Shown in pieces: positions 1 through 64,000 of a stretch of 64,000 nt of DNA (positions are counted from its first letter, which is position 1; each line of letters begins with the position of its first letter). The notes beneath the pieces were generated by a model that was not told the DNA's origin, searched no databases, and saw only the letters and a program-made list of their open reading frames with translations. The DNA is taken from the NCBI GenBank assembly GCA_004796375.1, contig QZLA01000001.1, positions 1 through 64,000 on the forward strand. The letters are read 5' to 3'. The translations under genes and the position numbers were made by a program. Source of the DNA: Desulfobacteraceae bacterium. Its GTDB lineage: Bacteria > Desulfobacterota > Desulfobacteria > Desulfobacterales > Desulfobacteraceae.

Positions 1-1
1 G

Positions 2-175
2 TTTGAAGGCACTGAAGGCGGTGCCAGGCGGGTTGCAGAACAATTGAAAGACAAAGGGATTCTCTGCAAGGAGACCCACACCAATATATTGAGATTTGCC
101 CCGCCACTGGTTATTACAAAAGAAGAGATCGACTGGGCACTGGAACAGATCAGGTCGGTTTTTGACCCGAAGTAA
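2..175 (+). CDS. rocD: Ornithine--oxo-acid aminotransferase, C-terminal end (partial)
   Basis: Only the last 57 codons lie in the window; the gene begins to the left. The tail carries the pattern KGILCKETH, then RFAPPLVITKEEIDWALEQI, which is the usual end of class III PLP-dependent ornithine aminotransferases (ornithine to glutamate-5-semialdehyde). The catalytic lysine is outside the window, so substrate choice rests on tail similarity, and another class III aminotransferase is possible. It reads in the same direction as the corrinoid protein that begins 43 bases later, so the two may be co-transcribed. Ornithine is of interest here because the fourth gene downstream in this run is related to methylornithine synthase. 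Confidence 0.7.
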   Translation, partial: FEGTEGGARRVAEQLKDKGILCKETHTNILRFAPPLVITKEEIDWALEQIRSVFDPK

Positions 176-218
176 TTTTCTAATGACCTCAACACATGAT
201 TGAAAAAGGAGAATACCC

Positions 219-851
219 ATGACAGATTTTAATGAAATGAAAGAAGCACTGGTTGCCTGTGATACAGTCAAGCTCACAGGCCTTGTTGATACAGCTCTCG
301 GTCAGGGTACACCGGCCTCAGATATTTTGAATCAGGGGCTGATCGCCGGTATGGATATTGTGGGCGAAAAGATGGAAAACGGTGACATGTTTATTCCGGA
401 AGTCCTGATGGCGGCACAGGCCATGGGCGAATGCATGACCGTCCTGAAACCCCTGTTGGGTGAAGGCGAGACCACCGGTGCCGGCAACGTGCTCATCGGC
501 ACGGTTAAAGGCGATCTGCACGATATCGGTAAGAACCTGGTGGCCATGATGATGGAAAGCGCCGGCCTGACCGTTCACAACCTTGGCGTGGATATCGATC
601 CGGCCGAATTCGTCACCCAGATCAAGGAGAAAGGCGCCAACATTGTCTGCCTGTCCGCCCTGTTGACCACCACCATGCCGGCCATGAAACAGACCGTGGA
701 CGCCATCGTGGAAGCTGGTCTGAGAGACCAGGTTAAAATCATGGTGGGCGGCGCACCCGTGACCCAGGCATTTGCCGATGAGATCGGTGCGGACGGATTT
801 GCGGCCGACGCAGGCTCTGCCTCCAAACTGGCCAAACAGCTTGCCGCATAA
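219..851 (+). CDS. Corrinoid protein of the MtbC/MttC/MtgC family
   Basis: This 210-residue protein should carry a corrinoid cofactor that shuttles a methyl group between a substrate methyltransferase and a second methyltransferase. Residues 1-85 form the helical cap domain and residues 88-210 the Rossmann-like B12-binding domain. The base-off/His-on motif GDLHDIG is at 98-104, with His101 as the lower cobalt ligand, followed by GVDI and the SALLTTTM and GGAPV segments typical of the family. Length matches MtbC/MttC. A good ribosome site (AAAGGAG) precedes the ATG. The next gene begins 11 bases after the stop and encodes the likely methyl acceptor enzyme; the substrate methyltransferase is probably the MttB homologue at 4447-5856. 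Confidence 0.93.
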   Translation: MTDFNEMKEALVACDTVKLTGLVDTALGQGTPASDILNQGLIAGMDIVGEKMENGDMFIPEVLMAAQAMGECMTVLKPLLGEGETTGAGNVLIGTVKGDLHDIGKNLVAMMMESAGLTVHNLGVDIDPAEFVTQIKEKGANIVCLSALLTTTMPAMKQTVDAIVEAGLRDQVKIMVGGAPVTQAFADEIGADGFAADAGSASKLAKQLAA

Positions 852-862
852 AGGAGACACCC

Positions 863-1663
863 ATGTTTGAAGTGATTGGTGAACGAATCAACACCTCCAG
901 GAAAAAAGTCCAGGAAGCCACGGCCAACAGGGATGCCGATTACATTGTCGATGATGTTAAAAAGCAGCAGGCGGCTGGTGCCGCGTTTATAGACGTCAAC
1001 GCCGGTGCCCGGATCGGGCACGAAGAGGAAGACATGAAATGGCTGCTTGAAACCATCCAGCCCGTGGTTGATGTCCCGCTGGCCCTGGACTCTCCGGATC
1101 CGGCCATCCTTGAAATGGCGTTTGCCATGGTAGACAAAGCGCCAATGATCAACTCCATTAGCCTTGAAAAAGAGCGATTTGACACCATGATGCCTTTCCT
1201 TTCAGGCAAGACCTGCAAAGTGATTGCCCTGTGCATGGACGATAACGGCATGCCCTCCTCGTCTGATGATATCATTGCCCGGGCAGACACACTGGTCAAG
1301 GAACTCAACAACATCGGCATCCCGACAGACGCTATCTACGTCGATCCCCTGGTTCAGCCCATTTCCACGGATACCAATAAGGGGATAATGGTACTGGATG
1401 CCGTTCGAAGCATCAAAGCCGAATACCCTGAAGTTCATATTACCGGCGGCCTGTCCAACATCTCGTACGGCCTGCCCCAGCGCAAGATCATCAACCGCAC
1501 CTTTGTGACCCTGATGATGGATGCCGGGATGGACTCAGCCATTATCGATCCCCTGGATGACAAAATCATGGCAGCCATAAAGACGGCTGATATGCTGCTG
1601 GGCAAGGATGCGTTCTGCATGAATTACCTGAAAAGTGTCCGAGCAGGAGTGATTGAAAGCTGA
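863..1663 (+). CDS. Methyltetrahydrofolate:corrinoid methyltransferase (AcsE/MtgA-like, pterin-binding)
   Basis: This 266-residue TIM-barrel protein of the pterin-binding (DHPS-like) superfamily should transfer the methyl group between methyl-corrinoid protein and tetrahydrofolate in the cytoplasm. Visible signatures are IGERIN at the N-terminus, DVNAG at 44-48, LDSP at 75-78, INS at 96-98, the DPL at 161-163 and GGLSN at 195-199. Asp76, Asn97, Asp161 and Asn199 sit where the characterised AcsE enzyme has its pterin-binding Asp, Asn, Asp and its catalytic Asn. It has the AcsE/MtgA length and lacks the B12 domains of MetH. RBS AAAGGAGA precedes the start. Its stop overlaps the start of the next gene by one base (TGATG), implying translational coupling with the PylB-like enzyme. 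Confidence 0.9.
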   Translation: MFEVIGERINTSRKKVQEATANRDADYIVDDVKKQQAAGAAFIDVNAGARIGHEEEDMKWLLETIQPVVDVPLALDSPDPAILEMAFAMVDKAPMINSISLEKERFDTMMPFLSGKTCKVIALCMDDNGMPSSSDDIIARADTLVKELNNIGIPTDAIYVDPLVQPISTDTNKGIMVLDAVRSIKAEYPEVHITGGLSNISYGLPQRKIINRTFVTLMMDAGMDSAIIDPLDDKIMAAIKTADMLLGKDAFCMNYLKSVRAGVIES

Positions 1664-2790
1664 TGTCCCGGTTTCGCCTGTCCGATATACTGCACGGCCG
1701 CCTGGATCACGGGGGTGGTGTGAGTCATTATCAAGACCTTTCTAATGATCAGATCAAGTGTCTTCTGAACCTGTCTGAACCTGAAGATCTGGATATGCTT
1801 TTTAGGGCGGCCCGTGCGGTCCGGCACGCTTATTTCGGGAACACGGTTTTTTTATACGGATTCCTCTATTTTTCCACCCACTGCAGGAATAACTGCTGTT
1901 TCTGTCAGTACCGGCGGGACAATACCGGACTCATACGCTACCGGAAATCACAAAAAGAGATCCTGCAGGCGGCGGTAGATATGAGGAACTCCGGGATTCA
2001 CCTGGTTGACCTGACCATGGGAGAGGATCCCGGACTCTATTCAGCCGTTGAATCCGGCCAGAAGCCACTGACATCAATGGTGCGTCAAGTTATGGACGCC
2101 ACCGGGTTGCCGGTCATGATCTCGCCCGGCGCAGTGTCGGATCAAACACTCAACGACCTGGCCGATGCCGGTGCGGACTGGTATGCCTGTTACCAGGAAA
2201 CCCACAGCCCGAACCTTTACAAAACCCTTCGTCCGGGACAAAGCTATGGCCACCGGGTCAGCAGAAAACAGCATGCCCGATCATTGGGCATGCTCATCGA
2301 GGAGGGAATCCTCACCGGTGTCGGTGAAACGTCTGAGGAGATTGCAGACTCAATTCAATGGATGTGCCGCTTTGGCGTGGACCAGGCCAGGGTCATGACC
2401 TTTGTGCCCCAGGATGGCACCCCCATGGCCGACAAACCATTCCAGGGATCGCTAAAAGAACGGATCATTATTGCCGTCATGCGCCTGGTCCTCGGTGATG
2501 TCCTGATTCCGGCCTCCCTGGACGTGGACGGGCTTGACGGGCTTGAGGCGCGCATCAATGCGGGTGCCAATGTGGTGACCTCCATCGTCCCGCCGGACCA
2601 GGGGCTTGCCGGCGTGGCCAATCCATCTCTGGATATCGAAGATTCACGCCGGACCCTGGACCGGATCCTGCCGGTCATCCGTACCTGCGGCCTTGAACCG
2701 GCCACGGCACAGGAATATCAACAATGGATAATTAACAGGCAACGCAGTGTTCGTGACACCCCACGCAACCTGGAAAAGTGTGCCTGCTGA
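1663..2790 (+). CDS. pylB: PylB-family radical SAM protein (methylornithine synthase-like)
   Basis: A 375-residue radical SAM protein. The [4Fe-4S] motif CxxxCxxC is at Cys74, Cys78 and Cys81 (CRNNCCFC), preceded by the aromatic run YGFLYFSTH, as in the BioB/HydE/PylB group. The glycine-rich LTMGEDP, the ETHSPNLY segment and the GVGET motif match PylB more closely than HydE or BioB. Characterised PylB turns L-lysine into 3-methylornithine, the first pyrrolysine precursor. Here the gene overlaps the methyl-THF transferase by one base and no pylC, pylD, pylS or pylT is visible, so the activity may be the known one, with partners elsewhere, or a related mutase reaction. The family assignment is firm; the substrate is inferred. 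Confidence 0.75.
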   Translation: MSRFRLSDILHGRLDHGGGVSHYQDLSNDQIKCLLNLSEPEDLDMLFRAARAVRHAYFGNTVFLYGFLYFSTHCRNNCCFCQYRRDNTGLIRYRKSQKEILQAAVDMRNSGIHLVDLTMGEDPGLYSAVESGQKPLTSMVRQVMDATGLPVMISPGAVSDQTLNDLADAGADWYACYQETHSPNLYKTLRPGQSYGHRVSRKQHARSLGMLIEEGILTGVGETSEEIADSIQWMCRFGVDQARVMTFVPQDGTPMADKPFQGSLKERIIIAVMRLVLGDVLIPASLDVDGLDGLEARINAGANVVTSIVPPDQGLAGVANPSLDIEDSRRTLDRILPVIRTCGLEPATAQEYQQWIINRQRSVRDTPRNLEKCAC

Positions 2791-2823
2791 TTATATTGCA
2801 GTATTTTTCTCATCCTTACCCCA

Positions 2824-2854
2824 GGGGGATCCGGAACTTTCTTCCGGATCCCCC
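2824..2854. terminator. Perfect 13-bp stem-loop between convergent genes
   Basis: Arms at 2824-2836 and 2842-2854 (GGGGGATCCGGAA against its exact complement) enclose a five-base CTTTC loop. It lies between the converging pylB-like and lysR genes, so it probably ends transcription from both sides. No T-run follows on either strand, so it is either factor-assisted or an mRNA-stabilising hairpin. Confidence 0.6.
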
Positions 2855-2885
2855 GAATACACCCGTTCAATCTTACCCGTCAATC

Positions 2886-3749
2886 TTAATTGATATGTGA
2901 CTGAGACACCAGGTCAAGAAATGCGCTAAGGGGTTTGGATTCATGGGCACCCTTACGCCGCACAAACATGATAGGAACAGATGCCAGAGACGAATCAAGG
3001 CGTTGGATGGACACCACACCTTGCTTCACGGCGCTCTCAACCGTGGAAAACGGAAGAATACTGATGCCCATCCCGGCAGATATGCATTTGACGATACCGT
3101 CGGATGACCCCAGCTCAATTTGCCTTCGAGGCGCTAAACCATTCGCCTGGAGCCATTGTTCCAGCCGTTCGCGGTAGGCACAGGGCCGGGGGAACACCAG
3201 GATACTTTTTTGCGCGGCATCCAAAAGCCGGTCATTTCCCGTAGGAGAAACAATCACCAGTTCCTCGTAAAAGGCTTCTGACCATTGAATACCTGGTGTG
3301 CGATAGCCATCCGTAACAAATGCACCTTCAACCTCATAGTCCAGAACCTTCTTATTCAGCTCTGTGCTCGTACCGGTAATCAGGGACAGCTCCACCTGGG
3401 GATACTGCATATGGTATCGAGCCAGAAGCTTGGGCAGGCGAATGGCGGCAATAGACTCAAATGCACCGATCAGCAAAGGCCCTTGAACCAGGTCATCATC
3501 CAGAAGTACCTGCTTGGCATCTTTTTCCAGATGGATGATCTGCCTGGCATAATCCAGAAGCACATGTCCGGCCGGTGTCAGGATCATCCCCCTGGATTTA
3601 CGGTGAAACAGCAGGGTTTCCAGCTCCTTTTCGAGATTCTTAATCCTGGAGGTGACATTGGACTGGACACAGTGCAGGCGCTCAGCAGCCCCTGACACAC
3701 TGCCGGCTTCTGCAACCGCTTGAAACATTTTGAGATGGGTGATTTCCAT
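2886..3749 (-). CDS. LysR-family transcriptional regulator
   Basis: A 287-residue LysR regulator beginning at MEITHLKMF, the usual LysR start; an upstream TTG would add 11 unusual residues. The winged helix-turn-helix covers residues 1-60 (AVAEAGSVSGAAERLHCVQS, then VTSRIKNLE), and a LysR substrate-binding fold follows from about 85 (GPLLIGAFE) to 280. The late segment SAGMGISILP is typical of the effector domain. It is transcribed away from the DUF2284-MttB pair across a 133-base gap with a dyad centred near 3774. By LysR convention it probably autoregulates and activates that divergent pair, with a methylated amine or its product as effector; the effector is a guess. Confidence 0.92.
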   Translation of the reverse strand: MEITHLKMFQAVAEAGSVSGAAERLHCVQSNVTSRIKNLEKELETLLFHRKSRGMILTPAGHVLLDYARQIIHLEKDAKQVLLDDDLVQGPLLIGAFESIAAIRLPKLLARYHMQYPQVELSLITGTSTELNKKVLDYEVEGAFVTDGYRTPGIQWSEAFYEELVIVSPTGNDRLLDAAQKSILVFPRPCAYRERLEQWLQANGLAPRRQIELGSSDGIVKCISAGMGISILPFSTVESAVKQGVVSIQRLDSSLASVPIMFVRRKGAHESKPLSAFLDLVSQSHIN

Positions 3750-3765
3750 TTTGATATCACTTTTA

Positions 3766-3782
3766 TTGATATTTACTATCAA
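3766..3782. promoter_or_regulatory. Candidate LysR operator (TTGAT-N7-ATCAA)
   Basis: A 17-base interrupted palindrome, TTGAT then seven bases then ATCAA, lies in the divergent lysR / DUF2284 interval, 17 bases upstream of the lysR start. It fits the T-N11-A form of LysR-type sites. The surrounding 60 bases are strongly AT-rich, as expected for a promoter. A TTGACT at 3793-3798 could be a -35 element for the rightward genes, but no convincing -10 accompanies it. Confidence 0.45.
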
Positions 3783-3882
3783 ATCAAATTAATTGACTTG
3801 ATATTATAGAATACGTAAAGATACTGTCAACAGCTTTTTTGAGGCTCAATGAAACAATGACCCCAAATAACAGGAGTGGATG

Positions 3883-4383
3883 ATGGACAAGTATATTGAA
3901 ATGGCAAAAACCCATGACGCCGTAAATGCCCTGGTGATTTCACCCGGGGATATCGTATTTGACCGCAGGGCAATTCTTAAATGCCTTTGGGGATGTGAAG
4001 ATCAGACCGAACCCAATCGCATCAAATGCGGGTCAAGGGGACTGACATTTGAAGAGGCCCAAAAAACGATTCATGAATACCACCATATCCTGTTGATCCA
4101 TCACCACGATAACGTAAAACTCAGCCGTGCGGCACGGAAAATTGAACAGTCCGCCTTTCTGGACGGATATTATTTTGCCAGTGCCATGCATTGCTGTCAT
4201 CTTTGCAAGGATTGCAGAATTGATGTGGGCAAACCCTGCCACACCCCATTGAAGATACGCCCCTGTGATCAGAGTTTTGGTATCGACGTGTACCAGACCG
4301 CACGGAACCTGGGTCTTCCCTGTGCTCCCCTCCAGTCCAGGTCTGAGGTTCCCAACCGATACGCCTTTGTCCTGATTGACTGA
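3883..4383 (+). CDS. DUF2284 cysteine-rich putative metal-binding protein
   Basis: A 166-residue cytoplasmic protein with many cysteines. An early group (CLWGC at 34-38, then a Cys near 49) and a dense CCHLCKDC group around residues 107-114 are followed by further Cys in GKPCH, RPCD and LPCAP. This pattern is that of DUF2284 proteins, thought to bind metal or an Fe-S cluster; no reaction is established. The second of two adjacent ATGs is chosen because AGGAG lies six bases before it. It precedes the MttB homologue by 63 bases and faces lysR, which suggests a supporting role in methylamine or betaine demethylation, such as reductive activation of the corrinoid protein. That role is inference. 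Confidence 0.8.
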   Translation: MDKYIEMAKTHDAVNALVISPGDIVFDRRAILKCLWGCEDQTEPNRIKCGSRGLTFEEAQKTIHEYHHILLIHHHDNVKLSRAARKIEQSAFLDGYYFASAMHCCHLCKDCRIDVGKPCHTPLKIRPCDQSFGIDVYQTARNLGLPCAPLQSRSEVPNRYAFVLID

Positions 4384-4446
4384 TTCTATTCAAATGCGGT
4401 ATGTTGACTATGAACAGGAGTATCAAATGAGCATGAAAGGAGCATG

Positions 4447-5856
4447 ATGAAACACCTGCTGGACACACCGACCATTGAATCGATACGAGACAAAGCCTCA
4501 GACATCTTGGAGACCATTGGTGTTGAATTTGAAACGGAAAAAGCAAGACAGCTGTTGAAAAATCACGGTGCAAAATTAGAGGGAAAACGAGTAGTTATCT
4601 CGGCAGATCTTGTGGAAAAAGCGCTTGATTCTCTGCCAAAGGTTGAAGACCGGGCTGGGAACGGCCGGCAGTTGATGGCATCCTCTCCTTTTGGCAATGC
4701 CCCCATGATCCTGGATGATATGACCGGAAATGGACGCAGGGGCACCATTCAGGATGCCGTCAAAATGTACCGGCTGGCTGAAACATCAGAATTGTATACA
4801 TCTGCCAACCCATCGGTGGTTGACCCTGAGGGCAATGACAGTGAGGATCCGTTTATAGGCCAGGTGGCCCTGATGCTGAAATACTCCGATCGCTGGCCCA
4901 GCCTGGGACTGCGCGCCACCCATTCCAACACTAAAAACGGTGATGTGTATTCCAGTGCAAAAGCGGCTATCCGGCTGATCCGGGAAATCAAAGAGGAGGA
5001 ATTCTCCCCGGTCATGGCACAGGGAATCTGTCCCATGGCCCCCCTCTCCTATGATGAAGAGGCACTGATCAACCTGGAGGTATTGGTCGATGAACAGCAG
5101 GAGATAACCATTATTCCCTGTACATTGACATTTATGACCGGTCCGGAAAGCTTAATGGGGATTGTCATTCATGATATCGCCATCTGCCTGGCAGGTGCCG
5201 TATACGTGCAGTTGCTGAGGCCGGGCACACCACTGAAATTCAGCAACTCTTCAACCATGACCGATATGCGGACCCTGCAGCCGGCCTATGGCAGCCCGGA
5301 ATACCTGAACGTACAGATCATGTTCCATGAGGTCTGCCGTCACTTTCACATGGACAGTTCCCTGGGAGGGTGCTTTTCCGATGGGACCAAAAGCGACTAC
5401 CAGGGGGGATTTGAATCATGCATGACTGCACTGGCCCCCTTTTTCATGACATCGGCAAACAAGATCTGGTGCTCCCCCGGCCACATGGCGGCATTTGCCG
5501 GTGCCAGTTTCAAAAAAATGATCCTTGATGAAGAGATGATTCAAGCCTGCAATCGTCTCCTGCAGGGGCTTGACCTTGCCATTGACCCGCAACTCAAGGA
5601 AAAATTGAAAAAGGGCATGGAGGCAAAGAGCTTTTTGACCGTCGGCTCGTCAGAGATTTACCGTAAAGAGCAGCAGGTCAGCCGCATCTTTGACCGGAGC
5701 GGCATCTCCCCTCAGGGTTCAGACCCAAAGACCATACTGGAGAAGCGGGTATCCGATGAAATTGAAGCGAGACTTGCCAGGTATCGTCTTCCGGAACGAA
5801 CCAAGACCCAGAAAAAGCTGTTGCAGCAATACCTGCCGACATCGTGCCGGTATTAA
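4447..5856 (+). CDS. MttB-superfamily methyltransferase without pyrrolysine
   Basis: A 469-residue member of the trimethylamine methyltransferase (MttB) superfamily, close to the usual length. The conserved NPSVV, QGICPMAPLSYDEEAL, GTPLKFSNSS and SLGGCFSDGTKSDYQGGFES regions are present. In true MttB the last region holds pyrrolysine encoded by an in-frame UAG; here the frame runs through it (about residues 312-325) with ordinary codons, and the gene ends at TAA. Such members demethylate quaternary amines: glycine betaine, proline betaine, carnitine or gamma-butyrobetaine. The methyl group would pass to the corrinoid protein at 219-851 and on to THF. AAGGAG precedes the second of two tandem ATGs, which I take as the start. 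The exact substrate cannot be read from sequence. Confidence 0.9.
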   Translation: MKHLLDTPTIESIRDKASDILETIGVEFETEKARQLLKNHGAKLEGKRVVISADLVEKALDSLPKVEDRAGNGRQLMASSPFGNAPMILDDMTGNGRRGTIQDAVKMYRLAETSELYTSANPSVVDPEGNDSEDPFIGQVALMLKYSDRWPSLGLRATHSNTKNGDVYSSAKAAIRLIREIKEEEFSPVMAQGICPMAPLSYDEEALINLEVLVDEQQEITIIPCTLTFMTGPESLMGIVIHDIAICLAGAVYVQLLRPGTPLKFSNSSTMTDMRTLQPAYGSPEYLNVQIMFHEVCRHFHMDSSLGGCFSDGTKSDYQGGFESCMTALAPFFMTSANKIWCSPGHMAAFAGASFKKMILDEEMIQACNRLLQGLDLAIDPQLKEKLKKGMEAKSFLTVGSSEIYRKEQQVSRIFDRSGISPQGSDPKTILEKRVSDEIEARLARYRLPERTKTQKKLLQQYLPTSCRY

Positions 5857-5927
5857 ATCTGGCATGAAACATGGTGGCGTAGGGTGTATCAGGATCAGTT
5901 CATCGTGATCCCAAAGGGTTCAGTGGC

Positions 5928-7100
5928 TTATGTATCCGGACAGAGGAAAGACTCCGCCAGGCGGGTCCAGAACTCCGCGCCAATAGGCAGGATATCATCA
6001 TTAAAATCATATTCCGGATGATGCAGCGGTTTACTGCCCGAAGGACTCTGCGGCGATGCCCCGGTCCCGATAAAGAAAATGGCCCCGGGACAGACCTGGA
6101 GCATATAGGTAAAATCTTCGCTGCCCATGGCGGGTTTGTTCAACTCGATCACATTATCCCTGCCGGCAAAAGCAATGGCCTGCTGCCGTATAAAGTCGGT
6201 CTGGGGTCCGTCGTTGACCGTGGCATCATAACTTTTGCGGTAATCCACTGTGACGCTCATGCCATAACTTTGGGCCTGGTGCTCACAGATCCGGGTAATC
6301 CGGTCCTCGATCACCTGCCGGGTGGTTTCGTCAAAACTGCGGATTCCCACCACCAGCTTTGCCTCTTCGGGAATAATATTGCTCACCGCCCCACCTTGGA
6401 AGGATCCCACGGTGACGACCGCCGGGTCAAATGCCTGAATGTTCCGGGATACAATGGTCTGAAGCGCCATGACAATGCTTGCTCCGGCCACAATGGGATC
6501 GGCGGTATTCTCAGGGTAGGCCCCATGCCCGCCGCGCCCGTGAACCGTAATCCATGCCTCATCCACGGCAGCCATGATCGGCCCCTCTTTCAGGGCAAAC
6601 TGCCCGGCCGGCAATTGAGGGGCATTGTGCAGGGCAAACACGGCATCACAGGGAAACCGGTCAAACAGTCCCTCCTTCACCATGATTCTCGCGCCGCCCA
6701 CATTCTCCTCAGCCGGCTGGAATATCAGGTGGATTGTCCCGTCAAACTGCCGCCTTTCAGCCAACGCCCGGGCCGCTCCCAAAAGCATGGCCATATGACC
6801 GTCGTGCCCGCAGGCATGCATTTTTCCAGGATGCCGGCTGGCATAGGAAAGGTTCCCCTTTTCTTCCATGGGAAGGCCGTCCATATCCGCACGGATCCCG
6901 ATGGACCGGCTTGATGTGCCGTTCTGGAGCCTGCCGATGACACCGGTACGGGCCAGACCCTCATGGACCTCATACCCTAAAGCATCAAGATGTTCGGCAA
7001 CCATCCGGGCCGTGCGGGTTTCCTCCAGGCCGATTTCAGGATACTGATGCAGGGTGCGGCGGATGTTTCTGATCCAGTCCAGATCCAGATTGATTTTCAT
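5928..7100 (-). CDS. M20-family amidohydrolase (hippurate hydrolase / N-acyl amino acid type)
   Basis: A 390-residue metallopeptidase-family amidohydrolase. Metal-site motifs are HACGHDGHMAML (near residue 95), PAEEN (near 130) and a C-terminal HHPEYDF; the GRGGHGAYPE dimerisation-domain motif lies near 185. No signal peptide, so it is cytoplasmic. Family members hydrolyse N-acyl amino acids or amino-acid conjugates. It is the last gene of the minus-strand run that encodes an amino-acid ABC importer, so it probably releases an amino acid from the imported, acylated form. The start at MKINLDLDW is preferred because AGGTGA lies upstream; a ten-residue longer form is possible. Confidence 0.88.
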   Translation of the reverse strand: MKINLDLDWIRNIRRTLHQYPEIGLEETRTARMVAEHLDALGYEVHEGLARTGVIGRLQNGTSSRSIGIRADMDGLPMEEKGNLSYASRHPGKMHACGHDGHMAMLLGAARALAERRQFDGTIHLIFQPAEENVGGARIMVKEGLFDRFPCDAVFALHNAPQLPAGQFALKEGPIMAAVDEAWITVHGRGGHGAYPENTADPIVAGASIVMALQTIVSRNIQAFDPAVVTVGSFQGGAVSNIIPEEAKLVVGIRSFDETTRQVIEDRITRICEHQAQSYGMSVTVDYRKSYDATVNDGPQTDFIRQQAIAFAGRDNVIELNKPAMGSEDFTYMLQVCPGAIFFIGTGASPQSPSGSKPLHHPEYDFNDDILPIGAEFWTRLAESFLCPDT

Positions 7101-7148
7101 GGGTTCACCTATGCCGCGTCTCTCTTTCAAGCTTATTGGAAAAAGGCT

Positions 7149-7919
7149 TTAGGCCTCCCGTGTCGGGATCATATTTTCAAAATAACGGAAGGTGACCACC
7201 AGGATACCGGTCAGGCACAGATAGATCAATGCCAGGAGCAGCATGGGTTCGTATACGATGTAGGTTTCCTGACGGATTTTGGAAATGACTGCGTACAGAT
7301 CCACAACGGTGATGGTGGCCACCAGTGGCGTGGATTTGAGCTGCAGGACCACTTCTCCGGCAAGGGTCGGCAGGGCGCGATGCAGTGCACGGGGCAGCCA
7401 GATCCGCCGCAGGGTTGTCCACCGGCTCATCCCGTACGCACGTGCCGCCTCAAGCTCACCACTGGGAACACCGGCAAATGCGCCGCGCATGACCTCCCCT
7501 TCATAACCGGCAAAGGACATGGTCAGTGCCAGGACACCATAGGGCCAGGCCTCACGCAGATAAGGCCATAAAAGTGATTCCCGTATCCACGGGATCTGGG
7601 GAAACAGTGAACCCACGCCGTAATAGATCAACCAGAGTTGAAGCAGCAATGGGGTTCCCCGGATCAAGGTGCAGAACAACTTGCATGCCGCGGCCAGGGG
7701 TTTGGGACCGGTCACCTGGAACAACCCTAAGGGGATCGCCAGGGTAATCCCCAGGATACAGGTGAAAAAAAGGATGACCAGTGTGATCCATACGCCCGAA
7801 AGCAGATCTCCGTAGTAATTGGGCAGCCAGTCCCACCGCATGAGGGTCACAATCGCCGTTACCAGACCAGCGGCAATGATCAACAGTATGATCCGGTGCA
7901 GTTTGAGCCAATTCTTCAT
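7149..7919 (-). CDS. Amino-acid ABC transporter permease (HisM/ArtM type)
   Basis: A 256-residue inner-membrane permease of the polar amino-acid uptake family. It has an N-terminal membrane segment, then the five-helix HisMQ core; the EAA loop (GELEAARAYGMSRWTTLRRIWLP split over residues 165-190) contacts the ATPase. The RGTPLLLQLW motif near residue 98 is typical of the family. It begins three bases after the other permease ends and forms the membrane channel with it. The importer as a whole resembles lysine/arginine/ornithine or histidine systems, but specificity is not fixed by the permease. Confidence 0.92.
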   Translation of the reverse strand: MKNWLKLHRIILLIIAAGLVTAIVTLMRWDWLPNYYGDLLSGVWITLVILFFTCILGITLAIPLGLFQVTGPKPLAAACKLFCTLIRGTPLLLQLWLIYYGVGSLFPQIPWIRESLLWPYLREAWPYGVLALTMSFAGYEGEVMRGAFAGVPSGELEAARAYGMSRWTTLRRIWLPRALHRALPTLAGEVVLQLKSTPLVATITVVDLYAVISKIRQETYIVYEPMLLLALIYLCLTGILVVTFRYFENMIPTREA

Positions 7920-7922
7920 GGT

Positions 7923-8633
7923 TTACCCCACCTCCGGCATGCCCCTGTAGGCGCGCCGCTCAATCATTTTAATTCCGACATTGGACAGCAGGGTAACGAT
8001 CAGGTAAAGTAATCCGGCTGTACTGAAAAACAGGAAATAGGCTTTGGTGGCACCACCGGCCTGACGGGTGGCCAGTGTCAGCTCAGTAAAGCCGACAACC
8101 GCCAGCAGTGCGGTGTCCTTGGTGGCAATCAACCAAAGGTTGGACAGCCCGGGGATGGCATGGGGCAGCATGGCCGGCAGGGTGATGCGCCTGAGCAATA
8201 GCCCGGCACTCATCCCATAGGCCCGCCCGGCTTCGATCTGCCCGGGGTTAATGGCCTTGATTGCCCCGCGCAACACTTCCGTGGAGTAGGCACCCTGGAC
8301 CACGCCGATCACCATGATCCCGGCCACCAGTCCGTTAATGTCTACAGGTCTGGAGCCAAAGAGCACCAACAGCCGGTTCACAAGATCAGATCCCGCATAG
8401 AACAGGAGCACGATCAGCACCAACTCAGGAATCGCCCGGATCACTGTCGTATAGGTGTCCAGGATATCCCTCAACACAGGGCCGCCGTAGAGTTTGCCGA
8501 ATGCACCACCGATGCCGATCAGCAGGCCTAAGAAATACCCGCCAAACGCAACGGTCATGGACATGGCCAGTCCTTTCAATAAAAGCCCTCCCCAACCGGG
8601 TGGTGACAGGGCCAACAGTTCCAGGGCACTCAT
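7923..8633 (-). CDS. Amino-acid ABC transporter permease (HisQ/ArtQ type)
   Basis: A 236-residue integral membrane protein, second permease of the importer. Conserved features are IRAIPELVLIVLLFY near residues 65-80, the EVLRGAIKAINPGQIEAGRAYG EAA-type loop near residues 120-145, and five predicted membrane helices. It lies downstream of the binding-protein gene, separated by a 92-base gap holding a strong hairpin, and is almost contiguous with the next permease, so both should be made in equal amounts and below the binding protein. Confidence 0.92.
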   Translation of the reverse strand: MSALELLALSPPGWGGLLLKGLAMSMTVAFGGYFLGLLIGIGGAFGKLYGGPVLRDILDTYTTVIRAIPELVLIVLLFYAGSDLVNRLLVLFGSRPVDINGLVAGIMVIGVVQGAYSTEVLRGAIKAINPGQIEAGRAYGMSAGLLLRRITLPAMLPHAIPGLSNLWLIATKDTALLAVVGFTELTLATRQAGGATKAYFLFFSTAGLLYLIVTLLSNVGIKMIERRAYRGMPEVG

Positions 8634-8679
8634 GGTGTTAAAAATCTCCTCATCTTCGGTTCAGCCGCTTCATGGTGAA

Positions 8680-8704
8680 CAAGGGGCTGGCTGCCAGCCC
8701 CTTG
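8680..8704 (-). terminator. Intercistronic hairpin after the binding-protein gene
   Basis: An 11-bp perfect stem (CAAGGGGCTGG / CCAGCCCCTTG) with a three-base loop sits between the solute-binding-protein gene and the first permease gene. There is no T-run. Such hairpins commonly stabilise the upstream mRNA or attenuate read-through, giving more binding protein than membrane parts. Confidence 0.6.
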
Positions 8705-8725
8705 CATATTCAGATCCGGATGAGT

Positions 8726-9502
8726 TTATTTACCGTACACATCCACTTTAAAATATTTTTTGGTAATTGCCTGATATTTCCCATTGGCGCGGATCGCTTT
8801 GATGGCGGCATTAATTTTGGCTTTCAGTGCATCATTGCCTTTACGCATACCGACCCCGACTCCTTTTCCGAGGATTGCGGGATCATCAACAGCAGAACCT
8901 TTGAGATCGCAGCAGGACATTCCCTCTTTTGACTCAAGGAATTCCGCCATGGCCAGGGAATCCGCCTGTGTGGCGTCAATACGGCCGGAGATCAGGTCCT
9001 GGTTGATTTCATCCTGGGTCTGGTACTGTTTGATCTTGGAATCCTTGTAATGGGCAGCTGCATAAGCCGCATGGGTGGTGGCGGTCTGAACGCCGACAAT
9101 TTTGCCCTTGAGATCGGCCGGTGTCGGGCCGAATTTCATGTTTTTCTGGCCAACGATATAGGCGGGTGTGTTATAGTATTTGTCAGAAAAATCGATGGTT
9201 TTCAGACGCTCTGCAGTAATGGACATGGACCCGATGATCAGGTCAACCTTTTTGGACACCAGGGCCGGGATAATGCCGTCCCATGCAGTCGGGGCCAGCT
9301 CATAATCCAGTCCGGCTTCCGTGCAGATCGCTTCAATCATTTCAATCTCCCAGCCGGTCCAGGTACCGGATGCATCAGGTACGGTGAACGGGGGATAGGG
9401 TTCTGCACCAAAAGCAACCCGGACTTTGTCGGCATGGGCCATGCCGGCGGTAAAGGTTATCACCAATACAACCAGTAACAGTTTCTTGAATAATTGGAAC
9501 AT
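8726..9502 (-). CDS. Amino-acid ABC transporter periplasmic binding protein (SBP family 3)
   Basis: A 258-residue exported protein. The signal peptide (MFQLFKK then a hydrophobic stretch ending GMAHA) is followed by a family 3 solute-binding fold: VRVAFGAEPYPPFT, GWEIEMIEAIC, WDGIIPALVSKKVDLI, SMSITAERLKTIDFSDKYY. This last motif is the family signature, and the acidic patch resembles lysine/arginine/ornithine or histidine binders. A CC pair near residue 191 could be the disulfide partner of another Cys. Start chosen at the second ATG: AAAGGAG directly abuts the first. Probable ligand is a cationic or modified amino acid; this is inference. Confidence 0.92.
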   Translation of the reverse strand: MFQLFKKLLLVVLVITFTAGMAHADKVRVAFGAEPYPPFTVPDASGTWTGWEIEMIEAICTEAGLDYELAPTAWDGIIPALVSKKVDLIIGSMSITAERLKTIDFSDKYYNTPAYIVGQKNMKFGPTPADLKGKIVGVQTATTHAAYAAAHYKDSKIKQYQTQDEINQDLISGRIDATQADSLAMAEFLESKEGMSCCDLKGSAVDDPAILGKGVGVGMRKGNDALKAKINAAIKAIRANGKYQAITKKYFKVDVYGK

Positions 9503-9547
9503 CTTCATCTCCTTTGCGTTCTTCGTTATGGTATACATGGAGCCCGA

Positions 9548-10336
9548 TCAACCGATCGAGCTTATAAACCGTCTTAAGTGTTCTGATTTTGGTGCGCTGA
9601 ACAGGATCTTGGGATCTCCCTGCTCTTCAATGATGCCGTCATTGAGAAAGATAATCCGGTCTGCCACTTCCTGGGCAAACTTCATTTCATGGGTAACGAT
9701 CAGCATGGTCCGGCCCTCTTTGGCCAGGTCACCGATGACAGACAGCACCTCTCCGATCAATTCGGGATCCAACGCGGATGTCGGCTCGTCAAACAGCATG
9801 ACCTCCGGCTCTATGGCAAGGGCCCGGGCAATGGCTGCCCGCTGCTGCTGGCCACCGGAAAGGAATGCCGGGTAGGTGTCCCGCTTTTCATACAGCCCGA
9901 CCCGATGTAAAAGCGAGTCTGCCATCTCCACAGCTTCAGCCTTGCTGCGCCCGAGCACATGGACCGGCACCTCGATGACGTTTTCGAGCAGGTTCATATG
10001 CTGCCAGAGGTTGAAGCTCTGGAAAACCATGGCCAGCCGTGTCCGTATTCGCCTGATCTGGTCCTGGTTGGCCGGTTTGAGCCCGCCCTTTCCATCGCTC
10101 TTGAGCTCAATGGCTTCACCATGAACCTTGATCGTCCCTTTAGTGGGCGTTTCCAGCATATTGATACACCTGAGCATGGTTGATTTACCGGAACCGCTGC
10201 CCCCGATGATGGCGATCACCTCTCCCTGGTGGGCCGTTACGGAGACCCCTTTAAGCACTTCAACCGAATCAAATGATTTGTGAAGATCGATGACCTCAAT
10301 CGCCTTTTCCAAGCCCGCCTTGTCTGAACCTGCCAT
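9548..10336 (-). CDS. Amino-acid ABC transporter ATP-binding protein (HisP/GlnQ type)
   Basis: A 262-residue ABC ATPase. Walker A GGSGSGKST, Q-loop VFQSFNLWQH, signature LSGGQQQR, Walker B VMLFDEP and the switch H in THEM are all intact, and the C-terminal length matches HisP. I start at MAGSDKAG, which has GAGG six bases upstream; a 29-residue N-terminal extension would be possible but lacks an RBS. It is the first gene of the five-gene minus-strand unit (ATPase, binding protein, two permeases, M20 hydrolase), an order less common than binding protein first. A TGTATACA octamer at 10383-10390 upstream could be a regulatory site. Confidence 0.93.
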   Translation of the reverse strand: MAGSDKAGLEKAIEVIDLHKSFDSVEVLKGVSVTAHQGEVIAIIGGSGSGKSTMLRCINMLETPTKGTIKVHGEAIELKSDGKGGLKPANQDQIRRIRTRLAMVFQSFNLWQHMNLLENVIEVPVHVLGRSKAEAVEMADSLLHRVGLYEKRDTYPAFLSGGQQQRAAIARALAIEPEVMLFDEPTSALDPELIGEVLSVIGDLAKEGRTMLIVTHEMKFAQEVADRIIFLNDGIIEEQGDPKILFSAPKSEHLRRFISSIG

Positions 10337-10470
10337 ACACGCCTCGCTGTTGAAGGATGATCTGCACACGGCCCCACCCTTTGTATACATTTTTTGTTTT
10401 CTTTTATTGCACTCAGTTAGCACCCCAACTGGAGTTTGTCAATGATATTTTTGATCCGGAATCCGAAACC

Positions 10471-12039
10471 TTAGATGGATGATCTTTTCCTGCCCAAAGG
10501 AAGACAAATGGAAAATGTTGCACCCTTCCCGGGAACAGATTCAACATCAATGATTCCCCCATGATTTTCAGCAATGATAAAATAGGATATACTCATCCCC
10601 AACCCGGTCCCAACACCGACCGGTTTGGTGGTGAAAAACGGCTCAAACACCCGTTTTTGGATCGAAGGGTCCATACCCGGCCCATTGTCGCCGACCTTTA
10701 CGCGCACCATACGGCTCTCTGGCTGATAGTTTACAGCCAGTGTCAGAAGCGGTTGGTCAGTACTGGACTCCTGCATGGCCTCGGCCGCATTTTTGAGAAT
10801 ATTTAAAAACACCTGCTGGATCTTGGCCCCTTCACAAGCTACCGGAGGCACGCCGGGCTCATAGTGTTTTTCAACGGCGATATTTCTGAAATCATAATGC
10901 TTCTTCAAATCAAAATCCGTACCGGCCAACTCAAGGGTTTTATCCAGCAGATCGGCCAGGTCATAGGTGGATACGCCGTTATCTTTCTTCCTGGCAAAGC
11001 TGAGCATATTATCCACAATATCCGCCATACGCCGCCCGGACTCGCGGATGGCCGTGGCCATTTTGAGAATATCCCGTCGCTCAAGGAATTGCTGGAGATC
11101 CTCCATGGCAAAGCCGGATGTAAGGGCGGCTTCCTGGTTGGCCGGCATGTGGATATCGGTGAGCCGTTTGATCATCACCTCTGCACTCTGGATCATGCCG
11201 GCCAGGGGGTTGTTGATCTCATGGGCCATCCCTGCGGCAAGCCCGCCGATGGATACCATCTTTTCGGATTGCACCACCATCTCCTGGGATCGTTTCAACT
11301 CTGTAATATCCCGGGTGACGGACAGAAACACCTCTTCGCCCTGGATGGTCAGAACCCTGGCAGACATCAAGCCGCTCCGAATTTCCCCCGCCTTGGTCAT
11401 GAAAAGGGCCTCAAGGTTTTTCACGCTGCCCTGTGTTTTCAGTCCTTCGATCAAGCGTCCACGGTCGGTAAGATCCTTCCAGATTCGAATATCAAAGGGT
11501 GTTTTACCGATCACATCATCCCGTGTATATCCGCTTAGGACCGTAAACCCCTCATTGATATCAATGAACATGCCGTCAGAGAGCCGGTTGAGGCTGATAC
11601 CGTCCGGTGAGGTCTGAAACGCCTGGCGAAATCGTTCCTCGCTGTCCAGCAGTGCCTGGTATGTCTCTTTAAGTTCAGTAATATCCCGGGTCATCCCCTC
11701 AACACCCTGGATGTTCCCGTCTTTGTCCGTGAAGAATCTCGCTGTGGTGGATGCCCACCAGACAGAGCCGTCCCTCCGTTTCAGCCTGGCTTCAAAATCC
11801 TTTACAAATCCGTCTTTTTTGAGCTTCTCAAGAAAGGACTGGCGCTCTTCAGGATAAAGGTAGACCTCCTGGGCCATGTCCATCCCATGAGCCTCTTGTG
11901 CCGTATACCCTGATAACCGGGCAACCGAGGGAGAGATATAGATGATTTTACCTTCAAGGTCGGTGCGGTAAAACAGGTCTGGGCTGTTCTCGACCAAAGA
12001 GCTGAATATTTCCAGGTCACGGGCACTCCGCTCAACCAT
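10471..12039 (-). CDS. Soluble PAS-PAS sensor histidine kinase
   Basis: A 522-residue kinase without membrane segments. Two PAS domains (about residues 10-125, LVENSPDLFYRTDLEGKI, and 132-250, FQTSPDGISLN) each end in a PAC-like DITELK motif. The HisKA domain has the phosphorylated H in GMAHEINNPLAG, and the HATPase domain has N, GDNGPGM, and GTGLGMSIS boxes. An insert between H-box and N-box (residues about 310-345) is typical of PAS kinases in this phylum. No response regulator lies next to it, so its partner is elsewhere. The position just upstream of the amino-acid importer genes, same strand and 134 bases away, could make it their regulator, but this is weak. Confidence 0.9.
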   Translation of the reverse strand: MVERSARDLEIFSSLVENSPDLFYRTDLEGKIIYISPSVARLSGYTAQEAHGMDMAQEVYLYPEERQSFLEKLKKDGFVKDFEARLKRRDGSVWWASTTARFFTDKDGNIQGVEGMTRDITELKETYQALLDSEERFRQAFQTSPDGISLNRLSDGMFIDINEGFTVLSGYTRDDVIGKTPFDIRIWKDLTDRGRLIEGLKTQGSVKNLEALFMTKAGEIRSGLMSARVLTIQGEEVFLSVTRDITELKRSQEMVVQSEKMVSIGGLAAGMAHEINNPLAGMIQSAEVMIKRLTDIHMPANQEAALTSGFAMEDLQQFLERRDILKMATAIRESGRRMADIVDNMLSFARKKDNGVSTYDLADLLDKTLELAGTDFDLKKHYDFRNIAVEKHYEPGVPPVACEGAKIQQVFLNILKNAAEAMQESSTDQPLLTLAVNYQPESRMVRVKVGDNGPGMDPSIQKRVFEPFFTTKPVGVGTGLGMSISYFIIAENHGGIIDVESVPGKGATFSICLPLGRKRSSI

Positions 12040-12166
12040 TTTGTCTAGGTTCCCCCTTTAACCATTCCGTCTGAGACTGATTCTGGCCCGCACGTTCAAC
12101 CCGGCCGGTGTCATCATCTTGCCTACAATAGAACCAAATTGCTTAGAAAGTCAAAAGAAAATCCGC

Positions 12167-12505
12167 TCAAAGCAGTTTTGTCCCCAAAGGGACCTCTTTG
12201 TCGGGAGTACAAAGAACCACATCACCACCCTCATCATGAAACCCGGTCACCAGACACTGGGACATGACAGGACCGATTTGCTTTTCAGGAAAATTCACCA
12301 CAGCCACCACCAGCCGCCCCTCAAGATCCTCAGGGGAATAATGGGCTGTGATCTGGGCACTTGCTTTTTTAATTCCAATGTCTGGGCCGAAATCCACTTT
12401 CAGGATATAGGCCGGTTTTCTGGCCTCGGGAAAATGGTCAGCCGAAATCACCCGCCCCACGCGAATCTCCACCTTTAAAAAATCATCAAAACTGATGGTA
12501 TCCAT
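12167..12505 (-). CDS. csaA: CsaA-type tRNA-binding-domain protein
   Basis: A 112-residue stand-alone OB-fold protein of the CsaA / EMAP-II-like tRNA-binding family. It begins MDTISFDDFLKVEIRVGRV, and later holds ADHFPEARKPAYIL and KKASAQIT and NFPEKQIGP, the segments that line the RNA-binding surface and dimer interface. CsaA has been described as an export-related chaperone, and the fold binds tRNA. Full family length. It precedes the amidohydrolase gene on the opposite orientation of transcription flow (both minus strand, csaA downstream by 27 bases), so the two may be one transcript. Confidence 0.9.
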   Translation of the reverse strand: MDTISFDDFLKVEIRVGRVISADHFPEARKPAYILKVDFGPDIGIKKASAQITAHYSPEDLEGRLVVAVVNFPEKQIGPVMSQCLVTGFHDEGGDVVLCTPDKEVPLGTKLL

Positions 12506-12532
12506 CTGGTTATCCTTTAATAATCGATTGAT

Positions 12533-13456
12533 TTACCCCACCTTCCCGATGTTGAAGAATTCAACTGCATTTTTCCACAACAATTGCTCCAGGCGCCCAG
12601 GCGCCAGGCTCAGTGCCTCAATCAGGCGCAGTTCCCGGTCCCATGCAAAGGGGATGTTGGGAAAATCAGATCCGTACATGACCCGGTCACTGCGGTAGTC
12701 GGACAGATCCTTACGGCCCTCGATGGGAAGGTAATCGGTCAGGGCCATGGATGTGTCCAGCCACAGGTTGTCATGGGATTCAATCAAATCGGCGTATTGG
12801 TCCAGTTCGTCCATTCCCAGGTGCGGTACACACACCTTGAGACCTGGGAACTGCCGGATCACCTTTTCGATGATGCGATATTCGCACAACTCATGGGGAT
12901 CGCAGCTGTATGAGGGGCTCTTCGGCTCCCGGCCAGCATGAATGACCAGTGGTTTTTCATAGCGGCTGCAGCACTCATAGATCTCCTCAATCCTGTTCCC
13001 GGTCAGTTCAAAACACTGCACATGGACATGGAGCTTTACACCGCCAAGCCCCAGGTCAAACCCCTGTTTCAAAATCTGGGCCGCACCCTTCTCCCCCGGA
13101 AAAACCGTGGCCATGCCTGTTAACCGCCCCTTAAACTGCTTCACCAGATCCGCCATATAGGCATTGAGATCCCCGGCAATCCCGGGTTTATGGGCATACT
13201 GCAGCCCGACGACATGATCCACCCCGCGCGCGAGCAAAAACTTCACAAGCTTTTGTGAATCCATCCGGTACCGAACGGGCCAGCCAAACTGATCAAACCA
13301 GGTCCACACCGCCTTGAACAGTTTGGGCGGGAACAGGTGGACATGGGCATCAATGACCCGGTTGAACCGTTTTGGAACTGATGTTCCCTCAGGATCATTC
13401 AGTGCCGGTAACGGGGATGTCAGCGCACCTTGTTTTTCCAATGTAGTTCTCTCCAT
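12533..13456 (-). CDS. Amidohydrolase-family (amidohydrolase 2) metal-dependent hydrolase
   Basis: A 307-residue TIM-barrel hydrolase. The metal-binding HxH is in VIDAHVHLFPP near residue 38; later metal or catalytic residues are in LHVHVQCFE, KPLVIHAGR (His), VCVPHLGMDE (His) and MYGSDFPNIP (Asp). This pattern matches amidohydrolase 2 (ACMS decarboxylase-like) proteins, which act on C-C or C-N bonds in small cyclic or acyl substrates; the substrate is unknown. No signal peptide. It shares its strand with csaA downstream and the acetyltransferase upstream, 33 bases away. Confidence 0.85.
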   Translation of the reverse strand: MERTTLEKQGALTSPLPALNDPEGTSVPKRFNRVIDAHVHLFPPKLFKAVWTWFDQFGWPVRYRMDSQKLVKFLLARGVDHVVGLQYAHKPGIAGDLNAYMADLVKQFKGRLTGMATVFPGEKGAAQILKQGFDLGLGGVKLHVHVQCFELTGNRIEEIYECCSRYEKPLVIHAGREPKSPSYSCDPHELCEYRIIEKVIRQFPGLKVCVPHLGMDELDQYADLIESHDNLWLDTSMALTDYLPIEGRKDLSDYRSDRVMYGSDFPNIPFAWDRELRLIEALSLAPGRLEQLLWKNAVEFFNIGKVG

Positions 13457-13489
13457 GTTTATTCCGGAATGAACGTCGTCATCAATTGA

Positions 13490-14344
13490 TCATCCGAAAT
13501 TTCCCGAAATCCTTGAGTATATCTTTTCAGGCGCCCAGGCAATCCCGTCTCCTTTGATCATTCGTGAACACCGGGACACCTCCTTGAAACCGTTTTCAAT
13601 GAGAAACTGCCTCCCGCTTTGATTCTCCTGGGGCAGAACTGCGGAATTCACTGTGGCATACTTCAACTCCATGAGCGCCAGGCCTGCCGCATCATCATCC
13701 GCAATAATGGGCCCACCTTTAAAGCCGGGGATATAAAACCCTGCCAGGATGTGATCTCGAACGGCCAGTTTGGCCCGGGGCAGATAACGGTCAAGAATGA
13801 GCTGCCGGTCCTCCCCACAGATCTGTTCATCCAAACTGAATAAACGGCCTTTCCATTGAGGCGTGAAATCGATGATGTTCAATCCGCTGCCGGAAAGCTC
13901 CGGGTCGAATGGGTTTGGCTGGCCCGTGTTTTGTGCCTGACCCGGTGGTTTACGCTCAAAGAACAGGTATTGACCGACCCTGCGGAAACCGAACTTTTTG
14001 TACACCGGTTCACCCAGCTGTGTTGCGATCAAGAGGACAGGGCCTTCAGGGGCCAGGGTCAGTCCCTGCATCAAATGATCGACGATTCTATACCCAAGCC
14101 CCTGGTTCCTGAACGGTTCACCCACGATGATATGGGCCAGCCACTTGGTTCGCCCCAGATCGATGACCGCGCCGATGCCGACAAGCACCTGGTTCACCTC
14201 CAGCTTGACAAGCTCACAGAACCATGCATCCAGATAGAACCGGATGTCCGGTTCCAGATCCCCCCACCCTTCCGGCCGCAGCGGAACAATATCGGGCAGG
14301 TCATCATGGGATGCTTTGCTGATCTTTAAATGTCCCAGACTCAT
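13490..14344 (-). CDS. GNAT-family N-acetyltransferase with a C-terminal YitH-like domain
   Basis: A 284-residue protein with two halves. Residues 1-135 are a GNAT domain with the acetyl-CoA loop in PFRNQGLGYRIVDHL; residues about 150-284 look like the second acetyltransferase-like domain (Acetyltransf_18) found in YitH-type proteins, with a conserved SRCSRMIKG motif near the end. The start at MSLGHLKIS has AAGGAG upstream, which excludes a 27-residue extension. Substrate is unknown; neighbours do not help. Confidence 0.8.
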   Translation of the reverse strand: MSLGHLKISKASHDDLPDIVPLRPEGWGDLEPDIRFYLDAWFCELVKLEVNQVLVGIGAVIDLGRTKWLAHIIVGEPFRNQGLGYRIVDHLMQGLTLAPEGPVLLIATQLGEPVYKKFGFRRVGQYLFFERKPPGQAQNTGQPNPFDPELSGSGLNIIDFTPQWKGRLFSLDEQICGEDRQLILDRYLPRAKLAVRDHILAGFYIPGFKGGPIIADDDAAGLALMELKYATVNSAVLPQENQSGRQFLIENGFKEVSRCSRMIKGDGIAWAPEKIYSRISGNFG

Positions 14345-14556
14345 GTGCTCCTTATCAAACAGACTCAAACAGGCCTTGAATGAATCAAACCATGTATTGT
14401 TAATCAATTTCAGGGATCGAATCAAGTAAACATTTCCTTTTCACACCGGTTCCAGCTGTGTCTTGTCAAACAGCGGTGATAAATGGTATGAATTCATACC
14501 GGATATCAACGGCCGGCTGCGGCTGTTAACCATCAATGGATCATTTGGAGAAAAAA

Positions 14557-15039
14557 ATGAAAGTTCTCGTACTGTATTATTCCAAGGGCGGAAATACCCG
14601 TAAGCTTGCCCAGGGGATTCTTGAGGGGATTCAAGAGGTCGAGGGAGTTGAAGGGATCATGAAAAATACCGAAGAGGTGACCAAGGATGATTTCCTGGAA
14701 GCCGGGGGCCTCATTGTCGGTTCCCCTGTATATTTCGGCACCATGGCAGCACAGCTTAAAACTGTGCTGGATCAGTTCATCTCTGTCAGGCGCAAGATGG
14801 AGGGAAAAATCGGGGCGGCATTTACCACATCCGGAGACGCCACCGGCGGCAAGGAAACCACCATAATGTCCATCATCCAGGCCCTGTTGATTTACGGCAT
14901 GGTGATCACGGGTGATCCCATGTCTGCCACCGGTCATTACGGTGTGGCATGTGTGGGCGCACCGGATGAGAAAACCCTTTCCAATGCCAACAAACTCGGA
15001 CAGCGTGTGGCCCAGCTGGCACTGAAACTTGCCGATTAG
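14557..15039 (+). CDS. Flavodoxin / WrbA-like NAD(P)H:quinone oxidoreductase
   Basis: A 160-residue flavodoxin-fold protein. The FMN phosphate loop is YYSKGGNTRKLA at residues 8-19; GSPVYFGTMAAQLK and TTSGDATGGKET mark the isoalloxazine-binding loops, as in WrbA and multimeric flavodoxins. It could reduce quinones by two electrons or act as an electron carrier. TTTGGAG seven bases before the ATG sets the start; an upstream in-frame ATG lacks a site. The next gene begins 20 bases later on the same strand. Confidence 0.88.
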   Translation: MKVLVLYYSKGGNTRKLAQGILEGIQEVEGVEGIMKNTEEVTKDDFLEAGGLIVGSPVYFGTMAAQLKTVLDQFISVRRKMEGKIGAAFTTSGDATGGKETTIMSIIQALLIYGMVITGDPMSATGHYGVACVGAPDEKTLSNANKLGQRVAQLALKLAD

Positions 15040-15059
15040 ATCCTGCCATCTGCCGGGCC

Positions 15060-15791
15060 GTGAAAGATATCATTACAGACCGGAAAAAGGACCCGTTGGG
15101 CACCATGATACTGGACCACCTCAACGGGGCCCCCAAGGCCTGTGTTGAGGTGGAATCCCATACCCTTGACATATGGGAAATGAGCGGAAGGGTCATGTGC
15201 AGACCGTTTACCCGGATGAACCGCATCGAGCAGCGGGCACTGAAACTGTGCCGGGGCAGAATCCTTGATATCGGCGCCGGCAGCGGTACCCACACCCTGT
15301 ATCTCCAGCAGAGAAAACAGGATGTCACAGCCATCGACATCTCCCCGGGGTGTGTGGCTGCCATGCAGCAGCAAGGGGTGAAGCAGGTCAGGCACCAGAA
15401 TCTGTTCGACATCAAGGCACAACAGTTCGATACCCTGCTCATGTTGATGAACGGATTGGGGATCTGCGGATCCATTGAAGGGCTGAACCTGTTTTTTCAA
15501 TTCATCCCCGAAATTCTTGAACCCGGCGGCCAGGTCCTGGCCGACTCCACAGATCTGGCACACCTCTATGACGTGGATCATCCCGGAGATGATTACTACG
15601 GGGAGACCTGTTTCATCATGTCTTATCAGGGGATCAGGTCAGATCCCTTTGACTGGCTCTATATCGATTTTGAGACCCTGGAATACTATGCCGAATTCCA
15701 TGGTCTGCCCTGCGAAAAGCTGCTGGGTGATAAAACCGGTAAATTCCTGGCAAGGATCACCCTTTCCGGGGGTGACCTTTCCGGAGGTTAA
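15060..15791 (+). CDS. Class I SAM-dependent methyltransferase
   Basis: A 243-residue protein beginning at GTG. The SAM-binding motif I is ILDIGAGSGTHTLYL near residues 68-82, motif II TAIDISPG follows, and a motif IV-like TLLMLMNGLG lies near residue 130. It belongs to the broad Methyltransf_25/11 group; the acceptor is unknown. No strong ribosome site precedes the GTG, so a start a few codons later (for example the Met 16 residues in) is possible. Probably co-transcribed with the flavodoxin-like gene. Confidence 0.82.
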   Translation: MKDIITDRKKDPLGTMILDHLNGAPKACVEVESHTLDIWEMSGRVMCRPFTRMNRIEQRALKLCRGRILDIGAGSGTHTLYLQQRKQDVTAIDISPGCVAAMQQQGVKQVRHQNLFDIKAQQFDTLLMLMNGLGICGSIEGLNLFFQFIPEILEPGGQVLADSTDLAHLYDVDHPGDDYYGETCFIMSYQGIRSDPFDWLYIDFETLEYYAEFHGLPCEKLLGDKTGKFLARITLSGGDLSGG

Positions 15792-15853
15792 ATCAAACGG
15801 TTCTATCACCCTGAAGCAGGCAGACGGAATCGTGAGTTCTAGGATCTAAGGGA

Positions 15854-16063
15854 TCAGTCCTGGTATTTGAATGACAGCCTCAAATTGGTCCGGAACTGCG
15901 CAGGCTTGCCATCTTCAATTTTGACATCCAGTTTCTGGACTTCGGCAATCCTCAAGTCCCTGAGTGATCCTGAAGCCTTTTCTATGGCCTTGGTGGCGGC
16001 ATCTTCCCAGGATGTGTTGCTGGAACCGACAAGATCGATGATTTTGTAAACACTATCAGCCAT
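15854..16063 (-). CDS. Dodecin
   Basis: A 69-residue dodecin. It has the family pattern: VYKIIDLVGSS, SWEDAATKAIEKAS, LRIAEVQKLDVKIEDG and a closing LRLSFKYQ. The Trp in SWEDA is the conserved flavin-stacking residue. Dodecins form hollow 12-mers that store and buffer flavins (riboflavin, FMN or FAD). RBS AGGAGGTGA is strong. It is a single-gene unit converging with the methyltransferase gene. Confidence 0.95.
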   Translation of the reverse strand: MADSVYKIIDLVGSSNTSWEDAATKAIEKASGSLRDLRIAEVQKLDVKIEDGKPAQFRTNLRLSFKYQD

Positions 16064-16686
16064 GATTCACCTCCTACAATCGTTAAAGATTTAAATGGAA
16101 ATAATACGCATGAAACCGATGAGCGTGAGAAACAGATCTGAAAAATGCAGGGCAGCATTCTTGTGAGAGATAATCATTGATTATATAAAAATACCCCGGG
16201 TTGTCAAACGAATTATATGCCCAAGCACAAATTGTTCCTTGCAATTACGATATGACCCGTTATAATAAATTTTAACAGCAACCCCAAAATTTTATAATAC
16301 AACCTCTCAGTATAGTGTACTCGTGATTCGGTAGCCCGGGACCACTGCCTGCAGTTTTGTGGTTGTCTGCACAGCGGATACCATAATGGTAACCAATGGA
16401 TGATCCGTCTTTTCATACCATTGCTGCCGGACCTGTTTTCCGGGCATGGCACAGTGAGTGAAACAGGAGAATGAACAAAAATCGTCACAAAAAGGGGACA
16501 CAATTTGGCAGCAACGCGGCAAAATTTAATGGCACGAGTATTGCTTGACACCAACACATACAATCAGAATAGACTTTGAAATCAAACCATTAGAACAATA
16601 GCCGTCTGTCCCGGAAACGACGAGCATCAAAATTGCAGTGTCATTACCCGTAACCGTAACACCGTTTGTTCCGATGGGGGGTCATA
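16064..16686. other. Non-coding interval carrying the minor-pilin promoter
   Basis: These 623 bases separate the dodecin gene from the pilin operon, which diverge. No convincing gene is visible; open frames here lack ribosome sites. The left third is AT-rich and probably holds the dodecin promoter. The right part holds a sigma-54 promoter at 16530-16545 and about 140 bases of untranslated leader; the intervening 300 bases are the expected place for an enhancer-binding-protein site, though I cannot pick out a clear repeated element. Confidence 0.6.
16530..16545 (+). promoter_or_regulatory. Sigma-54 (RpoN) -24/-12 promoter of the pilin operon
   Basis: TGGCACG, four bases, then TTGCT is an exact match to the RpoN consensus TGGCAYG-N4-TTGCW. 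Transcription should start about 12 bases after the TTGCT, near 16557, giving a leader of about 130 bases before the first pilin gene. Sigma-54 control needs an enhancer-binding activator (PilR-like), which is not in the window. Confidence 0.85.
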
Positions 16687-17250
16687 TTGAAAACCATTTT
16701 AAAAACGAACACAAATAAAATATCCGGGTTTACGCTCATGGAGATGATGATTGTGATTGCCATTATCGGCATCCTTGGCGCCATCGCCCTTCCAGCGGTT
16801 CTTCACCCTGAAAACCGGATCAAAAAGGCGGCCAAAACCCTTTATAACGACATCCACACCACCCGTATGGGCGCCATCAAAAACAATGCCGACCTGGCCA
16901 TCGTGTTTGAGCCCCTCAGTGACCGGTACGTGATCTGCCGGGACAGCGGGGCTGACGGGTTCTGGTTCACCACCGCGGATAACGATAAAATCGAAACCAA
17001 ACGATTTGTCGGATATGATGCCGGTGTGGCGTACGGCCATGGATCGGCGACGCGAAATGCGATGTCGGGCGACGCGACATTTCCTGACGACGATGTCAGT
17101 TACGACAGCAATGTGTTACTGGTCAATTCCAACGGCATCTGCTCGGCAGGGTACGTTTACCTGGAATATGGCGGCACGGCATATACTGTCGGCACGCTGG
17201 GATCCGGCATTATCCGTATTAAACGATGGACAGGGGGGAGCTGGAAATAA
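16687..17250 (+). CDS. Type IV pilus minor pilin, FimT/GspH-like
   Basis: A 187-residue prepilin-like protein starting at TTG with a GGGGGG run six bases before it. The class III signal is SGFTLMEMMIVIAIIGILG: prepilin peptidase would cut after Gly, leaving N-methylated Phe1 and Glu5. A hydrophobic helix follows, then a globular domain with two Cys (ICRDSG and GICSAG) that may pair. GspH/FimT proteins prime assembly of type IV pili as part of the minor-pilin tip complex. Its TAA overlaps the next ATG by one base. Confidence 0.87.
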   Translation: MKTILKTNTNKISGFTLMEMMIVIAIIGILGAIALPAVLHPENRIKKAAKTLYNDIHTTRMGAIKNNADLAIVFEPLSDRYVICRDSGADGFWFTTADNDKIETKRFVGYDAGVAYGHGSATRNAMSGDATFPDDDVSYDSNVLLVNSNGICSAGYVYLEYGGTAYTVGTLGSGIIRIKRWTGGSWK

Positions 17251-17885
17251 TGACCGGAATCAGGCAAAACAATAAAGGGTTTACCCTGATCGAGATGCTG
17301 ATGGCCATGGCGATATTTTCAATTCTCATCGGTATCGCCGTATCCGCGAAAATCGCACAGCAGGGACAGCACATTACCCAGGACCAGGCCGCAGACATGC
17401 AGCAAAGCGCCAGAGCCTCCATGTACCTGCTGGCAAGATCCATCCGCATGGCCGGTTTCAGCCCCAATGAAACCGATTCAGGGGCCGGCATGATCGCTGC
17501 CGGAGACGGGAGCTCGGGCAGCCCGCTCACTTTTTCAATGGTAGCGGATGACGACGGGGTGGACAACAACAATGACGGCACCGTGGACGAGGATGATGAA
17601 CTTGAGATTGTTTCCTTTGCCATGGACGGCAGCAGCAATATCACGGTGGAATACAATAACAGCGGCACGGTTGAGCCTTTGGCCGAAAATATCGAGTCAC
17701 TGGGTTTTGTATATCTCGACCGGAACGGCGCGGTAACGGCTGATCTTGATGACATCCGGGCTGTAGAGGTCTCCATCAGGGCCAGCTCAGCCCAGGCAGT
17801 TACCAATGAACTGGACTATGCCCAGGCCAATAACAACACCCGGACCCTGACTGCGGTGATCAAGGCACGGAATCTCGGACTTTAA
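17250..17885 (+). CDS. pilW: Minor pilin PilW-like
   Basis: A 211-residue prepilin. The signal GFTLIEMLMAMAIFSILIG has the cleavage Gly, Phe1 and Glu5, followed by QGQHITQDQAADMQQSARASMYLLARSIRMAGF, which in pattern is the PilW N-terminal helix. A central acidic loop (VDNNNDGTVDEDDE) resembles a calcium-binding type-3 repeat, common in PilW. Start chosen at the ATG that overlaps the previous stop, with GGGGGAG upstream. Forms the pilus tip complex with PilV, PilX and PilY1. Confidence 0.88.
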   Translation: MTGIRQNNKGFTLIEMLMAMAIFSILIGIAVSAKIAQQGQHITQDQAADMQQSARASMYLLARSIRMAGFSPNETDSGAGMIAAGDGSSGSPLTFSMVADDDGVDNNNDGTVDEDDELEIVSFAMDGSSNITVEYNNSGTVEPLAENIESLGFVYLDRNGAVTADLDDIRAVEVSIRASSAQAVTNELDYAQANNNTRTLTAVIKARNLGL

Positions 17886-17898
17886 GGTGGGAGGCGTT

Positions 17899-18420
17899 AT
17901 GAAACGAAACCGATCAAAAGGCTTTACCCTGCTCGAGCTCCTCATTGCACTGGCCATCTTTGCCATCGGTATCCTGGGCATGGTCAAAATGCAGATTGCC
18001 GCCACCAAAGGGAACTCATCCGCACGTACGGTCACCGAGGCCACCACTGTCGGCCAGGACCTGTTGGAACGGTTGATCCTGCTGCCCTACACCCATGCCG
18101 ACCTGGCCGATACCGACGGTGACGGCACCGGGTTTGACGACACCCCGGCAGACGGGGTGTATGATGCAGACGGCACTGACACGGCTGCCAATTTCGGTCT
18201 GGATGACCGCAGTGATCCGGCCGTTGAACCCAATATCGACCTGGCCGCCGACCACCAGACCGTGGTCACGGTCCAGGGCGTGGATTATACATTGACCTGG
18301 AACATTGCCGAGGATGAACCCATTGACGGCACCAAGCAGATCAAGGCGTTTGTAAGCTGGGAGACCGTTTATGGCGGAGACCGGGAAATTTCATTAAGTG
18401 TGGTAAAAGTATCAATTTAG
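17899..18420 (+). CDS. pilV: Minor pilin PilV-like
   Basis: A 173-residue prepilin. The class III signal KGFTLLELLIALAIFAIGILGMVKMQ has the Gly/Phe cleavage site and Glu5, and the AIFAIGILG run is the hallmark of PilV. The middle contains another acidic loop (DTDGDGTGFDD). GGGAGG precedes the ATG by five bases. It ends three bases before the PilX-like region begins. Confidence 0.88.
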   Translation: MKRNRSKGFTLLELLIALAIFAIGILGMVKMQIAATKGNSSARTVTEATTVGQDLLERLILLPYTHADLADTDGDGTGFDDTPADGVYDADGTDTAANFGLDDRSDPAVEPNIDLAADHQTVVTVQGVDYTLTWNIAEDEPIDGTKQIKAFVSWETVYGGDREISLSVVKVSI

Positions 18421-18429
18421 GAGATGCAG

Positions 18430-19083
18430 GTGAAAAAGGGGTTTAGAGTTTCAAATCAAACGTGTGCAGCAACACCGATCACCGGCCAGGAGGGTTCCGC
18501 CCTGGTGATTGTGGTCATTATTCTATCATTTGTGGCAGGTATCGGGCTGATCTCCAGCCAGACCACCATTACCGAGCTTACCCTGGCCGGTCATGACAGC
18601 CGCTATAAAACCGCATTCTTCAATACGGACTCAGGGATCTACGGCATTCCCAAAGTGGTGTCCCAGGCCGTGAATGAAAAATCAACCCCGTTTTTGAACA
18701 GCGGCTCCGATGATATCCCAGAGACCACCGATGTCCTGGAAACCGCTTCCCCTTTCCTCTACTTTGACCTGGGCACGGATGACGCAAATACCGGTACCCG
18801 GACATTTTTCAGGGAGGTCTCCGGATTTGAAGACTATGATTCGGACAGTGATATCTCTTTTTCCAATGACGGTACCCATGATACCGAAGTGGATGTGGAA
18901 AGGATTAAAGCGTTTATCATGTATGGCGGCGGGGCCGAATTTGCCAGTGGTGCCGACGGCAGCGGCACCACATACAAAGGCATCTATTTCGGCATTGATT
19001 CCCTTGGGGAGGGTCCCATGCAGGCGGAAACCAATATCGCCGCATTGTATGTTAAAGTTATCGGTGCAGCAGGAGGGTTATGA
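18430..19083 (+). CDS. pilX: Minor pilin PilX-like
   Basis: A 217-residue protein. After a 20-residue lead, QEGSALVIVVIILSFVAGIGL is the PilX-type membrane helix, with a degenerate prepilin signal (Gly/Ser, no Phe1), as in PilX relatives. The following SSQTTITELTLAGHDSRYKTAFFNTDSG segment matches the PilX helix-to-globular junction. GTG is preferred over an ATG six bases earlier because AGGAG is six bases before the GTG and abuts the ATG. The stop overlaps the proposed start region of pilY1. Confidence 0.8.
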   Translation: MKKGFRVSNQTCAATPITGQEGSALVIVVIILSFVAGIGLISSQTTITELTLAGHDSRYKTAFFNTDSGIYGIPKVVSQAVNEKSTPFLNSGSDDIPETTDVLETASPFLYFDLGTDDANTGTRTFFREVSGFEDYDSDSDISFSNDGTHDTEVDVERIKAFIMYGGGAEFASGADGSGTTYKGIYFGIDSLGEGPMQAETNIAALYVKVIGAAGGL

Positions 19084-19085
19084 TT

Positions 19086-22000
19086 ATGAAACATTTTTTA
19101 CAACTTACACTCATCGTTGTGTTCACCCTGATGATGTCTACAGGACCGGCGCACGCTGCTGAGCCGGTCATGGCCGATTACACCTCCTACCCGCTGTTCC
19201 TCACCGACACGGTGGAACCCAATATCCTGATCATGCTGGATAACTCCGGCAGCATGAACTACAACGCATACGGGCCGGGAACCGACAGCGGCAACCTGGT
19301 GGGCGATTCCTACCTGGGCGTCCCCTTCAACACCATCATCTCCACGGTCACCACCTCCAGCGACGATGCCGAAGAAAACAATACCGATGACAATGCCTAT
19401 TTCAACAATGCCGACCTGGATCTGGGAAGAGATATCGGCACCACCCACCCGGACCAGATCATCGGCGTCAGGTTCCAGGATGTTAAAATCCCTGAGGGAG
19501 CCACCATTGACAATGCATACATCGTATTCACCTGCATGCAGGTCTACGGCGCGGCCCAATCCGATATCCAGGTCAATATCAACGCCCATGACACCGCCAA
19601 TTCAGGTACGTTTACTGCCGATACCGCCGACCTGTCCAACCGGACCAAAACCTCTGCCACCGTATCCTGGACCATCCCGTCCTGGAACACCGTGGATGAG
19701 GAGCACAGCACCCCCAACCTGAAAACCGTTGTCCAGGAAATCGTGGACCGGGATGACTGGAAGGAGGGCAATGATATCTCCTTTATCATCAGCAACCCCA
19801 GCCCGCCAGACAGCGGCCGGATGGCCTATGCCCACGACCAGGATGCCAACAAGGCGGCACGGCTGGTGATCGAGATCTCCGATGAAACCGCCAAGCGGTA
19901 TTACGGCTATTTCAACCCCGAGTATTTTTATTTCTGGGACTCCAATGATTTTGTCCTGACCTATAAAAAAGTGGCCTATGTGGGTACCCCCGGATCCGGC
20001 GGGTACTGGGAGGCCGAGGATATGAGCGGCAGCGCTGTGAACCTGACCGATGCCCTGGTTGTGAGTGAATCCCTGTGGGACGGAAACTGGATGAACTGGA
20101 TGACCATGCGCCGCATTGACGTGCTCAGGAAGGTGATCATGGGCGGCCTGGCCACCTCCAGGACCGGGGGCGGAAACCAGACCAATTACGGGGAATCTCC
20201 GCCCACCTTCAAGCGGATCACCGCGGGCGGTGATGAGATCGAAACCAGCTACAATTATGTCCGGAATTTCGACTCCACCGGAACGGCAGCCGTATCCCCC
20301 TATCACGGCAACTATTATTTTGAAATGGAGGGAGGCTACATCTATGTGGGATCGGATATGGATCCTTCCGACGGGTACACGGCCAGATATGACATCCGGG
20401 TAAAGAAAAATGTAAGTGTGGAACCCCGGGATTTTTACAATTATGACAGCGGCGACAACCTGGCCGGGGTGCTCCAGCGTTACTGGAACAAGGCCCGCTG
20501 GGGCAATGAATTCTTCAATTACGGTACGGGCAACAACCTGAGCGGCGGCAGAATTGCCGCCACCATCGGTACGGGGATCACCTCTTTGATTACCGATCTT
20601 CAGAACACCCACTGCGACACCCATACCCCGCTGGCCGAGTCCTATTACCTGGCCATGCAGTATTTCAAGCAGGAGGATGTGGAAGCGGGCCTTGAATTTC
20701 CAAACAATGCCGTGCCCAATGCCAACCTCGGGGATGATCCCTATTACAACAGTGCCCTGGGGGAATATGTCTCCTGTGCCAAGAGTTTTGTGATCCTCCT
20801 GACCGACGGGGCATCCACCAAGGACAGCATGATTCCTTCCGATCTCAAGGATTATGATCCTGACAGCAATGACAATATTGCCTGCGATGAAACCACTGAA
20901 ACCGGGTGTGATTATATCCAGGGAGGGACCGATTTTCTGGATGACGTGGCCCTGTACGCTCGGACCAATGACCTGCGGGACGATCTTAGCGGCGAGCAAA
21001 ACCTGATTCTGTACACGGTGTATGCCCTGAGTGATGACGACAATGCCAGGAAACTGCTCAAGGATGCGGCCCGAAACGGCGGGTTTGAAGACCGCAACAG
21101 CAATAACCTGCCAGACTTGGATGCGGAGTGGGATAAGAACGGCGACGGCAACCCGGACACCTATTTTGAGGCCACGGACGGCTATGCCCTGGAGCGGGCC
21201 CTGGGGAACGCCATCACAGATATCCTCAGACGCGCTGCCTCAGGAACCTCGGTGTCCATTATCTCTTCTGCCACCGAAGGTGAAGGAAACATCATCCAGG
21301 CTTTTTTCCGCCCGGCAGTTCCAAAGGGGGAGGATGATATCAAGTGGGTCGGGTCCCTTCACTCGCTCTGGATCGATCCCAGGGGAAATATCCGTGAAGA
21401 CACCAACGGCAACCACGGCCTGGACCTGGATGCCGACCGGATTCTCGAATACACGGACGTCAACGGCGAAACCAAGGTCAAACGGTTTGCCGTTTCAGCC
21501 GGTGCAGAATATCCGGATATTTCTGCAGCCACACCTGTAGACACGGTCAAACTGACCGAAATTATCCCCATATGGGAAGCCGGCTCCAACCTGGATATCA
21601 TGGATCCTGACGATAGGAACATTTTTACAAGGATTGACATGGACGAGGACCAGGTGATTGATGAAGGCACCGTGGCAGGCGCAATCGATGCCGCGGATGA
21701 TCCCCTCGACAACACCGGGGAACTGGTGCGGTTCGATACCGATGTTCCCGCCCTCAAACCCTACCTGGGTGTGGAAAGCAATGCGACCTGGAGCGAACTG
21801 GGCGCGGCCCATGATGACCGTTTCAACAACATCGTCAACTTCATCCGGGGCGAGAACAGCGGGTTTACCGGAGGTGCCCTGATCCGGGACCGCAACATTG
21901 ACGGCCTGGCCAACCATACCTGGAAACTGGGTGACATTGTTCACTCCACCCCGATTTTTGTTACGGCCCCCCTGGAAAACTACGACCTGCTGTACGGGGA

Positions 22001-23801
22001 TGAATCCTATTTCAACTTTTACAAGGCCAACAAAGACCGGGAGGTGATGGTATATGTCGGTGCCAATGACGGTATGATCCACGCCTTTACCTCATGGGAC
22101 TATAACCGGTCCACCAAAACATTTACCCGGCCGGCCGCCGCACCCGCCACAGAATCCATTGGTGACGAGCTGTGGGCCTACATCCCCCAGAGCCTTCTTC
22201 CCCATCTCAAATGGCTCCCGTCACTGGATTACACCCATGTCTACTACAACGACCTGAGGCTGAAGGTGTTTGATGCCAAAATCCTTCCGGACGATACCCA
22301 TGTGGTAGACGCGGACAGCGACCCGGACTGGGGCACATTTATCCTTGCCGGTATGAACTACGGCGGGCGGCACATCTGGGCCAAAGGGGATTATGATGAT
22401 GGTGCCGGAAATATCACCAATGAAACCCGGCATTTCTTCCCCTCATACACCCTGATCGACGTGACCCAGCCCAGAAATCCCATGGTGGTGTGGGAAAAGA
22501 GCTACAGCATCCCCTCCAACCCCGGGGAAAGTGCAGACAACCATACCGATATGGGACTGGCAGTCAGCTATCCGGCCGTCATGAAGGTCAAGGAGAAGTG
22601 GTTTGCCGTGATCGGCTCCGGGCCTAAGGATTTTGAGGGGACCAGTGCGGATAACGGCCACGTGTTTGTTGTCGACCTGGCCACGGGCGCGCCGTATAAA
22701 AACGGGACCAACGACTGGCTATTCCAAGGAGCGAACACCAAAGCGTTCATGGGATCTGCCGCCGCACTGGACAAGAACATGAACTATAACGTGGATGCGG
22801 TCTACATCGGGGAAACCTATGAGTCCAACAACCCGGACTGGGAGGGGTCTTTGTACAAGATCACCATTCCCTTTGTCTGTGACGACATTGCCTGTGATTT
22901 CCCTACCACCTACGGGATTACCGAGGACGGCTCCTATGTGGATGATCCCCTGGATGCCACCAATCCGTGGCTCATGCACAAGATGTTTGCCTCTCCCGGC
23001 CCGGTGACTGCGGCACCCTCCATCAGTGTGGATCCCTTAGGCAACTCATGGGTGTATTTCGGCACCGGACGCTACTTTTCAAATGCTGATGAAGCCAATG
23101 TCGAGCAGCAGTATATGTTTGGTATCAAAGATCCCTTTTTCAACAAGGAACACGGCGGGGTGGATACCATATTCAATGATAATTATTATATGAATTATGC
23201 CTCATCCCTGACACTTTCCGATGCCGACCTTCAAAATATGGATGACTACATGGTGTTAACGGACCGAAGCGTGTTTGACGGCACGACCTATCTGCCCGGC
23301 GGCTACTATGACCTGCTTGACCTGATCTATAATGCTGACGGATGGGAGCGGCTCCTTCCCATCTCCGGGGAACGGGTGATTAATAAACCCGGCCTCATCG
23401 GCGGTGCGGTGTTGATGCCCACGTTTGTGCCGGCATCGGACATCTGCGGATTTGGCGGGACCAGTTACCTGTACGGGTTATTCTACCTGACCGGAACCTC
23501 TTATTTCAACCCGATTTTCCACGGCGGTGGCGGCATTGCCGGAGCAGCCGACGGTAAACTCGAAGTCACCATTGATGAGGAAACCAAGTACCAGACCATT
23601 GATAAAATTTCCCTGGGAGAAGGGCTGGCATCTACACCCGGTATCCACGTCGGGCGGCAGGATGAATATGACTCAGGGGATTCTGATGAACCCAATACCG
23701 CGTCCAGCTTCACCCAGACCAGTACGGGCAGGATCGTTAAAGAAGATATCGAACCGCCGCTCAGGATCAGAAGCGGCCTGAAATCCTGGCAGGAGAAATA
23801 A
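19086..23801 (+). CDS. pilY1: PilY1-type pilus tip adhesin with inserted DNRLRE-like domain
   Basis: A 1,571-residue exported protein, longer than typical PilY1 (about 1,160). A signal peptide ending GPAHAA is followed by a von Willebrand A start with the MIDAS motif DNSGSM near residue 55; the matching LLTDGAS is near 566. Between them, about residues 105-270, lies a beta-rich segment (LDLGRDIG, IGVRFQDVKIPEGATIDNAYI, VVQEIVDRDDW, FII, ARLVIEI) of the DNRLRE/disaggregatase-related carbohydrate-type fold. The C-terminal half is the PilY1/PilC beta-propeller (YVGANDGMIHAF near 990) with Asp-rich calcium loops such as DMDEDQVIDEG. It should sit at the pilus tip and control adhesion and retraction. 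CAGGAGGG precedes the second in-frame ATG. Confidence 0.93.
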   Translation: MKHFLQLTLIVVFTLMMSTGPAHAAEPVMADYTSYPLFLTDTVEPNILIMLDNSGSMNYNAYGPGTDSGNLVGDSYLGVPFNTIISTVTTSSDDAEENNTDDNAYFNNADLDLGRDIGTTHPDQIIGVRFQDVKIPEGATIDNAYIVFTCMQVYGAAQSDIQVNINAHDTANSGTFTADTADLSNRTKTSATVSWTIPSWNTVDEEHSTPNLKTVVQEIVDRDDWKEGNDISFIISNPSPPDSGRMAYAHDQDANKAARLVIEISDETAKRYYGYFNPEYFYFWDSNDFVLTYKKVAYVGTPGSGGYWEAEDMSGSAVNLTDALVVSESLWDGNWMNWMTMRRIDVLRKVIMGGLATSRTGGGNQTNYGESPPTFKRITAGGDEIETSYNYVRNFDSTGTAAVSPYHGNYYFEMEGGYIYVGSDMDPSDGYTARYDIRVKKNVSVEPRDFYNYDSGDNLAGVLQRYWNKARWGNEFFNYGTGNNLSGGRIAATIGTGITSLITDLQNTHCDTHTPLAESYYLAMQYFKQEDVEAGLEFPNNAVPNANLGDDPYYNSALGEYVSCAKSFVILLTDGASTKDSMIPSDLKDYDPDSNDNIACDETTETGCDYIQGGTDFLDDVALYARTNDLRDDLSGEQNLILYTVYALSDDDNARKLLKDAARNGGFEDRNSNNLPDLDAEWDKNGDGNPDTYFEATDGYALERALGNAITDILRRAASGTSVSIISSATEGEGNIIQAFFRPAVPKGEDDIKWVGSLHSLWIDPRGNIREDTNGNHGLDLDADRILEYTDVNGETKVKRFAVSAGAEYPDISAATPVDTVKLTEIIPIWEAGSNLDIMDPDDRNIFTRIDMDEDQVIDEGTVAGAIDAADDPLDNTGELVRFDTDVPALKPYLGVESNATWSELGAAHDDRFNNIVNFIRGENSGFTGGALIRDRNIDGLANHTWKLGDIVHSTPIFVTAPLENYDLLYGDESYFNFYKANKDREVMVYVGANDGMIHAFTSWDYNRSTKTFTRPAAAPATESIGDELWAYIPQSLLPHLKWLPSLDYTHVYYNDLRLKVFDAKILPDDTHVVDADSDPDWGTFILAGMNYGGRHIWAKGDYDDGAGNITNETRHFFPSYTLIDVTQPRNPMVVWEKSYSIPSNPGESADNHTDMGLAVSYPAVMKVKEKWFAVIGSGPKDFEGTSADNGHVFVVDLATGAPYKNGTNDWLFQGANTKAFMGSAAALDKNMNYNVDAVYIGETYESNNPDWEGSLYKITIPFVCDDIACDFPTTYGITEDGSYVDDPLDATNPWLMHKMFASPGPVTAAPSISVDPLGNSWVYFGTGRYFSNADEANVEQQYMFGIKDPFFNKEHGGVDTIFNDNYYMNYASSLTLSDADLQNMDDYMVLTDRSVFDGTTYLPGGYYDLLDLIYNADGWERLLPISGERVINKPGLIGGAVLMPTFVPASDICGFGGTSYLYGLFYLTGTSYFNPIFHGGGGIAGAADGKLEVTIDEETKYQTIDKISLGEGLASTPGIHVGRQDEYDSGDSDEPNTASSFTQTSTGRIVKEDIEPPLRIRSGLKSWQEK

Positions 23802-23803
23802 TC

Positions 23804-24151
23804 ATGATACGTAAAATGAACCGTTGGATTGAACATCTTATCTTTGTTTGGATTGTTTTCACCGGCCTGCTCATCCTTCCGGCACCGGGTATGGGGCAGG
23901 CGGTTCCTCCGGATAGTGATCTCTGCACTGTTTCAAAGATTGAGCGCGGTGTGGTGTATACATCCTGCAAAACGTTTTTAATGTCAGAAACCCTGACCAT
24001 CACCGACTATACCGACGATACGTTCACGCTGGACCAGATCCCTCTACCCTGTGAGGCAATGATCGATTATGTCAAGGTGGGAAAAGACAGCTTTTTCATC
24101 ACAGGAATCCGGGTTCACGAGGATATCAAAGCACTGCAGCCGGCAAGGTAA
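23804..24151 (+). CDS. Exported protein of unknown function in the pilin operon
   Basis: A 115-residue protein with an N-terminal hydrophobic segment (about residues 12-30, ending GMGQA) that looks like a signal peptide or anchor. The mature part has three Cys (LCTVSK, TSCKTF, LPCEAM) and alternating beta-like stretches (TLTITDYTDDTFTLDQ). I do not recognise the family; the ending KVGKDSFFITGIRVHE suggests a small beta-barrel domain. GGAG lies ten bases upstream. It follows pilY1 by two bases, so it is very likely translated with it and may assist PilY1 folding or export. Confidence 0.75.
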   Translation: MIRKMNRWIEHLIFVWIVFTGLLILPAPGMGQAVPPDSDLCTVSKIERGVVYTSCKTFLMSETLTITDYTDDTFTLDQIPLPCEAMIDYVKVGKDSFFITGIRVHEDIKALQPAR

Positions 24152-24180
24152 GGCCCAGGGAAAAGAAGGATTTGTTTGAT

Positions 24181-24711
24181 GTGACCATGAGATATCGATT
24201 CACATACCTGATCTTGACCCTGGCCATGGTGGTGTGCTGCACTGCCATGGCCGGGGCCCAGCAGATCTACCAGTATACGGATGATTCAGGAACAGTGATT
24301 TTCACCGATGACATATCTGCAATTCCTGAGTCAAAACGTCAATCGGTCATGACAGAGCCCCCCCAGGATCAGGCCACGGACACTGTTCCGGAACCGGAGC
24401 CAACGCCGGAACCGAAGCCCGCTTCCCCCCGTGAAGCAGAATACCGCACCTTTTTTGATTATGACCTTCCTCAAAACCCGACCCGGGAACAGCTTGAACA
24501 GGTGGATATCGCACTCAATCTTGAATTGTCACAGCTGAAAATGAAGCAGGCTGAACTGATCGAGGCACGCAAATCCCTGACCACCTACGAGGAGATGCAG
24601 GAAAATTATCAGCAGGTACAGGCCCTCAACCAGCGGATCGACAAGTACCAGGAAGCATTTTATGATTTTTCCAAACTGGTCGAACAGTATAATAACGCCC
24701 AGGAAGACTGA
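24181..24711 (+). CDS. DUF4124-domain exported coiled-coil protein
   Basis: A 176-residue protein. A signal peptide ending AMAGAQQ leads into a DUF4124 motif (IYQYTDDSGTVIFTDDISAIP), a short beta domain common in envelope proteins. A proline/acid-rich linker (PEPEPTPEPKP) and a C-terminal coiled coil (residues about 110-176, LEQVDIALNLELSQLKMKQAEL) follow. GTG at 24181 is favoured since GAAGGA lies ten bases before it; an ATG two codons later is possible. As the last gene of the pilin operon it may be a periplasmic partner of the pilus machine, but no role is known. Confidence 0.75.
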   Translation: MTMRYRFTYLILTLAMVVCCTAMAGAQQIYQYTDDSGTVIFTDDISAIPESKRQSVMTEPPQDQATDTVPEPEPTPEPKPASPREAEYRTFFDYDLPQNPTREQLEQVDIALNLELSQLKMKQAELIEARKSLTTYEEMQENYQQVQALNQRIDKYQEAFYDFSKLVEQYNNAQED

Positions 24712-24752
24712 ATATAGTGGACCTGAGCAGATCCAGCCTAAACAGGAATTAA

Positions 24753-24929
24753 TCAATCCAGATCTGCGGGGTCGCAAACCCCCAGTTCCATCATCTTGAC
24801 ACTGGCCAGCGCCCGCTTGGCATTCTGCCGGATCATGGGGAAATCGGCCTGTGTCTCCTTGAGCTCCTCAAGCAGGTGGCTGATCTGCCGGATCTTTTCA
24901 TTGAGCAGGGCGATCTTTTTTGCATCCAT
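24753..24929 (-). CDS. Small helical protein, 58 residues, unknown function
   Basis: A short gene coding for a 58-residue protein that starts MDAKKIALLNEKIRQISHLL and ends GVCDPADLD. The first 30 residues are an amphipathic, probably coiled-coil helix (LLNEKIRQISHLLEELKE), followed by a basic stretch (RQNAKRALASVKMM) and a single Cys. It lies 21 bases downstream of the PaaK-like ligase gene on the same strand and is likely in its operon. Codon use looks normal. I recognise no family. Confidence 0.6.
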   Translation of the reverse strand: MDAKKIALLNEKIRQISHLLEELKETQADFPMIRQNAKRALASVKMMELGVCDPADLD

Positions 24930-24950
24930 ATTTGATAGGGTATCCTTATT

Positions 24951-26279
24951 CTAATATTTTTTTCTCAGGTCTTTGAACCGCCTGGATTTCATCACCCGGG
25001 ACCGTGGCAGTCCACCAAAATCATAGTATTCGATCATATACCCCAGGTTGGTCTTCAACCGCAGTTCATCCTTGAGACGATCCTGGATCTGGGCTTTAGT
25101 CACCTCGGGCATCAACTCCACTTTGAGTTTGATCCGGTCCACATCGCCCTGCTTGTCCACAATCACCTCGTACTCGTCGCCGAGCCCGGTGATCGAGTGG
25201 ACCACCTCCTCGATGGCGGCAGGAGACAGAAGCACTCCCTTGACCTTGGTGATATCATCTGCCCTGCCCTGGACACCGCCTTTGATTAGACGGAAGGTTC
25301 GGCCGCAATCACAAGAGGTCTCATCCCACTCGATCACATCCTTGGAGTCAAACCGGACACAGGGTTGGGCCATGCGGTCCAGGGCCGTGACAATCATTTT
25401 TCCGCTTTTTCCGGGTGAATCAATGATCTCGCCGGTCTCAATGTCTTCAATTTCCACCAGGAACATGCCCTCGTTCACGTGCATCCCATGGGGTTGGCAA
25501 TCGCACTCAAAAGACCAGGCACCGATCTCCGTGGCCCCGGAATGATCATAAACCTTGGCATTAAATGCTTTTTCCATTCTTGCCTTGGTGCTGGGAATGC
25601 CCGCACCCGGTTCACCCGCGCAGGTAATCTTTTTGATCCCCAGTTTTGACGGATCCATTCCCATTTTGGTCTTGGCCACCTCAGCCATCCTCAGGATATA
25701 GGTGGGTGTGGCCATCATGGCCGTGGCCTTTAGCTCCTCGATCTTGAGCAGCCTGGCCTGGGTATCCAGAACGCCGCCGGGTACCACCTCGCACCCGATC
25801 TTCTCTGCCGCATAGTGGCCGGCCCAGAATGCCACAAAAATATTGTATCCAAAGGGCAGAAATACCCGATCGCTGGGCCGGTACCCCTGGGCCCACAGGA
25901 TATATGCCCAGCACTCCGCCCACCACTCCCAGTCCTGCCAGGTATCGGGCTGGTAAACCGGCTGCCCGGTGGTGCCGCTGGTCTGCCGGAATGCAGAGAC
26001 CTCCTCCAGGGGAACACACAGCGCGTCACCATAGGGAAACGGATCCTTGCGCTGGATCTGCTGCATCATCGATTTTTCCACCTTGGGCACATGACGTACA
26101 TCGGAAAGTGCCTGGATGTCATCGGGGGTGATCCCGGCAGTGTCATACAGGCTGCGGTGAAAGCGTGAATGATCATACGTCCACCGGAAAATCCGCTTGA
26201 ACTTGTTGAGCTGGAGCTGCTGAAGCTTTTCAAATGAAAGGGTTTCCAGCACCGGATTCCAGTATCCTTCTGTTTTCAT
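24951..26279 (-). CDS. Phenylacetate--CoA ligase-family AMP-forming ligase
   Basis: A 442-residue adenylate-forming ligase of the PaaK group, normal length. The P-loop-like motif QTSGTTGQPVY is near residue 98, the adenine-binding YDHSGATEIG near 238, the hinge Asp in VRFDSKDVIE near 315, and a C-terminal domain with GRADDITKVKG. It contains a Cys pair C-D-C near 330 (TSCDCGRTF), which in PaaK relatives may bind zinc. It activates an aryl or alkyl carboxylate to its CoA thioester. Neighbours (an orphan TRAP binding protein and a PAS-LuxR regulator) suggest that the ligand of that system is its substrate. Confidence 0.85.
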   Translation of the reverse strand: MKTEGYWNPVLETLSFEKLQQLQLNKFKRIFRWTYDHSRFHRSLYDTAGITPDDIQALSDVRHVPKVEKSMMQQIQRKDPFPYGDALCVPLEEVSAFRQTSGTTGQPVYQPDTWQDWEWWAECWAYILWAQGYRPSDRVFLPFGYNIFVAFWAGHYAAEKIGCEVVPGGVLDTQARLLKIEELKATAMMATPTYILRMAEVAKTKMGMDPSKLGIKKITCAGEPGAGIPSTKARMEKAFNAKVYDHSGATEIGAWSFECDCQPHGMHVNEGMFLVEIEDIETGEIIDSPGKSGKMIVTALDRMAQPCVRFDSKDVIEWDETSCDCGRTFRLIKGGVQGRADDITKVKGVLLSPAAIEEVVHSITGLGDEYEVIVDKQGDVDRIKLKVELMPEVTKAQIQDRLKDELRLKTNLGYMIEYYDFGGLPRSRVMKSRRFKDLRKKY

Positions 26280-26341
26280 GATCTACCATTCCTTTGTTGG
26301 GGTTCAGCATCGGGTCACCCGGAATCATGTGATCCAAAAAG

Positions 26342-26388
26342 ATTCCCGGGAGGTCAGCCGGGAATGCCCGATCCCATGATCCCGGGCA
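26342..26388. terminator. Two adjacent hairpins between dctP-like and ligase genes
   Basis: ATTCCCGG at 26342-26349 pairs with CCGGGAAT at 26358-26365, and TGCCCG at 26365-26370 pairs with CGGGCA at 26383-26388. Together they form a double hairpin just after the TRAP binding-protein stop (minus strand) and before the ligase gene. No clear T-run, so stabilisation or partial attenuation is as likely as termination. Confidence 0.45.
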
Positions 26389-26402
26389 GTCGTTTGGCCG
26401 GA

Positions 26403-27425
26403 TTATTGACTCTTTTTCAACGTGGTTTTCACGAAATCAACAATCTTTTTACCGTCAAACCCGGCCTTGTCCATCTTGGCAATATACTGGCCGATAACCG
26501 GCTCAACTGCTTTTTCCCAGTTTGCGGCCTCTGCAGGAGCCAGTTCAACCACCTTGTGGCCCTTGCTTTTAAAATAATCCAGCCCCACTTTGTCACTTGA
26601 ATCCCAGGCCGCTGCATGCTTATCCACCCACTCCAGGTTGATCTGGGAAATGATCTTTTTGATATCGGCCGGCAATGCACCCCAGCGGTCCTTGTTCATC
26701 ACCACATAAAAGGATGAGGTGTAGGCAATGGAGGTGGACATGGTCAGGTGGTCCGTCACCTCAGCCATCTTCCAGCCCTTGTTGACTTCAATGGGATACA
26801 GGGCCCCCTGGATAATCCCCTTTTGCAAACTGGGGTAGAGGTCCGGCATGGGCATGGATACCGGTGTGCCGCCAAGGGCTTTAATCACCAGCGCACTGGT
26901 ACCGTGACCCCTGAATTTCATTCCCTTGAAATCCGCCATGGTAGTTACGGCTTTCCCTTTGGTGTGCAGGACGCCCGGGCCGTGGGCATGAAGATACATC
27001 ACTTTCGTATCCATCAGCTCTTTGGGCTTGAACTCATTGTAAACCGCGTTAACCACCTTGGTCGCGGCAACACCGCTCTGGTAACCCAGCGGCAGGTCTA
27101 CGGCCTCCATGACCGGAAACCGTCCCCGGGTGTAGGCAAACAATGCCGTTCCGATATCGGAAAGCCCAGACACCACGCCATCGTAAATCTGTTTGGATTT
27201 GGTCAGGGTCCCTGCCGGATAATACTCGACGATAACGGCACCATTGGTCCTTTTTTTGACTTCATCACACCATGATTGTGACAGTTTGCTTTGAATATGG
27301 GTGGGCGGAAAGAAATTGGAATAGGTCAGCTTAATCGATTTGGCAGCAGCCGGCCCTGAACATAAAAAGAAAATCACCCCTAATAAAATTAAGATTTGTC
27401 CCAGATGTTTCATACGGTTTTTCAT
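26403..27425 (-). CDS. dctP: TRAP transporter solute-binding protein (DctP family), orphan
   Basis: A 340-residue exported protein with a signal peptide (hydrophobic stretch ending PAAAKS) and the TRAP DctP fold: LTYSNFFPPTHIQS at the N-terminus, VEYYPAGTL, GVVSGLSDIGTALF, the conserved FRGHGTSALV with its Arg for the ligand carboxylate, and LYPSLQKGIIQGALYP. The RBS TAGGAG lies eight bases upstream. No DctQ or DctM membrane subunit adjoins it, so it either uses permease subunits coded elsewhere or has a sensing role. A PAS-LuxR regulator gene lies just upstream on the same strand, and a CoA ligase downstream. Confidence 0.92.
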   Translation of the reverse strand: MKNRMKHLGQILILLGVIFFLCSGPAAAKSIKLTYSNFFPPTHIQSKLSQSWCDEVKKRTNGAVIVEYYPAGTLTKSKQIYDGVVSGLSDIGTALFAYTRGRFPVMEAVDLPLGYQSGVAATKVVNAVYNEFKPKELMDTKVMYLHAHGPGVLHTKGKAVTTMADFKGMKFRGHGTSALVIKALGGTPVSMPMPDLYPSLQKGIIQGALYPIEVNKGWKMAEVTDHLTMSTSIAYTSSFYVVMNKDRWGALPADIKKIISQINLEWVDKHAAAWDSSDKVGLDYFKSKGHKVVELAPAEAANWEKAVEPVIGQYIAKMDKAGFDGKKIVDFVKTTLKKSQ

Positions 27426-27593
27426 TTGACCGATCTCCTAAATTTAACGGGTTTTTTTAGATAAGCGATTCCTTCAATAATCGGCTGTTTCACCTCCTTT
27501 CAGATCTTTTACGGTTACGCAAGGTTGATATGACCAGACAATGTCACCCTATAGTGAAACAGCACCCCCTGCAAGAGGGATAAAACAGGGACA

Positions 27594-27618
27594 TAACAGG
27601 TATAAAATATACCTGTTA
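27594..27618. repeat. Perfect 11-bp inverted repeat at the luxR/dctP junction
   Basis: TAACAGGTATA, three As, then TATACCTGTTA; the right arm includes the stop codon of the PAS-LuxR gene. It is about 170 bases upstream of the dctP start. It could be a terminator without T-run for the regulator gene, or a binding site for a dimeric regulator acting on dctP. A TCAC-N6-GTGA dyad lies nearby at 27544-27557. Confidence 0.55.
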
Positions 27619-28515
27619 GCGGATAGAGTTCAGAAAGGTTCTCAGATTGGTGGAGCGATTGGTTATCCCCAGCTTCTTTCGGATCTTTTTGCGGTAGAAT
27701 TCAATGGTCAGGGGCGACAGGTTCAGCATGTCTGCAATATCCTTGGTACTGACCCCATGCTTGACCAGGTTGGCCACCTGGATCTCTGAAGGGGTGAGCC
27801 CGCGGTATTCAACAGGCAGCCGGTCCAGAAAGGGGGAGACAATATCGTTGAGTGTGGACTCGATCACTTCAAGGTAGGCCGACTGTTGCCGTGAGAGGCT
27901 GGCCTGTCGGATCCGTTCGATATAGGGTACGATGAGCTCACGGATATTGGACACCATCCGCCGCTCCAGTATGGTTTGATCCTCTTCTCTCTTTTTCAGG
28001 AGCACCCTCAGTGCCGTGTTTACATCTTCAAGGCTCCTGGTTTTCTCCTCCAGCTCCTGGGTCCGCTGGGCTACCCGCTGTTCGAGGATCTCATGGGAAG
28101 CCTCCAGGCGCTGCTTTTCCTGTTGATGCCGGGAGATATCCGTGACAACGGCAAAACTGCCTTTAAAGGTGCCCTGTGCATCAAAATAGGGGGTGGGCGT
28201 CATGATGGTCGCCAGTTTTGAACCATCCTTCCGGGTCCATGTGATTTCATAGGGGTCCCGCCCTCCCTGGCGGCGCTGCCTGAGTTGACGTTCCAGGATC
28301 TGCTGGTTCTTTCTGTCCAGGAATGCCGTGACCTTCCGCCCGAGAATCTCATCCCGGGTCCGGCCCCACATCCGGCATAGTGTATCATTGGCATAGGTGG
28401 TGACCTGGTGCTCATCGATCTCGCTGAGCCCGTCCCCCATGGTCTCGACCAGCTTTCTGTACCGCTGCTCACTGGTGTACAGTGCGCTGGCCCTGTCCGG
28501 TTTCATCCTGCTCAT
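27616..28515 (-). CDS. PAS-domain LuxR-type response regulator/sensor
   Basis: A 299-residue cytoplasmic regulator. Residues about 15-135 form a PAS domain (RKLVETMGDGLSEIDE, then a PAC motif GSFAVVTDISRHQQ), 136-190 a coiled coil (EILEQRVAQRTQELEEKTRSLEDV), and 235-299 a LuxR helix-turn-helix (LTPSEIQVANLVKHGVSTKDIADMLNLSPLTIEFYRKKIRKKLG, split across the DNA-binding helices). Many Desulfobacterales carry this PAS-LuxR architecture. It probably controls the TRAP binding protein and ligase genes downstream. It starts nine bases after the DHH gene ends. Confidence 0.88.
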   Translation of the reverse strand: MSRMKPDRASALYTSEQRYRKLVETMGDGLSEIDEHQVTTYANDTLCRMWGRTRDEILGRKVTAFLDRKNQQILERQLRQRRQGGRDPYEITWTRKDGSKLATIMTPTPYFDAQGTFKGSFAVVTDISRHQQEKQRLEASHEILEQRVAQRTQELEEKTRSLEDVNTALRVLLKKREEDQTILERRMVSNIRELIVPYIERIRQASLSRQQSAYLEVIESTLNDIVSPFLDRLPVEYRGLTPSEIQVANLVKHGVSTKDIADMLNLSPLTIEFYRKKIRKKLGITNRSTNLRTFLNSIR

Positions 28516-28524
28516 TCACCCTGC

Positions 28525-29514
28525 CTATTCTATTTTCTTACCGGCATATGCCTCCACCCTGGCGATGATCCAGTCACCAATGGATCGTTTACAGGTGCTG
28601 CCCACCTCATCCTTTACCTGTTTAAGGTCCAGTTCCGCCCGGGCCATGGTCTTGTGGCCGCCGGCCGAACCATAACACTCAAAAGCCTCTTTGGCTGTAT
28701 TACCGGCTCCCTTTCTAAGTCCGTCATTCCTGAACACAATGATCAGGCGGTTTTCGTGAACCCCTGATATGATCGACCAGTTCACCCCGGCAATACCCAT
28801 GAAGAAATCGGCCACCACCACCAGTTCATCCGGCTTGTCCATTTTTCCCTTGTGAAAATAGGCCCGGTTATGGATGATTTTCCGATGTTTGATGGCCTGT
28901 GCCAAAAAATCCAGGTCATCCTGTGTGACCAGCGCCCGCTGCACCTTGATCACCAGATTGATATCCGCATGCTGATACAGGTACTGGAAGGCACGGATAT
29001 CCTTCAGTCCCGCCTGCCGGGTAAAGTCTGCCGTATCTGTCTTGATACCGAGCATCAGGGCAGCCGCTAACTTCTGAGAGGGTTTGATCTTGGCGGCTTT
29101 GAGATACTCGGTCAACAGGGTGGCACAGGCACCGTATTCGGGTCTGATATCTACAAAACCGGCCTCGGGACAGGTTTCGATATGATGATCAATAATGGCA
29201 TCAAATTTAACCCTGCTGAAGCAGTCATGGTGATCCGGTTGCGAATCCACGACCACAAACCGGTCAAAGGCGGAAAAATCCGTCTCCTGGTATGGGATGA
29301 GATCCGATTCGGTCAGTTCGATCATGGCCAAATTGTCCGGGCGGGTGATTTTGTTGAAATAGGTAATGGATACATGGGCCACCTTCCGCCAGAGCAGCCG
29401 CTTGACTGCCATGGCACTGGCAATGGAATCCGGATCTGCATTGATGATGATCAACACCCTGGCGTGGCCGTCAAACAGGCCGAGGAACTGCTTTAATTTC
29501 TCTTTATTGCTCAC
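28525..29514 (-). CDS. DHH-family phosphoesterase (NrnA-like)
   Basis: A 329-residue protein of the DHH/DHHA1 family. DHH-domain motifs are NADPDS (near residue 26), a VVVDSQPDHHD segment and IIDHHIE (near 110), which supply the manganese ligands; the DHHA1 domain near the end has GSAGGHKTMAR. Members cleave short oligoribonucleotides (nanoRNA) or 3'-phosphoadenosine-5'-phosphate or cyclic dinucleotides. It is followed closely by the PAS-LuxR gene; the membrane-protein gene upstream ends 35 bases away. Confidence 0.86.
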   Translation of the reverse strand: MSNKEKLKQFLGLFDGHARVLIIINADPDSIASAMAVKRLLWRKVAHVSITYFNKITRPDNLAMIELTESDLIPYQETDFSAFDRFVVVDSQPDHHDCFSRVKFDAIIDHHIETCPEAGFVDIRPEYGACATLLTEYLKAAKIKPSQKLAAALMLGIKTDTADFTRQAGLKDIRAFQYLYQHADINLVIKVQRALVTQDDLDFLAQAIKHRKIIHNRAYFHKGKMDKPDELVVVADFFMGIAGVNWSIISGVHENRLIIVFRNDGLRKGAGNTAKEAFECYGSAGGHKTMARAELDLKQVKDEVGSTCKRSIGDWIIARVEAYAGKKIE

Positions 29515-29549
29515 GTCGGCGTCTTTCAGGATCTACGGGTTGTCCTCTT

Positions 29550-30677
29550 CTATCCCCTCAAACCTTGCCCTGCCGCCCTCGGGGCGACCCGGCGGCTGTG
29601 GCTGGAAAAAAACAGGGTAAAGGTGATAAATGTATACCCCAGGACGGCCAGTACGGCAAAAAAACCGTAAAACACACCCAGGGGGGCCAGGATGATGGCT
29701 GTCAGCCAGTGAATCACAATCACCGTGGTCGAATGCAGGCGAATGGGAAAATCACGGTACCTGCAAATGACGGCCAGACCGCAGAGGTTCCATCCATACA
29801 GGGATGCAAACACATGCAGATGGAGGAGCCACTTGGTTTTTGAGGGATCATACCCATCGGACATCTGAAAAATGATATAGACAATTCCGGTGATGGCCGT
29901 AGCGATCAAAAAACCGATCCCGGAGGATAAAAACTGTTTCTGCTGCATGATCTCCCCGTAACGGCGGTACAGGACAAATACCGTCACCACGGCCAAGGTC
30001 AGAGCGGATGTCACAAAAATCTGGGGGATAAATTTTTCAAACAGGATAAACAAAAAAAAGATGATCACGCCCAGGTTGATGGTCCAGAAGCAGATCTCCT
30101 TGATCATCCTGTTCATGCTGCCCTCTGCCTTATTGAGCATGACAAACACGATGGAGAGACTGATCAGGGACAGCGGAAAGGAAAACCCCAGGAAAAAGGT
30201 GTTCAGCTGGATCTTCTCCATTTGTACCCATTTGAAATACTCGTTGTTCAGGATCACCAGGGCGGCCAGTACAATACCGATGGACAGGCAAAGCAAGGAT
30301 GCCTGATGAAACTTTTCAGACACCGGTACCTCTTTTCTGAAGAAATCAAAGGGAAACAGCGTAAAATTCTCAACCCTCACCCGCTCTACCAGGATGAACA
30401 GGGGCAGAGACACCAACAGGGTCACTTCATACTGCTTTAAAAAGGCGGAAACCGCATATATCAGTGAGCAGATGAAAAAGGTCTGCACCAGAACGCTCAT
30501 TTTTTCATCTCCCCGGGTAAAATGGAGAATGATGGTACCGCCGGTACACAGGTTGAATAAAAATATGTGAAGCCGCTCAAAACTGTAATTTTCAAGGGGG
30601 AAATAGATGTTCAGAAAACCGAAAATCAGGGCCGCAACCATGAAGATGCTGAACAGGATTTTTAAGTGCTGATTCAT
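29550..30677 (-). CDS. Polytopic membrane protein of unknown function
   Basis: A 375-residue hydrophobic protein with about ten membrane segments. A conserved-looking HLHVFASLYGWNLCGL segment (near residue 295) places two His in a membrane helix, recalling metal or heme ligation in NnrS- and oxidase-like proteins, and another His lies at IVIHWLTA. I cannot place it in a family. A small basic C-terminus (HSRRVAPRAAGQGLRG) would be cytoplasmic. It shares strand with the DHH gene. Confidence 0.7.
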   Translation of the reverse strand: MNQHLKILFSIFMVAALIFGFLNIYFPLENYSFERLHIFLFNLCTGGTIILHFTRGDEKMSVLVQTFFICSLIYAVSAFLKQYEVTLLVSLPLFILVERVRVENFTLFPFDFFRKEVPVSEKFHQASLLCLSIGIVLAALVILNNEYFKWVQMEKIQLNTFFLGFSFPLSLISLSIVFVMLNKAEGSMNRMIKEICFWTINLGVIIFFLFILFEKFIPQIFVTSALTLAVVTVFVLYRRYGEIMQQKQFLSSGIGFLIATAITGIVYIIFQMSDGYDPSKTKWLLHLHVFASLYGWNLCGLAVICRYRDFPIRLHSTTVIVIHWLTAIILAPLGVFYGFFAVLAVLGYTFITFTLFFSSHSRRVAPRAAGQGLRG

Positions 30678-30770
30678 GTAGTTACTTTCATTTATCCGAT
30701 CAATTGACTGCAGTACGCATTATAAATGGTCGCTATTTTATGGTATGATCCGCCTAAATGCAATGCAAAA

Positions 30771-32156
30771 TCAACCCTCATCTCCATACCGGCCCAAAGC
30801 ATGCCGCAGCGCATTCTCAATTCCTGTAAACCGGAATTGATATCCGGTCTCAGCAAGCGCTTGCGGGGCAACCCGGGCACTGTCCAGAAGGGTCTCTTCT
30901 CCCATCTGTCCCCATAACAGCCTGACCACGAAAGACGGCAGTGTAAACCAGGCCGGCCGGTTCAACACGCGGGCCAGCGTCGTGGTAAACACTTTGTTGG
31001 TTACGGGGTTGGGTGCGGTCAGGTTGACAGGCCCCTTGATATCCTCATTGAACAGGATGTGATGGATACTGCCCAGCGTATCTTCCATGGAAATCCAGGA
31101 CATATACTGATCACCACGAGACACTTTTGTCCCAAGACCCAGTAAAAACGGGAACACCATACGTTCGACAGCCCCGCCGGCCGGAGTCAGGACAATGCCG
31201 ATCCTGAGCTGTACCACCCGCATACCGGATGCATTACCCACCCTGCTGGCATCTTCCCACTCCCTGCACACGCCTGAAATAAAGCGGTCGCCACAACTGT
31301 CCGCTTCCGTCAGAAGGCGCTCCCCCCCGTGACCATAGTACCCGATGGCAGATGAAGACAGGAACACTTTAGGCGTGACAGCTCTTTGGGACATCTTTTT
31401 TATCAACAGTGCGGTCGGCCGGGTCCTGCTTTGAATAATTTTATCCTTTTGGTCATCGGTCCACCGTCCCCTGGAGATATCGAGCCCGTTAAGATTGATT
31501 ACGGCATCAATCCCCAGATCCTCATCCAGGTCGAGGATGCCCTGATCAGGGTCCCAGAACACTTCATCATTTGACGGGTCCGGCTTGCGCCTTACCAGCC
31601 GGATCACCCGGTGCCCGCAGGTCATGAGGAAGGGAACCAGTGCACTGCCAATGGTCCCGCTGGCACCCGAGACAAGAATGGTCATGGGATGAAAATTGCC
31701 CGGCATCTGCTCCAGGTCATCCTTGAGCACCCGGTGCCGAAAGGTAAATATCCTGGCCATGTCCTTTCTGGATAAAGGGCCGAACATCCGGCCAAAGATA
31801 CCAAACGGCAGTTGATAACGGACATGGTCTACCATCAGGGATTCGGTGTCGGACAATTTCTCAAATCCATGGGTGTGGATCCATGACTTAAAGGGCCCTT
31901 TGGTCTGCTGGTCCCTGAACAGGATATTTTTTTTATAGTCAATATGTTCGGCCTGCCAGACAAACGGGATACCGAATATTTTCAGGATAAAATGAACCTG
32001 GGTCCCCGTTTCGATACCGCCGGAATGGTTCACCAGTTTCAGGGACACCCAGGGCGGTGTCAGACGCGACACTGCACCCTTTCGCTCATGCCACCTGAAA
32101 AGCTGCTCAATATCCGTCGAGATTCTTGTCTCTTTTTTATATTCCATATGTGACAT
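30771..32156 (-). CDS. SRPBCC domain fused to TIGR01777 NAD-dependent epimerase
   Basis: A 461-residue protein of two parts. Residues 1-150 form an SRPBCC/START-like ligand-binding domain (ERKGAVSRLTPPWVSL, then WIHTHGFEKL); residues 155-461 form a TIGR01777 (YfcH-like) short-chain dehydrogenase/epimerase domain with the nucleotide motif VSGASGTIGSALV and the SSSAIGYYG signature. The fusion is a recognised TIGR01777 architecture. Function is unknown, though a hydrophobic ligand is implied. It is divergent from the rubredoxin gene. The ATG at 32156 is preferred to an upstream GTG. Confidence 0.85.
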   Translation of the reverse strand: MSHMEYKKETRISTDIEQLFRWHERKGAVSRLTPPWVSLKLVNHSGGIETGTQVHFILKIFGIPFVWQAEHIDYKKNILFRDQQTKGPFKSWIHTHGFEKLSDTESLMVDHVRYQLPFGIFGRMFGPLSRKDMARIFTFRHRVLKDDLEQMPGNFHPMTILVSGASGTIGSALVPFLMTCGHRVIRLVRRKPDPSNDEVFWDPDQGILDLDEDLGIDAVINLNGLDISRGRWTDDQKDKIIQSRTRPTALLIKKMSQRAVTPKVFLSSSAIGYYGHGGERLLTEADSCGDRFISGVCREWEDASRVGNASGMRVVQLRIGIVLTPAGGAVERMVFPFLLGLGTKVSRGDQYMSWISMEDTLGSIHHILFNEDIKGPVNLTAPNPVTNKVFTTTLARVLNRPAWFTLPSFVVRLLWGQMGEETLLDSARVAPQALAETGYQFRFTGIENALRHALGRYGDEG

Positions 32157-32199
32157 TTTCACCGTCTTATTGTATTTTGTGTTGAAGTTGCATCCCTTT

Positions 32200-32217
32200 A
32201 AATCAACGGGTTGATTT
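32200..32217. promoter_or_regulatory. Candidate operator: AAATCAAC-GG-GTTGATTT
   Basis: A perfect 8+2+8 inverted repeat lies in the 223-base divergent interval between the SRPBCC-TIGR01777 gene and the rubredoxin operon, 44 bases from the former start. It looks like a regulator dimer site rather than a terminator, since it has no T-run and a two-base centre. A redox-responsive regulator would suit the genes to the right, but the identity is unknown. Confidence 0.5.
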
Positions 32218-32379
32218 CAAGAACCCCATATTATAGGAAGATGCAACAAGTTAACAGCCTTTTCCTCGGGAACAAAACAGGCACATTACTTGCAACAACT
32301 TTGCCAGTAAGGTTCTTGAACACTGAAGACTGTAACAGATGAATCAAATGATGCAAATATTAACACAAGGAGGAATAAA

Positions 32380-32538
32380 ATGGACAAATACGAATGCCCC
32401 TGCGGATATATCTACGACCCGGAAGAAGGTGATATTGAAAACAATATTTACCCCGTAGTCGAGTTCAAAGATCTGCCCGAAGACTGGGTCTGCCCGCTTT
32501 GTGATGCGGAAAAAGAGTATTTTGATCTGGTGGACTGA
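32380..32538 (+). CDS. Rubredoxin with a CxC first cysteine pair
   Basis: A 52-residue rubredoxin, the electron donor of the flavodiiron enzyme coded 21 bases downstream. It has [10 protein letters not shown] and the second iron-binding pair CPLC at 38-41. The first pair is C6-P-C8 (TGC CCC TGC) where most rubredoxins have CxxC, so one residue is missing. This leaves four Cys but a shorter loop. AAGGAGG lies six bases before the ATG. The protein is acidic, as expected. I cannot rule out a known CxC subfamily. Confidence 0.95.
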
Positions 32539-32559
32539 TCAACCGTTAGGGAGACCATT

Positions 32560-33753
32560 ATGTATAAACCATTGGAAGTAGCCAAAGATATATACTCGGT
32601 GGGATGCCGGGACTGGGACATCCGTGACTTTCACGGATATTCCACCTATGAAGGCACCACCTACAACGCATTCCTGGTACTTGGAGAAAAGAACGTCCTT
32701 GTTGATACGGTTAAAAAAGATTTTGCCGATGAAATGCTCTCCAATATCAGCCGGATTATTGACCCGACCGATATCGATATCGTGATCTCCAATCACACGG
32801 AAATGGACCATTCCGGCGGTATTCCCCGGGTCATGCACGTGATTGGGAAAGACAAGCCTGTATATTGTTCCAAGATGGGCAAAAAAAACCTTGAAAGCCA
32901 TTTTAACCAGGAATTCAACTTCCAGGTCGTGGGTACCGGAGATGAGCTTTCTACGGGTGACCGCACCTTTTCATTTCTTGAAACAAAAATGCTTCACTGG
33001 CCGGACAGCATGTTCACCTACCTGAAAGATGAAGCGATTCTGTTTTCAAGCGATGCATTTGGGCAGCATTTTGCCGGCGACATGTTTTTTGATGATGAGA
33101 TCGGGGATGAGATCATGCCCCATGCCCGGAAATATTATGCCAACATCCTGCTGCATTTTTCGTCCAAGGTTCAGGCCCTGATTCAGGATGTCACGAAGAT
33201 GGGGCTTAAAATCGACATGATATGCCCGGACCACGGCATCATCTGGCGCAAGGATCCTGCCAAGATCATTCAGGCCTATGACAAATGGTCCAGGCAGGAA
33301 CCCTCAAAAAAGGCGGTGGTCATTTTCGACTCCATGTGGAACAGCACCACCAAGATGGCCCGGGCCATCACCAGCGGGATTGAGGCCGAACAGGTGAATG
33401 TCCGGTTAATGAATACCCGCAAGTGGCATCGAAGCGACATCATGACAGAGGTCCTCGAAGCCGGCGCCATGCTCGTGGGCTCCCCAACGCTGAACAACAA
33501 CATTTTCCCGGTTATTGCGGATGTCATGACCTATATCAAGGGCCTTCGCCCCCAGAACAAGATGGCGGCCGCATTCGGTTCCTACGGGTGGAGCGGCGAA
33601 GCCGTTAAAATTCTGAACAAGGAATTTGAAGCCATGAAGCTTGACATCATTGACGAGGGAATAAAAGTTCAGTATGTTCCGGATAACGATGATATCCAGC
33701 GATGCTTTGACCTGGGTGTAAAGGTCGGTCAGGAAATTAAAAAACGCTGCTAA
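32560..33753 (+). CDS. roo: Flavodiiron protein (rubredoxin:oxygen oxidoreductase)
   Basis: A 397-residue A-type flavodiiron enzyme that reduces O2 to water (or NO to N2O) using electrons from rubredoxin. The diiron site is complete: HxExDH at 79-84, His146, Asp165 and a His near 225 in CPDHG, the same positions as Desulfovibrio gigas ROO. A flavodoxin domain starts near residue 253 (VVIFDSMWNSTTKMA), with SPTLNNN and GSYGWSGEA as FMN loops. It follows the rubredoxin gene and precedes a ferritin-like gene; the three form an oxygen-defence operon. Confidence 0.96.
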   Translation: MYKPLEVAKDIYSVGCRDWDIRDFHGYSTYEGTTYNAFLVLGEKNVLVDTVKKDFADEMLSNISRIIDPTDIDIVISNHTEMDHSGGIPRVMHVIGKDKPVYCSKMGKKNLESHFNQEFNFQVVGTGDELSTGDRTFSFLETKMLHWPDSMFTYLKDEAILFSSDAFGQHFAGDMFFDDEIGDEIMPHARKYYANILLHFSSKVQALIQDVTKMGLKIDMICPDHGIIWRKDPAKIIQAYDKWSRQEPSKKAVVIFDSMWNSTTKMARAITSGIEAEQVNVRLMNTRKWHRSDIMTEVLEAGAMLVGSPTLNNNIFPVIADVMTYIKGLRPQNKMAAAFGSYGWSGEAVKILNKEFEAMKLDIIDEGIKVQYVPDNDDIQRCFDLGVKVGQEIKKRC

Positions 33754-33769
33754 CAGATGTGGAGGAAAA

Positions 33770-34243
33770 ATGGCTTACGATTTCACTGCAAACGATATAT
33801 TTGAGATTGCAATTCAACTGGAAAAAAACGGTGCTGCCTTTTACCGTGAAGCGGCAGAGCAGACAGATCATGCGGAACACAAGGAATTTCTTCTGGAACT
33901 GGCTGCCATGGAAGATGACCATGAGCAGACGTTTGCGGCCCTTCAGAAAGACCTGTCTGAAAGCGAGACCTTTTCAAGGGTCTTCGACCCCGATGATGAA
34001 AACGCCATGTATCTGAAATCACTGGCTGACATGCGGGTGTTTAGCGAAAAGGAAACGCCCTCCGGCGATTTCAAGACCATCATGCGGTCTGCCATACAGG
34101 CTGAAAAGGACTCCATCGTGTTTTACCTGGGGATCAAAGAGATGGTACCTGAAAAATCAGGTAAAAGCAGAATCGATGATATTATCAAGGAGGAGATGGA
34201 CCATATTAGGATCCTGGCAAGAAAAATGGTTGAAGCCGGATAG
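33770..34243 (+). CDS. Ferritin-like rubrerythrin-type diiron protein (no rubredoxin domain)
   Basis: A 157-residue ferritin-like four-helix protein. Diiron-ligand patterns are ALQLEKNGAAFYREAAE-like (here IQLEKNGAAFYREAAE), LAAMEDDHEQTF, IQAEKDSIVFY and EEMDHIRIL, one per helix, each with the ExxH or E pattern. The rubredoxin tail of classical rubrerythrin is missing. Such proteins act as peroxidases or iron-handling proteins in anaerobes. GGAGG precedes the ATG, 16 bases after roo. A strong terminator follows. Confidence 0.88.
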   Translation: MAYDFTANDIFEIAIQLEKNGAAFYREAAEQTDHAEHKEFLLELAAMEDDHEQTFAALQKDLSESETFSRVFDPDDENAMYLKSLADMRVFSEKETPSGDFKTIMRSAIQAEKDSIVFYLGIKEMVPEKSGKSRIDDIIKEEMDHIRILARKMVEAG

Positions 34244-34280
34244 TTGAAGACGCTTATCCTTCTCTGCTTAAAAAACAAAA

Positions 34281-34313
34281 CCCCCTGGCAGCCGGAACTG
34301 CCAGGGGGTTTTT
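34281..34313. terminator. Bidirectional intrinsic terminator
   Basis: CCCCCTGGCAG at 34281-34291 pairs with CTGCCAGGGGG at 34298-34308 around a six-base loop, followed by TTTTT and preceded by AAAA. It lies between the converging ferritin-like gene and desulfoferrodoxin gene and should stop transcripts from both. Confidence 0.92.
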
Positions 34314-34340
34314 GTATGGGGGATCAACCACCTATGTTTT

Positions 34341-34721
34341 TTAGTGTTCCCAGAGACCGTGAAGGTTGCAGAATTCTCTTGCAGTGACCTTTTCAGCATC
34401 TGTATAGAAGGTCGCTTCCGGTGCTTCGGAAGGATCCAGGAACTTTCTTTGAATCAGGGAACCGTTTTCTGAAACCAGCTCTATCCATACGATCCAGTGC
34501 TCCGGGGTCATGGGATGAGCCACGCTGCCGACCTTTACAAGATATCCGCCGTCAATTTTTTCAACTACAGGAACGTGTTTTTCCTGGGCCGCATCGACCG
34601 TGTTTGCCACCAGGCGGTCCATGGGTTTCCCGCAGCACATGACCGGGGGTTGTTCTGCATGAAGAACCTGAACGATGTTGCCACACTTTTCACATTTATA
34701 GATACCGTATTTTTCTGCCAT
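34341..34721 (-). CDS. dfx: Desulfoferrodoxin (superoxide reductase, 2Fe type)
   Basis: A 126-residue two-iron superoxide reductase. Centre I (desulforedoxin-like) uses Cys10, Cys13, Cys29 and Cys30; centre II uses His49, His69, His75, Cys118 and His121, with Glu47-Lys48 next to the first His as in the characterised enzymes. It turns superoxide into peroxide without making O2, with rubredoxin as donor. It lies 26 bases downstream of rubrerythrin on the same strand, which then removes the peroxide. Confidence 0.96.
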   Translation of the reverse strand: MAEKYGIYKCEKCGNIVQVLHAEQPPVMCCGKPMDRLVANTVDAAQEKHVPVVEKIDGGYLVKVGSVAHPMTPEHWIVWIELVSENGSLIQRKFLDPSEAPEATFYTDAEKVTAREFCNLHGLWEH

Positions 34722-34747
34722 TGTTATGTCTCCTTTGGTTTAAGGGA

Positions 34748-35326
34748 TTAATAATTTTCCGGTTTTACTTCAAAATGCGCTTTGGCGTGGGCGCATGCCG
34801 GGCACAGTTCGGGAGGTTCTGCACCGACATGGTTGTACCCGCAGTTCCTGCAGCGCCATGCTGTACTGGCATCTCTTTTAAACACCTGGTCCGTATCGAT
34901 ATTTTTCATCAGGGCCAGGTAACGCTCCTCATGATACAACTCGGCCACGGCAATGGATTCAAATGTTGCGGCAATATCTTCAAATCCCTCTTCACGGGCC
35001 TTTGCAGCAAACTCGGGATACATGGAAGTATGCTCATAGTTTTCACCCTCGGCGGCGGCCTTGAGGTTATCCATGGTTGTTCCGATCACACCGGCGGGAA
35101 ATGCTGCGGTAACTTCCAGTTCCTCACCGGTCTCCAGATATTTGAACAGGCGTTTGGCATGCTCTTTCTCATGGTTTGCTGTCTCTTCAAAAATGGACTG
35201 GATCTGGACATACCCTTCTGCTTTGGCTTTGGATGCATAATAGGTATATCTGTTCCGTGCCTGTGACTCTCCTGCAAATGCTTTCAGTAAATTTTTTTCA
35301 GTTTCGGTTCCTTTTAACGCCGGCAT
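34748..35326 (-). CDS. rbr: Rubrerythrin
   Basis: A 192-residue classical rubrerythrin: an N-terminal diiron four-helix domain (KAFAGESQARNRYTYYASKA, ANHEKEHAKRLFKYL, ESIAVAELYHEERY) and a C-terminal rubredoxin domain with CRNCGY and CPACAH supplying four Cys. It reduces hydrogen peroxide to water. Co-transcribed with desulfoferrodoxin, giving a full superoxide-to-water route. Confidence 0.96.
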   Translation of the reverse strand: MPALKGTETEKNLLKAFAGESQARNRYTYYASKAKAEGYVQIQSIFEETANHEKEHAKRLFKYLETGEELEVTAAFPAGVIGTTMDNLKAAAEGENYEHTSMYPEFAAKAREEGFEDIAATFESIAVAELYHEERYLALMKNIDTDQVFKRDASTAWRCRNCGYNHVGAEPPELCPACAHAKAHFEVKPENY

Positions 35327-35402
35327 TCTTCCTCCTCTTGTGTGTTCATATGTATGACTTCTGGTTTATTTATTCTCCCCGGGGATCGGGGTGCAAACGC
35401 AC

Positions 35403-36539
35403 TTATTTCCCGGATATGGTTTTCACCACCTCGTTAAATCCCGAGGTATCCCCGAGCATGATACACCCGATGACCCGGCCGTCCTTCTTGACCAGTTTAC
35501 GGTAAAGGGTGTCGCTTTGCTCCAGATCTTTTTCCAGTTCATCATTGGGGTCAATCTCACCGGCAGATCCCAGATCAATACCGGCAACCTTCAAGCGATT
35601 GGACGGAACAATCGCCTGAAATTCCTCATGGGCGCCGGCCATGTTGGCACCGGCCACCCTTCCCTGCTCCTGGGCCTCGGGCCAGATGCAAAAATTCATT
35701 CCATCGAACTGCGCCACATCACCCGCAGCCCAGACACCATCCATACCGGTTTCCATCCGGGCATTCACAATCACGCCCCGGTCAGTTTCAAGATCCAGCT
35801 TTCCGGGCAATGCCAGGTTGGATCTCACACCGGTGGAAAAAAGTACCAGGTCGGCCGGAAGCACTTCTCCGGATTCAAGTTCTACACCGGTCACCCGGTC
35901 CTCTCCGGTCACCTGCCTGGTCTTGGCATCCAGCCGAAACTCAAAGCCCTGGGCTTCCAGCATTTTTTTCAACAGCAGTGCCCCGTTGTTATCCATCTGG
36001 CGAGGCAGCAGACGGTCAAAAAACTCGACCACAACCACTTGAAGCCCTTTTTTGATCAGTGCATGGGCCGCTTCCAGACCTAACAATCCCCCGCCGATCA
36101 CCACGGCATTCCTGGCGCTGGTTGCCGCACCTTCCAGTTGCCGGGCATCCTCATAACTTCTCAAGGCAAACACATTGCCCTTGTCACTGCCCTCAACAGG
36201 CGGAATGAAAGATACGCTTCCGGATGCAATGAGCAGGGAATCATATGGATAAAGGTTCCCGTTGTTGTCCCTGGCTGATTTCGCCGGGTGATCAATCTCT
36301 ACAATTTCGGTTCCGGTTTTCAGATCGATCTGCTGATCTTTGTACCACTGCGCTTTTCTGATGACCAAACCGTCAGTATCACTGAGGCCGGCAACAAAAT
36401 CCGGGAGTTTGATCCGGGAATAGAATGGAAGGTTCTCCTGGCTGACCATAGTGATCTGCCCCTGGGTATCGTGTTTCCGGATCTCCTGGGCCGCTGTTGT
36501 TCCGGCTACTCCGTTTCCAATGATCAGATATTTTTTCAT
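35403..36539 (-). CDS. NAD(P)H:rubredoxin oxidoreductase-like FAD flavoprotein
   Basis: A 378-residue pyridine-nucleotide disulfide oxidoreductase-family protein. The FAD motif YLIIGNGVAGTTAAQEI is at the N-terminus, the NAD(P)H motif VVIGGGLLGLEAAHAL is in the middle (near residue 145), and the second FAD motif VWAAGDVAQF lies near 270. No redox-active CxxC is present, as in NADH:rubredoxin reductases (nitrite-reductase-like group). It probably passes electrons to the rubredoxins and to rubrerythrin. Start at MKKYLIIGNG with AAGGGGTG upstream. Confidence 0.9.
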   Translation of the reverse strand: MKKYLIIGNGVAGTTAAQEIRKHDTQGQITMVSQENLPFYSRIKLPDFVAGLSDTDGLVIRKAQWYKDQQIDLKTGTEIVEIDHPAKSARDNNGNLYPYDSLLIASGSVSFIPPVEGSDKGNVFALRSYEDARQLEGAATSARNAVVIGGGLLGLEAAHALIKKGLQVVVVEFFDRLLPRQMDNNGALLLKKMLEAQGFEFRLDAKTRQVTGEDRVTGVELESGEVLPADLVLFSTGVRSNLALPGKLDLETDRGVIVNARMETGMDGVWAAGDVAQFDGMNFCIWPEAQEQGRVAGANMAGAHEEFQAIVPSNRLKVAGIDLGSAGEIDPNDELEKDLEQSDTLYRKLVKKDGRVIGCIMLGDTSGFNEVVKTISGK

Positions 36540-36917
36540 CACAGCACCCCTTATATATTTATGAACTCTGTTGTTACACCATCCACGTTCAGCATTCTTA
36601 CACGCACCCAAGAATTAGCAATCATCATGCCTGATGCCGCACAGGCTGCAGAAAAACCCCCATTTTTTACCTGAAATTCTCCAAGCAACTCTTTTTTCAC
36701 TGTTTTTTTTGAGCACATTGGCCTGCCGGTGCGCCATGACCCTGTCACCGGGCAACCACGCTGAGACATTTCAAACCAAGACAAAATTGTATCAAGACAC
36801 ATCTACAGACGACAAAAATAGTAGAGATACTTGGGAAAAATCATCGCCTGCTGCTTATGGTATAGAACTTGTATTACGATTTGAATTAAAAATACAACAC
36901 TTTTCTTGGGAGGAGAA
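36540..36917. other. AT-rich interval between divergent redox genes
   Basis: These 378 bases lie between the flavoprotein gene (minus) and the DsrE-family gene (plus). It has several T-runs and A-runs near 36690-36720 and 36800-36900 that could carry promoters for both directions. One weak open frame on the minus strand is listed separately; I see no clear conserved gene or RNA. Confidence 0.55.
36551..36718 (-). CDS. Doubtful small ORF upstream of the flavoprotein gene
   Basis: A 55-residue frame beginning MCSKKTVKKELLGEFQ and ending DGVTTEFINI, whose stop lies 11 bases before the flavoprotein start. The pattern GGFSAACAASGMMIANSWV has a hydrophobic stretch and a Cys. The position and spacing fit an operon gene, but the ribosome site is poor (GCAGG three bases away) and I recognise no family, so it may be chance. 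Confidence 0.25.
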   Translation of the reverse strand: MCSKKTVKKELLGEFQVKNGGFSAACAASGMMIANSWVRVRMLNVDGVTTEFINI

Positions 36918-37265
36918 ATGAGAAAATTCGCTTTCTTTGTATTTAACGGTGATCCCATGTGCTTTATCCATGTCCTGCTCAATGCGCTGGACATGAACGC
37001 CAAGGGGCATGAGTGCAGAGTCATCATGGAGGGCGCCAGTGTGAAGCTGATTACTGAACTCTATAGAACGGATAATCCGCTGAATACCCTGTGGTCAAGG
37101 ACACTGGAACAGGGCCTTCTCGAAGGTGTGTGCAAAGCCTGTGCAAACAAGCTTGGGACCCTGGAAGAGGCAAAGCTAAGAGGGTTGACACTGTTGGATG
37201 ACATGTCCGGACACCCGGCCATGTCCGGATACAGGGACCAGGATTTTGAGATTATTACCTTTTAA
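36918..37265 (+). CDS. DsrE-family sulfur-relay-like protein
   Basis: A 115-residue protein of the DsrE/DsrF-like fold. It opens with a beta-strand and nucleotide-fold-like loop (RKFAFFVFNGDPMCFIHVLLNALDM), then RVIMEGASVKLI and ends in a GLTLLDDMSGHPAMSGY tail. Cysteines are at GHECRV, GVCKACAN and CFIHV; CKAC is a CxxC. DsrE-type proteins bind and pass persulfide sulfur. GGAGG lies five bases before the ATG. It is 24 bases upstream of a desulforedoxin-like protein with which it is probably paired. Confidence 0.82.
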   Translation: MRKFAFFVFNGDPMCFIHVLLNALDMNAKGHECRVIMEGASVKLITELYRTDNPLNTLWSRTLEQGLLEGVCKACANKLGTLEEAKLRGLTLLDDMSGHPAMSGYRDQDFEIITF

Positions 37266-37289
37266 AACCAATTGAAAAGGAGACACCCG

Positions 37290-37625
37290 ATGAAAATTGA
37301 TGTTCAGAAAAACCTTGTGGAGTTCACTCCGGAATCAGCCGATGAAAAGACCAAGCTGGAAGCCTTGTGGCGTACGATTGTGGATTGTGTAAGGTTCAAC
37401 AAAAAACTGGTTCCCGTGGGCCAGTATGTGGCGGCAACAGATACCCTGGCCCGGTTTGCCATAGAGGGGGCGGATGATGCCAAGGCATCCGGGGATGAAT
37501 ACCCGGTGGCCTATGCGGATACAGACTGCCGCTGTTATTGCCAGACCTGCAATAAATATGTCGAACTCAAGAAAGGGGACCGCATCCCGCCCTGCTGCGG
37601 CAAGCTCATGGAAGTCCTGGATTAG
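37290..37625 (+). CDS. Protein with a C-terminal desulforedoxin-like iron centre
   Basis: A 111-residue protein. Residues 1-80 are an unknown, mostly helical domain (ALWRTIVDCVRFNKKLVPVGQYVAATDTLARF, split here by short breaks). The C-terminal 35 residues carry CxCxxC (CYCQTC) then YVELKKGDRIPPCCGKLMEVL, which has the spacing of the desulforedoxin / desulfoferrodoxin centre I (CxxC ... CC) and suggests a FeCys4 or zinc site. RBS AAAGGAG is present. An operon with the DsrE-family gene upstream suggests a sulfur or redox transfer role. The fusion is uncommon to my knowledge. Confidence 0.75.
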   Translation: MKIDVQKNLVEFTPESADEKTKLEALWRTIVDCVRFNKKLVPVGQYVAATDTLARFAIEGADDAKASGDEYPVAYADTDCRCYCQTCNKYVELKKGDRIPPCCGKLMEVLD

Positions 37626-37640
37626 CTGATACCCACTGAT

Positions 37641-37672
37641 AAACGGCGGCATGAGTCGTGCTGCCGCCGTTT
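37641..37672. terminator. Stem-loop between converging genes
   Basis: AAACGGCGGCA at 37641-37651 pairs with TGCCGCCGTTT at 37662-37672 around a ten-base loop. It stands between the desulforedoxin-like gene and the thioredoxin gene, which converge. The A/T ends of the stem give a short T-run on either strand, so it probably terminates both. Confidence 0.75.
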
Positions 37673-37675
37673 CCC

Positions 37676-38140
37676 TCAGATAATTCTGGCAATCTGCCTT
37701 TCAATTTCCTCTTTGGGCAATGCCCCCACCAGGGTATCCACAACGGTTTTACCCTGGACCAGCAGCATGGTGGGTATGCTCATCACATTAAAACGGGCTG
37801 ATGTTTGAGGGTTTTCATCCATATTAATTTTAACGATTTTCAGTCGTGTCCCGTATGTCACTGCGAGTTCATCGAGTACGGGTGCGATGGAACGGCAGGG
37901 TCCGCACCAGGGCGCCCAGCAGTCCACCAGTACCGGTAGCGGGGAGGAAAACACCTCTGCTTCAAAGGTCTGATCCGTGACATTCACAACCTTACCCAGT
38001 TCAATGGCCGGCAGCTTTGCTCCGCACTTACCGCAGTTGGGGCGGTCTGACGCCCTGGCAACCGGGATCCTGTTCCGTGTCATACATGAGGGACACCGGA
38101 CAATCATCAGTTTTGTATCGTTTCGGGAAGTTGAACCCAT
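37676..38140 (-). CDS. trxC: Thioredoxin 2 (TrxC type) with N-terminal zinc ribbon
   Basis: A 154-residue thioredoxin. The N-terminal zinc ribbon uses Cys16, Cys19, Cys36 and Cys39; the thioredoxin domain has WCGPC at 78-82 and the cis-Pro in MSIPTMLLV. The zinc ribbon is typical of oxidative-stress-linked thioredoxin 2. GGGGGAG lies before the ATG at 38140; an upstream extension reads into the flavodoxin gene and is not credible. It follows the flavodoxin gene by 16 bases. Confidence 0.93.
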   Translation of the reverse strand: MGSTSRNDTKLMIVRCPSCMTRNRIPVARASDRPNCGKCGAKLPAIELGKVVNVTDQTFEAEVFSSPLPVLVDCWAPWCGPCRSIAPVLDELAVTYGTRLKIVKINMDENPQTSARFNVMSIPTMLLVQGKTVVDTLVGALPKEEIERQIARII

Positions 38141-38156
38141 GGCTCCCCCTTTTGCT

Positions 38157-38588
38157 TTACAACAGCTCTGCGATTTGTTTTCCGTAGGCCTGGGCCGCCT
38201 GGAGGCCCCCGTCAATCCAACTGGCTTTGAGCATAAGCGGCGCATCCACCATTTTCATCCCGTAGATATTATCCATGGTATCGAAAATACGTCCTGCTGC
38301 CTCACCGCTCCATCCATAAGCACCGAATGCACCGCCGGGCTTTCCTTCAAGGTCGGCACGCTCGGCAATAAACAGGAGCTGCTTCATGGCGGTAATCATC
38401 TCGCCATGATATGTCGCAGACCCGAACGCATAACCGTCGTACCCGTTCAAATCATCCTCGCTGGAAATTTCGTTGACCCGCTTCACCTCGGCCTCGTGTC
38501 CGGCAATCCGTATACCCTCCGCAATGAGATTGCCGATAGACAGGGTTTCGTCAGAGCGGGTGGCATAAACAATTAGAAACTTACCCAT
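38157..38588 (-). CDS. Flavodoxin-domain protein (protoporphyrinogen oxidase HemG-like fold)
   Basis: A 143-residue flavodoxin-fold protein. The FMN phosphate loop region is IVYATRSDETLSIGNLIAEGI, then FGSATYHGEMITAMK and GAFGAYGWSGEAAGRIF, which give the FMN loops. It could supply electrons to, or accept them from, the adjacent FMN dehydrogenase and thioredoxin. Start ATG follows AAAGGAGG. Sits between the FMN-dehydrogenase and trxC genes in one minus-strand unit. Confidence 0.87.
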   Translation of the reverse strand: MGKFLIVYATRSDETLSIGNLIAEGIRIAGHEAEVKRVNEISSEDDLNGYDGYAFGSATYHGEMITAMKQLLFIAERADLEGKPGGAFGAYGWSGEAAGRIFDTMDNIYGMKMVDAPLMLKASWIDGGLQAAQAYGKQIAELL

Positions 38589-38606
38589 GCTGCCTCCTTT
38601 CCTGAG

Positions 38607-39770
38607 TTATGGTTTGAAATTCTCTATGATCCGGGGGCCAGCCATCTCAATCGTCCGTGTGCCGGTCATCAACATGGCGTGGCGCAGGACTTTTTTGATG
38701 TGGTTGAGGTGGAGCCTGACCCCGAGGGTCCCGCCCCCCACCGCTGCCCGGATCAGGTCCCGGCCCAGCATCACCGCATCCGCCCCCAATGCAAGCATTT
38801 TCAAGACATCATATCCGGTACGGACCCCTCCGTCGGCAGTGAGGGTCATCTCCTTTCCGACGGCCTGCCGGATATTATGAAGCACCTCGGCCACACCGGG
38901 CGTACCGTCCAGCACCCTGCCCCCGTGGTTGGATACCCCGATGGCACTCACACCGGCCTCTGCGCATTTCTGGGCATCATCTGCCGTCATGACCCCCTTG
39001 GCAATAAACGGCAGGGATGAAAAAGATACCAGTTCTTTGATATCACCAACACTTTTCCGAAACACCGGCTGGCCGTGGGCAGCCATATTGGTCGATCCGC
39101 AGCCGTCCAGATCCACGCCGACGGCAATGCATCCAATGGCTTCAGCCCGTTCGATCAACGATTTAATGACATCCTGGGAACGGGGTTTGAATATCTGAAT
39201 TCCCCAGCCGCCACTGTCCTCGATGCTGTCCAGTCCCGGATAACTCTCCGGTGTGTAAAACCAGGTATCTCCTCTCAGTGCAATTGTCCCGGCCTCTTTT
39301 GCGCCTCTGACCACTGCCTTGCAGAACTGGGTCTCATCCATGACCTGGTTATACCCCTGAACCCCTGCCGTTGATGACGCCATCACCGGAAACTCGATAT
39401 CTTTTCCAAAAATACGTGTCGTGGTGTCAGGCACAAAGTGATCACCCACCACCGAGGTTTTCAAGCGGATATCAAGCAGCGCCTGTGTGTTTGCTCTGAA
39501 TGATATCCCCTGGCCCGCACCGCCGAATCCGATCGGTTTTCCGTAAGCCTCGCGTTGGCAGATTTTATCAAAATTACCGTCACAGGCGGGATACGCCGCA
39601 CAAAACCCTTTCAGAAGGGTTCTGGCACGGGTCCGGGCAGCTTCAAGATCCTGGGGCAGTTCTTTTTCACGATCAAGTATCATGGCGGCATCGGCACTGC
39701 AGTTGGGGCAATACTCAGGCTTGGGGTCGGATATCTCTTCATGGCACAGGGTGCAGGTCCATTGGGTCAT
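38607..39770 (-). CDS. FMN-dependent alpha-hydroxy acid dehydrogenase with rubredoxin-like N-terminus
   Basis: A 387-residue fusion. Residues 1-30 form a small rubredoxin-like knuckle with Cys6, Cys9, Cys21 and Cys24. From about residue 70 the protein follows the FMN-binding alpha-hydroxy-acid oxidase fold: PVMASSTAG, the active-site GVSNHGGRVLDG (His as base, Arg for the carboxylate) near residue 275, and ADGGVRTGYDVLKMLALGADAVMLGR for FMN phosphate. Substrates are lactate- or glycolate-like. The Cys knuckle suggests electrons leave by an iron centre rather than to O2. GAGGAG nine bases upstream marks the start. Confidence 0.87.
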   Translation of the reverse strand: MTQWTCTLCHEEISDPKPEYCPNCSADAAMILDREKELPQDLEAARTRARTLLKGFCAAYPACDGNFDKICQREAYGKPIGFGGAGQGISFRANTQALLDIRLKTSVVGDHFVPDTTTRIFGKDIEFPVMASSTAGVQGYNQVMDETQFCKAVVRGAKEAGTIALRGDTWFYTPESYPGLDSIEDSGGWGIQIFKPRSQDVIKSLIERAEAIGCIAVGVDLDGCGSTNMAAHGQPVFRKSVGDIKELVSFSSLPFIAKGVMTADDAQKCAEAGVSAIGVSNHGGRVLDGTPGVAEVLHNIRQAVGKEMTLTADGGVRTGYDVLKMLALGADAVMLGRDLIRAAVGGGTLGVRLHLNHIKKVLRHAMLMTGTRTIEMAGPRIIENFKP

Positions 39771-40074
39771 TCACCGGTTCTCCTCTTTGTAGAATGCTTC
39801 ATTTATGTCCAGTTGACAGCGGTCTGGTCTGCTCGATACGGATTCTCCACACGTCCGGATTTTCATTTCCGTGTAAGTGATTATAGCAAAAAACAGACCA
39901 TTTAAAATCCTTTTATCCGCCCGCGGTACATATTGTCAACCGGTGTCATCCATCAAACCGGGTGCGGCCGGTAAATTAAACCTTGAAATAATCCTGTAAA
40001 ATGTGCATTTTCTTATGAAGGGTTTAAACCACCCTGCAAAACGGATCGTTCCATTTTCTTTTTAGGAGTGTAAT
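39771..40074. other. Divergent promoter region between FMN dehydrogenase and grx-FTR
   Basis: No gene is visible in these 304 bases. The left part (39850-39900) and the right part (39980-40060) are AT-rich and suit divergent promoters. A GGTTTAAACC palindrome at 40021-40030 (embedded in GGGTTTAAACCACCC) stands 45 bases before the glutaredoxin start and is a possible operator; nothing else stands out. Confidence 0.5.
40021..40030. promoter_or_regulatory. GGTTTAAACC palindrome upstream of grx
   Basis: A perfect ten-base palindrome, flanked by AG and ACCCT so that AGGGT and ACCCT also form outer arms with one base offset. Its place upstream of the glutaredoxin-FTR operon suggests a regulator site, but ten-base palindromes also occur by chance. 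Confidence 0.35.
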
Positions 40075-40335
40075 ATGACGGAGTGCTATATCAAATTGTA
40101 CGCGCTGAGTACCTGCAGTCACTGCAAGTCCACACGGCGGCTGCTGGATGAATATGATGTAATCTATGAATATGAGGAGGTTGATCTGCTTGAAGGCGAC
40201 GAACGGAAATCATGCATCAAGGACATCAAAGAGGTCAACCCCAGGTGTTCATTCCCCACACTGGTCATAAAGGACCGGGTCATAGTCGGATTCAAGGAGG
40301 ATGAAATTTTACAAGCATTGGATGCAACACGATGA
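40075..40335 (+). CDS. Glutaredoxin-like protein (NrdH type)
   Basis: An 86-residue thioredoxin-fold protein. The redox motif CSHC lies at residues 14-17 (STCSHCKSTRRLL), the cis-Pro TxP-type motif in CSFPTLVIKD near 62, and GFKEDEILQAL closes the fold. It overlaps the next gene by four bases (ATGA), so the two are translationally coupled. The likely role is as the dedicated substrate of the FTR-like reductase. AGGAG precedes the ATG by eight bases. Confidence 0.92.
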   Translation: MTECYIKLYALSTCSHCKSTRRLLDEYDVIYEYEEVDLLEGDERKSCIKDIKEVNPRCSFPTLVIKDRVIVGFKEDEILQALDATR

Positions 40336-40661
40336 ATACTGAACAACTATACGAGATGTTAAAAAAGACCAACGAAGCCAAGGGTATCTATTTTAATAAA
40401 GACAAGGATCTGGTGTTTGAACTGCTTGAATCCTTGATGAACAACAAGGAACGCTACGGCTATATGGCCTGCCCGTGCCGCCTGGCATCCGGAGACCGGG
40501 AGGCGGACAGAGATATTTTCTGCCCGTGTGACTACCGGCAGCCCGACCTGGAAGAATTCGGCGCCTGTTACTGCGGCCTTTATATCTCGGAGGATCTTCA
40601 CCTGAAAAAAAGGGAAGCCGCATATGTTCCTGAAAGAAGACCTGTCGATAAAATCTTTTAA
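40332..40661 (+). CDS. Ferredoxin:thioredoxin reductase catalytic subunit (FTR-beta type)
   Basis: A 109-residue catalytic FTR protein. Six Cys make the signature CPC (47-49), CPC (64-66) and CYC (79-81), which hold the 4Fe-4S cluster and the redox disulfide. The spacers are 14 and 12 residues rather than the 16 and 8 of plant FTR, as in the anaerobe/archaeal class. It takes one electron at a time from ferredoxin and reduces a disulfide in thioredoxin or glutaredoxin. Overlap with the glutaredoxin gene argues that they work together. No variable (alpha) subunit is present. Confidence 0.92.
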   Translation: MNTEQLYEMLKKTNEAKGIYFNKDKDLVFELLESLMNNKERYGYMACPCRLASGDREADRDIFCPCDYRQPDLEEFGACYCGLYISEDLHLKKREAAYVPERRPVDKIF

Positions 40662-40696
40662 TCCCCAACAATAATTGGGTTCAAAAGGAGAACGAT

Positions 40697-41875
40697 ATGG
40701 ACGAGTGCATGCCGATCATCAATACCGGCCTGAGAGGGGTTGAGGTTGCCAGCACACGGATATGCAATGTGCTTGGCAGTGAAGGTAAATTGATCTACAG
40801 GGGGTTCCTCATTGAGGACCTGGCACAGAAAGCCTCCTTTGAAGAGGTGTGTTTCCTGCTGATGTATGAACGGCTCCCGACCCATGAGGAGCTTGACAGA
40901 TTCAGCCGCAGCCTGGTTCAAAAACGGCAGATCCCGGAAAACATCTATGGCTTTTTAAAGGGTCTTGAGTCGAACGCGCATCCAATGGATGTGCTTCAGG
41001 CAGCCGTTCCCATGCTTGCCCAGTCTGACACCCTGCTGGGTGAGCGCTCCATGGAGAATGCGCTACTCAGATCAGAAAACCTTGTTTCGGGCATTGCCGT
41101 GATTACAGCAGCCTTTCATCGACTGCGGAACAACAAGCCCCTTGTTCCTCCCAGGGAGGACCTTGGCCATGCCGCCAATTTCCTGTACATGCTCACCGGA
41201 GAGGTTCCGGATGAGAGAACCGCCCACTATTTTGATGTGGCGCTGGTTCTCCATGCAGAGCATTCCTTTAACGCGTCAACATTCACCGCACGGCAGGTGG
41301 CATCCACCCGTGCGCATATGTATGCGGCCATCTCCGCCGCCATCGGTTCCCTGTCCGGCGAACTCCACGGGGGTGCCAATGTCCGTGTAATGGAGATGCT
41401 TAAAAAAATAGGAAATAAAGAGCATATCGACGGCTATATTGATGATACCCTCAAGGCGGGCGGACTGATCATGGGACTTGGCCATGCCGTGTATCAAACC
41501 GATGATCCCAGGGCCAAAATCCTTGCTCCCATGAGCCGGGAGCTGGGAGAACGAACCGGTCAGCCCCAGTGGTATGAATTGTCAAAAACCCTTGAAGTCA
41601 GAGCAAAAAAAGCGTTTAAAGAACACAAGCAAAGGGACATTTTCGTCAACGTGGATTTTTATTCCGCATCTTTGTTCTACGCCATGGGGATCCCCATTGA
41701 CCTGTTCAGCCCGATATTTGCCGTTTCCAGGGTGATCGGCTGGGCTGCCCATATTATTGAAGAGCAATATGCCACGGCCGCCCCAAAACCATCCCTGTAC
41801 AGACCCGGTGCAGCCTATGTCGGCGATTATTGCGGGCCTGACGAATGTACATTCACTGATCTTGAAGAACGATAA
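40697..41875 (+). CDS. gltA: Citrate synthase (short type)
   Basis: A 392-residue citrate or 2-methylcitrate synthase. Catalytic residues are the His in GSLSGELHGGAN (near residue 225), the His in MGLGHAVY (near 262) and the Asp in NVDFYSAS (near 317). It lacks the allosteric NADH domain of the long type. It follows the FTR gene by 35 bases with AAAAGGAG before its ATG. Its place among redox genes is unusual; it may only share their transcript. In some anaerobes it supports glutamate synthesis. Confidence 0.92.
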   Translation: MDECMPIINTGLRGVEVASTRICNVLGSEGKLIYRGFLIEDLAQKASFEEVCFLLMYERLPTHEELDRFSRSLVQKRQIPENIYGFLKGLESNAHPMDVLQAAVPMLAQSDTLLGERSMENALLRSENLVSGIAVITAAFHRLRNNKPLVPPREDLGHAANFLYMLTGEVPDERTAHYFDVALVLHAEHSFNASTFTARQVASTRAHMYAAISAAIGSLSGELHGGANVRVMEMLKKIGNKEHIDGYIDDTLKAGGLIMGLGHAVYQTDDPRAKILAPMSRELGERTGQPQWYELSKTLEVRAKKAFKEHKQRDIFVNVDFYSASLFYAMGIPIDLFSPIFAVSRVIGWAAHIIEEQYATAAPKPSLYRPGAAYVGDYCGPDECTFTDLEER

Positions 41876-41901
41876 CTGCTGATAAAGGACAAGATTCGAT
41901 T

Positions 41902-42579
41902 ATGAAAACCTGGCAATGTACGGTTTGTAAATATATCCACAAAGGGGACGCACCACCCGAGAAATGCCCCATCTGCGGAGTCCCGGCATCAAAATTCATA
42001 GAGATTGACCCTGCTGAGGCCGAAGCACTGGCGGCCAAAAAAAAACGCCCGCCAGCAAAAAAAGCCGCCTCCCCTGACGATCAGGCCAAAACCGAAACAG
42101 CAGCGCCTGCAGCACCAGAACCGGCACCGCCCAAAAAAGACCGCAAACCCTATGACATATTGACCGACCTGATGGTCCAGCACCATGCCCATCCGGTCTC
42201 GGTTCACTTTCCCAACGGCGTGCTTCCCGTGGCGGTGATGGTATTTGTGCTGGCCTGGCTGTTTGATTCCACCCTGCTCTCCCAGGTCGGCATGGTGAAC
42301 CTGATTTTCGTATTGCTGGTGCTCCCGTTTGTCCTGTATTCCGGTGTGATCGAATGGCAGAAAAAATACATGCAGGCCATGACCGTGATCTTCAAGATCA
42401 AAATCCTTGCAGCAGCCATCACCACAGCCTCGTGCGTGATCAGTCTGGCATGGGTCCTGATTGAGCCCGATGTGCTTACCCGGCCCCATGCCTGGGCATT
42501 CATCCTGATCAATGTCGTGATGATTGCCGCTGCCGGCGTTGCCGGACATATCGGCGGGAAGCTGGTATTCAAGGATTAA
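41902..42579 (+). CDS. Rubredoxin-like domain fused to a DUF2231 membrane domain
   Basis: A 225-residue protein. Residues 1-28 form a rubredoxin-like knuckle with Cys6, Cys9, Cys22 and Cys25 (CTVCK, CPICG). A charged, Ala/Lys/Pro-rich linker (about 37-90) leads to a DUF2231-type membrane domain of four or so helices, which begins with LMVQHHAHPVSVHFPNGVLPVAV; the His in HPVSVHF may bind heme or metal. A cytoplasmic electron carrier tied to the membrane is the simplest reading. Twenty-six bases follow citrate synthase, same operon. Confidence 0.85.
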   Translation: MKTWQCTVCKYIHKGDAPPEKCPICGVPASKFIEIDPAEAEALAAKKKRPPAKKAASPDDQAKTETAAPAAPEPAPPKKDRKPYDILTDLMVQHHAHPVSVHFPNGVLPVAVMVFVLAWLFDSTLLSQVGMVNLIFVLLVLPFVLYSGVIEWQKKYMQAMTVIFKIKILAAAITTASCVISLAWVLIEPDVLTRPHAWAFILINVVMIAAAGVAGHIGGKLVFKD

Positions 42580-42597
42580 GGCGGACCTGCGGAATTA

Positions 42598-43398
42598 TTA
42601 AAGACTGAGGGTCAGGCCGACGGGACAGTGGTCTGACCCGAAAATATCATTGTCTATAAACGCATGGGATATCCGGTTGTTCTCCACCAGATCCCGGGTG
42701 ACAAAAAAATAGTCGATCCGCCAGCCTGCGTTGTTCCTGCGTGCATTGAAACGGTAGGACCACCATGAGTACTTCACGGTTTCGGGATGAAGATGGCGGA
42801 ACGTATCCACATAACCGTCTTGGACCATGGCATCCAGAACATCCCGCTCAATCCTCAAAAAACCGGAACGTTTACTGTTGGGCCCCGGATTCTTGAGATC
42901 GATCTCATTGTGAGCCGTATTAAAATCACCCGTGATCACCAGGCTCTTTCCATCACGCCTCAATGCGCCGGCATAGTCGAGAAACCACTCATAAAACTCG
43001 AGTTTGTACTGTAAGCGCTCATCGGAACTGGTCCCGTTAGGGAAGTAGATATTGAACAGGACCGTATCCCCGAAATCCATCCGGATAATCCGTCCCTCAC
43101 CATCAAACCGGGGGGCTCCGAGTCCGATCTGGACATGGTCCGGTTTAATCCGTGTATACGATGCGACCCCGCTGTATCCCTTTTTCGTGGATGCATAGGC
43201 CCAGTGCGATTCATAGTCCATGAAATTGATCATCTCACTGGTGCGCTGGCCTTCCTGCAATTTCGTTTCCTGGAGCATCAGGATGTCCGGATCCAGGGTT
43301 TGTATACTTTTTTCAAAGTCTTTTTTAACCACGGCACGCAGGCCGTTCACATTCCATGATACCAGTTTGATCTGCTGATTCTGCGGTTTCATATTCAT
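42598..43398 (-). CDS. xth: Exodeoxyribonuclease III
   Basis: A 266-residue AP endonuclease / exonuclease III of the EEP superfamily. It has KLVSWNVNGLRAV, MLQETKLQEG, GDFNTAHNEIDL, YVDTFRHLHP, WSYR, NAGWRIDYFFV and the closing GSDHCPVGLTL, all active-site landmarks. It repairs AP sites and removes 3' blocking groups, which suits an oxygen-stress neighbourhood. Start at the Met 19 residues before SWNVNG is the likely one; a 16-residue longer form starts at 43446. Confidence 0.92.
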   Translation of the reverse strand: MNMKPQNQQIKLVSWNVNGLRAVVKKDFEKSIQTLDPDILMLQETKLQEGQRTSEMINFMDYESHWAYASTKKGYSGVASYTRIKPDHVQIGLGAPRFDGEGRIIRMDFGDTVLFNIYFPNGTSSDERLQYKLEFYEWFLDYAGALRRDGKSLVITGDFNTAHNEIDLKNPGPNSKRSGFLRIERDVLDAMVQDGYVDTFRHLHPETVKYSWWSYRFNARRNNAGWRIDYFFVTRDLVENNRISHAFIDNDIFGSDHCPVGLTLSL

Positions 43399-43482
43399 TT
43401 TTCGATAACCGGGTTTGTCTGTTTTTATTCCTGTCTCACAAGACATTACTGTCTCAAATATTCCTGCACCATACTTTTAACA

Positions 43483-44184
43483 TTATTCCTCAGATGCCAG
43501 TATGATCCGAGCATCGGCCACCACGCAGCGGTCCGGCGTACAGATCACCGGGTTCAGGTCAATGGATTCAATCCGGTCCTCCATTTCCATCACCGTATGT
43601 GAGAACTGCACCAGCACCCGGGTGAGGACATCCATATCAACCCCCTGCTGTCCCCGGTGCCCTGAGATAATATCTTTGCCGATAAGGCTGTTCACCATGG
43701 AAAGGACATCCCCGGGTTTTAAGGGTGCCATTCTGATGGTGGTGTCCTTATAGACCTCTACCCCGGTTCCGCCGATACCCATCACAATAACCGGCCCGAA
43801 CTGATAGTCGATCTTGGCACCGACCAGCAGTTCGACCCCGGACAGCATCTCCTCTACCAGCACCTCCTCAAAGCCGGGCAGCAACTTGAAGTGCCTGAAT
43901 GCTTCCTTGAGCTGATCCTGATTGTGGATACCAACCCGTACGGCCCCATATTCGGTTTTGTGAAGGATCTGGGAAGACACGCACTTGGCCACCACACCGG
44001 ATTTACATTGCTTGAGAAACTCACCGGCTCGGCTGGATGAGCTGCCCAGGTAAAACTTGGGGATATCCAAACCGGTCATTTCCATGAACGATTTTGCCAT
44101 GGGCTCCAGTACCCATCCCCTGGAACGGCTTTGTTCCAATATTTCCCACCCTTGATCAGGGATGTTGTTCAATATCTCATTCAT
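43483..44184 (-). CDS. Acyl-CoA synthetase (ADP-forming), beta/ATP-grasp subunit
   Basis: A 233-residue ATP-grasp subunit. It carries GVVAKCVSSQILHKTEYGAVRVG-type ATP-lid residues (in two parts), VEEMLSGVELLVGAKIDYQFGPVIVMG and the DLNPV motif near the end. Paired with the alpha subunit it converts acyl-CoA, ADP and phosphate to acid, CoA and ATP. The ATG overlaps the stop of the upstream alpha gene (ATGA) with GAGG before it. Confidence 0.9.
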   Translation of the reverse strand: MNEILNNIPDQGWEILEQSRSRGWVLEPMAKSFMEMTGLDIPKFYLGSSSSRAGEFLKQCKSGVVAKCVSSQILHKTEYGAVRVGIHNQDQLKEAFRHFKLLPGFEEVLVEEMLSGVELLVGAKIDYQFGPVIVMGIGGTGVEVYKDTTIRMAPLKPGDVLSMVNSLIGKDIISGHRGQQGVDMDVLTRVLVQFSHTVMEMEDRIESIDLNPVICTPDRCVVADARIILASEE

Positions 44185-45545
44185 GGCGTGCACCTCTTCA
44201 ATGCTTTTGCCATCATTACCGCCCCTTCCACCGACGATGCCACCGGGATGTTGTTGAGCTCAAATCCCTCAATAATGATCGCGTATTTGTCCTCATTGGG
44301 TACATAGGCAATCATGGGCTTGCCCTCATCCTGATATACCCGCGCAAGTTTGGCCCCGATATCGGCTGATACACCGGGTGAATACGGCAGCAGCAGCATG
44401 AGTATGCAATCGATCCCATCATCCCTCGACAAATGCCGGGCGGTCGTCACCAGATCCCTGTCTGTAACGCTGCCGGTCAGGTCAATGGGATTGTTAAGGG
44501 ATACAATATCCCGGACCTGCTCACCCAGACGCGTCTTGATCGCCTCAACCGTTTCTGGCGAGGGTGATGGAAGGCTCAACCCATGCTGTGCACAGGCATC
44601 TGCCGAAACAGCCCCATGTCCCCCGCTCAAGGATACGATTCCCACATTTCCCTTGCTGCCCTCGGGATAACAGCTCAATGCCTCTGCAAAAGAGGTCAGC
44701 TCATACTCGTTCAGTGCTTCTGCCACACAATGCTGCGCCATCACTTCGGAGAACACCCGGTAATCACCGGCCAGTGAGGCCGTATGGCTGGAAACTGCAG
44801 ATACACCCTGCTCGCTTTTACCGGCCTTGAGCACAATCACCGGTTTATTGCACTGTTCGACCAGCTGGACAAATGTCCGTCCCTCCCCTTGTTCAAACCC
44901 CTCAATGTAAAATGCAATCACTGCGGTTTGCGGGTCATTGGCAAACCATTGGAGCAGATCGGCTTCCCTGACCATGGCTTTGTTCCCGATGCTGACAGCA
45001 GAAGAGATCCCGATCCCCTGGCCGGCGAATTTGACCATCTGGTCAATCAGCACTCCGCCGCTCTGTGAGATGAATCCCACATTGCCCTTTTTTGGGTGAA
45101 TGATCCGCTCTCCGGGAAGAAAAAATGTATCTACTGCATGCGGGGAAAATATTCCCAGGCAGTTGGGACCGATAAACGGAAAGTTTGCCTGCCTGGACAG
45201 CTCTACCATTCGGTCCTGGATGTCCTGGTTGCCCACTTCGGCAAACCCGCCCGATATCACAACCGCACCCTTGACGCCTTTCCGGATACACTGCTCCATG
45301 ACCTCGGGAACAAAACGGGACCGTACAGCGATAACGGCCAGATCCACCGGCTCGGGAATATCCTCCACGCTCTTATAGAGAACCTCCCTTGACAGGGTGC
45401 CCCCTTTGGGATTAACCGGAAACACCTTCACCGGGTATCTCAGATGATTTTTATTGTAGATGACATTGGCCGGATGGCTGCCCTGGCTGGTGGAAACGCC
45501 AATAACCGCCATGGTCGACGGCCTGAAAAGCGAATTGTAATCCAT
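44181..45545 (-). CDS. Acyl-CoA synthetase (ADP-forming), alpha subunit
   Basis: A 454-residue subunit with a CoA-binding Rossmann domain (VIGVSTSQGSHPANVIYNK, KVFPVNPKG), and succinyl-CoA-ligase-like domains with VSSHTASLAGD, where the His is the phosphoryl carrier, and GIVSLSGGHGAVSADAC. It makes up the acetyl/acyl-CoA synthetase with the beta subunit. Separate alpha and beta genes are common in anaerobes and archaea; the alpha gene comes first. Likely substrates are acetate, propionate or aryl acids. Confidence 0.9.
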   Translation of the reverse strand: MDYNSLFRPSTMAVIGVSTSQGSHPANVIYNKNHLRYPVKVFPVNPKGGTLSREVLYKSVEDIPEPVDLAVIAVRSRFVPEVMEQCIRKGVKGAVVISGGFAEVGNQDIQDRMVELSRQANFPFIGPNCLGIFSPHAVDTFFLPGERIIHPKKGNVGFISQSGGVLIDQMVKFAGQGIGISSAVSIGNKAMVREADLLQWFANDPQTAVIAFYIEGFEQGEGRTFVQLVEQCNKPVIVLKAGKSEQGVSAVSSHTASLAGDYRVFSEVMAQHCVAEALNEYELTSFAEALSCYPEGSKGNVGIVSLSGGHGAVSADACAQHGLSLPSPSPETVEAIKTRLGEQVRDIVSLNNPIDLTGSVTDRDLVTTARHLSRDDGIDCILMLLLPYSPGVSADIGAKLARVYQDEGKPMIAYVPNEDKYAIIIEGFELNNIPVASSVEGAVMMAKALKRCTP

Positions 45546-45636
45546 GGCCGTTCCTTTTTAAAGCGCACCGGTTTAAAGCACATCGGTTTGTGTCTCACGA
45601 TGCACCCGGACCTGGTATTCGGTTTTTGGAAAGAAA

Positions 45637-45670
45637 CGGCTGGAAGGATCCCGGACAGGTCCTCCAGCCG
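45637..45670 (-). terminator. Terminator of the ferritin-like gene
   Basis: CGGCTGGA at 45637-45644 pairs with TCCAGCCG at 45663-45670, with a further AGGA/TCCT extension across a one-base bulge. On the minus strand it is followed by TTTCTTTCC. It lies 22 bases past the stop of the 45693-46154 gene. Confidence 0.7.
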
Positions 45671-45692
45671 CTGAAATGATCAGATTCGTTAT

Positions 45693-46154
45693 CTAGCCTT
45701 CATGATCCGCCAGATAATCATCATACATGCTCTCAAGGAAAAGTTTGTGCTGCGCCTCTTCCTGGGCCAGCATTTTAAATACCTTTTCCACCTGGGCATC
45801 GCCGGATTGAGAAGCCAGTTCGTTGTAAAGCTTTACAGCCGCTTCCTCTTTTTTCATGGCAATTCGCAGGATATCAGACATGATCATACCGGGCTCATAT
45901 TCTTTTTCAACCATGTAATCCGAAATCTTCAGGTCCGTGATTTCCTTGAGTTCATAGGAGTCTATTTTGTCCTGATTCCCTTTGATGTCTGAAATCAGAT
46001 CCACGTGCTTCTGCTCTTCTTTGGCAAAATTGATAAAGGTTTCCTTGGCAGCGGAGAAGGTTTCCTTTTCACTGAGTCCTGTATAGAACTCAACGGCTTC
46101 CTTTTCCCTGTCAACGGCGAACTGTAAAATTTCATCAACCGATCCAAAATTCAT
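45693..46154 (-). CDS. Ferritin-like rubrerythrin-type diiron protein
   Basis: A 153-residue four-helix protein of the ferritin-like group. Metal-ligand patterns are VDREKEAVEFYTGL, FAKEEQKHVDLI, AMKKEEAAVKLYNEL and LAQEEAQHKLFLE, each a typical E(x)nE/ExxH helix. No rubredoxin domain is attached. It is similar in plan to the protein at 33770-34243 and may have the same peroxide or iron function. A single-gene unit with its own terminator. Confidence 0.87.
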   Translation of the reverse strand: MNFGSVDEILQFAVDREKEAVEFYTGLSEKETFSAAKETFINFAKEEQKHVDLISDIKGNQDKIDSYELKEITDLKISDYMVEKEYEPGMIMSDILRIAMKKEEAAVKLYNELASQSGDAQVEKVFKMLAQEEAQHKLFLESMYDDYLADHEG

Positions 46155-46261
46155 GTCTACACTCCTCTTTTATATTCCTTGAAAAACCTGCCCTGGCATA
46201 AAAGCAAATTTTATACCATATAGAATCGATTTTACAAGCCTTAATTCGACCCTCAGACAGG

Positions 46262-47155
46262 TTATAATATGTCGCTGAGGGCCTGTTCAAGTCCGCCAAA
46301 CTTAAAATCAAATCCGCTCTCCTGAAGCCGTTTTGGAACAGCCCTCTGGCTGTTTAAAAATGCCGATCCCATCTCCCCCATGATCAACTTGACGGCAAAG
46401 CCGGGCGCCGGCATAAATGCCGGTCTGTGAACAGCCTTTCCAAGAGCCCTGGCAAAATTCTTCTGGCGGGTCACACCCGGTGCCGTAAAGTTAAAGGCGC
46501 CGGTCAGGTCTTGCTGATCCACCAGGTGCAGGGCGGCCCGGTAGAGATCTTCAATATGGATCCATGGAAACCACTGGACACCTGATCCCAAAGGACCTCC
46601 GGCCATCAACTTGAACGCCGGCAGCATTTTCCCTAAGGCACCGCCGCTGCCCAGGACGACACCAAAGCGCATCATGGCAACCCGAACCTGTTTTTCTGCG
46701 GCTTGATATGCCTCCTGTTCCCAGTCCCTGCACACCGTGGCCAAAAAATCGGTACCGTTTTGAGACTCTTCAGTCAGCAGCTGATCTTTCCCGTCTCCGT
46801 AAAATCCTGCGGCGGAGGTGTTTAAAAGTACGCTTCCCGGCTCAATGGCCTCAACCACATGCCGGGTGGTCAGAATTCTTGAATCATAAATGGCTTTCTT
46901 GTATGCCTTTGTCCAGTAACTGAAAATGTTCCGGCCGGTCAGGTTGATGACCACATCCGCATGTTTCACCTCTTCCTGCCAGGCCCCGGGTTGTGTGGTA
47001 TCGGCTCTGACCCAGGAAAAATCATCCAGGTCTGAAAAGCGGGAGATACCCTGCGACGTCCCTGTTCCGGTCACACGGTGTCCAGCATCCAGAAGCCTTG
47101 AGGCGATGTATTGACCGACAAATCCGGATGCGCCTGTAATAATAAACCGTTTCAT
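46262..47155 (-). CDS. TIGR01777-family epimerase/dehydratase
   Basis: A 297-residue SDR-like protein. The N-terminal nucleotide loop is ITGASGFVGQYIASRLL; the NTSAAGFYGDG motif and a MPAPGFAVKLIMGEMG tail are characteristic of TIGR01777 (YfcH). It is the same family as the C-terminal half of the 30771-32156 gene, without the SRPBCC domain. Function is unknown. Confidence 0.88.
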   Translation of the reverse strand: MKRFIITGASGFVGQYIASRLLDAGHRVTGTGTSQGISRFSDLDDFSWVRADTTQPGAWQEEVKHADVVINLTGRNIFSYWTKAYKKAIYDSRILTTRHVVEAIEPGSVLLNTSAAGFYGDGKDQLLTEESQNGTDFLATVCRDWEQEAYQAAEKQVRVAMMRFGVVLGSGGALGKMLPAFKLMAGGPLGSGVQWFPWIHIEDLYRAALHLVDQQDLTGAFNFTAPGVTRQKNFARALGKAVHRPAFMPAPGFAVKLIMGEMGSAFLNSQRAVPKRLQESGFDFKFGGLEQALSDIL

Positions 47156-47204
47156 ATCCGACTCCTTTGTTGATAATTCTCATCACTCACGGCATAATAC
47201 CCGT

Positions 47205-47612
47205 ATGAATCACCATTGTGCTGAAACAAAAGATATGGACCATTGCCCTTTTTGTTCTCGTAATATCGAATCCAAAATCTGTGCCAGCCAAGGCACCATG
47301 GTGGCGATTCATGACACCTCACCCGTCACCCCCGGTCATATGCTCATCATTCCCAGGCGTCACTGTTCCGATTATTTCAAACTCACTGCAGAGGAAAAAA
47401 AAGACGCTGATACACTATTGCATCAGCTCCAGGCGGATATTCTCAAAAAAGACCCCGGCGTCACCGGTTTCAATATCGGGATCAATTGCGGCGAAACTGC
47501 GGGGCAAACCATTTTCCATGCCCATATCCACCTGATCCCCAGGCGGGTCGGCGACACGCCCCGCCCGCGGGGGGGCGTCCGGGGCGTAATACCGGAAAAA
47601 ATGAACTATTGA
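47205..47612 (+). CDS. HIT-family nucleotide hydrolase
   Basis: A 135-residue histidine-triad protein. The catalytic HAHIHLIPR is near residue 108, and CPFCSR at 14-19 with a later His may bind zinc. It has the GHMLIIPRRHCSDYF core. HIT hydrolases act on AMP-linked or dinucleoside-polyphosphate substrates. A weak ribosome site leaves a start 10 codons later (at MDHCPFC) possible. It converges with the HDOD gene. Confidence 0.88.
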   Translation: MNHHCAETKDMDHCPFCSRNIESKICASQGTMVAIHDTSPVTPGHMLIIPRRHCSDYFKLTAEEKKDADTLLHQLQADILKKDPGVTGFNIGINCGETAGQTIFHAHIHLIPRRVGDTPRPRGGVRGVIPEKMNY

Positions 47613-47628
47613 TAAAAACAGGTGATCA

Positions 47629-48477
47629 TCACAGGATCTCAAGAAGCGCCTCCACATCATCCATATCAGCAGTAAAAGACGCCATGATTCTGGAGACACC
47701 TTCTGCATCAAGACCCAAGGCATCCATGGCCTGAGTATGGAACTGGTACGACAGTGCATCTGCGCCGACGGCCAGCCCAAGCATCATGCAGATACAGTCT
47801 GCCAGATATACCACGATAATATCCTTTTCCGCCTGCATGGATTCATCCTGGAGATGGTGGTTTCTGATGATCTTGACCATGCGTGGAGAAAACTTCCACA
47901 TTTTGGCGATCATGGCCCCCAGTTCAGCATGATCGATACCGATCACCTGCTTTTCGGCTTCCTGAAAACTGAAGTTATTTTCCACGACCAACTGGTCAAT
48001 TTTCTGTATTTTATCGGCAACCACCCCATCCAGGATGATTTTCCCCAGATCCTTGAGCAGGGCAGCCGTAAATATGGTGTTGATGTTCTCCATGGACAAT
48101 TGCCGGGCCACCTGCTTTGCGATCAAGGCCGAGGAAACGGCATACTTCCACATGGCGCCCTCCTGCAGGCCGTAACCTTCCTGTTTGCCTGTCATGATGG
48201 CCGCCCCGGATTTTAACAGGACCAGCTCCACGATCTGATCCGTTCCCAGGAACATGGCGGCTTCTTCAACGGATTCAGCAGGATTCTTGAGCCCGAAAAA
48301 GGCGGAGTTGCAGGTCTTGAGCAGCATGGCGGTCACCGCCGGGTCATATTTAATGATGGCTGCGATTTCATCCATGGAGCTGCCGGGTTGATCCACAGCC
48401 TCTATGATCCGGTTAATCACTGCAGGAATCGGCTTAAGTTTTTTTATTTCCTTGATCAGTTCCTGAATCGCCGTCAT
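47629..48477 (-). CDS. HDOD-domain signalling protein
   Basis: A 282-residue HDOD-domain protein (HD-related output domain). It shows IPAVINRIIEAV, SSMDEIAAIIKYDPAVTAMLLKTCNSAFFGL (in parts) and VIGIDHAELGAMIAKMWKFSPRMVKIIRNHH, the HDOD pattern in which the His/Asp are not those of an active HD hydrolase. HDOD proteins take part in chemotaxis or stress signalling. Its start overlaps the CheD stop by four bases, so the two are coupled. Confidence 0.9.
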   Translation of the reverse strand: MTAIQELIKEIKKLKPIPAVINRIIEAVDQPGSSMDEIAAIIKYDPAVTAMLLKTCNSAFFGLKNPAESVEEAAMFLGTDQIVELVLLKSGAAIMTGKQEGYGLQEGAMWKYAVSSALIAKQVARQLSMENINTIFTAALLKDLGKIILDGVVADKIQKIDQLVVENNFSFQEAEKQVIGIDHAELGAMIAKMWKFSPRMVKIIRNHHLQDESMQAEKDIIVVYLADCICMMLGLAVGADALSYQFHTQAMDALGLDAEGVSRIMASFTADMDDVEALLEIL

Positions 48478-48956
48478 ATTTTCACCTCTTGAGGATTTCT
48501 TGAGGTTTTGACAAATACATCGCCAGTATCAATTTCCAGTTTGAGGCTTCGATTCACATTTCCACCCATATCCTCGATATCCAGGTCAATGTCCACCGCG
48601 ACCAGGCATTTTGCCAGGGCTGTCCTGTTTTTTTTCCCGATACTGTGGGGCTCGCTCTGGTTCATGATCTCGGAACCGCCAATGGCCAGCACCTTTATCC
48701 GGTCTTTTTGGCCGCCGAGGGCTGAAAATGCCTCCAGCAGCTCCGGAATCCCGGTATCGGCGAACATCAGGGGTTGTTTTTCAGCCGCACCTTTCTCGAG
48801 AGTTGAATCAGGCAATATAAAATGGAGTATGCCGCCAACCTTGGATACCGGGTCATAGACGGCCAGGCCAATACCTGACCCCACACCACTGGCCACCAGA
48901 GTATCGTTTTTCTCTTTGCTGACCTGCATCTGGGCGATGCGAATGTTTTTTTCCAA
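48474..48956 (-). CDS. cheD: CheD-family protein lacking the catalytic cysteine
   Basis: A 160-residue CheD homologue starting at TTG with GAGGA seven bases upstream. CheD deamidates glutamines of chemoreceptors with a Cys-His-Thr triad. Here the GSC motif reads G26-S27-G28 (GVGSGIGLAVYDP), so the Cys is Gly; the His is kept at 45 (GGILHF), 17 residues on, as in active CheD. A later AIGGSEI is conserved. It is therefore probably a binding protein, not an enzyme. It overlaps the HDOD gene by four bases; no other chemotaxis gene is near. Confidence 0.88.
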   Translation of the reverse strand: MEKNIRIAQMQVSKEKNDTLVASGVGSGIGLAVYDPVSKVGGILHFILPDSTLEKGAAEKQPLMFADTGIPELLEAFSALGGQKDRIKVLAIGGSEIMNQSEPHSIGKKNRTALAKCLVAVDIDLDIEDMGGNVNRSLKLEIDTGDVFVKTSRNPQEVKI

Positions 48957-49232
48957 AATGCTGTCCTCTCATTTCCGTTCTTGATCCAAAGAGCCATCGT
49001 ATAGGACCGACTTCAATTTTACCGATTTAGGATACCGGTTGCGGAAAATGTGATCCGGGCTGAGCCATGAATCCTTTGAAAAACAGGCCCATACCCACAT
49101 TTTTACTCTAGCCGGCAGCAAAGATCAAGTGATATGACGAATCATTACACTTTTTCTCTCTTCTTTTTTCATAGTATTTCATATAAGATTAGGTCGTTGT
49201 GACAAGCTGCTGACACCACCATAGGAAAACAG

Positions 49233-50747
49233 ATGAATATGACCCGCACCCTGATGATCGTATGCCTGATCGCACTTCTGGCACTATCCAGCATCCAAAC
49301 CCGCCAGGCTTGCGGCTTTGTTGATTTTAACCGGTTTCCGGCCACTGCGCCGAGCCAGGTGCCGGGCAGCACTGACCAGTGGATATATACCACTGGAGAA
49401 ACCAACCCGTTACCCGGCTGTTTCATGACCACCCACGATTCGGCCGGATGGCGGTCTGCCTCAACCTACCCGCTGCCGAATGACTCGGTATTTGATCTGT
49501 TCTACCGATACGGCAGCACCATCAACAGCAGTCACATGGGTTTTGAAACCTATGGATTCCTTGACATTGACAACCGGCATGCCGTCATCGGGAACAGTCT
49601 GAGGTATCAGGTTACCGGGGGTAAAAATACCATCACCTGCCCGGAAGGAAGCAATGGGACTCTCCCCTGCAATGCCAGCGGGCTTGAGGTAAAAACCAAA
49701 GAGCATTACCTGAATTTTTTAAAAAACGGCCAGAACCCGGTAGCGGGAGATATTGCCGTGGGTCATCCCTACCTTTACTTTGCCAACACCAGCCCCAGCC
49801 ACAACCCGGTACCGTTTCCCCAGGCCCAGGGGAAAAACCGGCTCAGCCTTTATGTATTTCTCCCCGGCGAGCTGGCCAACGGGCCTGGCGGGCAAGAGGT
49901 CCCCCCCTATATTACGCTGAATATCGGTCCGTATGACGGTACCGGCGGGCACTGGTACCACCACTTCACCTTTCAGGGGGGCGGATGGGCCCACCTGATC
50001 GTGGATGCCCACCCCCAGCACAACAATGCCTGGAGCAATGCGGCAGCCTACCCCTATCCCAGTTCCAGCCTGCGGGACAGGGGGCTTGATTATTTCAACC
50101 ATATGTACCGGTGGTATATCACCCCCAAACCCTATGATGGAATTGCCGTACCGCCCTATGCCATGTGGATCGATGAAATCGAGTATCAATTCGATCCGGA
50201 ACCCCAGAACAACGAAACCATATGTTCCCCTTCTGTGATGCTTCATTCAGATACACGGGTGTTTGAAATCGGATTTATGGACAAATATAAAAACAACCGG
50301 TACAGCCACGCCACCTATGAACTTCGATACGCGTTCCAAGCCATCACCAATGCCACCTGGTCCCAGGCCGTACCGGTAATGGTCCAGGCGGACAGCCGGT
50401 TTAATATCCTTGCCAGATCTGATGGCAGGTTTCAAAAGTGGTGGCCTTACTATCAGCAGGTGTGGGCGCCGTTTCGTCTCCAGGCCGAAGATGAAAAAAA
50501 ACTTCGTCCCGGAACAAGAATCCATTTTGCCGTCCGGGATGTTTCACAACAGAATACCAATTCCATGGATCCCAACAGTTCACTGACCGGAACCCCGAAA
50601 AAGGGGGGCAGAGACTACAGGGATCATGGCGACACTTTTGATTATACCGGTGATCAGGCCGTGCTTCACTTGATCAAGCGCCTGGATTACATCATTCCCA
50701 AAGCTGCACCCGCACCTTGGCCCCAGTTTCAATTGCTGCTGGAATAA
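49233..50747 (+). CDS. Large exported protein, unknown function
   Basis: A 504-residue protein with a signal peptide (MIVCLIALLALSSIQTRQACG) and a mostly beta, aromatic- and Asn-rich mature chain. The middle has GHWYHHFTFQGGGWAHLIVDAHPQHNN with several His, and six or so Cys (CFM, TCPEG, LPCNA, ICSP) that may pair. A carbohydrate-like or laminin-like beta-sandwich is possible, but I do not recognise a family. The ATG has AGGA seven bases upstream. It stands alone between the CheD gene and the MFS gene. Confidence 0.75.
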   Translation: MNMTRTLMIVCLIALLALSSIQTRQACGFVDFNRFPATAPSQVPGSTDQWIYTTGETNPLPGCFMTTHDSAGWRSASTYPLPNDSVFDLFYRYGSTINSSHMGFETYGFLDIDNRHAVIGNSLRYQVTGGKNTITCPEGSNGTLPCNASGLEVKTKEHYLNFLKNGQNPVAGDIAVGHPYLYFANTSPSHNPVPFPQAQGKNRLSLYVFLPGELANGPGGQEVPPYITLNIGPYDGTGGHWYHHFTFQGGGWAHLIVDAHPQHNNAWSNAAAYPYPSSSLRDRGLDYFNHMYRWYITPKPYDGIAVPPYAMWIDEIEYQFDPEPQNNETICSPSVMLHSDTRVFEIGFMDKYKNNRYSHATYELRYAFQAITNATWSQAVPVMVQADSRFNILARSDGRFQKWWPYYQQVWAPFRLQAEDEKKLRPGTRIHFAVRDVSQQNTNSMDPNSSLTGTPKKGGRDYRDHGDTFDYTGDQAVLHLIKRLDYIIPKAAPAPWPQFQLLLE

Positions 50748-50871
50748 AAGGCCCTTCACGCACACAGTTTTGATTGTTTTTTCCCGCCAGATGCTTATAT
50801 TCAGAACCAGTGACTAAAAAGTATCCTGTTTGACGCCCGTACATACGCATATGCATTCTGGTAAGGTGACC

Positions 50872-52227
50872 ATGGAATCTCCTTTGAAAATAAAAAACAT
50901 CCGGCTGTTCATACTCTTTAAGGTGCTGTTCAACTCCAGGTTTTACTACCCGGTATTCACCATCCTGTTTCTGGATTTCGGACTGAGTGTGGCCCAGTTT
51001 TCTATCCTCAATGCCGTCTGGGCAGCCACGATTGTCCTGCTCGAGGTGCCGTCCGGCGCATTGGCGGATATTCTCGGCCGAAGGCGTCTCCTGGTGGCTG
51101 CCACCACGATCATGATGTTTGAAATCGGGGTGATCGCCTTTGTACCGACCCACAACCCCACCCTGGTATTCTGGGTATTTTTGTTCAACCGGATATGCAG
51201 CGGTCTGGCCGAGGCTGCAGCCAGTGGTGCAGACGAAGCCATTGCCTATGATTCACTGGTGGCTCAAGGTGACCCGGATCAATGGGGCCGGGTCCTCGAG
51301 GTGATGATGCGGTTTCAATCCATCGGATTCATTATTGCCATGAGCACCGGCGCTGCCATGTATGACCCCAGGCTCCTTGAAAGCCTTTTCTCAATATTTG
51401 GCGCTTCCCCGGGGTTCACCCAGGAAACCACCATGCGGATTCCCCTGTATGCCACATTGGTCTTAGCAGTTCTCGCATGGCTGACCACACTTCAACTCAA
51501 AGATCCCCAGGTTCCTTCTCAAAAGGGCCAGCCGGACCGGACCGGACAAGTGGCACCTGATTCACACAAACCGCCCTCTTTGGCCCAGGCGTTCAGACTG
51601 ACCTGGCATGCCGGGCTATGGATCTGCAGAACCCCGTTTGCTTTGGCTGTCATCTTGTTCGGCATGATGTTCGATGGTGTGGTCCGCATGGTCATTACCC
51701 TTTCAAGCCAGTATTACCGCATGGTACAACTGCCGGAATCAGTGTTTGGTCTCTTGGGATCAATGGTTGCCATCCTGGGACTCATCATTCCGAAAATCGC
51801 CAAATCAATCGCTGAAAACCGGTCGCCGGCATTTGGTCTCTGGTTGACGGCCGCACTGACAGCGACCGGGCTTTCAGGCATGAGTTTTTTCTGGCCCTAT
51901 ATCGGGCTGTTCCCTGCCCTGGTCACCTTTGGGGCCATGTACTTTACCGGTTTTTTTGTCAGTTACCACATCAACCGGATTACCTCGTCAGAACAGCGGG
52001 CCACGGTGCTGAGTTTCAAGGGCCTTGCATACAACATCTCCTATGGTCTACTGGGCGTCATGTACGCCTTGTTGCTCAAGGCCATGAAAGACGGGGTTCA
52101 GACCATAGAGATGGAAAACATGGTGTTCATGGATACCTTCTGGAGCTTTCCCGCGTTGTTCGGTATCTGGTTCCTTTGCCTGCTGGTGGTCTATTTTCTC
52201 TTTCTAAAACCCCGTCCCTCAATCTAA
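50872..52227 (+). CDS. MFS transporter
   Basis: A 451-residue polytopic protein with about twelve membrane helices and a long central loop after helix 6 (residues about 218-245, PSQKGQPDRTGQVAPD). The MFS loop 2-3 signature reads GALADILGRRRLLV near residue 65. It has features of the DHA/tetracycline-type MFS exporters, but the substrate is unknown. A start 14 codons earlier lacks an RBS; AAGGTG precedes the ATG. Confidence 0.87.
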   Translation: MESPLKIKNIRLFILFKVLFNSRFYYPVFTILFLDFGLSVAQFSILNAVWAATIVLLEVPSGALADILGRRRLLVAATTIMMFEIGVIAFVPTHNPTLVFWVFLFNRICSGLAEAAASGADEAIAYDSLVAQGDPDQWGRVLEVMMRFQSIGFIIAMSTGAAMYDPRLLESLFSIFGASPGFTQETTMRIPLYATLVLAVLAWLTTLQLKDPQVPSQKGQPDRTGQVAPDSHKPPSLAQAFRLTWHAGLWICRTPFALAVILFGMMFDGVVRMVITLSSQYYRMVQLPESVFGLLGSMVAILGLIIPKIAKSIAENRSPAFGLWLTAALTATGLSGMSFFWPYIGLFPALVTFGAMYFTGFFVSYHINRITSSEQRATVLSFKGLAYNISYGLLGVMYALLLKAMKDGVQTIEMENMVFMDTFWSFPALFGIWFLCLLVVYFLFLKPRPSI

Positions 52228-52249
52228 ACCAGAAAAAATAATTTTTTCC

Positions 52250-52294
52250 TTGACAAATCCATTGGAATAAGTCTTATTGTCTAATTGTCGGACA
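52250..52294 (+). promoter_or_regulatory. Candidate promoter and operator of the FadR-type gene
   Basis: TTGACA at 52250-52255 is a good -35; TCTTAT at 52272-52277 is a fair -10 with a 16-base spacer. A TGTC-G-GACA dyad at 52286-52294 follows at about the transcription start. FadR-family regulators often bind a site of this size in their own promoter, so autorepression of the operon is likely. Confidence 0.5.
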
Positions 52295-52328
52295 TTAATA
52301 CTTTTAAACTTCTGCTCGAGGAATTAAC

Positions 52329-53045
52329 ATGGCGCTGAACATACAGAAAATAAAGCAAAACAGACGATTTCACGATGTGGTCGAGCAGTTGCAGCAGGCC
52401 ATTGTATCTGGTGAACTCAAACCCGGAGAAAGCCTTCCACCTGAAATGAAACTCAAGGAAATGTTCTCCACAGGGCGGGGAACCATCAGGGAAGCCCTCA
52501 GGATGCTGGAGCAGAAGGGGTTGATCGATATCCGGATCGGGGCCGGCGGCGGTGCTTTTGTGCGCAGTATCGGTACCGAAAAGATCACCGAACAACTGAA
52601 CATGCTGATCCAGTTTAAAAAGGTGGATATTGACCATATTTCCCAGTTCCGTGAAGGGGTGGAAGGTCTTGTTGCTGAAATTGCTGCAACAATGGCAACA
52701 CCGGAGCAGGTGGACCATCTGCAAAGCATCCTTGCACAGATCAAATCCCTGTTGGAAAAGGATCACGCCTTCTGGCACAAATTCATTGAGATCGATATCC
52801 AGCTTCACATGGCCATTGCCGGTATTGCAGCCAATCCGATATACGAGGCCGTCATAGAGATGGTTCATCAGAATATTCTGGGCCCGGATGAACCCTTTTC
52901 TGAAAAAGACCAGGCTATTCTGCAGCAAAACTACGAGGACCTTGAAGGCATTGTGGATGCCATTGCGTCCCATGATCCGGTTCGGGCAAAAACCCTTGCG
53001 CGGCGCCATGTCAGCCGCTTCAAGGACAATATAAATGTGGTTTAA
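52329..53045 (+). CDS. GntR/FadR-family transcriptional regulator
   Basis: A 238-residue regulator with an N-terminal GntR winged helix-turn-helix (VEQLQQAIVSGELKPGESLPPEMKLKEMFSTGRGTIREALRMLE in short blocks) and a C-terminal all-helical FCD ligand domain (residues about 95-235; metal-site Asp and His in EIDIQLHMAIAG). GAGGAA precedes the ATG. It is the first gene of the dipeptide-transport/iadA run and very likely controls it; the effector could be an organic acid or dipeptide. Confidence 0.93.
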   Translation: MALNIQKIKQNRRFHDVVEQLQQAIVSGELKPGESLPPEMKLKEMFSTGRGTIREALRMLEQKGLIDIRIGAGGGAFVRSIGTEKITEQLNMLIQFKKVDIDHISQFREGVEGLVAEIAATMATPEQVDHLQSILAQIKSLLEKDHAFWHKFIEIDIQLHMAIAGIAANPIYEAVIEMVHQNILGPDEPFSEKDQAILQQNYEDLEGIVDAIASHDPVRAKTLARRHVSRFKDNINVV

Positions 53046-53073
53046 ACCAATTTTAATGTGTGGAGGTTACCAA

Positions 53074-54651
53074 ATGAAAGGAACGGGCATCTTACTGATG
53101 ACAATCCTGGTATTGATCTGCTTTACCACCCCGATCAATGCGGCACAAAAAACACTGGTCTATGGAAAATCCCAGGCCGCCATTGCGCTGGACCCCGGTG
53201 TGGTGGATGAGGGAGGCTCCTCAATTGTCGTCTCCCAGATTTTTGACTCTCTCCTGGCCTATGAGCCCGGTGGAACAAAGGTCATTCCGGCCCTTGCTGA
53301 AAAATATGAAATTTCCGCTGACGGCAAGGAGATCACCTTCTTTCTAAGAAAAGGGGTTAAATTCCATGACGGCACAGACATGGATGCTGATGCCGTTGTT
53401 TTTTCCCTGGCCCGCCAGCAGTTTAAGGATCACCCCTATAACCAGTACGGTCCCTGGAAATACTGGGACACCTCCGGGTTTAAGGATATGTTTAAAAAGG
53501 ATGGTTCCCTGAAAAAAAAGGGGATTATCAAAGATATCGTGAAAACGGATGATCACACGGTCAAGGTTCTTCTCAACAAAGCGGACGCGGCCATCATGGT
53601 CAATTTCACCCTCTATTTCACCTCTATCGTGTCTCCGACAGCCGTGAAGAAATATGGTGCGGATTTCAGGAAAAACCCCGTGGGGACCGGTGCATTCAAA
53701 TTTGTGAAATGGGTCAAGGATGACCATGTCCTGCTCAAGAAAAACAAGGCGTATTGGGGAGAAAAGGCCAAGGTGGACAACCTGGTATTCAAGGTATTCC
53801 CGGATGCCACTGCCCGGAGCATGGCGCTGATCAAAGGGGAAGTGGATATTATTGAACCGCCGGATGCAGACAACCTCAAGGAACTGGAGAAAAACCCCCG
53901 GGTCAAGATCATGTCAAAAGAGGGCCTGACCATGGGCTATATCTGCATGAACGTTGAGCGCAAACCCTTTGACAACAAACTGGTCCGCCAGGCGGTTAAC
54001 CATGCCATCGATAAAAACGAAATCATTCAGGCCGTTTACGGTAAGCTGGGCTCTGCCGCCACCATGCCCCTGCCGCCCAGCCTGTGGGGTTTTAATAAAA
54101 ATATCGCTCCCTATACATATGATCCTGGAAAAGCAAAAGAACTTCTGGCAAAGGCCGGCCATGCTGACGGATTTGAGGTAGACCTGTTTGCGCTTCCGGT
54201 CTCCAGGCCATACAACCCCAATGGTAAAAAAGTCGGGGAGATCATGCAGGCCCAACTGAAAAAGGTGGGGATCAATGCCAAAATTGTCACTTATGATATC
54301 GGTACCTACTGGGACAAAGTGGATGCCGGCGAGTTTGATATGTGCATGACCGGCTGGAGCGGTGAGCCCGATCCCAATGACTGGCTGCACCGGTTGTTTA
54401 CGGCGGGGTACCTGAACTCTGCCCGCTGGAAAAACGACGTGTATACCGACCTGGTAACACGCGCCAGATCTATCTCAAATGTGGCCCAGCGCACCGGGCT
54501 TTATGAAAAAGCACAGGAGATCATCCATGAGGAAGCCCCCATCGTGATGCTGGCCTACGGTGTTCTGACCGCACCCATGAGGGACAATGTCGAGGGTCAC
54601 ATCATCTATCCCTCAAGCAAACTGGTTCTGCGGCATATCTCATTAAAGTAA
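53074..54651 (+). CDS. Oligopeptide/dipeptide ABC transporter binding protein (SBP family 5)
   Basis: A 525-residue exported protein with a signal peptide (ending PINAAQ) and the SBP_bac_5 fold: ALDPGVVDEGGS, IFDSLLAYEPG, LAEKYEISADGKEITFFLRKGVKFHDGT (in short pieces), and FDMCMTGWSGEPDPNDW near the end, a family landmark. No lipobox Cys, so it is free in the periplasm. TGGAGGT precedes the ATG, 28 bases after the regulator. It captures dipeptides or related molecules for OppBCDF. Confidence 0.92.
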   Translation: MKGTGILLMTILVLICFTTPINAAQKTLVYGKSQAAIALDPGVVDEGGSSIVVSQIFDSLLAYEPGGTKVIPALAEKYEISADGKEITFFLRKGVKFHDGTDMDADAVVFSLARQQFKDHPYNQYGPWKYWDTSGFKDMFKKDGSLKKKGIIKDIVKTDDHTVKVLLNKADAAIMVNFTLYFTSIVSPTAVKKYGADFRKNPVGTGAFKFVKWVKDDHVLLKKNKAYWGEKAKVDNLVFKVFPDATARSMALIKGEVDIIEPPDADNLKELEKNPRVKIMSKEGLTMGYICMNVERKPFDNKLVRQAVNHAIDKNEIIQAVYGKLGSAATMPLPPSLWGFNKNIAPYTYDPGKAKELLAKAGHADGFEVDLFALPVSRPYNPNGKKVGEIMQAQLKKVGINAKIVTYDIGTYWDKVDAGEFDMCMTGWSGEPDPNDWLHRLFTAGYLNSARWKNDVYTDLVTRARSISNVAQRTGLYEKAQEIIHEEAPIVMLAYGVLTAPMRDNVEGHIIYPSSKLVLRHISLK

Positions 54652-54672
54652 CCCAATAGGGTTGTCGCGTAC

Positions 54673-54702
54673 GCCGGGCAGGGGGGTATACCCCTGTCCG
54701 GC
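54673..54702 (+). terminator. Intercistronic hairpin after the binding-protein gene
   Basis: GCCGGGCAGGGG at 54673-54684 pairs with CCCCTGTCCGGC at 54691-54702 (one G-U) around a six-base loop. No T-run follows. It lies between the binding-protein and first permease genes and should favour binding-protein expression, as in the other ABC operon of this window. Confidence 0.65.
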
Positions 54703-54732
54703 CTCACTCAAAGACCATGCAATGGTGATCCC

Positions 54733-55746
54733 ATGATTAAATATATTACCAAACGGCTCATACTTTTAATCCCTACCCTGTTCGGTGTGGTGACCATTGT
54801 ATTTTTCATGATGTCCCTTGCCCCGGGCGATCCTGCACGACTGGCCCTGGGGGCCCATGCCACTCCGGAAGCGGTGGAGGCCATGCGCCATGAACTCGGC
54901 CTGGACCGCCCCTTGCACATCCAATACCTGAACTACCTCAAGCAGGTTGCGGTATTTGATTTCGGTAAAAGCATCAAGACCGGTGAACCGGTTTTGTATG
55001 AACTGCTCAGCCGCTTTCCGGCAACCATTGAGTTGTCCGTGGTGTCCATTATCATCTCGACCATTTTAGGAATACTGGCCGGAATCATTTCCGCGACCCG
55101 TCAGAACTCCATGATCGATTTCGGGGCCATGTTTGCCGCCCTGGTCGGGGTGTCCATGCCGGTATTCTGGCTGGCATTGATCCTGATCATGGTCTTTTCC
55201 GTGGGGCTCAACCTGTTTCCCACAGGAGGACGGATCAACATCCGGCTGTTCATGGACCCGTTGACCCAGTTTTACCTGCTGGATGCAATCGTCTACATTT
55301 TCAGGGAAGGCGATTTCTCCTATTTCTTATCTGCCCTGAAGCATATCATCCTGCCGGCCGTGGCCCTGGCCACCATTCCGCTGGCAGTCATCGCCAGGGT
55401 TACCCGATCATCCATGCTGGAGGTGGTCCGGCAGGACTACATAAGGACCGCGCGGGCAAAGGGTCTGTCTGAACGAACCGTCATCTATAAACATGCCCTG
55501 AGAAACGCTCTGCTGCCCGTGATCACCATTATCGGCATCGAGTTCGGGTACAACCTGGCCGGTGCCGTACTTACTGAAGAGATCTTTTCCTGGCCGGGAA
55601 TCGGACGTTGGCTTTACAGTGCGGTCACTGCCCGGGATATCCCGGCGGTCCAGGGCGGTGTCATTTTAATTGCCGTGGTGTTCGTGCTGGTAAACCTGGC
55701 CGTGGATATTTTTTATGCCTATATCAACCCCAAAATCAGGTATTAA
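54733..55746 (+). CDS. Dipeptide ABC transporter permease (OppB/DppB type)
   Basis: A 337-residue permease. It starts with MIKYITKRLILLIPTLFGVVTIVFFM, the DppB N-terminal pattern, has RDYIRTARAKGLSE-type EAA loop (here RQDYIRTARAKGLSERTV) near residue 235, and six predicted membrane helices. Forms the membrane pore with the next gene product. Twenty-one bases separate them. Confidence 0.94.
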   Translation: MIKYITKRLILLIPTLFGVVTIVFFMMSLAPGDPARLALGAHATPEAVEAMRHELGLDRPLHIQYLNYLKQVAVFDFGKSIKTGEPVLYELLSRFPATIELSVVSIIISTILGILAGIISATRQNSMIDFGAMFAALVGVSMPVFWLALILIMVFSVGLNLFPTGGRINIRLFMDPLTQFYLLDAIVYIFREGDFSYFLSALKHIILPAVALATIPLAVIARVTRSSMLEVVRQDYIRTARAKGLSERTVIYKHALRNALLPVITIIGIEFGYNLAGAVLTEEIFSWPGIGRWLYSAVTARDIPAVQGGVILIAVVFVLVNLAVDIFYAYINPKIRY

Positions 55747-55767
55747 CTCATCAGATAGGATAGATAC

Positions 55768-56628
55768 ATGCCGTTTAACCCTGAAAACACCTTGTGGTAT
55801 GATCACTGGCTCCAGTTAAAGCAAAACCGGTCCGCCCTGCTTGGGCTGGCCATCATCGGCGCATTTGTCGTGGTGGCATTTCTGGCTCCGGTTCTGGCTA
55901 CCCATGACCCACTGGTCCAGAATGTCAGCCTGCGCCTGTCAAAGCCGTTTGAAAACGGTTACCTCCTGGGCTCTGACGACTTTGGTCGTGACATTTTTTC
56001 ACGAATCCTTTACGGCGCCAGGATTTCCCTTGTGATCGGCGCCATTGCCATTGGCATCTCCCTGACCGTGGGAACGGCACTGGGTCTGATTTCAGGATTC
56101 TACGGCGGTACACTGGACGTGCTGATCATGGGGCTGGTGGATGTCATGCTCGCCTTTCCCTACATATTACTGGCCATTGTCATCGTATCCATCCTGGGCC
56201 CTTCCCTGAACAATGCCATGATCGCCATCGGTATCGTCGGCATCCCGAGATTTGCAAGGATCATAAGGGCCCAGGTGCTTGCGGAAAAAGAGAATGACTA
56301 TGTCATGGTCGAACGGAGCCTGGGCACGTCAGACCTTGAACTGATGATGGTCTCCATACTGCCCAACTGCATGGCCCCCATCATTGTCCAGGTGACCCTG
56401 GGGTATGCCGGCGCCATTCTCTCTTCTGCGGCGTTGTCATTTCTGGGACTTGGAACACAGCCGCCCACTCCGGAATGGGGGCTGATGCTGGCATCGGCCA
56501 AACAGTTTGTGGCATCGGCTTGGTGGGTCGTTACCTTCCCGGGAGTGGCCATCCTGCTGTCGGTCCTGGGGTTTAACCTGTTTGGCGACGGGCTTCGGGA
56601 TATCCTGGATCCCCGGCTAAAGGATTAA
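55768..56628 (+). CDS. Dipeptide ABC transporter permease (OppC/DppC type)
   Basis: A 286-residue permease with the DppC features: N-terminal helix after a short cytoplasmic tail, HDPLVQN, LGSDDFGRDIFSRILYGARISL near residue 70, an EAA loop (YVMVERSLGTSDLELM) and LGLGTQPPTPEWG near residue 225. Six membrane helices expected. Works with the permease just upstream. Confidence 0.94.
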   Translation: MPFNPENTLWYDHWLQLKQNRSALLGLAIIGAFVVVAFLAPVLATHDPLVQNVSLRLSKPFENGYLLGSDDFGRDIFSRILYGARISLVIGAIAIGISLTVGTALGLISGFYGGTLDVLIMGLVDVMLAFPYILLAIVIVSILGPSLNNAMIAIGIVGIPRFARIIRAQVLAEKENDYVMVERSLGTSDLELMMVSILPNCMAPIIVQVTLGYAGAILSSAALSFLGLGTQPPTPEWGLMLASAKQFVASAWWVVTFPGVAILLSVLGFNLFGDGLRDILDPRLKD

Positions 56629-56657
56629 CCACGCTTTGGTGGTAAGGAAATAAGCTC

Positions 56658-57674
56658 ATGATAAAAGACCATCAGACTGCCGTGTTGGAAGTGGACCGCC
56701 TGGTCACTGAATTTCCCACCCCTAAAGGAACGATCCGGGCGGTCAATGATGTCTCCTTTCAGCTTCATCAAGGGGAGACCCTGGCCCTGGTGGGAGAGTC
56801 CGGTTGCGGCAAATCTGTGACCGCCCTCTCCATCATGGGGTTGCTTGCCCACCCGGGTAGGATCTCCAGCGGAACCATCCGGTATGGCAAAGACGACCTG
56901 CTGGGCTACTCCACTTCGCAGATGCGTAAGATCAGGGGGAATAAAATCTCCATGATTTTCCAGGAACCCATGACCTCTCTGAACCCGGTATTCCGCATCA
57001 AGGACCAGATGATGGAGGTGATCCTGGAACATCAGGATCTATCCAGCAAGGCGGCTTTTGACCGGGCCGTTGAACTGTTGGGTATGGTAGGGATCCCCTC
57101 GCCTGAAAAACGGATCATGGACTTTCCCCACCATCTGTCCGGTGGTATGCGACAGCGGGTCATGATTGCCATGGCCTTGACATCACCTGACCCCGGGATA
57201 CTGATCGCAGACGAGCCCACAACGGCACTGGATGTTACCATCCAGGCCCAGATACTGCAGTTAATCCGGAAACTCCAGGAGAAAAACGGCATGTCTCTGC
57301 TGCTCATCACCCATGACATGGGAGTGGTAGCAAAAATGGCAGACCGGGTGGCGGTCATGTACGCAGGCAAGAAAATCGAAGAAGCCGATGTGATCGAGTG
57401 TTTTGAAAACCCCTGCCACCCCTATACCAGGGGGCTGTTAAACTCCATCCCCTCCAACAAAAAGTATAAAGGTGCAAACCGGCTGGAAGCCATCCAGGGA
57501 TTTGTGCCCAATCTACTGGAGCTTGGAAAGGGATGTCCGTTCACCAACCGGTGCACGGTTGCGATGGATATCTGCCAAGCCGCGTTTCCGTCCCAGGCCC
57601 AGATCATTGAAGGCCATCATGTCTGCTGTCATGCCGTAAACCCAACAGATGCCGATAAAGGAGGTCGCCCGTGA
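56658..57674 (+). CDS. Dipeptide ABC transporter ATP-binding protein (OppD/DppD type)
   Basis: A 338-residue ATPase. Walker A GESGCGKSVT, Q-loop MIFQEPMTSLNP, signature LSGGMRQRVM, Walker B GILIADEP and the switch His in THDMGVV are intact. The C-terminal oligopeptide extension (CPFTNRCTVAMDICQ) carries the Cys cluster thought to bind a 4Fe-4S or zinc. Its stop overlaps the GTG start of the next gene. Confidence 0.94.
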   Translation: MIKDHQTAVLEVDRLVTEFPTPKGTIRAVNDVSFQLHQGETLALVGESGCGKSVTALSIMGLLAHPGRISSGTIRYGKDDLLGYSTSQMRKIRGNKISMIFQEPMTSLNPVFRIKDQMMEVILEHQDLSSKAAFDRAVELLGMVGIPSPEKRIMDFPHHLSGGMRQRVMIAMALTSPDPGILIADEPTTALDVTIQAQILQLIRKLQEKNGMSLLLITHDMGVVAKMADRVAVMYAGKKIEEADVIECFENPCHPYTRGLLNSIPSNKKYKGANRLEAIQGFVPNLLELGKGCPFTNRCTVAMDICQAAFPSQAQIIEGHHVCCHAVNPTDADKGGRP

Positions 57675-58636
57675 ACCCGTCCCTGGTTTCTGTAAAGCAC
57701 CTGAAAAAATACTTTACCGTCAAATCAGATACCCTCTGGGGTAAAAAGTCAATTCTCAAGGCGGTGGATGATGTATCCTTCGATCTGTATGCCTGTGAAA
57801 CCCTGGGTGTTGTCGGCGAATCAGGGTGCGGCAAATCCACGGTCGGCAAAACCATGCTCAGACTGCATGAGCGGACCGACGGATCGGTATGGTATAAAGA
57901 GAGGGATATCTATTCCCTGGACCGTCATGAACTGAAACAGGTCCGGCGGCAGATGCAGATGATTTTCCAGGATCCGTTTTCATCACTGAATCCCAGAAAA
58001 CAGGTCCGGGACATTGTGGCCCAGCCCTTGAGAATATTTAACCAGGGAACCCGGCAGGAGATCCAGGACAAGGTGGATCACCTGCTTGAAGAGGTCGGGT
58101 TGAACCCGAAGTTTAAAACCCGCTATCCCCATCAGTTCTCCGGAGGCCAGCGGCAGCGGATCGGTATTGCAAGGGCCATTGCCCTGGAACCGGAACTGAT
58201 CATATGTGATGAATCGGTGTCCGCCCTGGATGTATCCATTCAGGCCCAGGTACTGAACCTTCTGCTTGAACTCCAGGAAAAATACCGGCTCACCTATATG
58301 TTCATCGCCCATGACCTGTCTGTGGTCGAGTTCATCTCCACCCGGATTATGGTGATGTATCTGGGCAAAATCGTGGAACAGGCCCCCAAGGATACCCTGG
58401 TGGACAACCACCTGCACCCCTATACCGCATCACTGTTCAAGGCCTCCCCGGATATCGATCCCAGAAACCGGAATGATGAGGTGTTACTCCCGGGCGATGT
58501 TCCATCACCCCTGGATCCGCCGTCCGGATGTTATTTCCATCCCCGGTGCCCCAGATGTATGGAGGTGTGCACGCACACCTATCCTGAAACCCGGGAGGTT
58601 GCACCCGGTCACTGGGTGGCCTGTCACCTCTACTGA
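57671..58636 (+). CDS. Dipeptide ABC transporter ATP-binding protein (OppF/DppF type)
   Basis: A 321-residue ATPase starting at GTG, with AAAGGAGG seven bases upstream. Walker A GESGCGKSTVGK, Q-loop MIFQDPFSSLNP, signature FSGGQRQRIG, Walker B LIICDES (Ser in place of Pro, as in DppF), and switch H in AHDLSVV. The C-terminal Cys region (PRCPRCMEVCTHTYP) is also present. Partner of OppD; overlap of four bases (GTGA) implies coupling. Confidence 0.94.
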   Translation: MNPSLVSVKHLKKYFTVKSDTLWGKKSILKAVDDVSFDLYACETLGVVGESGCGKSTVGKTMLRLHERTDGSVWYKERDIYSLDRHELKQVRRQMQMIFQDPFSSLNPRKQVRDIVAQPLRIFNQGTRQEIQDKVDHLLEEVGLNPKFKTRYPHQFSGGQRQRIGIARAIALEPELIICDESVSALDVSIQAQVLNLLLELQEKYRLTYMFIAHDLSVVEFISTRIMVMYLGKIVEQAPKDTLVDNHLHPYTASLFKASPDIDPRNRNDEVLLPGDVPSPLDPPSGCYFHPRCPRCMEVCTHTYPETREVAPGHWVACHLY

Positions 58637-58661
58637 TAAACGGTTGAATTAGAATTTATTC

Positions 58662-59801
58662 ATGATCACATTACTCAAACAGGCAGGGGTGTATGCCCCC
58701 GAGCCCATTGGTACCAGGGATATTCTCATAGCCGGCTCACGGATTGCGGCCATAGAAGAGGATATCGACCTTCCGGCGAACCTGCCGGGAGCCGCTGTAG
58801 TGGACTGCAGAGAGTTGACAGCTGTTCCCGGACTCATCGACAGCCATGTTCATATTATCGGCGGAGGCGGGGAAGGCGGTTTTCAGACCCGCACCCCTGA
58901 AATCACCCTGGGGGATATTCTCCTGGCCGGTGTGACCACACTTGTCGGTGTGCGGGGAACGGACGGATTTACAAGGTCCATGGAAGCCCTGGTGGCCAAG
59001 GCTAAAGAGATCGAGACCCATGGGCTGACCTGCCGGCTGCTCACCGGCTCCTACCAAGTCCCTGTGAGAAGCCTTACCGGCAGTGTGGAAAAGGATATCA
59101 TCCTCATCCATGAGATCATCGGGGCCGGGGAAATCGCCATGGCAGACCACCGCGCCTCGCAACGCCCGGTAAAAGACATCATCAACATTGCCGCCATGGC
59201 CCGGGTGGGCGGCATGCTTTCAGGAAAACCGGGCATTGTCAATATCCATATGGGAGACGGCCAGAGCGGCCTGAGCCCCCTGATTCGGGAAATCCAACAG
59301 AGTGATGTCCCGATCCGGCACTTTATCCCCACCCACATCAACAGAAGCTGGGATCTTCTTTTGCAGGGGTTTGATTTCGTAAAGGCGGGCGGGTTTATTG
59401 ACCTGACGGCAAGCGGATTCACCCCGGGTATTGACGATGAACGGACCAAGTGCAGCCGGGCATTTCACATCGCCGTAAAGCAGAATACCGGTATTGACCG
59501 GATCACCTTTTCTTCGGACGGACAGGGCAGCCTGCCTGTTTTTGACCGGAACAGCAATGTGAAAGGCCAGACCACGGGCTCATGCAGTGCGCTTTTATCA
59601 GAGGTCAGGGACATGGTTAACCAGGAGGGAATACCCCTTGAAACGGCGCTCCTGCCGGTGACGCTCAACCCTGCCAGGATGCTTCAAATGCCCTGTAAAG
59701 GCAGAATTGCCGTTGGGTCTGATGCAGACATCCTGCTGCTTGACAGCACCTTTTCCATCACAGCGCTTTTCGCCCGGGGAAAATCAATGAATGCCTCATA
59801 A
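58662..59801 (+). CDS. iadA: Isoaspartyl dipeptidase
   Basis: A 379-residue amidohydrolase of the IadA family (about 390 in E. coli). The metal HxH is at His62 and His64 (LIDSHVHIIGGGGEGGF), later ligands in NIHMGD and PTHINR, and the catalytic Asp in SSDGQGSLP. The TDGFTRS motif is typical of the family. It cleaves beta-aspartyl dipeptides released from damaged proteins. It is the last gene of the importer operon, which indicates uptake and cleavage of isoaspartyl dipeptides. Confidence 0.92.
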   Translation: MITLLKQAGVYAPEPIGTRDILIAGSRIAAIEEDIDLPANLPGAAVVDCRELTAVPGLIDSHVHIIGGGGEGGFQTRTPEITLGDILLAGVTTLVGVRGTDGFTRSMEALVAKAKEIETHGLTCRLLTGSYQVPVRSLTGSVEKDIILIHEIIGAGEIAMADHRASQRPVKDIINIAAMARVGGMLSGKPGIVNIHMGDGQSGLSPLIREIQQSDVPIRHFIPTHINRSWDLLLQGFDFVKAGGFIDLTASGFTPGIDDERTKCSRAFHIAVKQNTGIDRITFSSDGQGSLPVFDRNSNVKGQTTGSCSALLSEVRDMVNQEGIPLETALLPVTLNPARMLQMPCKGRIAVGSDADILLLDSTFSITALFARGKSMNAS

Positions 59802-59803
59802 AA

Positions 59804-59829
59804 GAGGGCCTGCACGATGGCAGGCCCTC
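59804..59829. terminator. Stem-loop terminator after iadA
   Basis: GAGGGCCTGC at 59804-59813 pairs with GCAGGCCCTC at 59820-59829 around a six-base loop. On the minus strand it is followed by TTTTATG, so it serves the converging gene at 59858; for iadA it gives a weak T-run. Confidence 0.75.
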
Positions 59830-59857
59830 ATATCATATTCGATGGTTTAGCCGGTGT

Positions 59858-61174
59858 TTAAAGCAGCGGTGCAGGCGGAATAAACCCGGATGCATCCGCT
59901 GCATTGGTAAACAGCAGGCTGGAATTATCGCTGCTTCCGGCAATGACGATCCCGTCTAACGAGGTCAGATTATTTTCCGCAACCACGATAATGCGGTCAA
60001 TGGCACTTAAGGGCACACCCGGGAACCACTTGGTGTGAACGCCGACAATTTTGCCGTATCCCGGAATGGAAGTGGATACCGACCCGATATACCCACCGGA
60101 GCCATATGCATACATGGTGATATTGGTGGCCATGGGACTGTAATTGGCAATGGCCAGGCCTTTCCACTGCACGATACTGGCAATGGAATTAAAATAGAAA
60201 CCCGCCTGGGTCAACAGGTTCCGGTACCCGCTTTTGAGACTGAATTCCGCAACGCCGCCGCTGGTATGGACATATGAATACCTGAAAAACAGGTCTTTAT
60301 TCGTGGACATAATCACTCCCGAGCTGGCACCCGCGGCCAGCTGTTTGGGCTGGACCACTGCACCGCTCAGAGCGGACACGGACTGAACATCCGAATACAG
60401 CTGCTGCCCGGCTGAATCGTAAAGTGTCAACATGTAGGTGGCATCCGTGCCTGAGTTATTATCCACCCTGAGATAATCGGTCCACTTGGCACTGGACGTA
60501 ATGTGGGGAATATAACTCCTGACGGTCCAGATATCAAACGAGCTGACCGTTCCTGCGATGGAGGAATTCCCTTCGGTGGAGATGAATATCTCAGCTGCAT
60601 CGTCCCTTTCGGTAACAAGATCAAACAACTCCACTTTCACATAGGCAAACTGGGATACATTACTCCAGAAATAGAGATGATTGCCTCTTAAAGCCATGGC
60701 CAGCCGTATATTTTCGGATGTGCTCCATGTGCCGCTGGAGTCGCCTAAAAATCCTCGTGAGATGGTGTTGACAGTCACCCCTGCCTGGGTCCGTTCACGC
60801 ACCCGATACCTCACGGAATACTGGCCATCCCAGAACTGCAGGTAGAGCTCAGCCAGAATTTTGTTGCCCATGATGGTATCGGCCATGTACTGCCTCAGAC
60901 CCATGAATGCGCCCTCATTGGATGAGGTGCTGACCGATGACACATTGAATGTGCCGAACGTTCCGTAATCCCCTGCAAAATTCTGAGAATAATTTCCCCA
61001 TCCGAACGCACCGGCGGTATCGGTGGAAGCAGTGGCGTGAAGTACTTCTCCTGCAGGATCAAAAGCGATCGTACCCGACTCAACATATGGCGTCCACCCG
61101 GTTTCAAAGGACACCGCAAACGCAGTAGAACAACTCAAGAATAAAACGGCAGTTAAAACAAGCAGTTTTCTCAT
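59858..61174 (-). CDS. Exported beta-rich protein of unknown function
   Basis: A 438-residue protein. The signal peptide (MRKLLVLTAVLFLSCSTAFA) may be a lipoprotein-like one, but the only Cys (in LSCST) is too early in the chain for a standard lipobox. The mature part is Ser, Thr, Asn and aromatic rich, with two likely beta-sandwich domains (residues about 22-215 and 220-435), the second opening with HITSSAKWTDYLRVDNNSGTDATYMLTLYD in pieces. I recognise no family. The start with GAGGG five bases upstream is preferred. Confidence 0.78.
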   Translation of the reverse strand: MRKLLVLTAVLFLSCSTAFAVSFETGWTPYVESGTIAFDPAGEVLHATASTDTAGAFGWGNYSQNFAGDYGTFGTFNVSSVSTSSNEGAFMGLRQYMADTIMGNKILAELYLQFWDGQYSVRYRVRERTQAGVTVNTISRGFLGDSSGTWSTSENIRLAMALRGNHLYFWSNVSQFAYVKVELFDLVTERDDAAEIFISTEGNSSIAGTVSSFDIWTVRSYIPHITSSAKWTDYLRVDNNSGTDATYMLTLYDSAGQQLYSDVQSVSALSGAVVQPKQLAAGASSGVIMSTNKDLFFRYSYVHTSGGVAEFSLKSGYRNLLTQAGFYFNSIASIVQWKGLAIANYSPMATNITMYAYGSGGYIGSVSTSIPGYGKIVGVHTKWFPGVPLSAIDRIIVVAENNLTSLDGIVIAGSSDNSSLLFTNAADASGFIPPAPLL

Positions 61175-61308
61175 TTCATCCCTCATTTACTTGAATTTGA
61201 TTCATGGATCAATGTCTATTACCATTACCAACAGCGACGACCATATCACAATTTTCGCCGCAGTTTAACAGAATATTCTCCTGGTTCGGTTTTAGATCAC
61301 GTGGCCTG

Positions 61309-61533
61309 TCAACTGTAGTTGATCCGGATGTTCACCTCAGTACCGGAGGATGTGGTCGATGAGACCTGGACAAACCGCGGGGTGACCTTCCAGTGGTCTT
61401 TGAGCAGTTCGTGCACCAGGGCTTTTCCCTCAAACCCCTGGCGCTGGAGTTCATTCAGGCCGTGCAGGAAAAATTCATCCTCTGAAAAGGATTCCACACT
61501 GCCGTCAATAAAATGGATTGACACCTGAACCAT
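61309..61533 (-). CDS. Small hypothetical protein, 74 residues
   Basis: A 74-residue protein, MVQVSIHFIDGSVESFSEDEFF then GLNELQRQGFEGKALVHELLKDHW, ending EVNIRINYS. It looks like a compact alpha/beta fold; no signal or membrane segment. AAGGAAA lies about eight bases before the ATG. I do not recognise it; conservation would decide whether it is real, but codon use and the ribosome site favour a gene. Confidence 0.6.
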   Translation of the reverse strand: MVQVSIHFIDGSVESFSEDEFFLHGLNELQRQGFEGKALVHELLKDHWKVTPRFVQVSSTTSSGTEVNIRINYS

Positions 61534-61700
61534 TGATATTTCCTTTTTACACAGGGTTACTCAATATTCTCCGTGCATGATATCCTGCCCGGGCAACCAC
61601 AAGATCAGGGGATACACTATCCGGAATAAAAAATCCATCCTCAATTCAATCCCCGGGCCGGGTTATTGACAAAGGAGACCAATAAAAATATAAGAAAGTC

Positions 61701-61961
61701 ATGCATCCTTTCCAGAAATTTGAAGATACCGTATTATCTGTGTTCCGGATGGATTTGCAGCTGCATTTTTTCTGGAGTTTTTCACTGACAATCCTGGCCC
61801 TGTTCTGGAAGCCGTTCATTATTTCGGGCCTTGTTGTGACCCTGGGCAAAGAGACGTTTGACGTGGCGGCAAAAAAAGGATGGTCCTGGGGTGATGTGAT
61901 CTGGGGCATCGCAGGATGCGGTGCCGGACTCGTGTTCTTATGGTACAATCAATTTTTCTGA
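61701..61961 (+). CDS. Small membrane protein, 86 residues
   Basis: An 86-residue protein with two or three hydrophobic segments (LQLHFFWSFSLTILALFW; PFIISGLVVTLGKETFD; VIWGIAGCGAGLVFLWY). It resembles the small VanZ/YfiM-like membrane proteins with a conserved KE before a helix, but this is uncertain. The ribosome site is weak: the upstream AAGGAGACC is 20 bases away. Confidence 0.55.
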   Translation: MHPFQKFEDTVLSVFRMDLQLHFFWSFSLTILALFWKPFIISGLVVTLGKETFDVAAKKGWSWGDVIWGIAGCGAGLVFLWYNQFF

Positions 61962-62025
61962 TCCACACGAACAAGAGCCCGGCCAAAGCATTCAACGCCC
62001 GCTAAACCCGGTTAATCCGTATCAA

Positions 62026-63018
62026 TTACTGGCACACAAAGGGCATTCTCGGGTTCAGGGATACCAGCTTCATGAGCATGGCGTTCAGGTCCGGGCTGAC
62101 GCTCCCGTGCTTGACCTGCCCCAGGGCCAGGGCGGCCAGGTACTGATGGGTATGGGTCGTGGGATGAATCCCGTCATAAAATATGGACACCGAGCAGTCC
62201 ATCCCGGTGTCACTGCAGGGATACATCGTATTTTCAAACCCCAGTTCTGCAGCATTGTCAACCGCGAACTGAAGCAGTTTGAATGTGTCTGCCACATAGA
62301 ACTGGACCAGTTTGCCCTGGTTCTGTGACCGCAGGGCACACACCTTTTCCAGCAACAGCTGATTATAGTAGTCCGAAATAACCGTATACACCTCGGCCAC
62401 CGTACTCCCGGCACTGGTGATGGCCGGGGCCAGTCCCAGATCCGGCATGGTCATCACCAGGATATCCTGGGCACCGGCATCAATGAGTTTCTGGGTGGAT
62501 GCTTCAAAACTGTCGATGGCCGGACCGATAATGGCGAACAGCATAAAGGAAAACGTCCTCAGGTAAGCGGCGTCAATGGGTACACCAGCCCCTTGATCCG
62601 CATACAGTTTCCACAGCGGCAGCAGGAGATCATTCCCCCCGATCCAGATGGTAAACAGGGTGTTGGACAGATCCTGCTCGCGGAATATCGTTACATACCG
62701 GTCCACCTGGGCCTCCATGCCGATATCAAGCCCGCCGTCCCATACCGGCCCCGAGGTCCGTGCACCGCCAATGGCCCGCCCCTCCAGTTCACCGGCGGTC
62801 ATGGTGTCGGCCAGGTAAGTGAGCCACACCGGCCCGTCACTCGAGGGTCCGGTCATTCCTTCGGGTATGATACCGGGAAAATTATTGGCACCCCCGTTGC
62901 CGTCATCAGACAGGCTGTCGCCGAATGAAATGATCTTGTCCCACGACAGAACAGGCGTAGCCGCCGGAAGCACCAGAAAAAAAGCCAAAACCATCGCCAT
63001 CCAGAATCTTTTGTGCAT
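62026..63018 (-). CDS. Exported GDSL/SGNH esterase
   Basis: A 330-residue exported hydrolase. After a signal peptide (ending TPVLS) come block I FGDSLSDDG (nucleophile Ser), block III WIGGNDLLLP, and block V YDGIHPTTHTH (Asp and His of the triad). It should cleave esters of lipids or polysaccharides. Two Cys near the end (CSDTGMDC) may pair. It is a single-gene unit. Confidence 0.92.
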   Translation of the reverse strand: MHKRFWMAMVLAFFLVLPAATPVLSWDKIISFGDSLSDDGNGGANNFPGIIPEGMTGPSSDGPVWLTYLADTMTAGELEGRAIGGARTSGPVWDGGLDIGMEAQVDRYVTIFREQDLSNTLFTIWIGGNDLLLPLWKLYADQGAGVPIDAAYLRTFSFMLFAIIGPAIDSFEASTQKLIDAGAQDILVMTMPDLGLAPAITSAGSTVAEVYTVISDYYNQLLLEKVCALRSQNQGKLVQFYVADTFKLLQFAVDNAAELGFENTMYPCSDTGMDCSVSIFYDGIHPTTHTHQYLAALALGQVKHGSVSPDLNAMLMKLVSLNPRMPFVCQ

Positions 63019-63196
63019 GTTACCCCCTTATCATGTTGATGTTATTTGATACTCCAATGAGTAATCGTTGCATCGGAACAGATTTGAACACGTCACTTGT
63101 TCGATATAGAATCACACTTAGCAGATTCTGTTCACCTTATCCAGTAACGGATAAAAAAAACTGCCTGAGTGGGTTCCACCGCAACAGACAGGAGAT

Positions 63197-64000
63197 TTAT
63201 TTGATCCCCTTGTCCTGTTTCATTTTGATGTACCAGCCCTGATCGCCATACAGTTGATCCGAACATCCGGGGCACAGCCCATGGCTGAACTCTGCGTCTG
63301 AATGCTGTTTAATATACGATTCAATCTGATTCCAGTATCCCTGGTCATCCCTTATTTTTTTACAGGATGCACATATAGGAAGAAGTCCGCTCAGAGTCTT
63401 GATCTCCATCAGGGCATTCTGCAGATCATTAATCAGTCTCTCGCGCTCCCGTTCTGCTATCTTTCTCTCTTTCACGTCAATGAACATGGCTGCCATTTCA
63501 TTTCTGGCGGTCTGGAATGCGTGAACCTCAAACGCCCCTTTGATCCGGTGATCCTCAAAATCAACCTGTTCCTGGACCCATATGCCGCCCTGTTCACAGA
63601 GTTCCTTATAGCGTCCCGGTATATTTGTCTCGACCAGGAAGGGGAACGCCTCCTCAATGGTTCTCCCGGTGAATTGCTGATGGTCAACCCCTAGAATTCT
63701 GTCAGCACTCTGATTGGCGCCCCGGAATATCAGTTCACCACCGCTTTCGAACCGGTAGAGATGTATGCCCATGGGAGATGCTTCAATGATATTGCGAAAT
63801 TTTGTTTCAGACTCCCGAAGCATCGCTTCCGCCCGCTTACGCTGATCAATTTCGCGTTTTAAAATCAGGTTCCAGAAAATCACGAACAAGATGATACACA
63901 GGGATACGCTCGTGATGATCTGGAAATTGCGATTTTTATAAAACGGTTCCCAGGACAGCCGGATCCACTTTTTCTGAATTGCTTCTCGTTCTTTTAGAGA
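63197..64000 (-). CDS. Membrane PAS sensor protein, 3' part (runs off the right edge)
   Basis: The frame is open to the window end; 267 codons are visible. The leftmost protein part reads LKEREAIQKKW, as at the end of a periplasmic family 3 solute-binding domain, then one membrane helix (IITSVSLCIILFVIFW), a coiled linker (REIDQRKRAEAMLRESETK), a PAS domain (FRNIIEASPMGIHLYRFE) and a C-terminal segment (CASCKKIRDDQGYW, HGLCPGC) that ends many Desulfobacterota sensors. A kinase core does not follow; the stop comes right after. The N-terminal sensor and start are outside. Confidence 0.85.
   Translation of the reverse strand, partial: SLKEREAIQKKWIRLSWEPFYKNRNFQIITSVSLCIILFVIFWNLILKREIDQRKRAEAMLRESETKFRNIIEASPMGIHLYRFESGGELIFRGANQSADRILGVDHQQFTGRTIEEAFPFLVETNIPGRYKELCEQGGIWVQEQVDFEDHRIKGAFEVHAFQTARNEMAAMFIDVKERKIAERERERLINDLQNALMEIKTLSGLLPICASCKKIRDDQGYWNQIESYIKQHSDAEFSHGLCPGCSDQLYGDQGWYIKMKQDKGIK

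Follow-up and report, generated by a model that had tools for sequence, protein, structure and literature searches.

The window analysed here, a 64,000-nucleotide stretch from the genome of a Desulfobacteraceae bacterium, a relative of sulfate reducers, carries a CheD gene that lacks both the catalytic cysteine and the active-site threonine of its family and that overlaps a gene encoding an HDOD protein. The reading that we favor, with a probability of roughly 0.55, is that of an orphaned CheD-HDOD cassette that arose from a pair of the chemotaxis (che) operon type and in which CheD persists as a non-enzymatic partner. The CheD and HDOD families themselves are known, and what would be new, as far as sequence can tell, is a stray cassette of the two whose CheD is non-catalytic. 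Dead copies kept intact in related bacteria suggest that CheD can survive as a binding partner, not as an enzyme.

Results

A CheD protein with a rewritten active site

The window CheD passes the Pfam model PF03975 with 79.8 bits (E 2.1e-22; curated cut-off 25) and aligns with the T. maritima CheD chain 2f9z_C at E 1.2e-18. This alignment places Cys27, His44 and Thr21 of the T. maritima protein, which we take to be its catalytic triad, numbering included, opposite Gly28, His45 and Ala22, respectively; the Cys/His/Thr triad of CheD reportedly goes back to Chao et al. 2006. Among relatives of the Cys-bearing group, the catalytic column is a cysteine in 55/55 and the threonine column a threonine in 98% of the 55. 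The first-pass annotation had read the cysteine of the GSC motif as replaced by Gly28 and the catalytic His45 as kept; the first reading agrees with the 2f9z_C alignment and with the 55 Cys relatives, the second with the alignment to His44, and the loss of the threonine, which is additional to that annotation, strengthens the observation of a dead site. As for a second cysteine able to act, which had been named as a finding that would speak to the contrary, there is none: the sole cysteine of the protein, Cys117, lies inside a predicted helix (residues 106-120), distant from the active site in sequence and in a column that is not conserved. With both cysteine and threonine gone, it is well supported at the sequence level that the window CheD would be unable to act as a canonical receptor deamidase.

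An AlphaFold2 model of the protein, built on a six-row alignment, has a mean pLDDT of 86.9 and a pTM of 0.84, and its top PDB match is again 2f9z_C (TM 0.82/0.85, 2.2 A), from which the CheD fold is predicted to be retained. The best score against the NCBIfam CheD equivalog models is 101.7 bits, under the cut-off of 240, Cys relatives being unscored for comparison. Among 63 columns that are at least 93% conserved in the 55 Cys-bearing relatives, the window CheD is changed at 5/8 before residue 22, at 5/7 within residues 22-28 and at 10/48 after residue 28, 38/48 of the latter being kept. The strand 22-28, which reads TYSLGSC in Cys relatives, has become ASGVGSG. Glycine at the cysteine column is also found in five related genomes, all belonging to a single genus (g7), and the columns altered in 4/4 of the intact g7 copies are 3/7 at 22-28 (Tyr23, Leu25, Cys28) and 2/48 later. 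On these alignments, a rewritten active-site strand is common to the window CheD and the g7 Gly group, and the window copy adds a rewritten N-terminus.

The Met-Phe pair involved in CheC binding (B. subtilis residues 101-102; PMC3513319) is absent from the window CheD, where E-I-M follows GGS; E-I-L, Q-I-L and E-I-M are the commonest residues after GGS in the rows read. The lack of this signature makes a classical CheC an unlikely partner, despite two CheC-profile matches in the same genome.

Table 1. Features of the CheD-HDOD cassette in the window
Feature	Position	Strand	Basis
HDOD gene, 282 aa, ATG start, partner of CheD	47629..48477	-	Pfam HDOD
ATGA, overlap of CheD stop and HDOD start	48474..48477	-	sequence
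CheD-fold gene, 160 aa, TTG start; catalytic Cys and Thr both missing	48474..48956	-	ORF, Pfam, PDB match of model
His45 codon, retained catalytic His	48822..48824	-	sequence and 2f9z_C alignment
Gly28 codon at catalytic Cys column	48873..48875	-	sequence and 2f9z_C alignment
Ala22 codon at active-site Thr column	48891..48893	-	sequence and 2f9z_C alignment
GAGAGGA, likely ribosome-binding site, 7 bases 5' of CheD TTG start	48964..48970	-	by eye

The HDOD partner and the surroundings of the pair

The HDOD gene matches Pfam PF08668 with 177.5 bits (E 2.8e-52; curated cut-off 22.9). HDOD domains typically lack the catalytic HD pair, and residues 138-146 of the window protein read AALLKDLGK, with a lysine at what is presumably the position of the histidine in HD enzymes, whose motif we quote from general knowledge. 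The four-base overlap described in the first-pass annotation was confirmed (Table 1), and an identical overlap links CheD to HDOD in genomes G323, G361, G362 and G384 (loci L078, L125, L126 and L124). Likewise, the claim that no receptor or other chemotaxis gene lies near stood up to a tblastn search of the whole window with the proteins of the genome's own che operon, in which only the CheD and HDOD genes matched at E<=1e-3. A promoter scan gave one site, on the opposite strand, which is fewer than in shuffled sequences.

Divergent from the pair is a 504-aa ORF (49233-50747, plus strand) for which Pfam gave nothing at E<=0.01. Elsewhere, the window holds B12-binding, pterin-binding and MTTB-family genes (219-5856), a PilY1-type protein of 1573 aa (19080-23801) and a desulfoferrodoxin adjoining a rubrerythrin (34341-35326).

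CheD genes elsewhere in the genome

The draft assembly (410 contigs) contains four CheD genes. Contig C6 bears a che operon in which genes for MCP, CheW, a 125-aa ORF, CheA, CheD, HDOD, CheY, CheX, CheB, CheR and a further CheD follow each other in one direction (MCP, CheA, CheX, HDOD and the last CheD were named by Pfam; CheW, CheY, CheB and CheR by eye). The motif is GSC in the first CheD and GSG in the last, and the first CheD-HDOD pair is 47% (CheD) and 51% (HDOD) identical to that of the window. CheD adjoining HDOD is thus an ordinary arrangement in the chemotaxis operons of this family. Contig C108 encodes a natural CheD-HDOD fusion by Pfam (L006 5225-6652, minus strand) with a retained cysteine (GTC), and its presence in the same genome argues for a physical coupling of the two proteins. 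Cys-bearing CheDs therefore persist elsewhere in this genome, as the first CheD of C6 and the C108 fusion. Open frames of ~450-550 aa around a CheD match recur in many relatives.

HDOD-linked CheDs among relatives

The window HDOD finds matches in 58/86 genomes of the family at E<=1e-60. A close-relative search of genome contigs returned 5 loci at 35-45% identity. Among 67 distinct HDOD rows, which represent best-scoring and chosen loci and not each HDOD of each genome, 51 adjoin a Cys CheD, 5 an intact Cys-less CheD, 10 are without intact CheD (a pseudogene in G367 and nine HDODs without CheD) and 1 lies at a contig edge. Outside these rows, the HDOD frame is broken at L128, where no CheD was called, and at L130, whose neighbor is a Cys CheD within a che operon. 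The intact Cys-less copies are those of the window, G323, G361, G362 and G384, the last four belonging to genus g7. Since 51/56 intact HDOD-adjacent CheDs keep the cysteine, an HDOD neighbor is no predictor of a dead CheD; most HDOD-linked copies retaining the residue had been named beforehand as a finding against the proposal, and in its general form the proposal gives way.

A motif-pattern survey of 389 genomes of the order recovered a non-Cys codon (any first base but T) in 4/389, namely Gly in the window genome, G323 and G367 and Ser in G180; the same pattern with Cys occurs in 210/389 and with TCN (Ser) in 0/389. The pattern is strict and its counts are lower bounds, as it missed the Gly-CheDs of G361, G362 and G384, which are among the 389 and were recovered via HDOD, and the cheR-following CheD class described below lies beyond its reach.

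In the flanks examined (~1.5 kb at many loci), a che gene accompanies 0/5 Cys-less pairs and is also absent for 12/51 Cys pairs, 10 of these 12 stray Cys pairs forming one g7 group. Among the intact HDOD-adjacent CheDs examined, cysteine loss was seen only in stray copies, although ten stray g7 cassettes keep the cysteine. Stray context was also set against cysteine loss in a Fisher test, which was put aside because it used 10 stray Cys pairs where 12/51 were counted and the rows are related.

A few arrangements were seen in passing. The Gly-CheD of G384 (L124 2687-3166, minus strand) carries a cysteine two positions ahead of the lost one (SICSG), a single change that its three relatives do not share. 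At L116 (5946-8029), a CheD-less HDOD follows a gene of ~357-374 aa, GGDEF by Pfam at this locus, and a similar arrangement is found at L115, L117, L118, L121, L122, L123 and L128; by eye, a gene that begins in a similar way also lies before CheD(Cys)-HDOD-CheY in G380 and G385.

Origins of the cysteine-to-glycine change

On the HDOD tree, a clade in which the window joins the Gly pairs of g7 is rejected (p-AU 0.0014), as is a recent duplication of the genome's own operon copy (p-AU 0.0015). The window HDOD groups instead with that of G005, which has a Cys CheD, and with solo HDODs of g4 (support 86, not starred). A 73-row CheD tree joined the window and g7 copies with a support of 99, yet the window end branch is 2.1 long against a median of 0.096, and a single origin of all Gly-CheDs was not retained. 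Thirteen far or wrong-class rows (12 loci) were removed, also ahead of the conserved-column analysis above; on the resulting 60-row CheD tree without motif columns, the window copy can be placed with the g7 Gly group (p-AU 0.48), G005 (0.54), the operon copy (0.42) or G380/G385 (0.25). The CheD gene alone cannot place the window copy. Because the HDOD tree separates the two groups, the change from cysteine to glycine probably occurred on two or more occasions among HDOD-linked CheDs, provided that CheD and HDOD travelled together.

A second class of Cys-less CheDs

The CheD that follows cheR in the C6 operon (L005 9438-9956, plus strand) belongs to a different CheD subfamily and also has glycine at the cysteine column, where it could not act as a nucleophile. 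In this class (loci L004, L005, L120, L129, L134-L145, L147-L149 and L156-L165; operon position read in the window genome, G378 and G373), 28/30 readable loci of the same family are without cysteine (20 Ser, 8 Gly), and at L157 and L159 the histidine column is a leucine too. The cysteine-bearing exceptions, L014 (G015) and L152 (G002), sit on long branches apart from the rest; L146 (G027), whose cysteine column is unreadable, stands outside the 30 loci. Copies of the class in other families (G043, G048 and G046) have the cysteine. The cheR-following class has a much wider distribution than the window gene and may be the better lead.

Two further cases were noticed. A second CheD with GTS at the catalytic motif is found near a Cys CheD in G180 (L079 8055-8507, plus strand; between CheX-like and CheY-like ORFs by eye) and G045 (L031 918-1370, minus strand), and the two form one starred branch, which is another cysteine loss. 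A CheD-like ORF with a GAG motif (L070 1183-1674, plus strand) was seen in CAIKAA010000568.1 of an uncultured Fibrobacteres, with a GSC CheD on the same contig.

Purifying selection on the Cys-less copies of g7

Pairwise dN/dS is 0.24-0.34 (6 pairs) for the four intact g7 Gly-CheDs and 0.15-0.23 (6 pairs) for their HDODs, next to 0.14-0.30 (15 pairs) for six Cys-CheDs from that genus. When two independent g7 Gly-CheD pairs are pooled, 43/727 non-synonymous sites have changed versus 45/226 synonymous ones (p=3.9e-9). The Cys-less CheDs of g7 are therefore under purifying selection, with a constraint that is at most slightly weaker; this selection was measured in g7 and not in the lineage of the window.

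Discussion

The cassette can be accounted for as follows. The window pair would be a stray copy of the operon cassette, which in this family is CheA-CheD-HDOD-CheY-CheX. The stray CheD would have lost the catalytic cysteine and threonine, and with them canonical receptor deamidation. It would then be translated together with HDOD and act without catalysis, possibly as a binding module for the HDOD protein, which it would hold or gate. Alternatively, it could occupy CheD-binding sites on receptors or on CheC/CheX-like proteins with no modification taking place. Absent deamidase activity, HDOD binding, and competition or gating are all things that we infer. A non-enzymatic binding role is nevertheless plausible because four Gly-CheD genes are under purifying selection and because a B. 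subtilis mutant discussed below separates binding from catalysis. The binding scaffold proposed in the first-pass annotation gains in plausibility from this selection and this precedent; for the window protein itself, such a role is something we infer, and decay is a live rival.

Indeed, the cassettes could be kept for HDOD alone, CheD losing first its site, then its frame and finally the gene, with the window copy at a late stage. We regard this as quite possible, if somewhat short of an even chance. The Gly-CheD of G367 is a pseudogene with a frameshift and a stop codon next to an open HDOD, and 9/67 HDOD rows have no CheD, although such solo HDODs could also stem from copies that never had one. 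Of 53 pairs, that of the window has the most divergent CheD (its mean identity to Cys-CheDs is 0.449, the next lowest being 0.563), beside an ordinary HDOD (0.591, for a Cys-pair mean of 0.612), and its CheD-HDOD identity difference falls 4.5 SD below 48 Cys pairs, compared with 0.9-1.6 SD for the four g7 copies. On the other hand, those four copies are intact at the dN/dS given above with glycine at the cysteine column in each, and the window gene still has its frame, the overlap with HDOD and, apart from the active-site strand and the N-terminus, most of the conserved columns. When neutral evolution was simulated by substitutions only, down to 56% identity, the frame stayed open in 18/400 and 10/400 runs (3-5%), so that the open frame favors some past constraint, but not strongly.

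That the window CheD is still catalytic, via another nucleophile or on another substrate, is in our opinion very improbable. His45 and the fold are retained and the G384 copy has its nearby cysteine, but the only cysteine of the window protein is the remote and unconserved Cys117, and the threonine is gone as well. A one-base sequencing or assembly error at the Gly28 codon deserves hardly any credit: the GGT codon differs from TGT at a single position and the assembly is a draft, but four neighboring conserved residues are altered too and the same glycine recurs in the five g7 genomes.

Beyond the window, the stray HDOD-linked Gly-CheDs and the Ser/Gly class of the main operon might together represent recurrent, selectively maintained non-catalytic CheDs of this family. 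They would serve as dedicated binding subunits that divert the receptor- or phosphatase-reading surface of CheD to HDOD outputs outside the che operon, or that compete with active CheD. We put this broader proposal forward tentatively and consider it rather doubtful at present.

Several published systems bear on these views. The CheD-F102E variant of B. subtilis has about normal deamidase activity but weak binding to CheC and receptors, and its chemotaxis is null-like; it has been argued from mutants that CheD of this species acts chiefly through binding rather than through deamidation (PMC3513319). CheD has been described as an interaction hub in a halophilic archaeon (PMC3579733), and HDOD proteins are described as changing swimming in several bacteria (PMC11004494, PMC11813219). 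Geobacter che clusters include CheD, and the paper on them leaves HDOD unmentioned (PMC2577667). In the open-licence literature, we found no paper on CheD together with HDOD and, judging largely by title, no report of Cys-less CheDs. If naturally dead CheDs stay under purifying selection, the claim of binding over deamidation becomes testable beyond B. subtilis, and the constant HDOD neighbor offers a concrete candidate partner for Cys-less CheDs.

Comparison with known systems

The window CheD shares its fold, its Pfam family and the catalytic histidine column with T. maritima 2f9z_C and B. subtilis CheD, but these have the catalytic cysteine and threonine and the window protein has neither. 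It further departs from the receptor deamidase CheDs by the missing CheC-binding Met-Phe and by the absence of adjoining che genes.

Closer to home, the CheD-HDOD pair of the C6 operon resembles that of the window in gene order, lengths (~160 and 282 aa) and four-base overlap, whereas its CheD keeps GSC and sits in a full che operon. The C108 fusion likewise has CheD followed by HDOD, but as a single chain with the cysteine kept (GTC). The cheR-following class has its cysteine column replaced like the window CheD, but is not HDOD-paired and lies inside the che operon where its position was read. Finally, the stray g7 pairs (G323, G361, G362 and G384) share with the window the cysteine-to-glycine change, the stray position and the four-base overlap, although their HDODs fall in a separate clade and their CheDs are less diverged.
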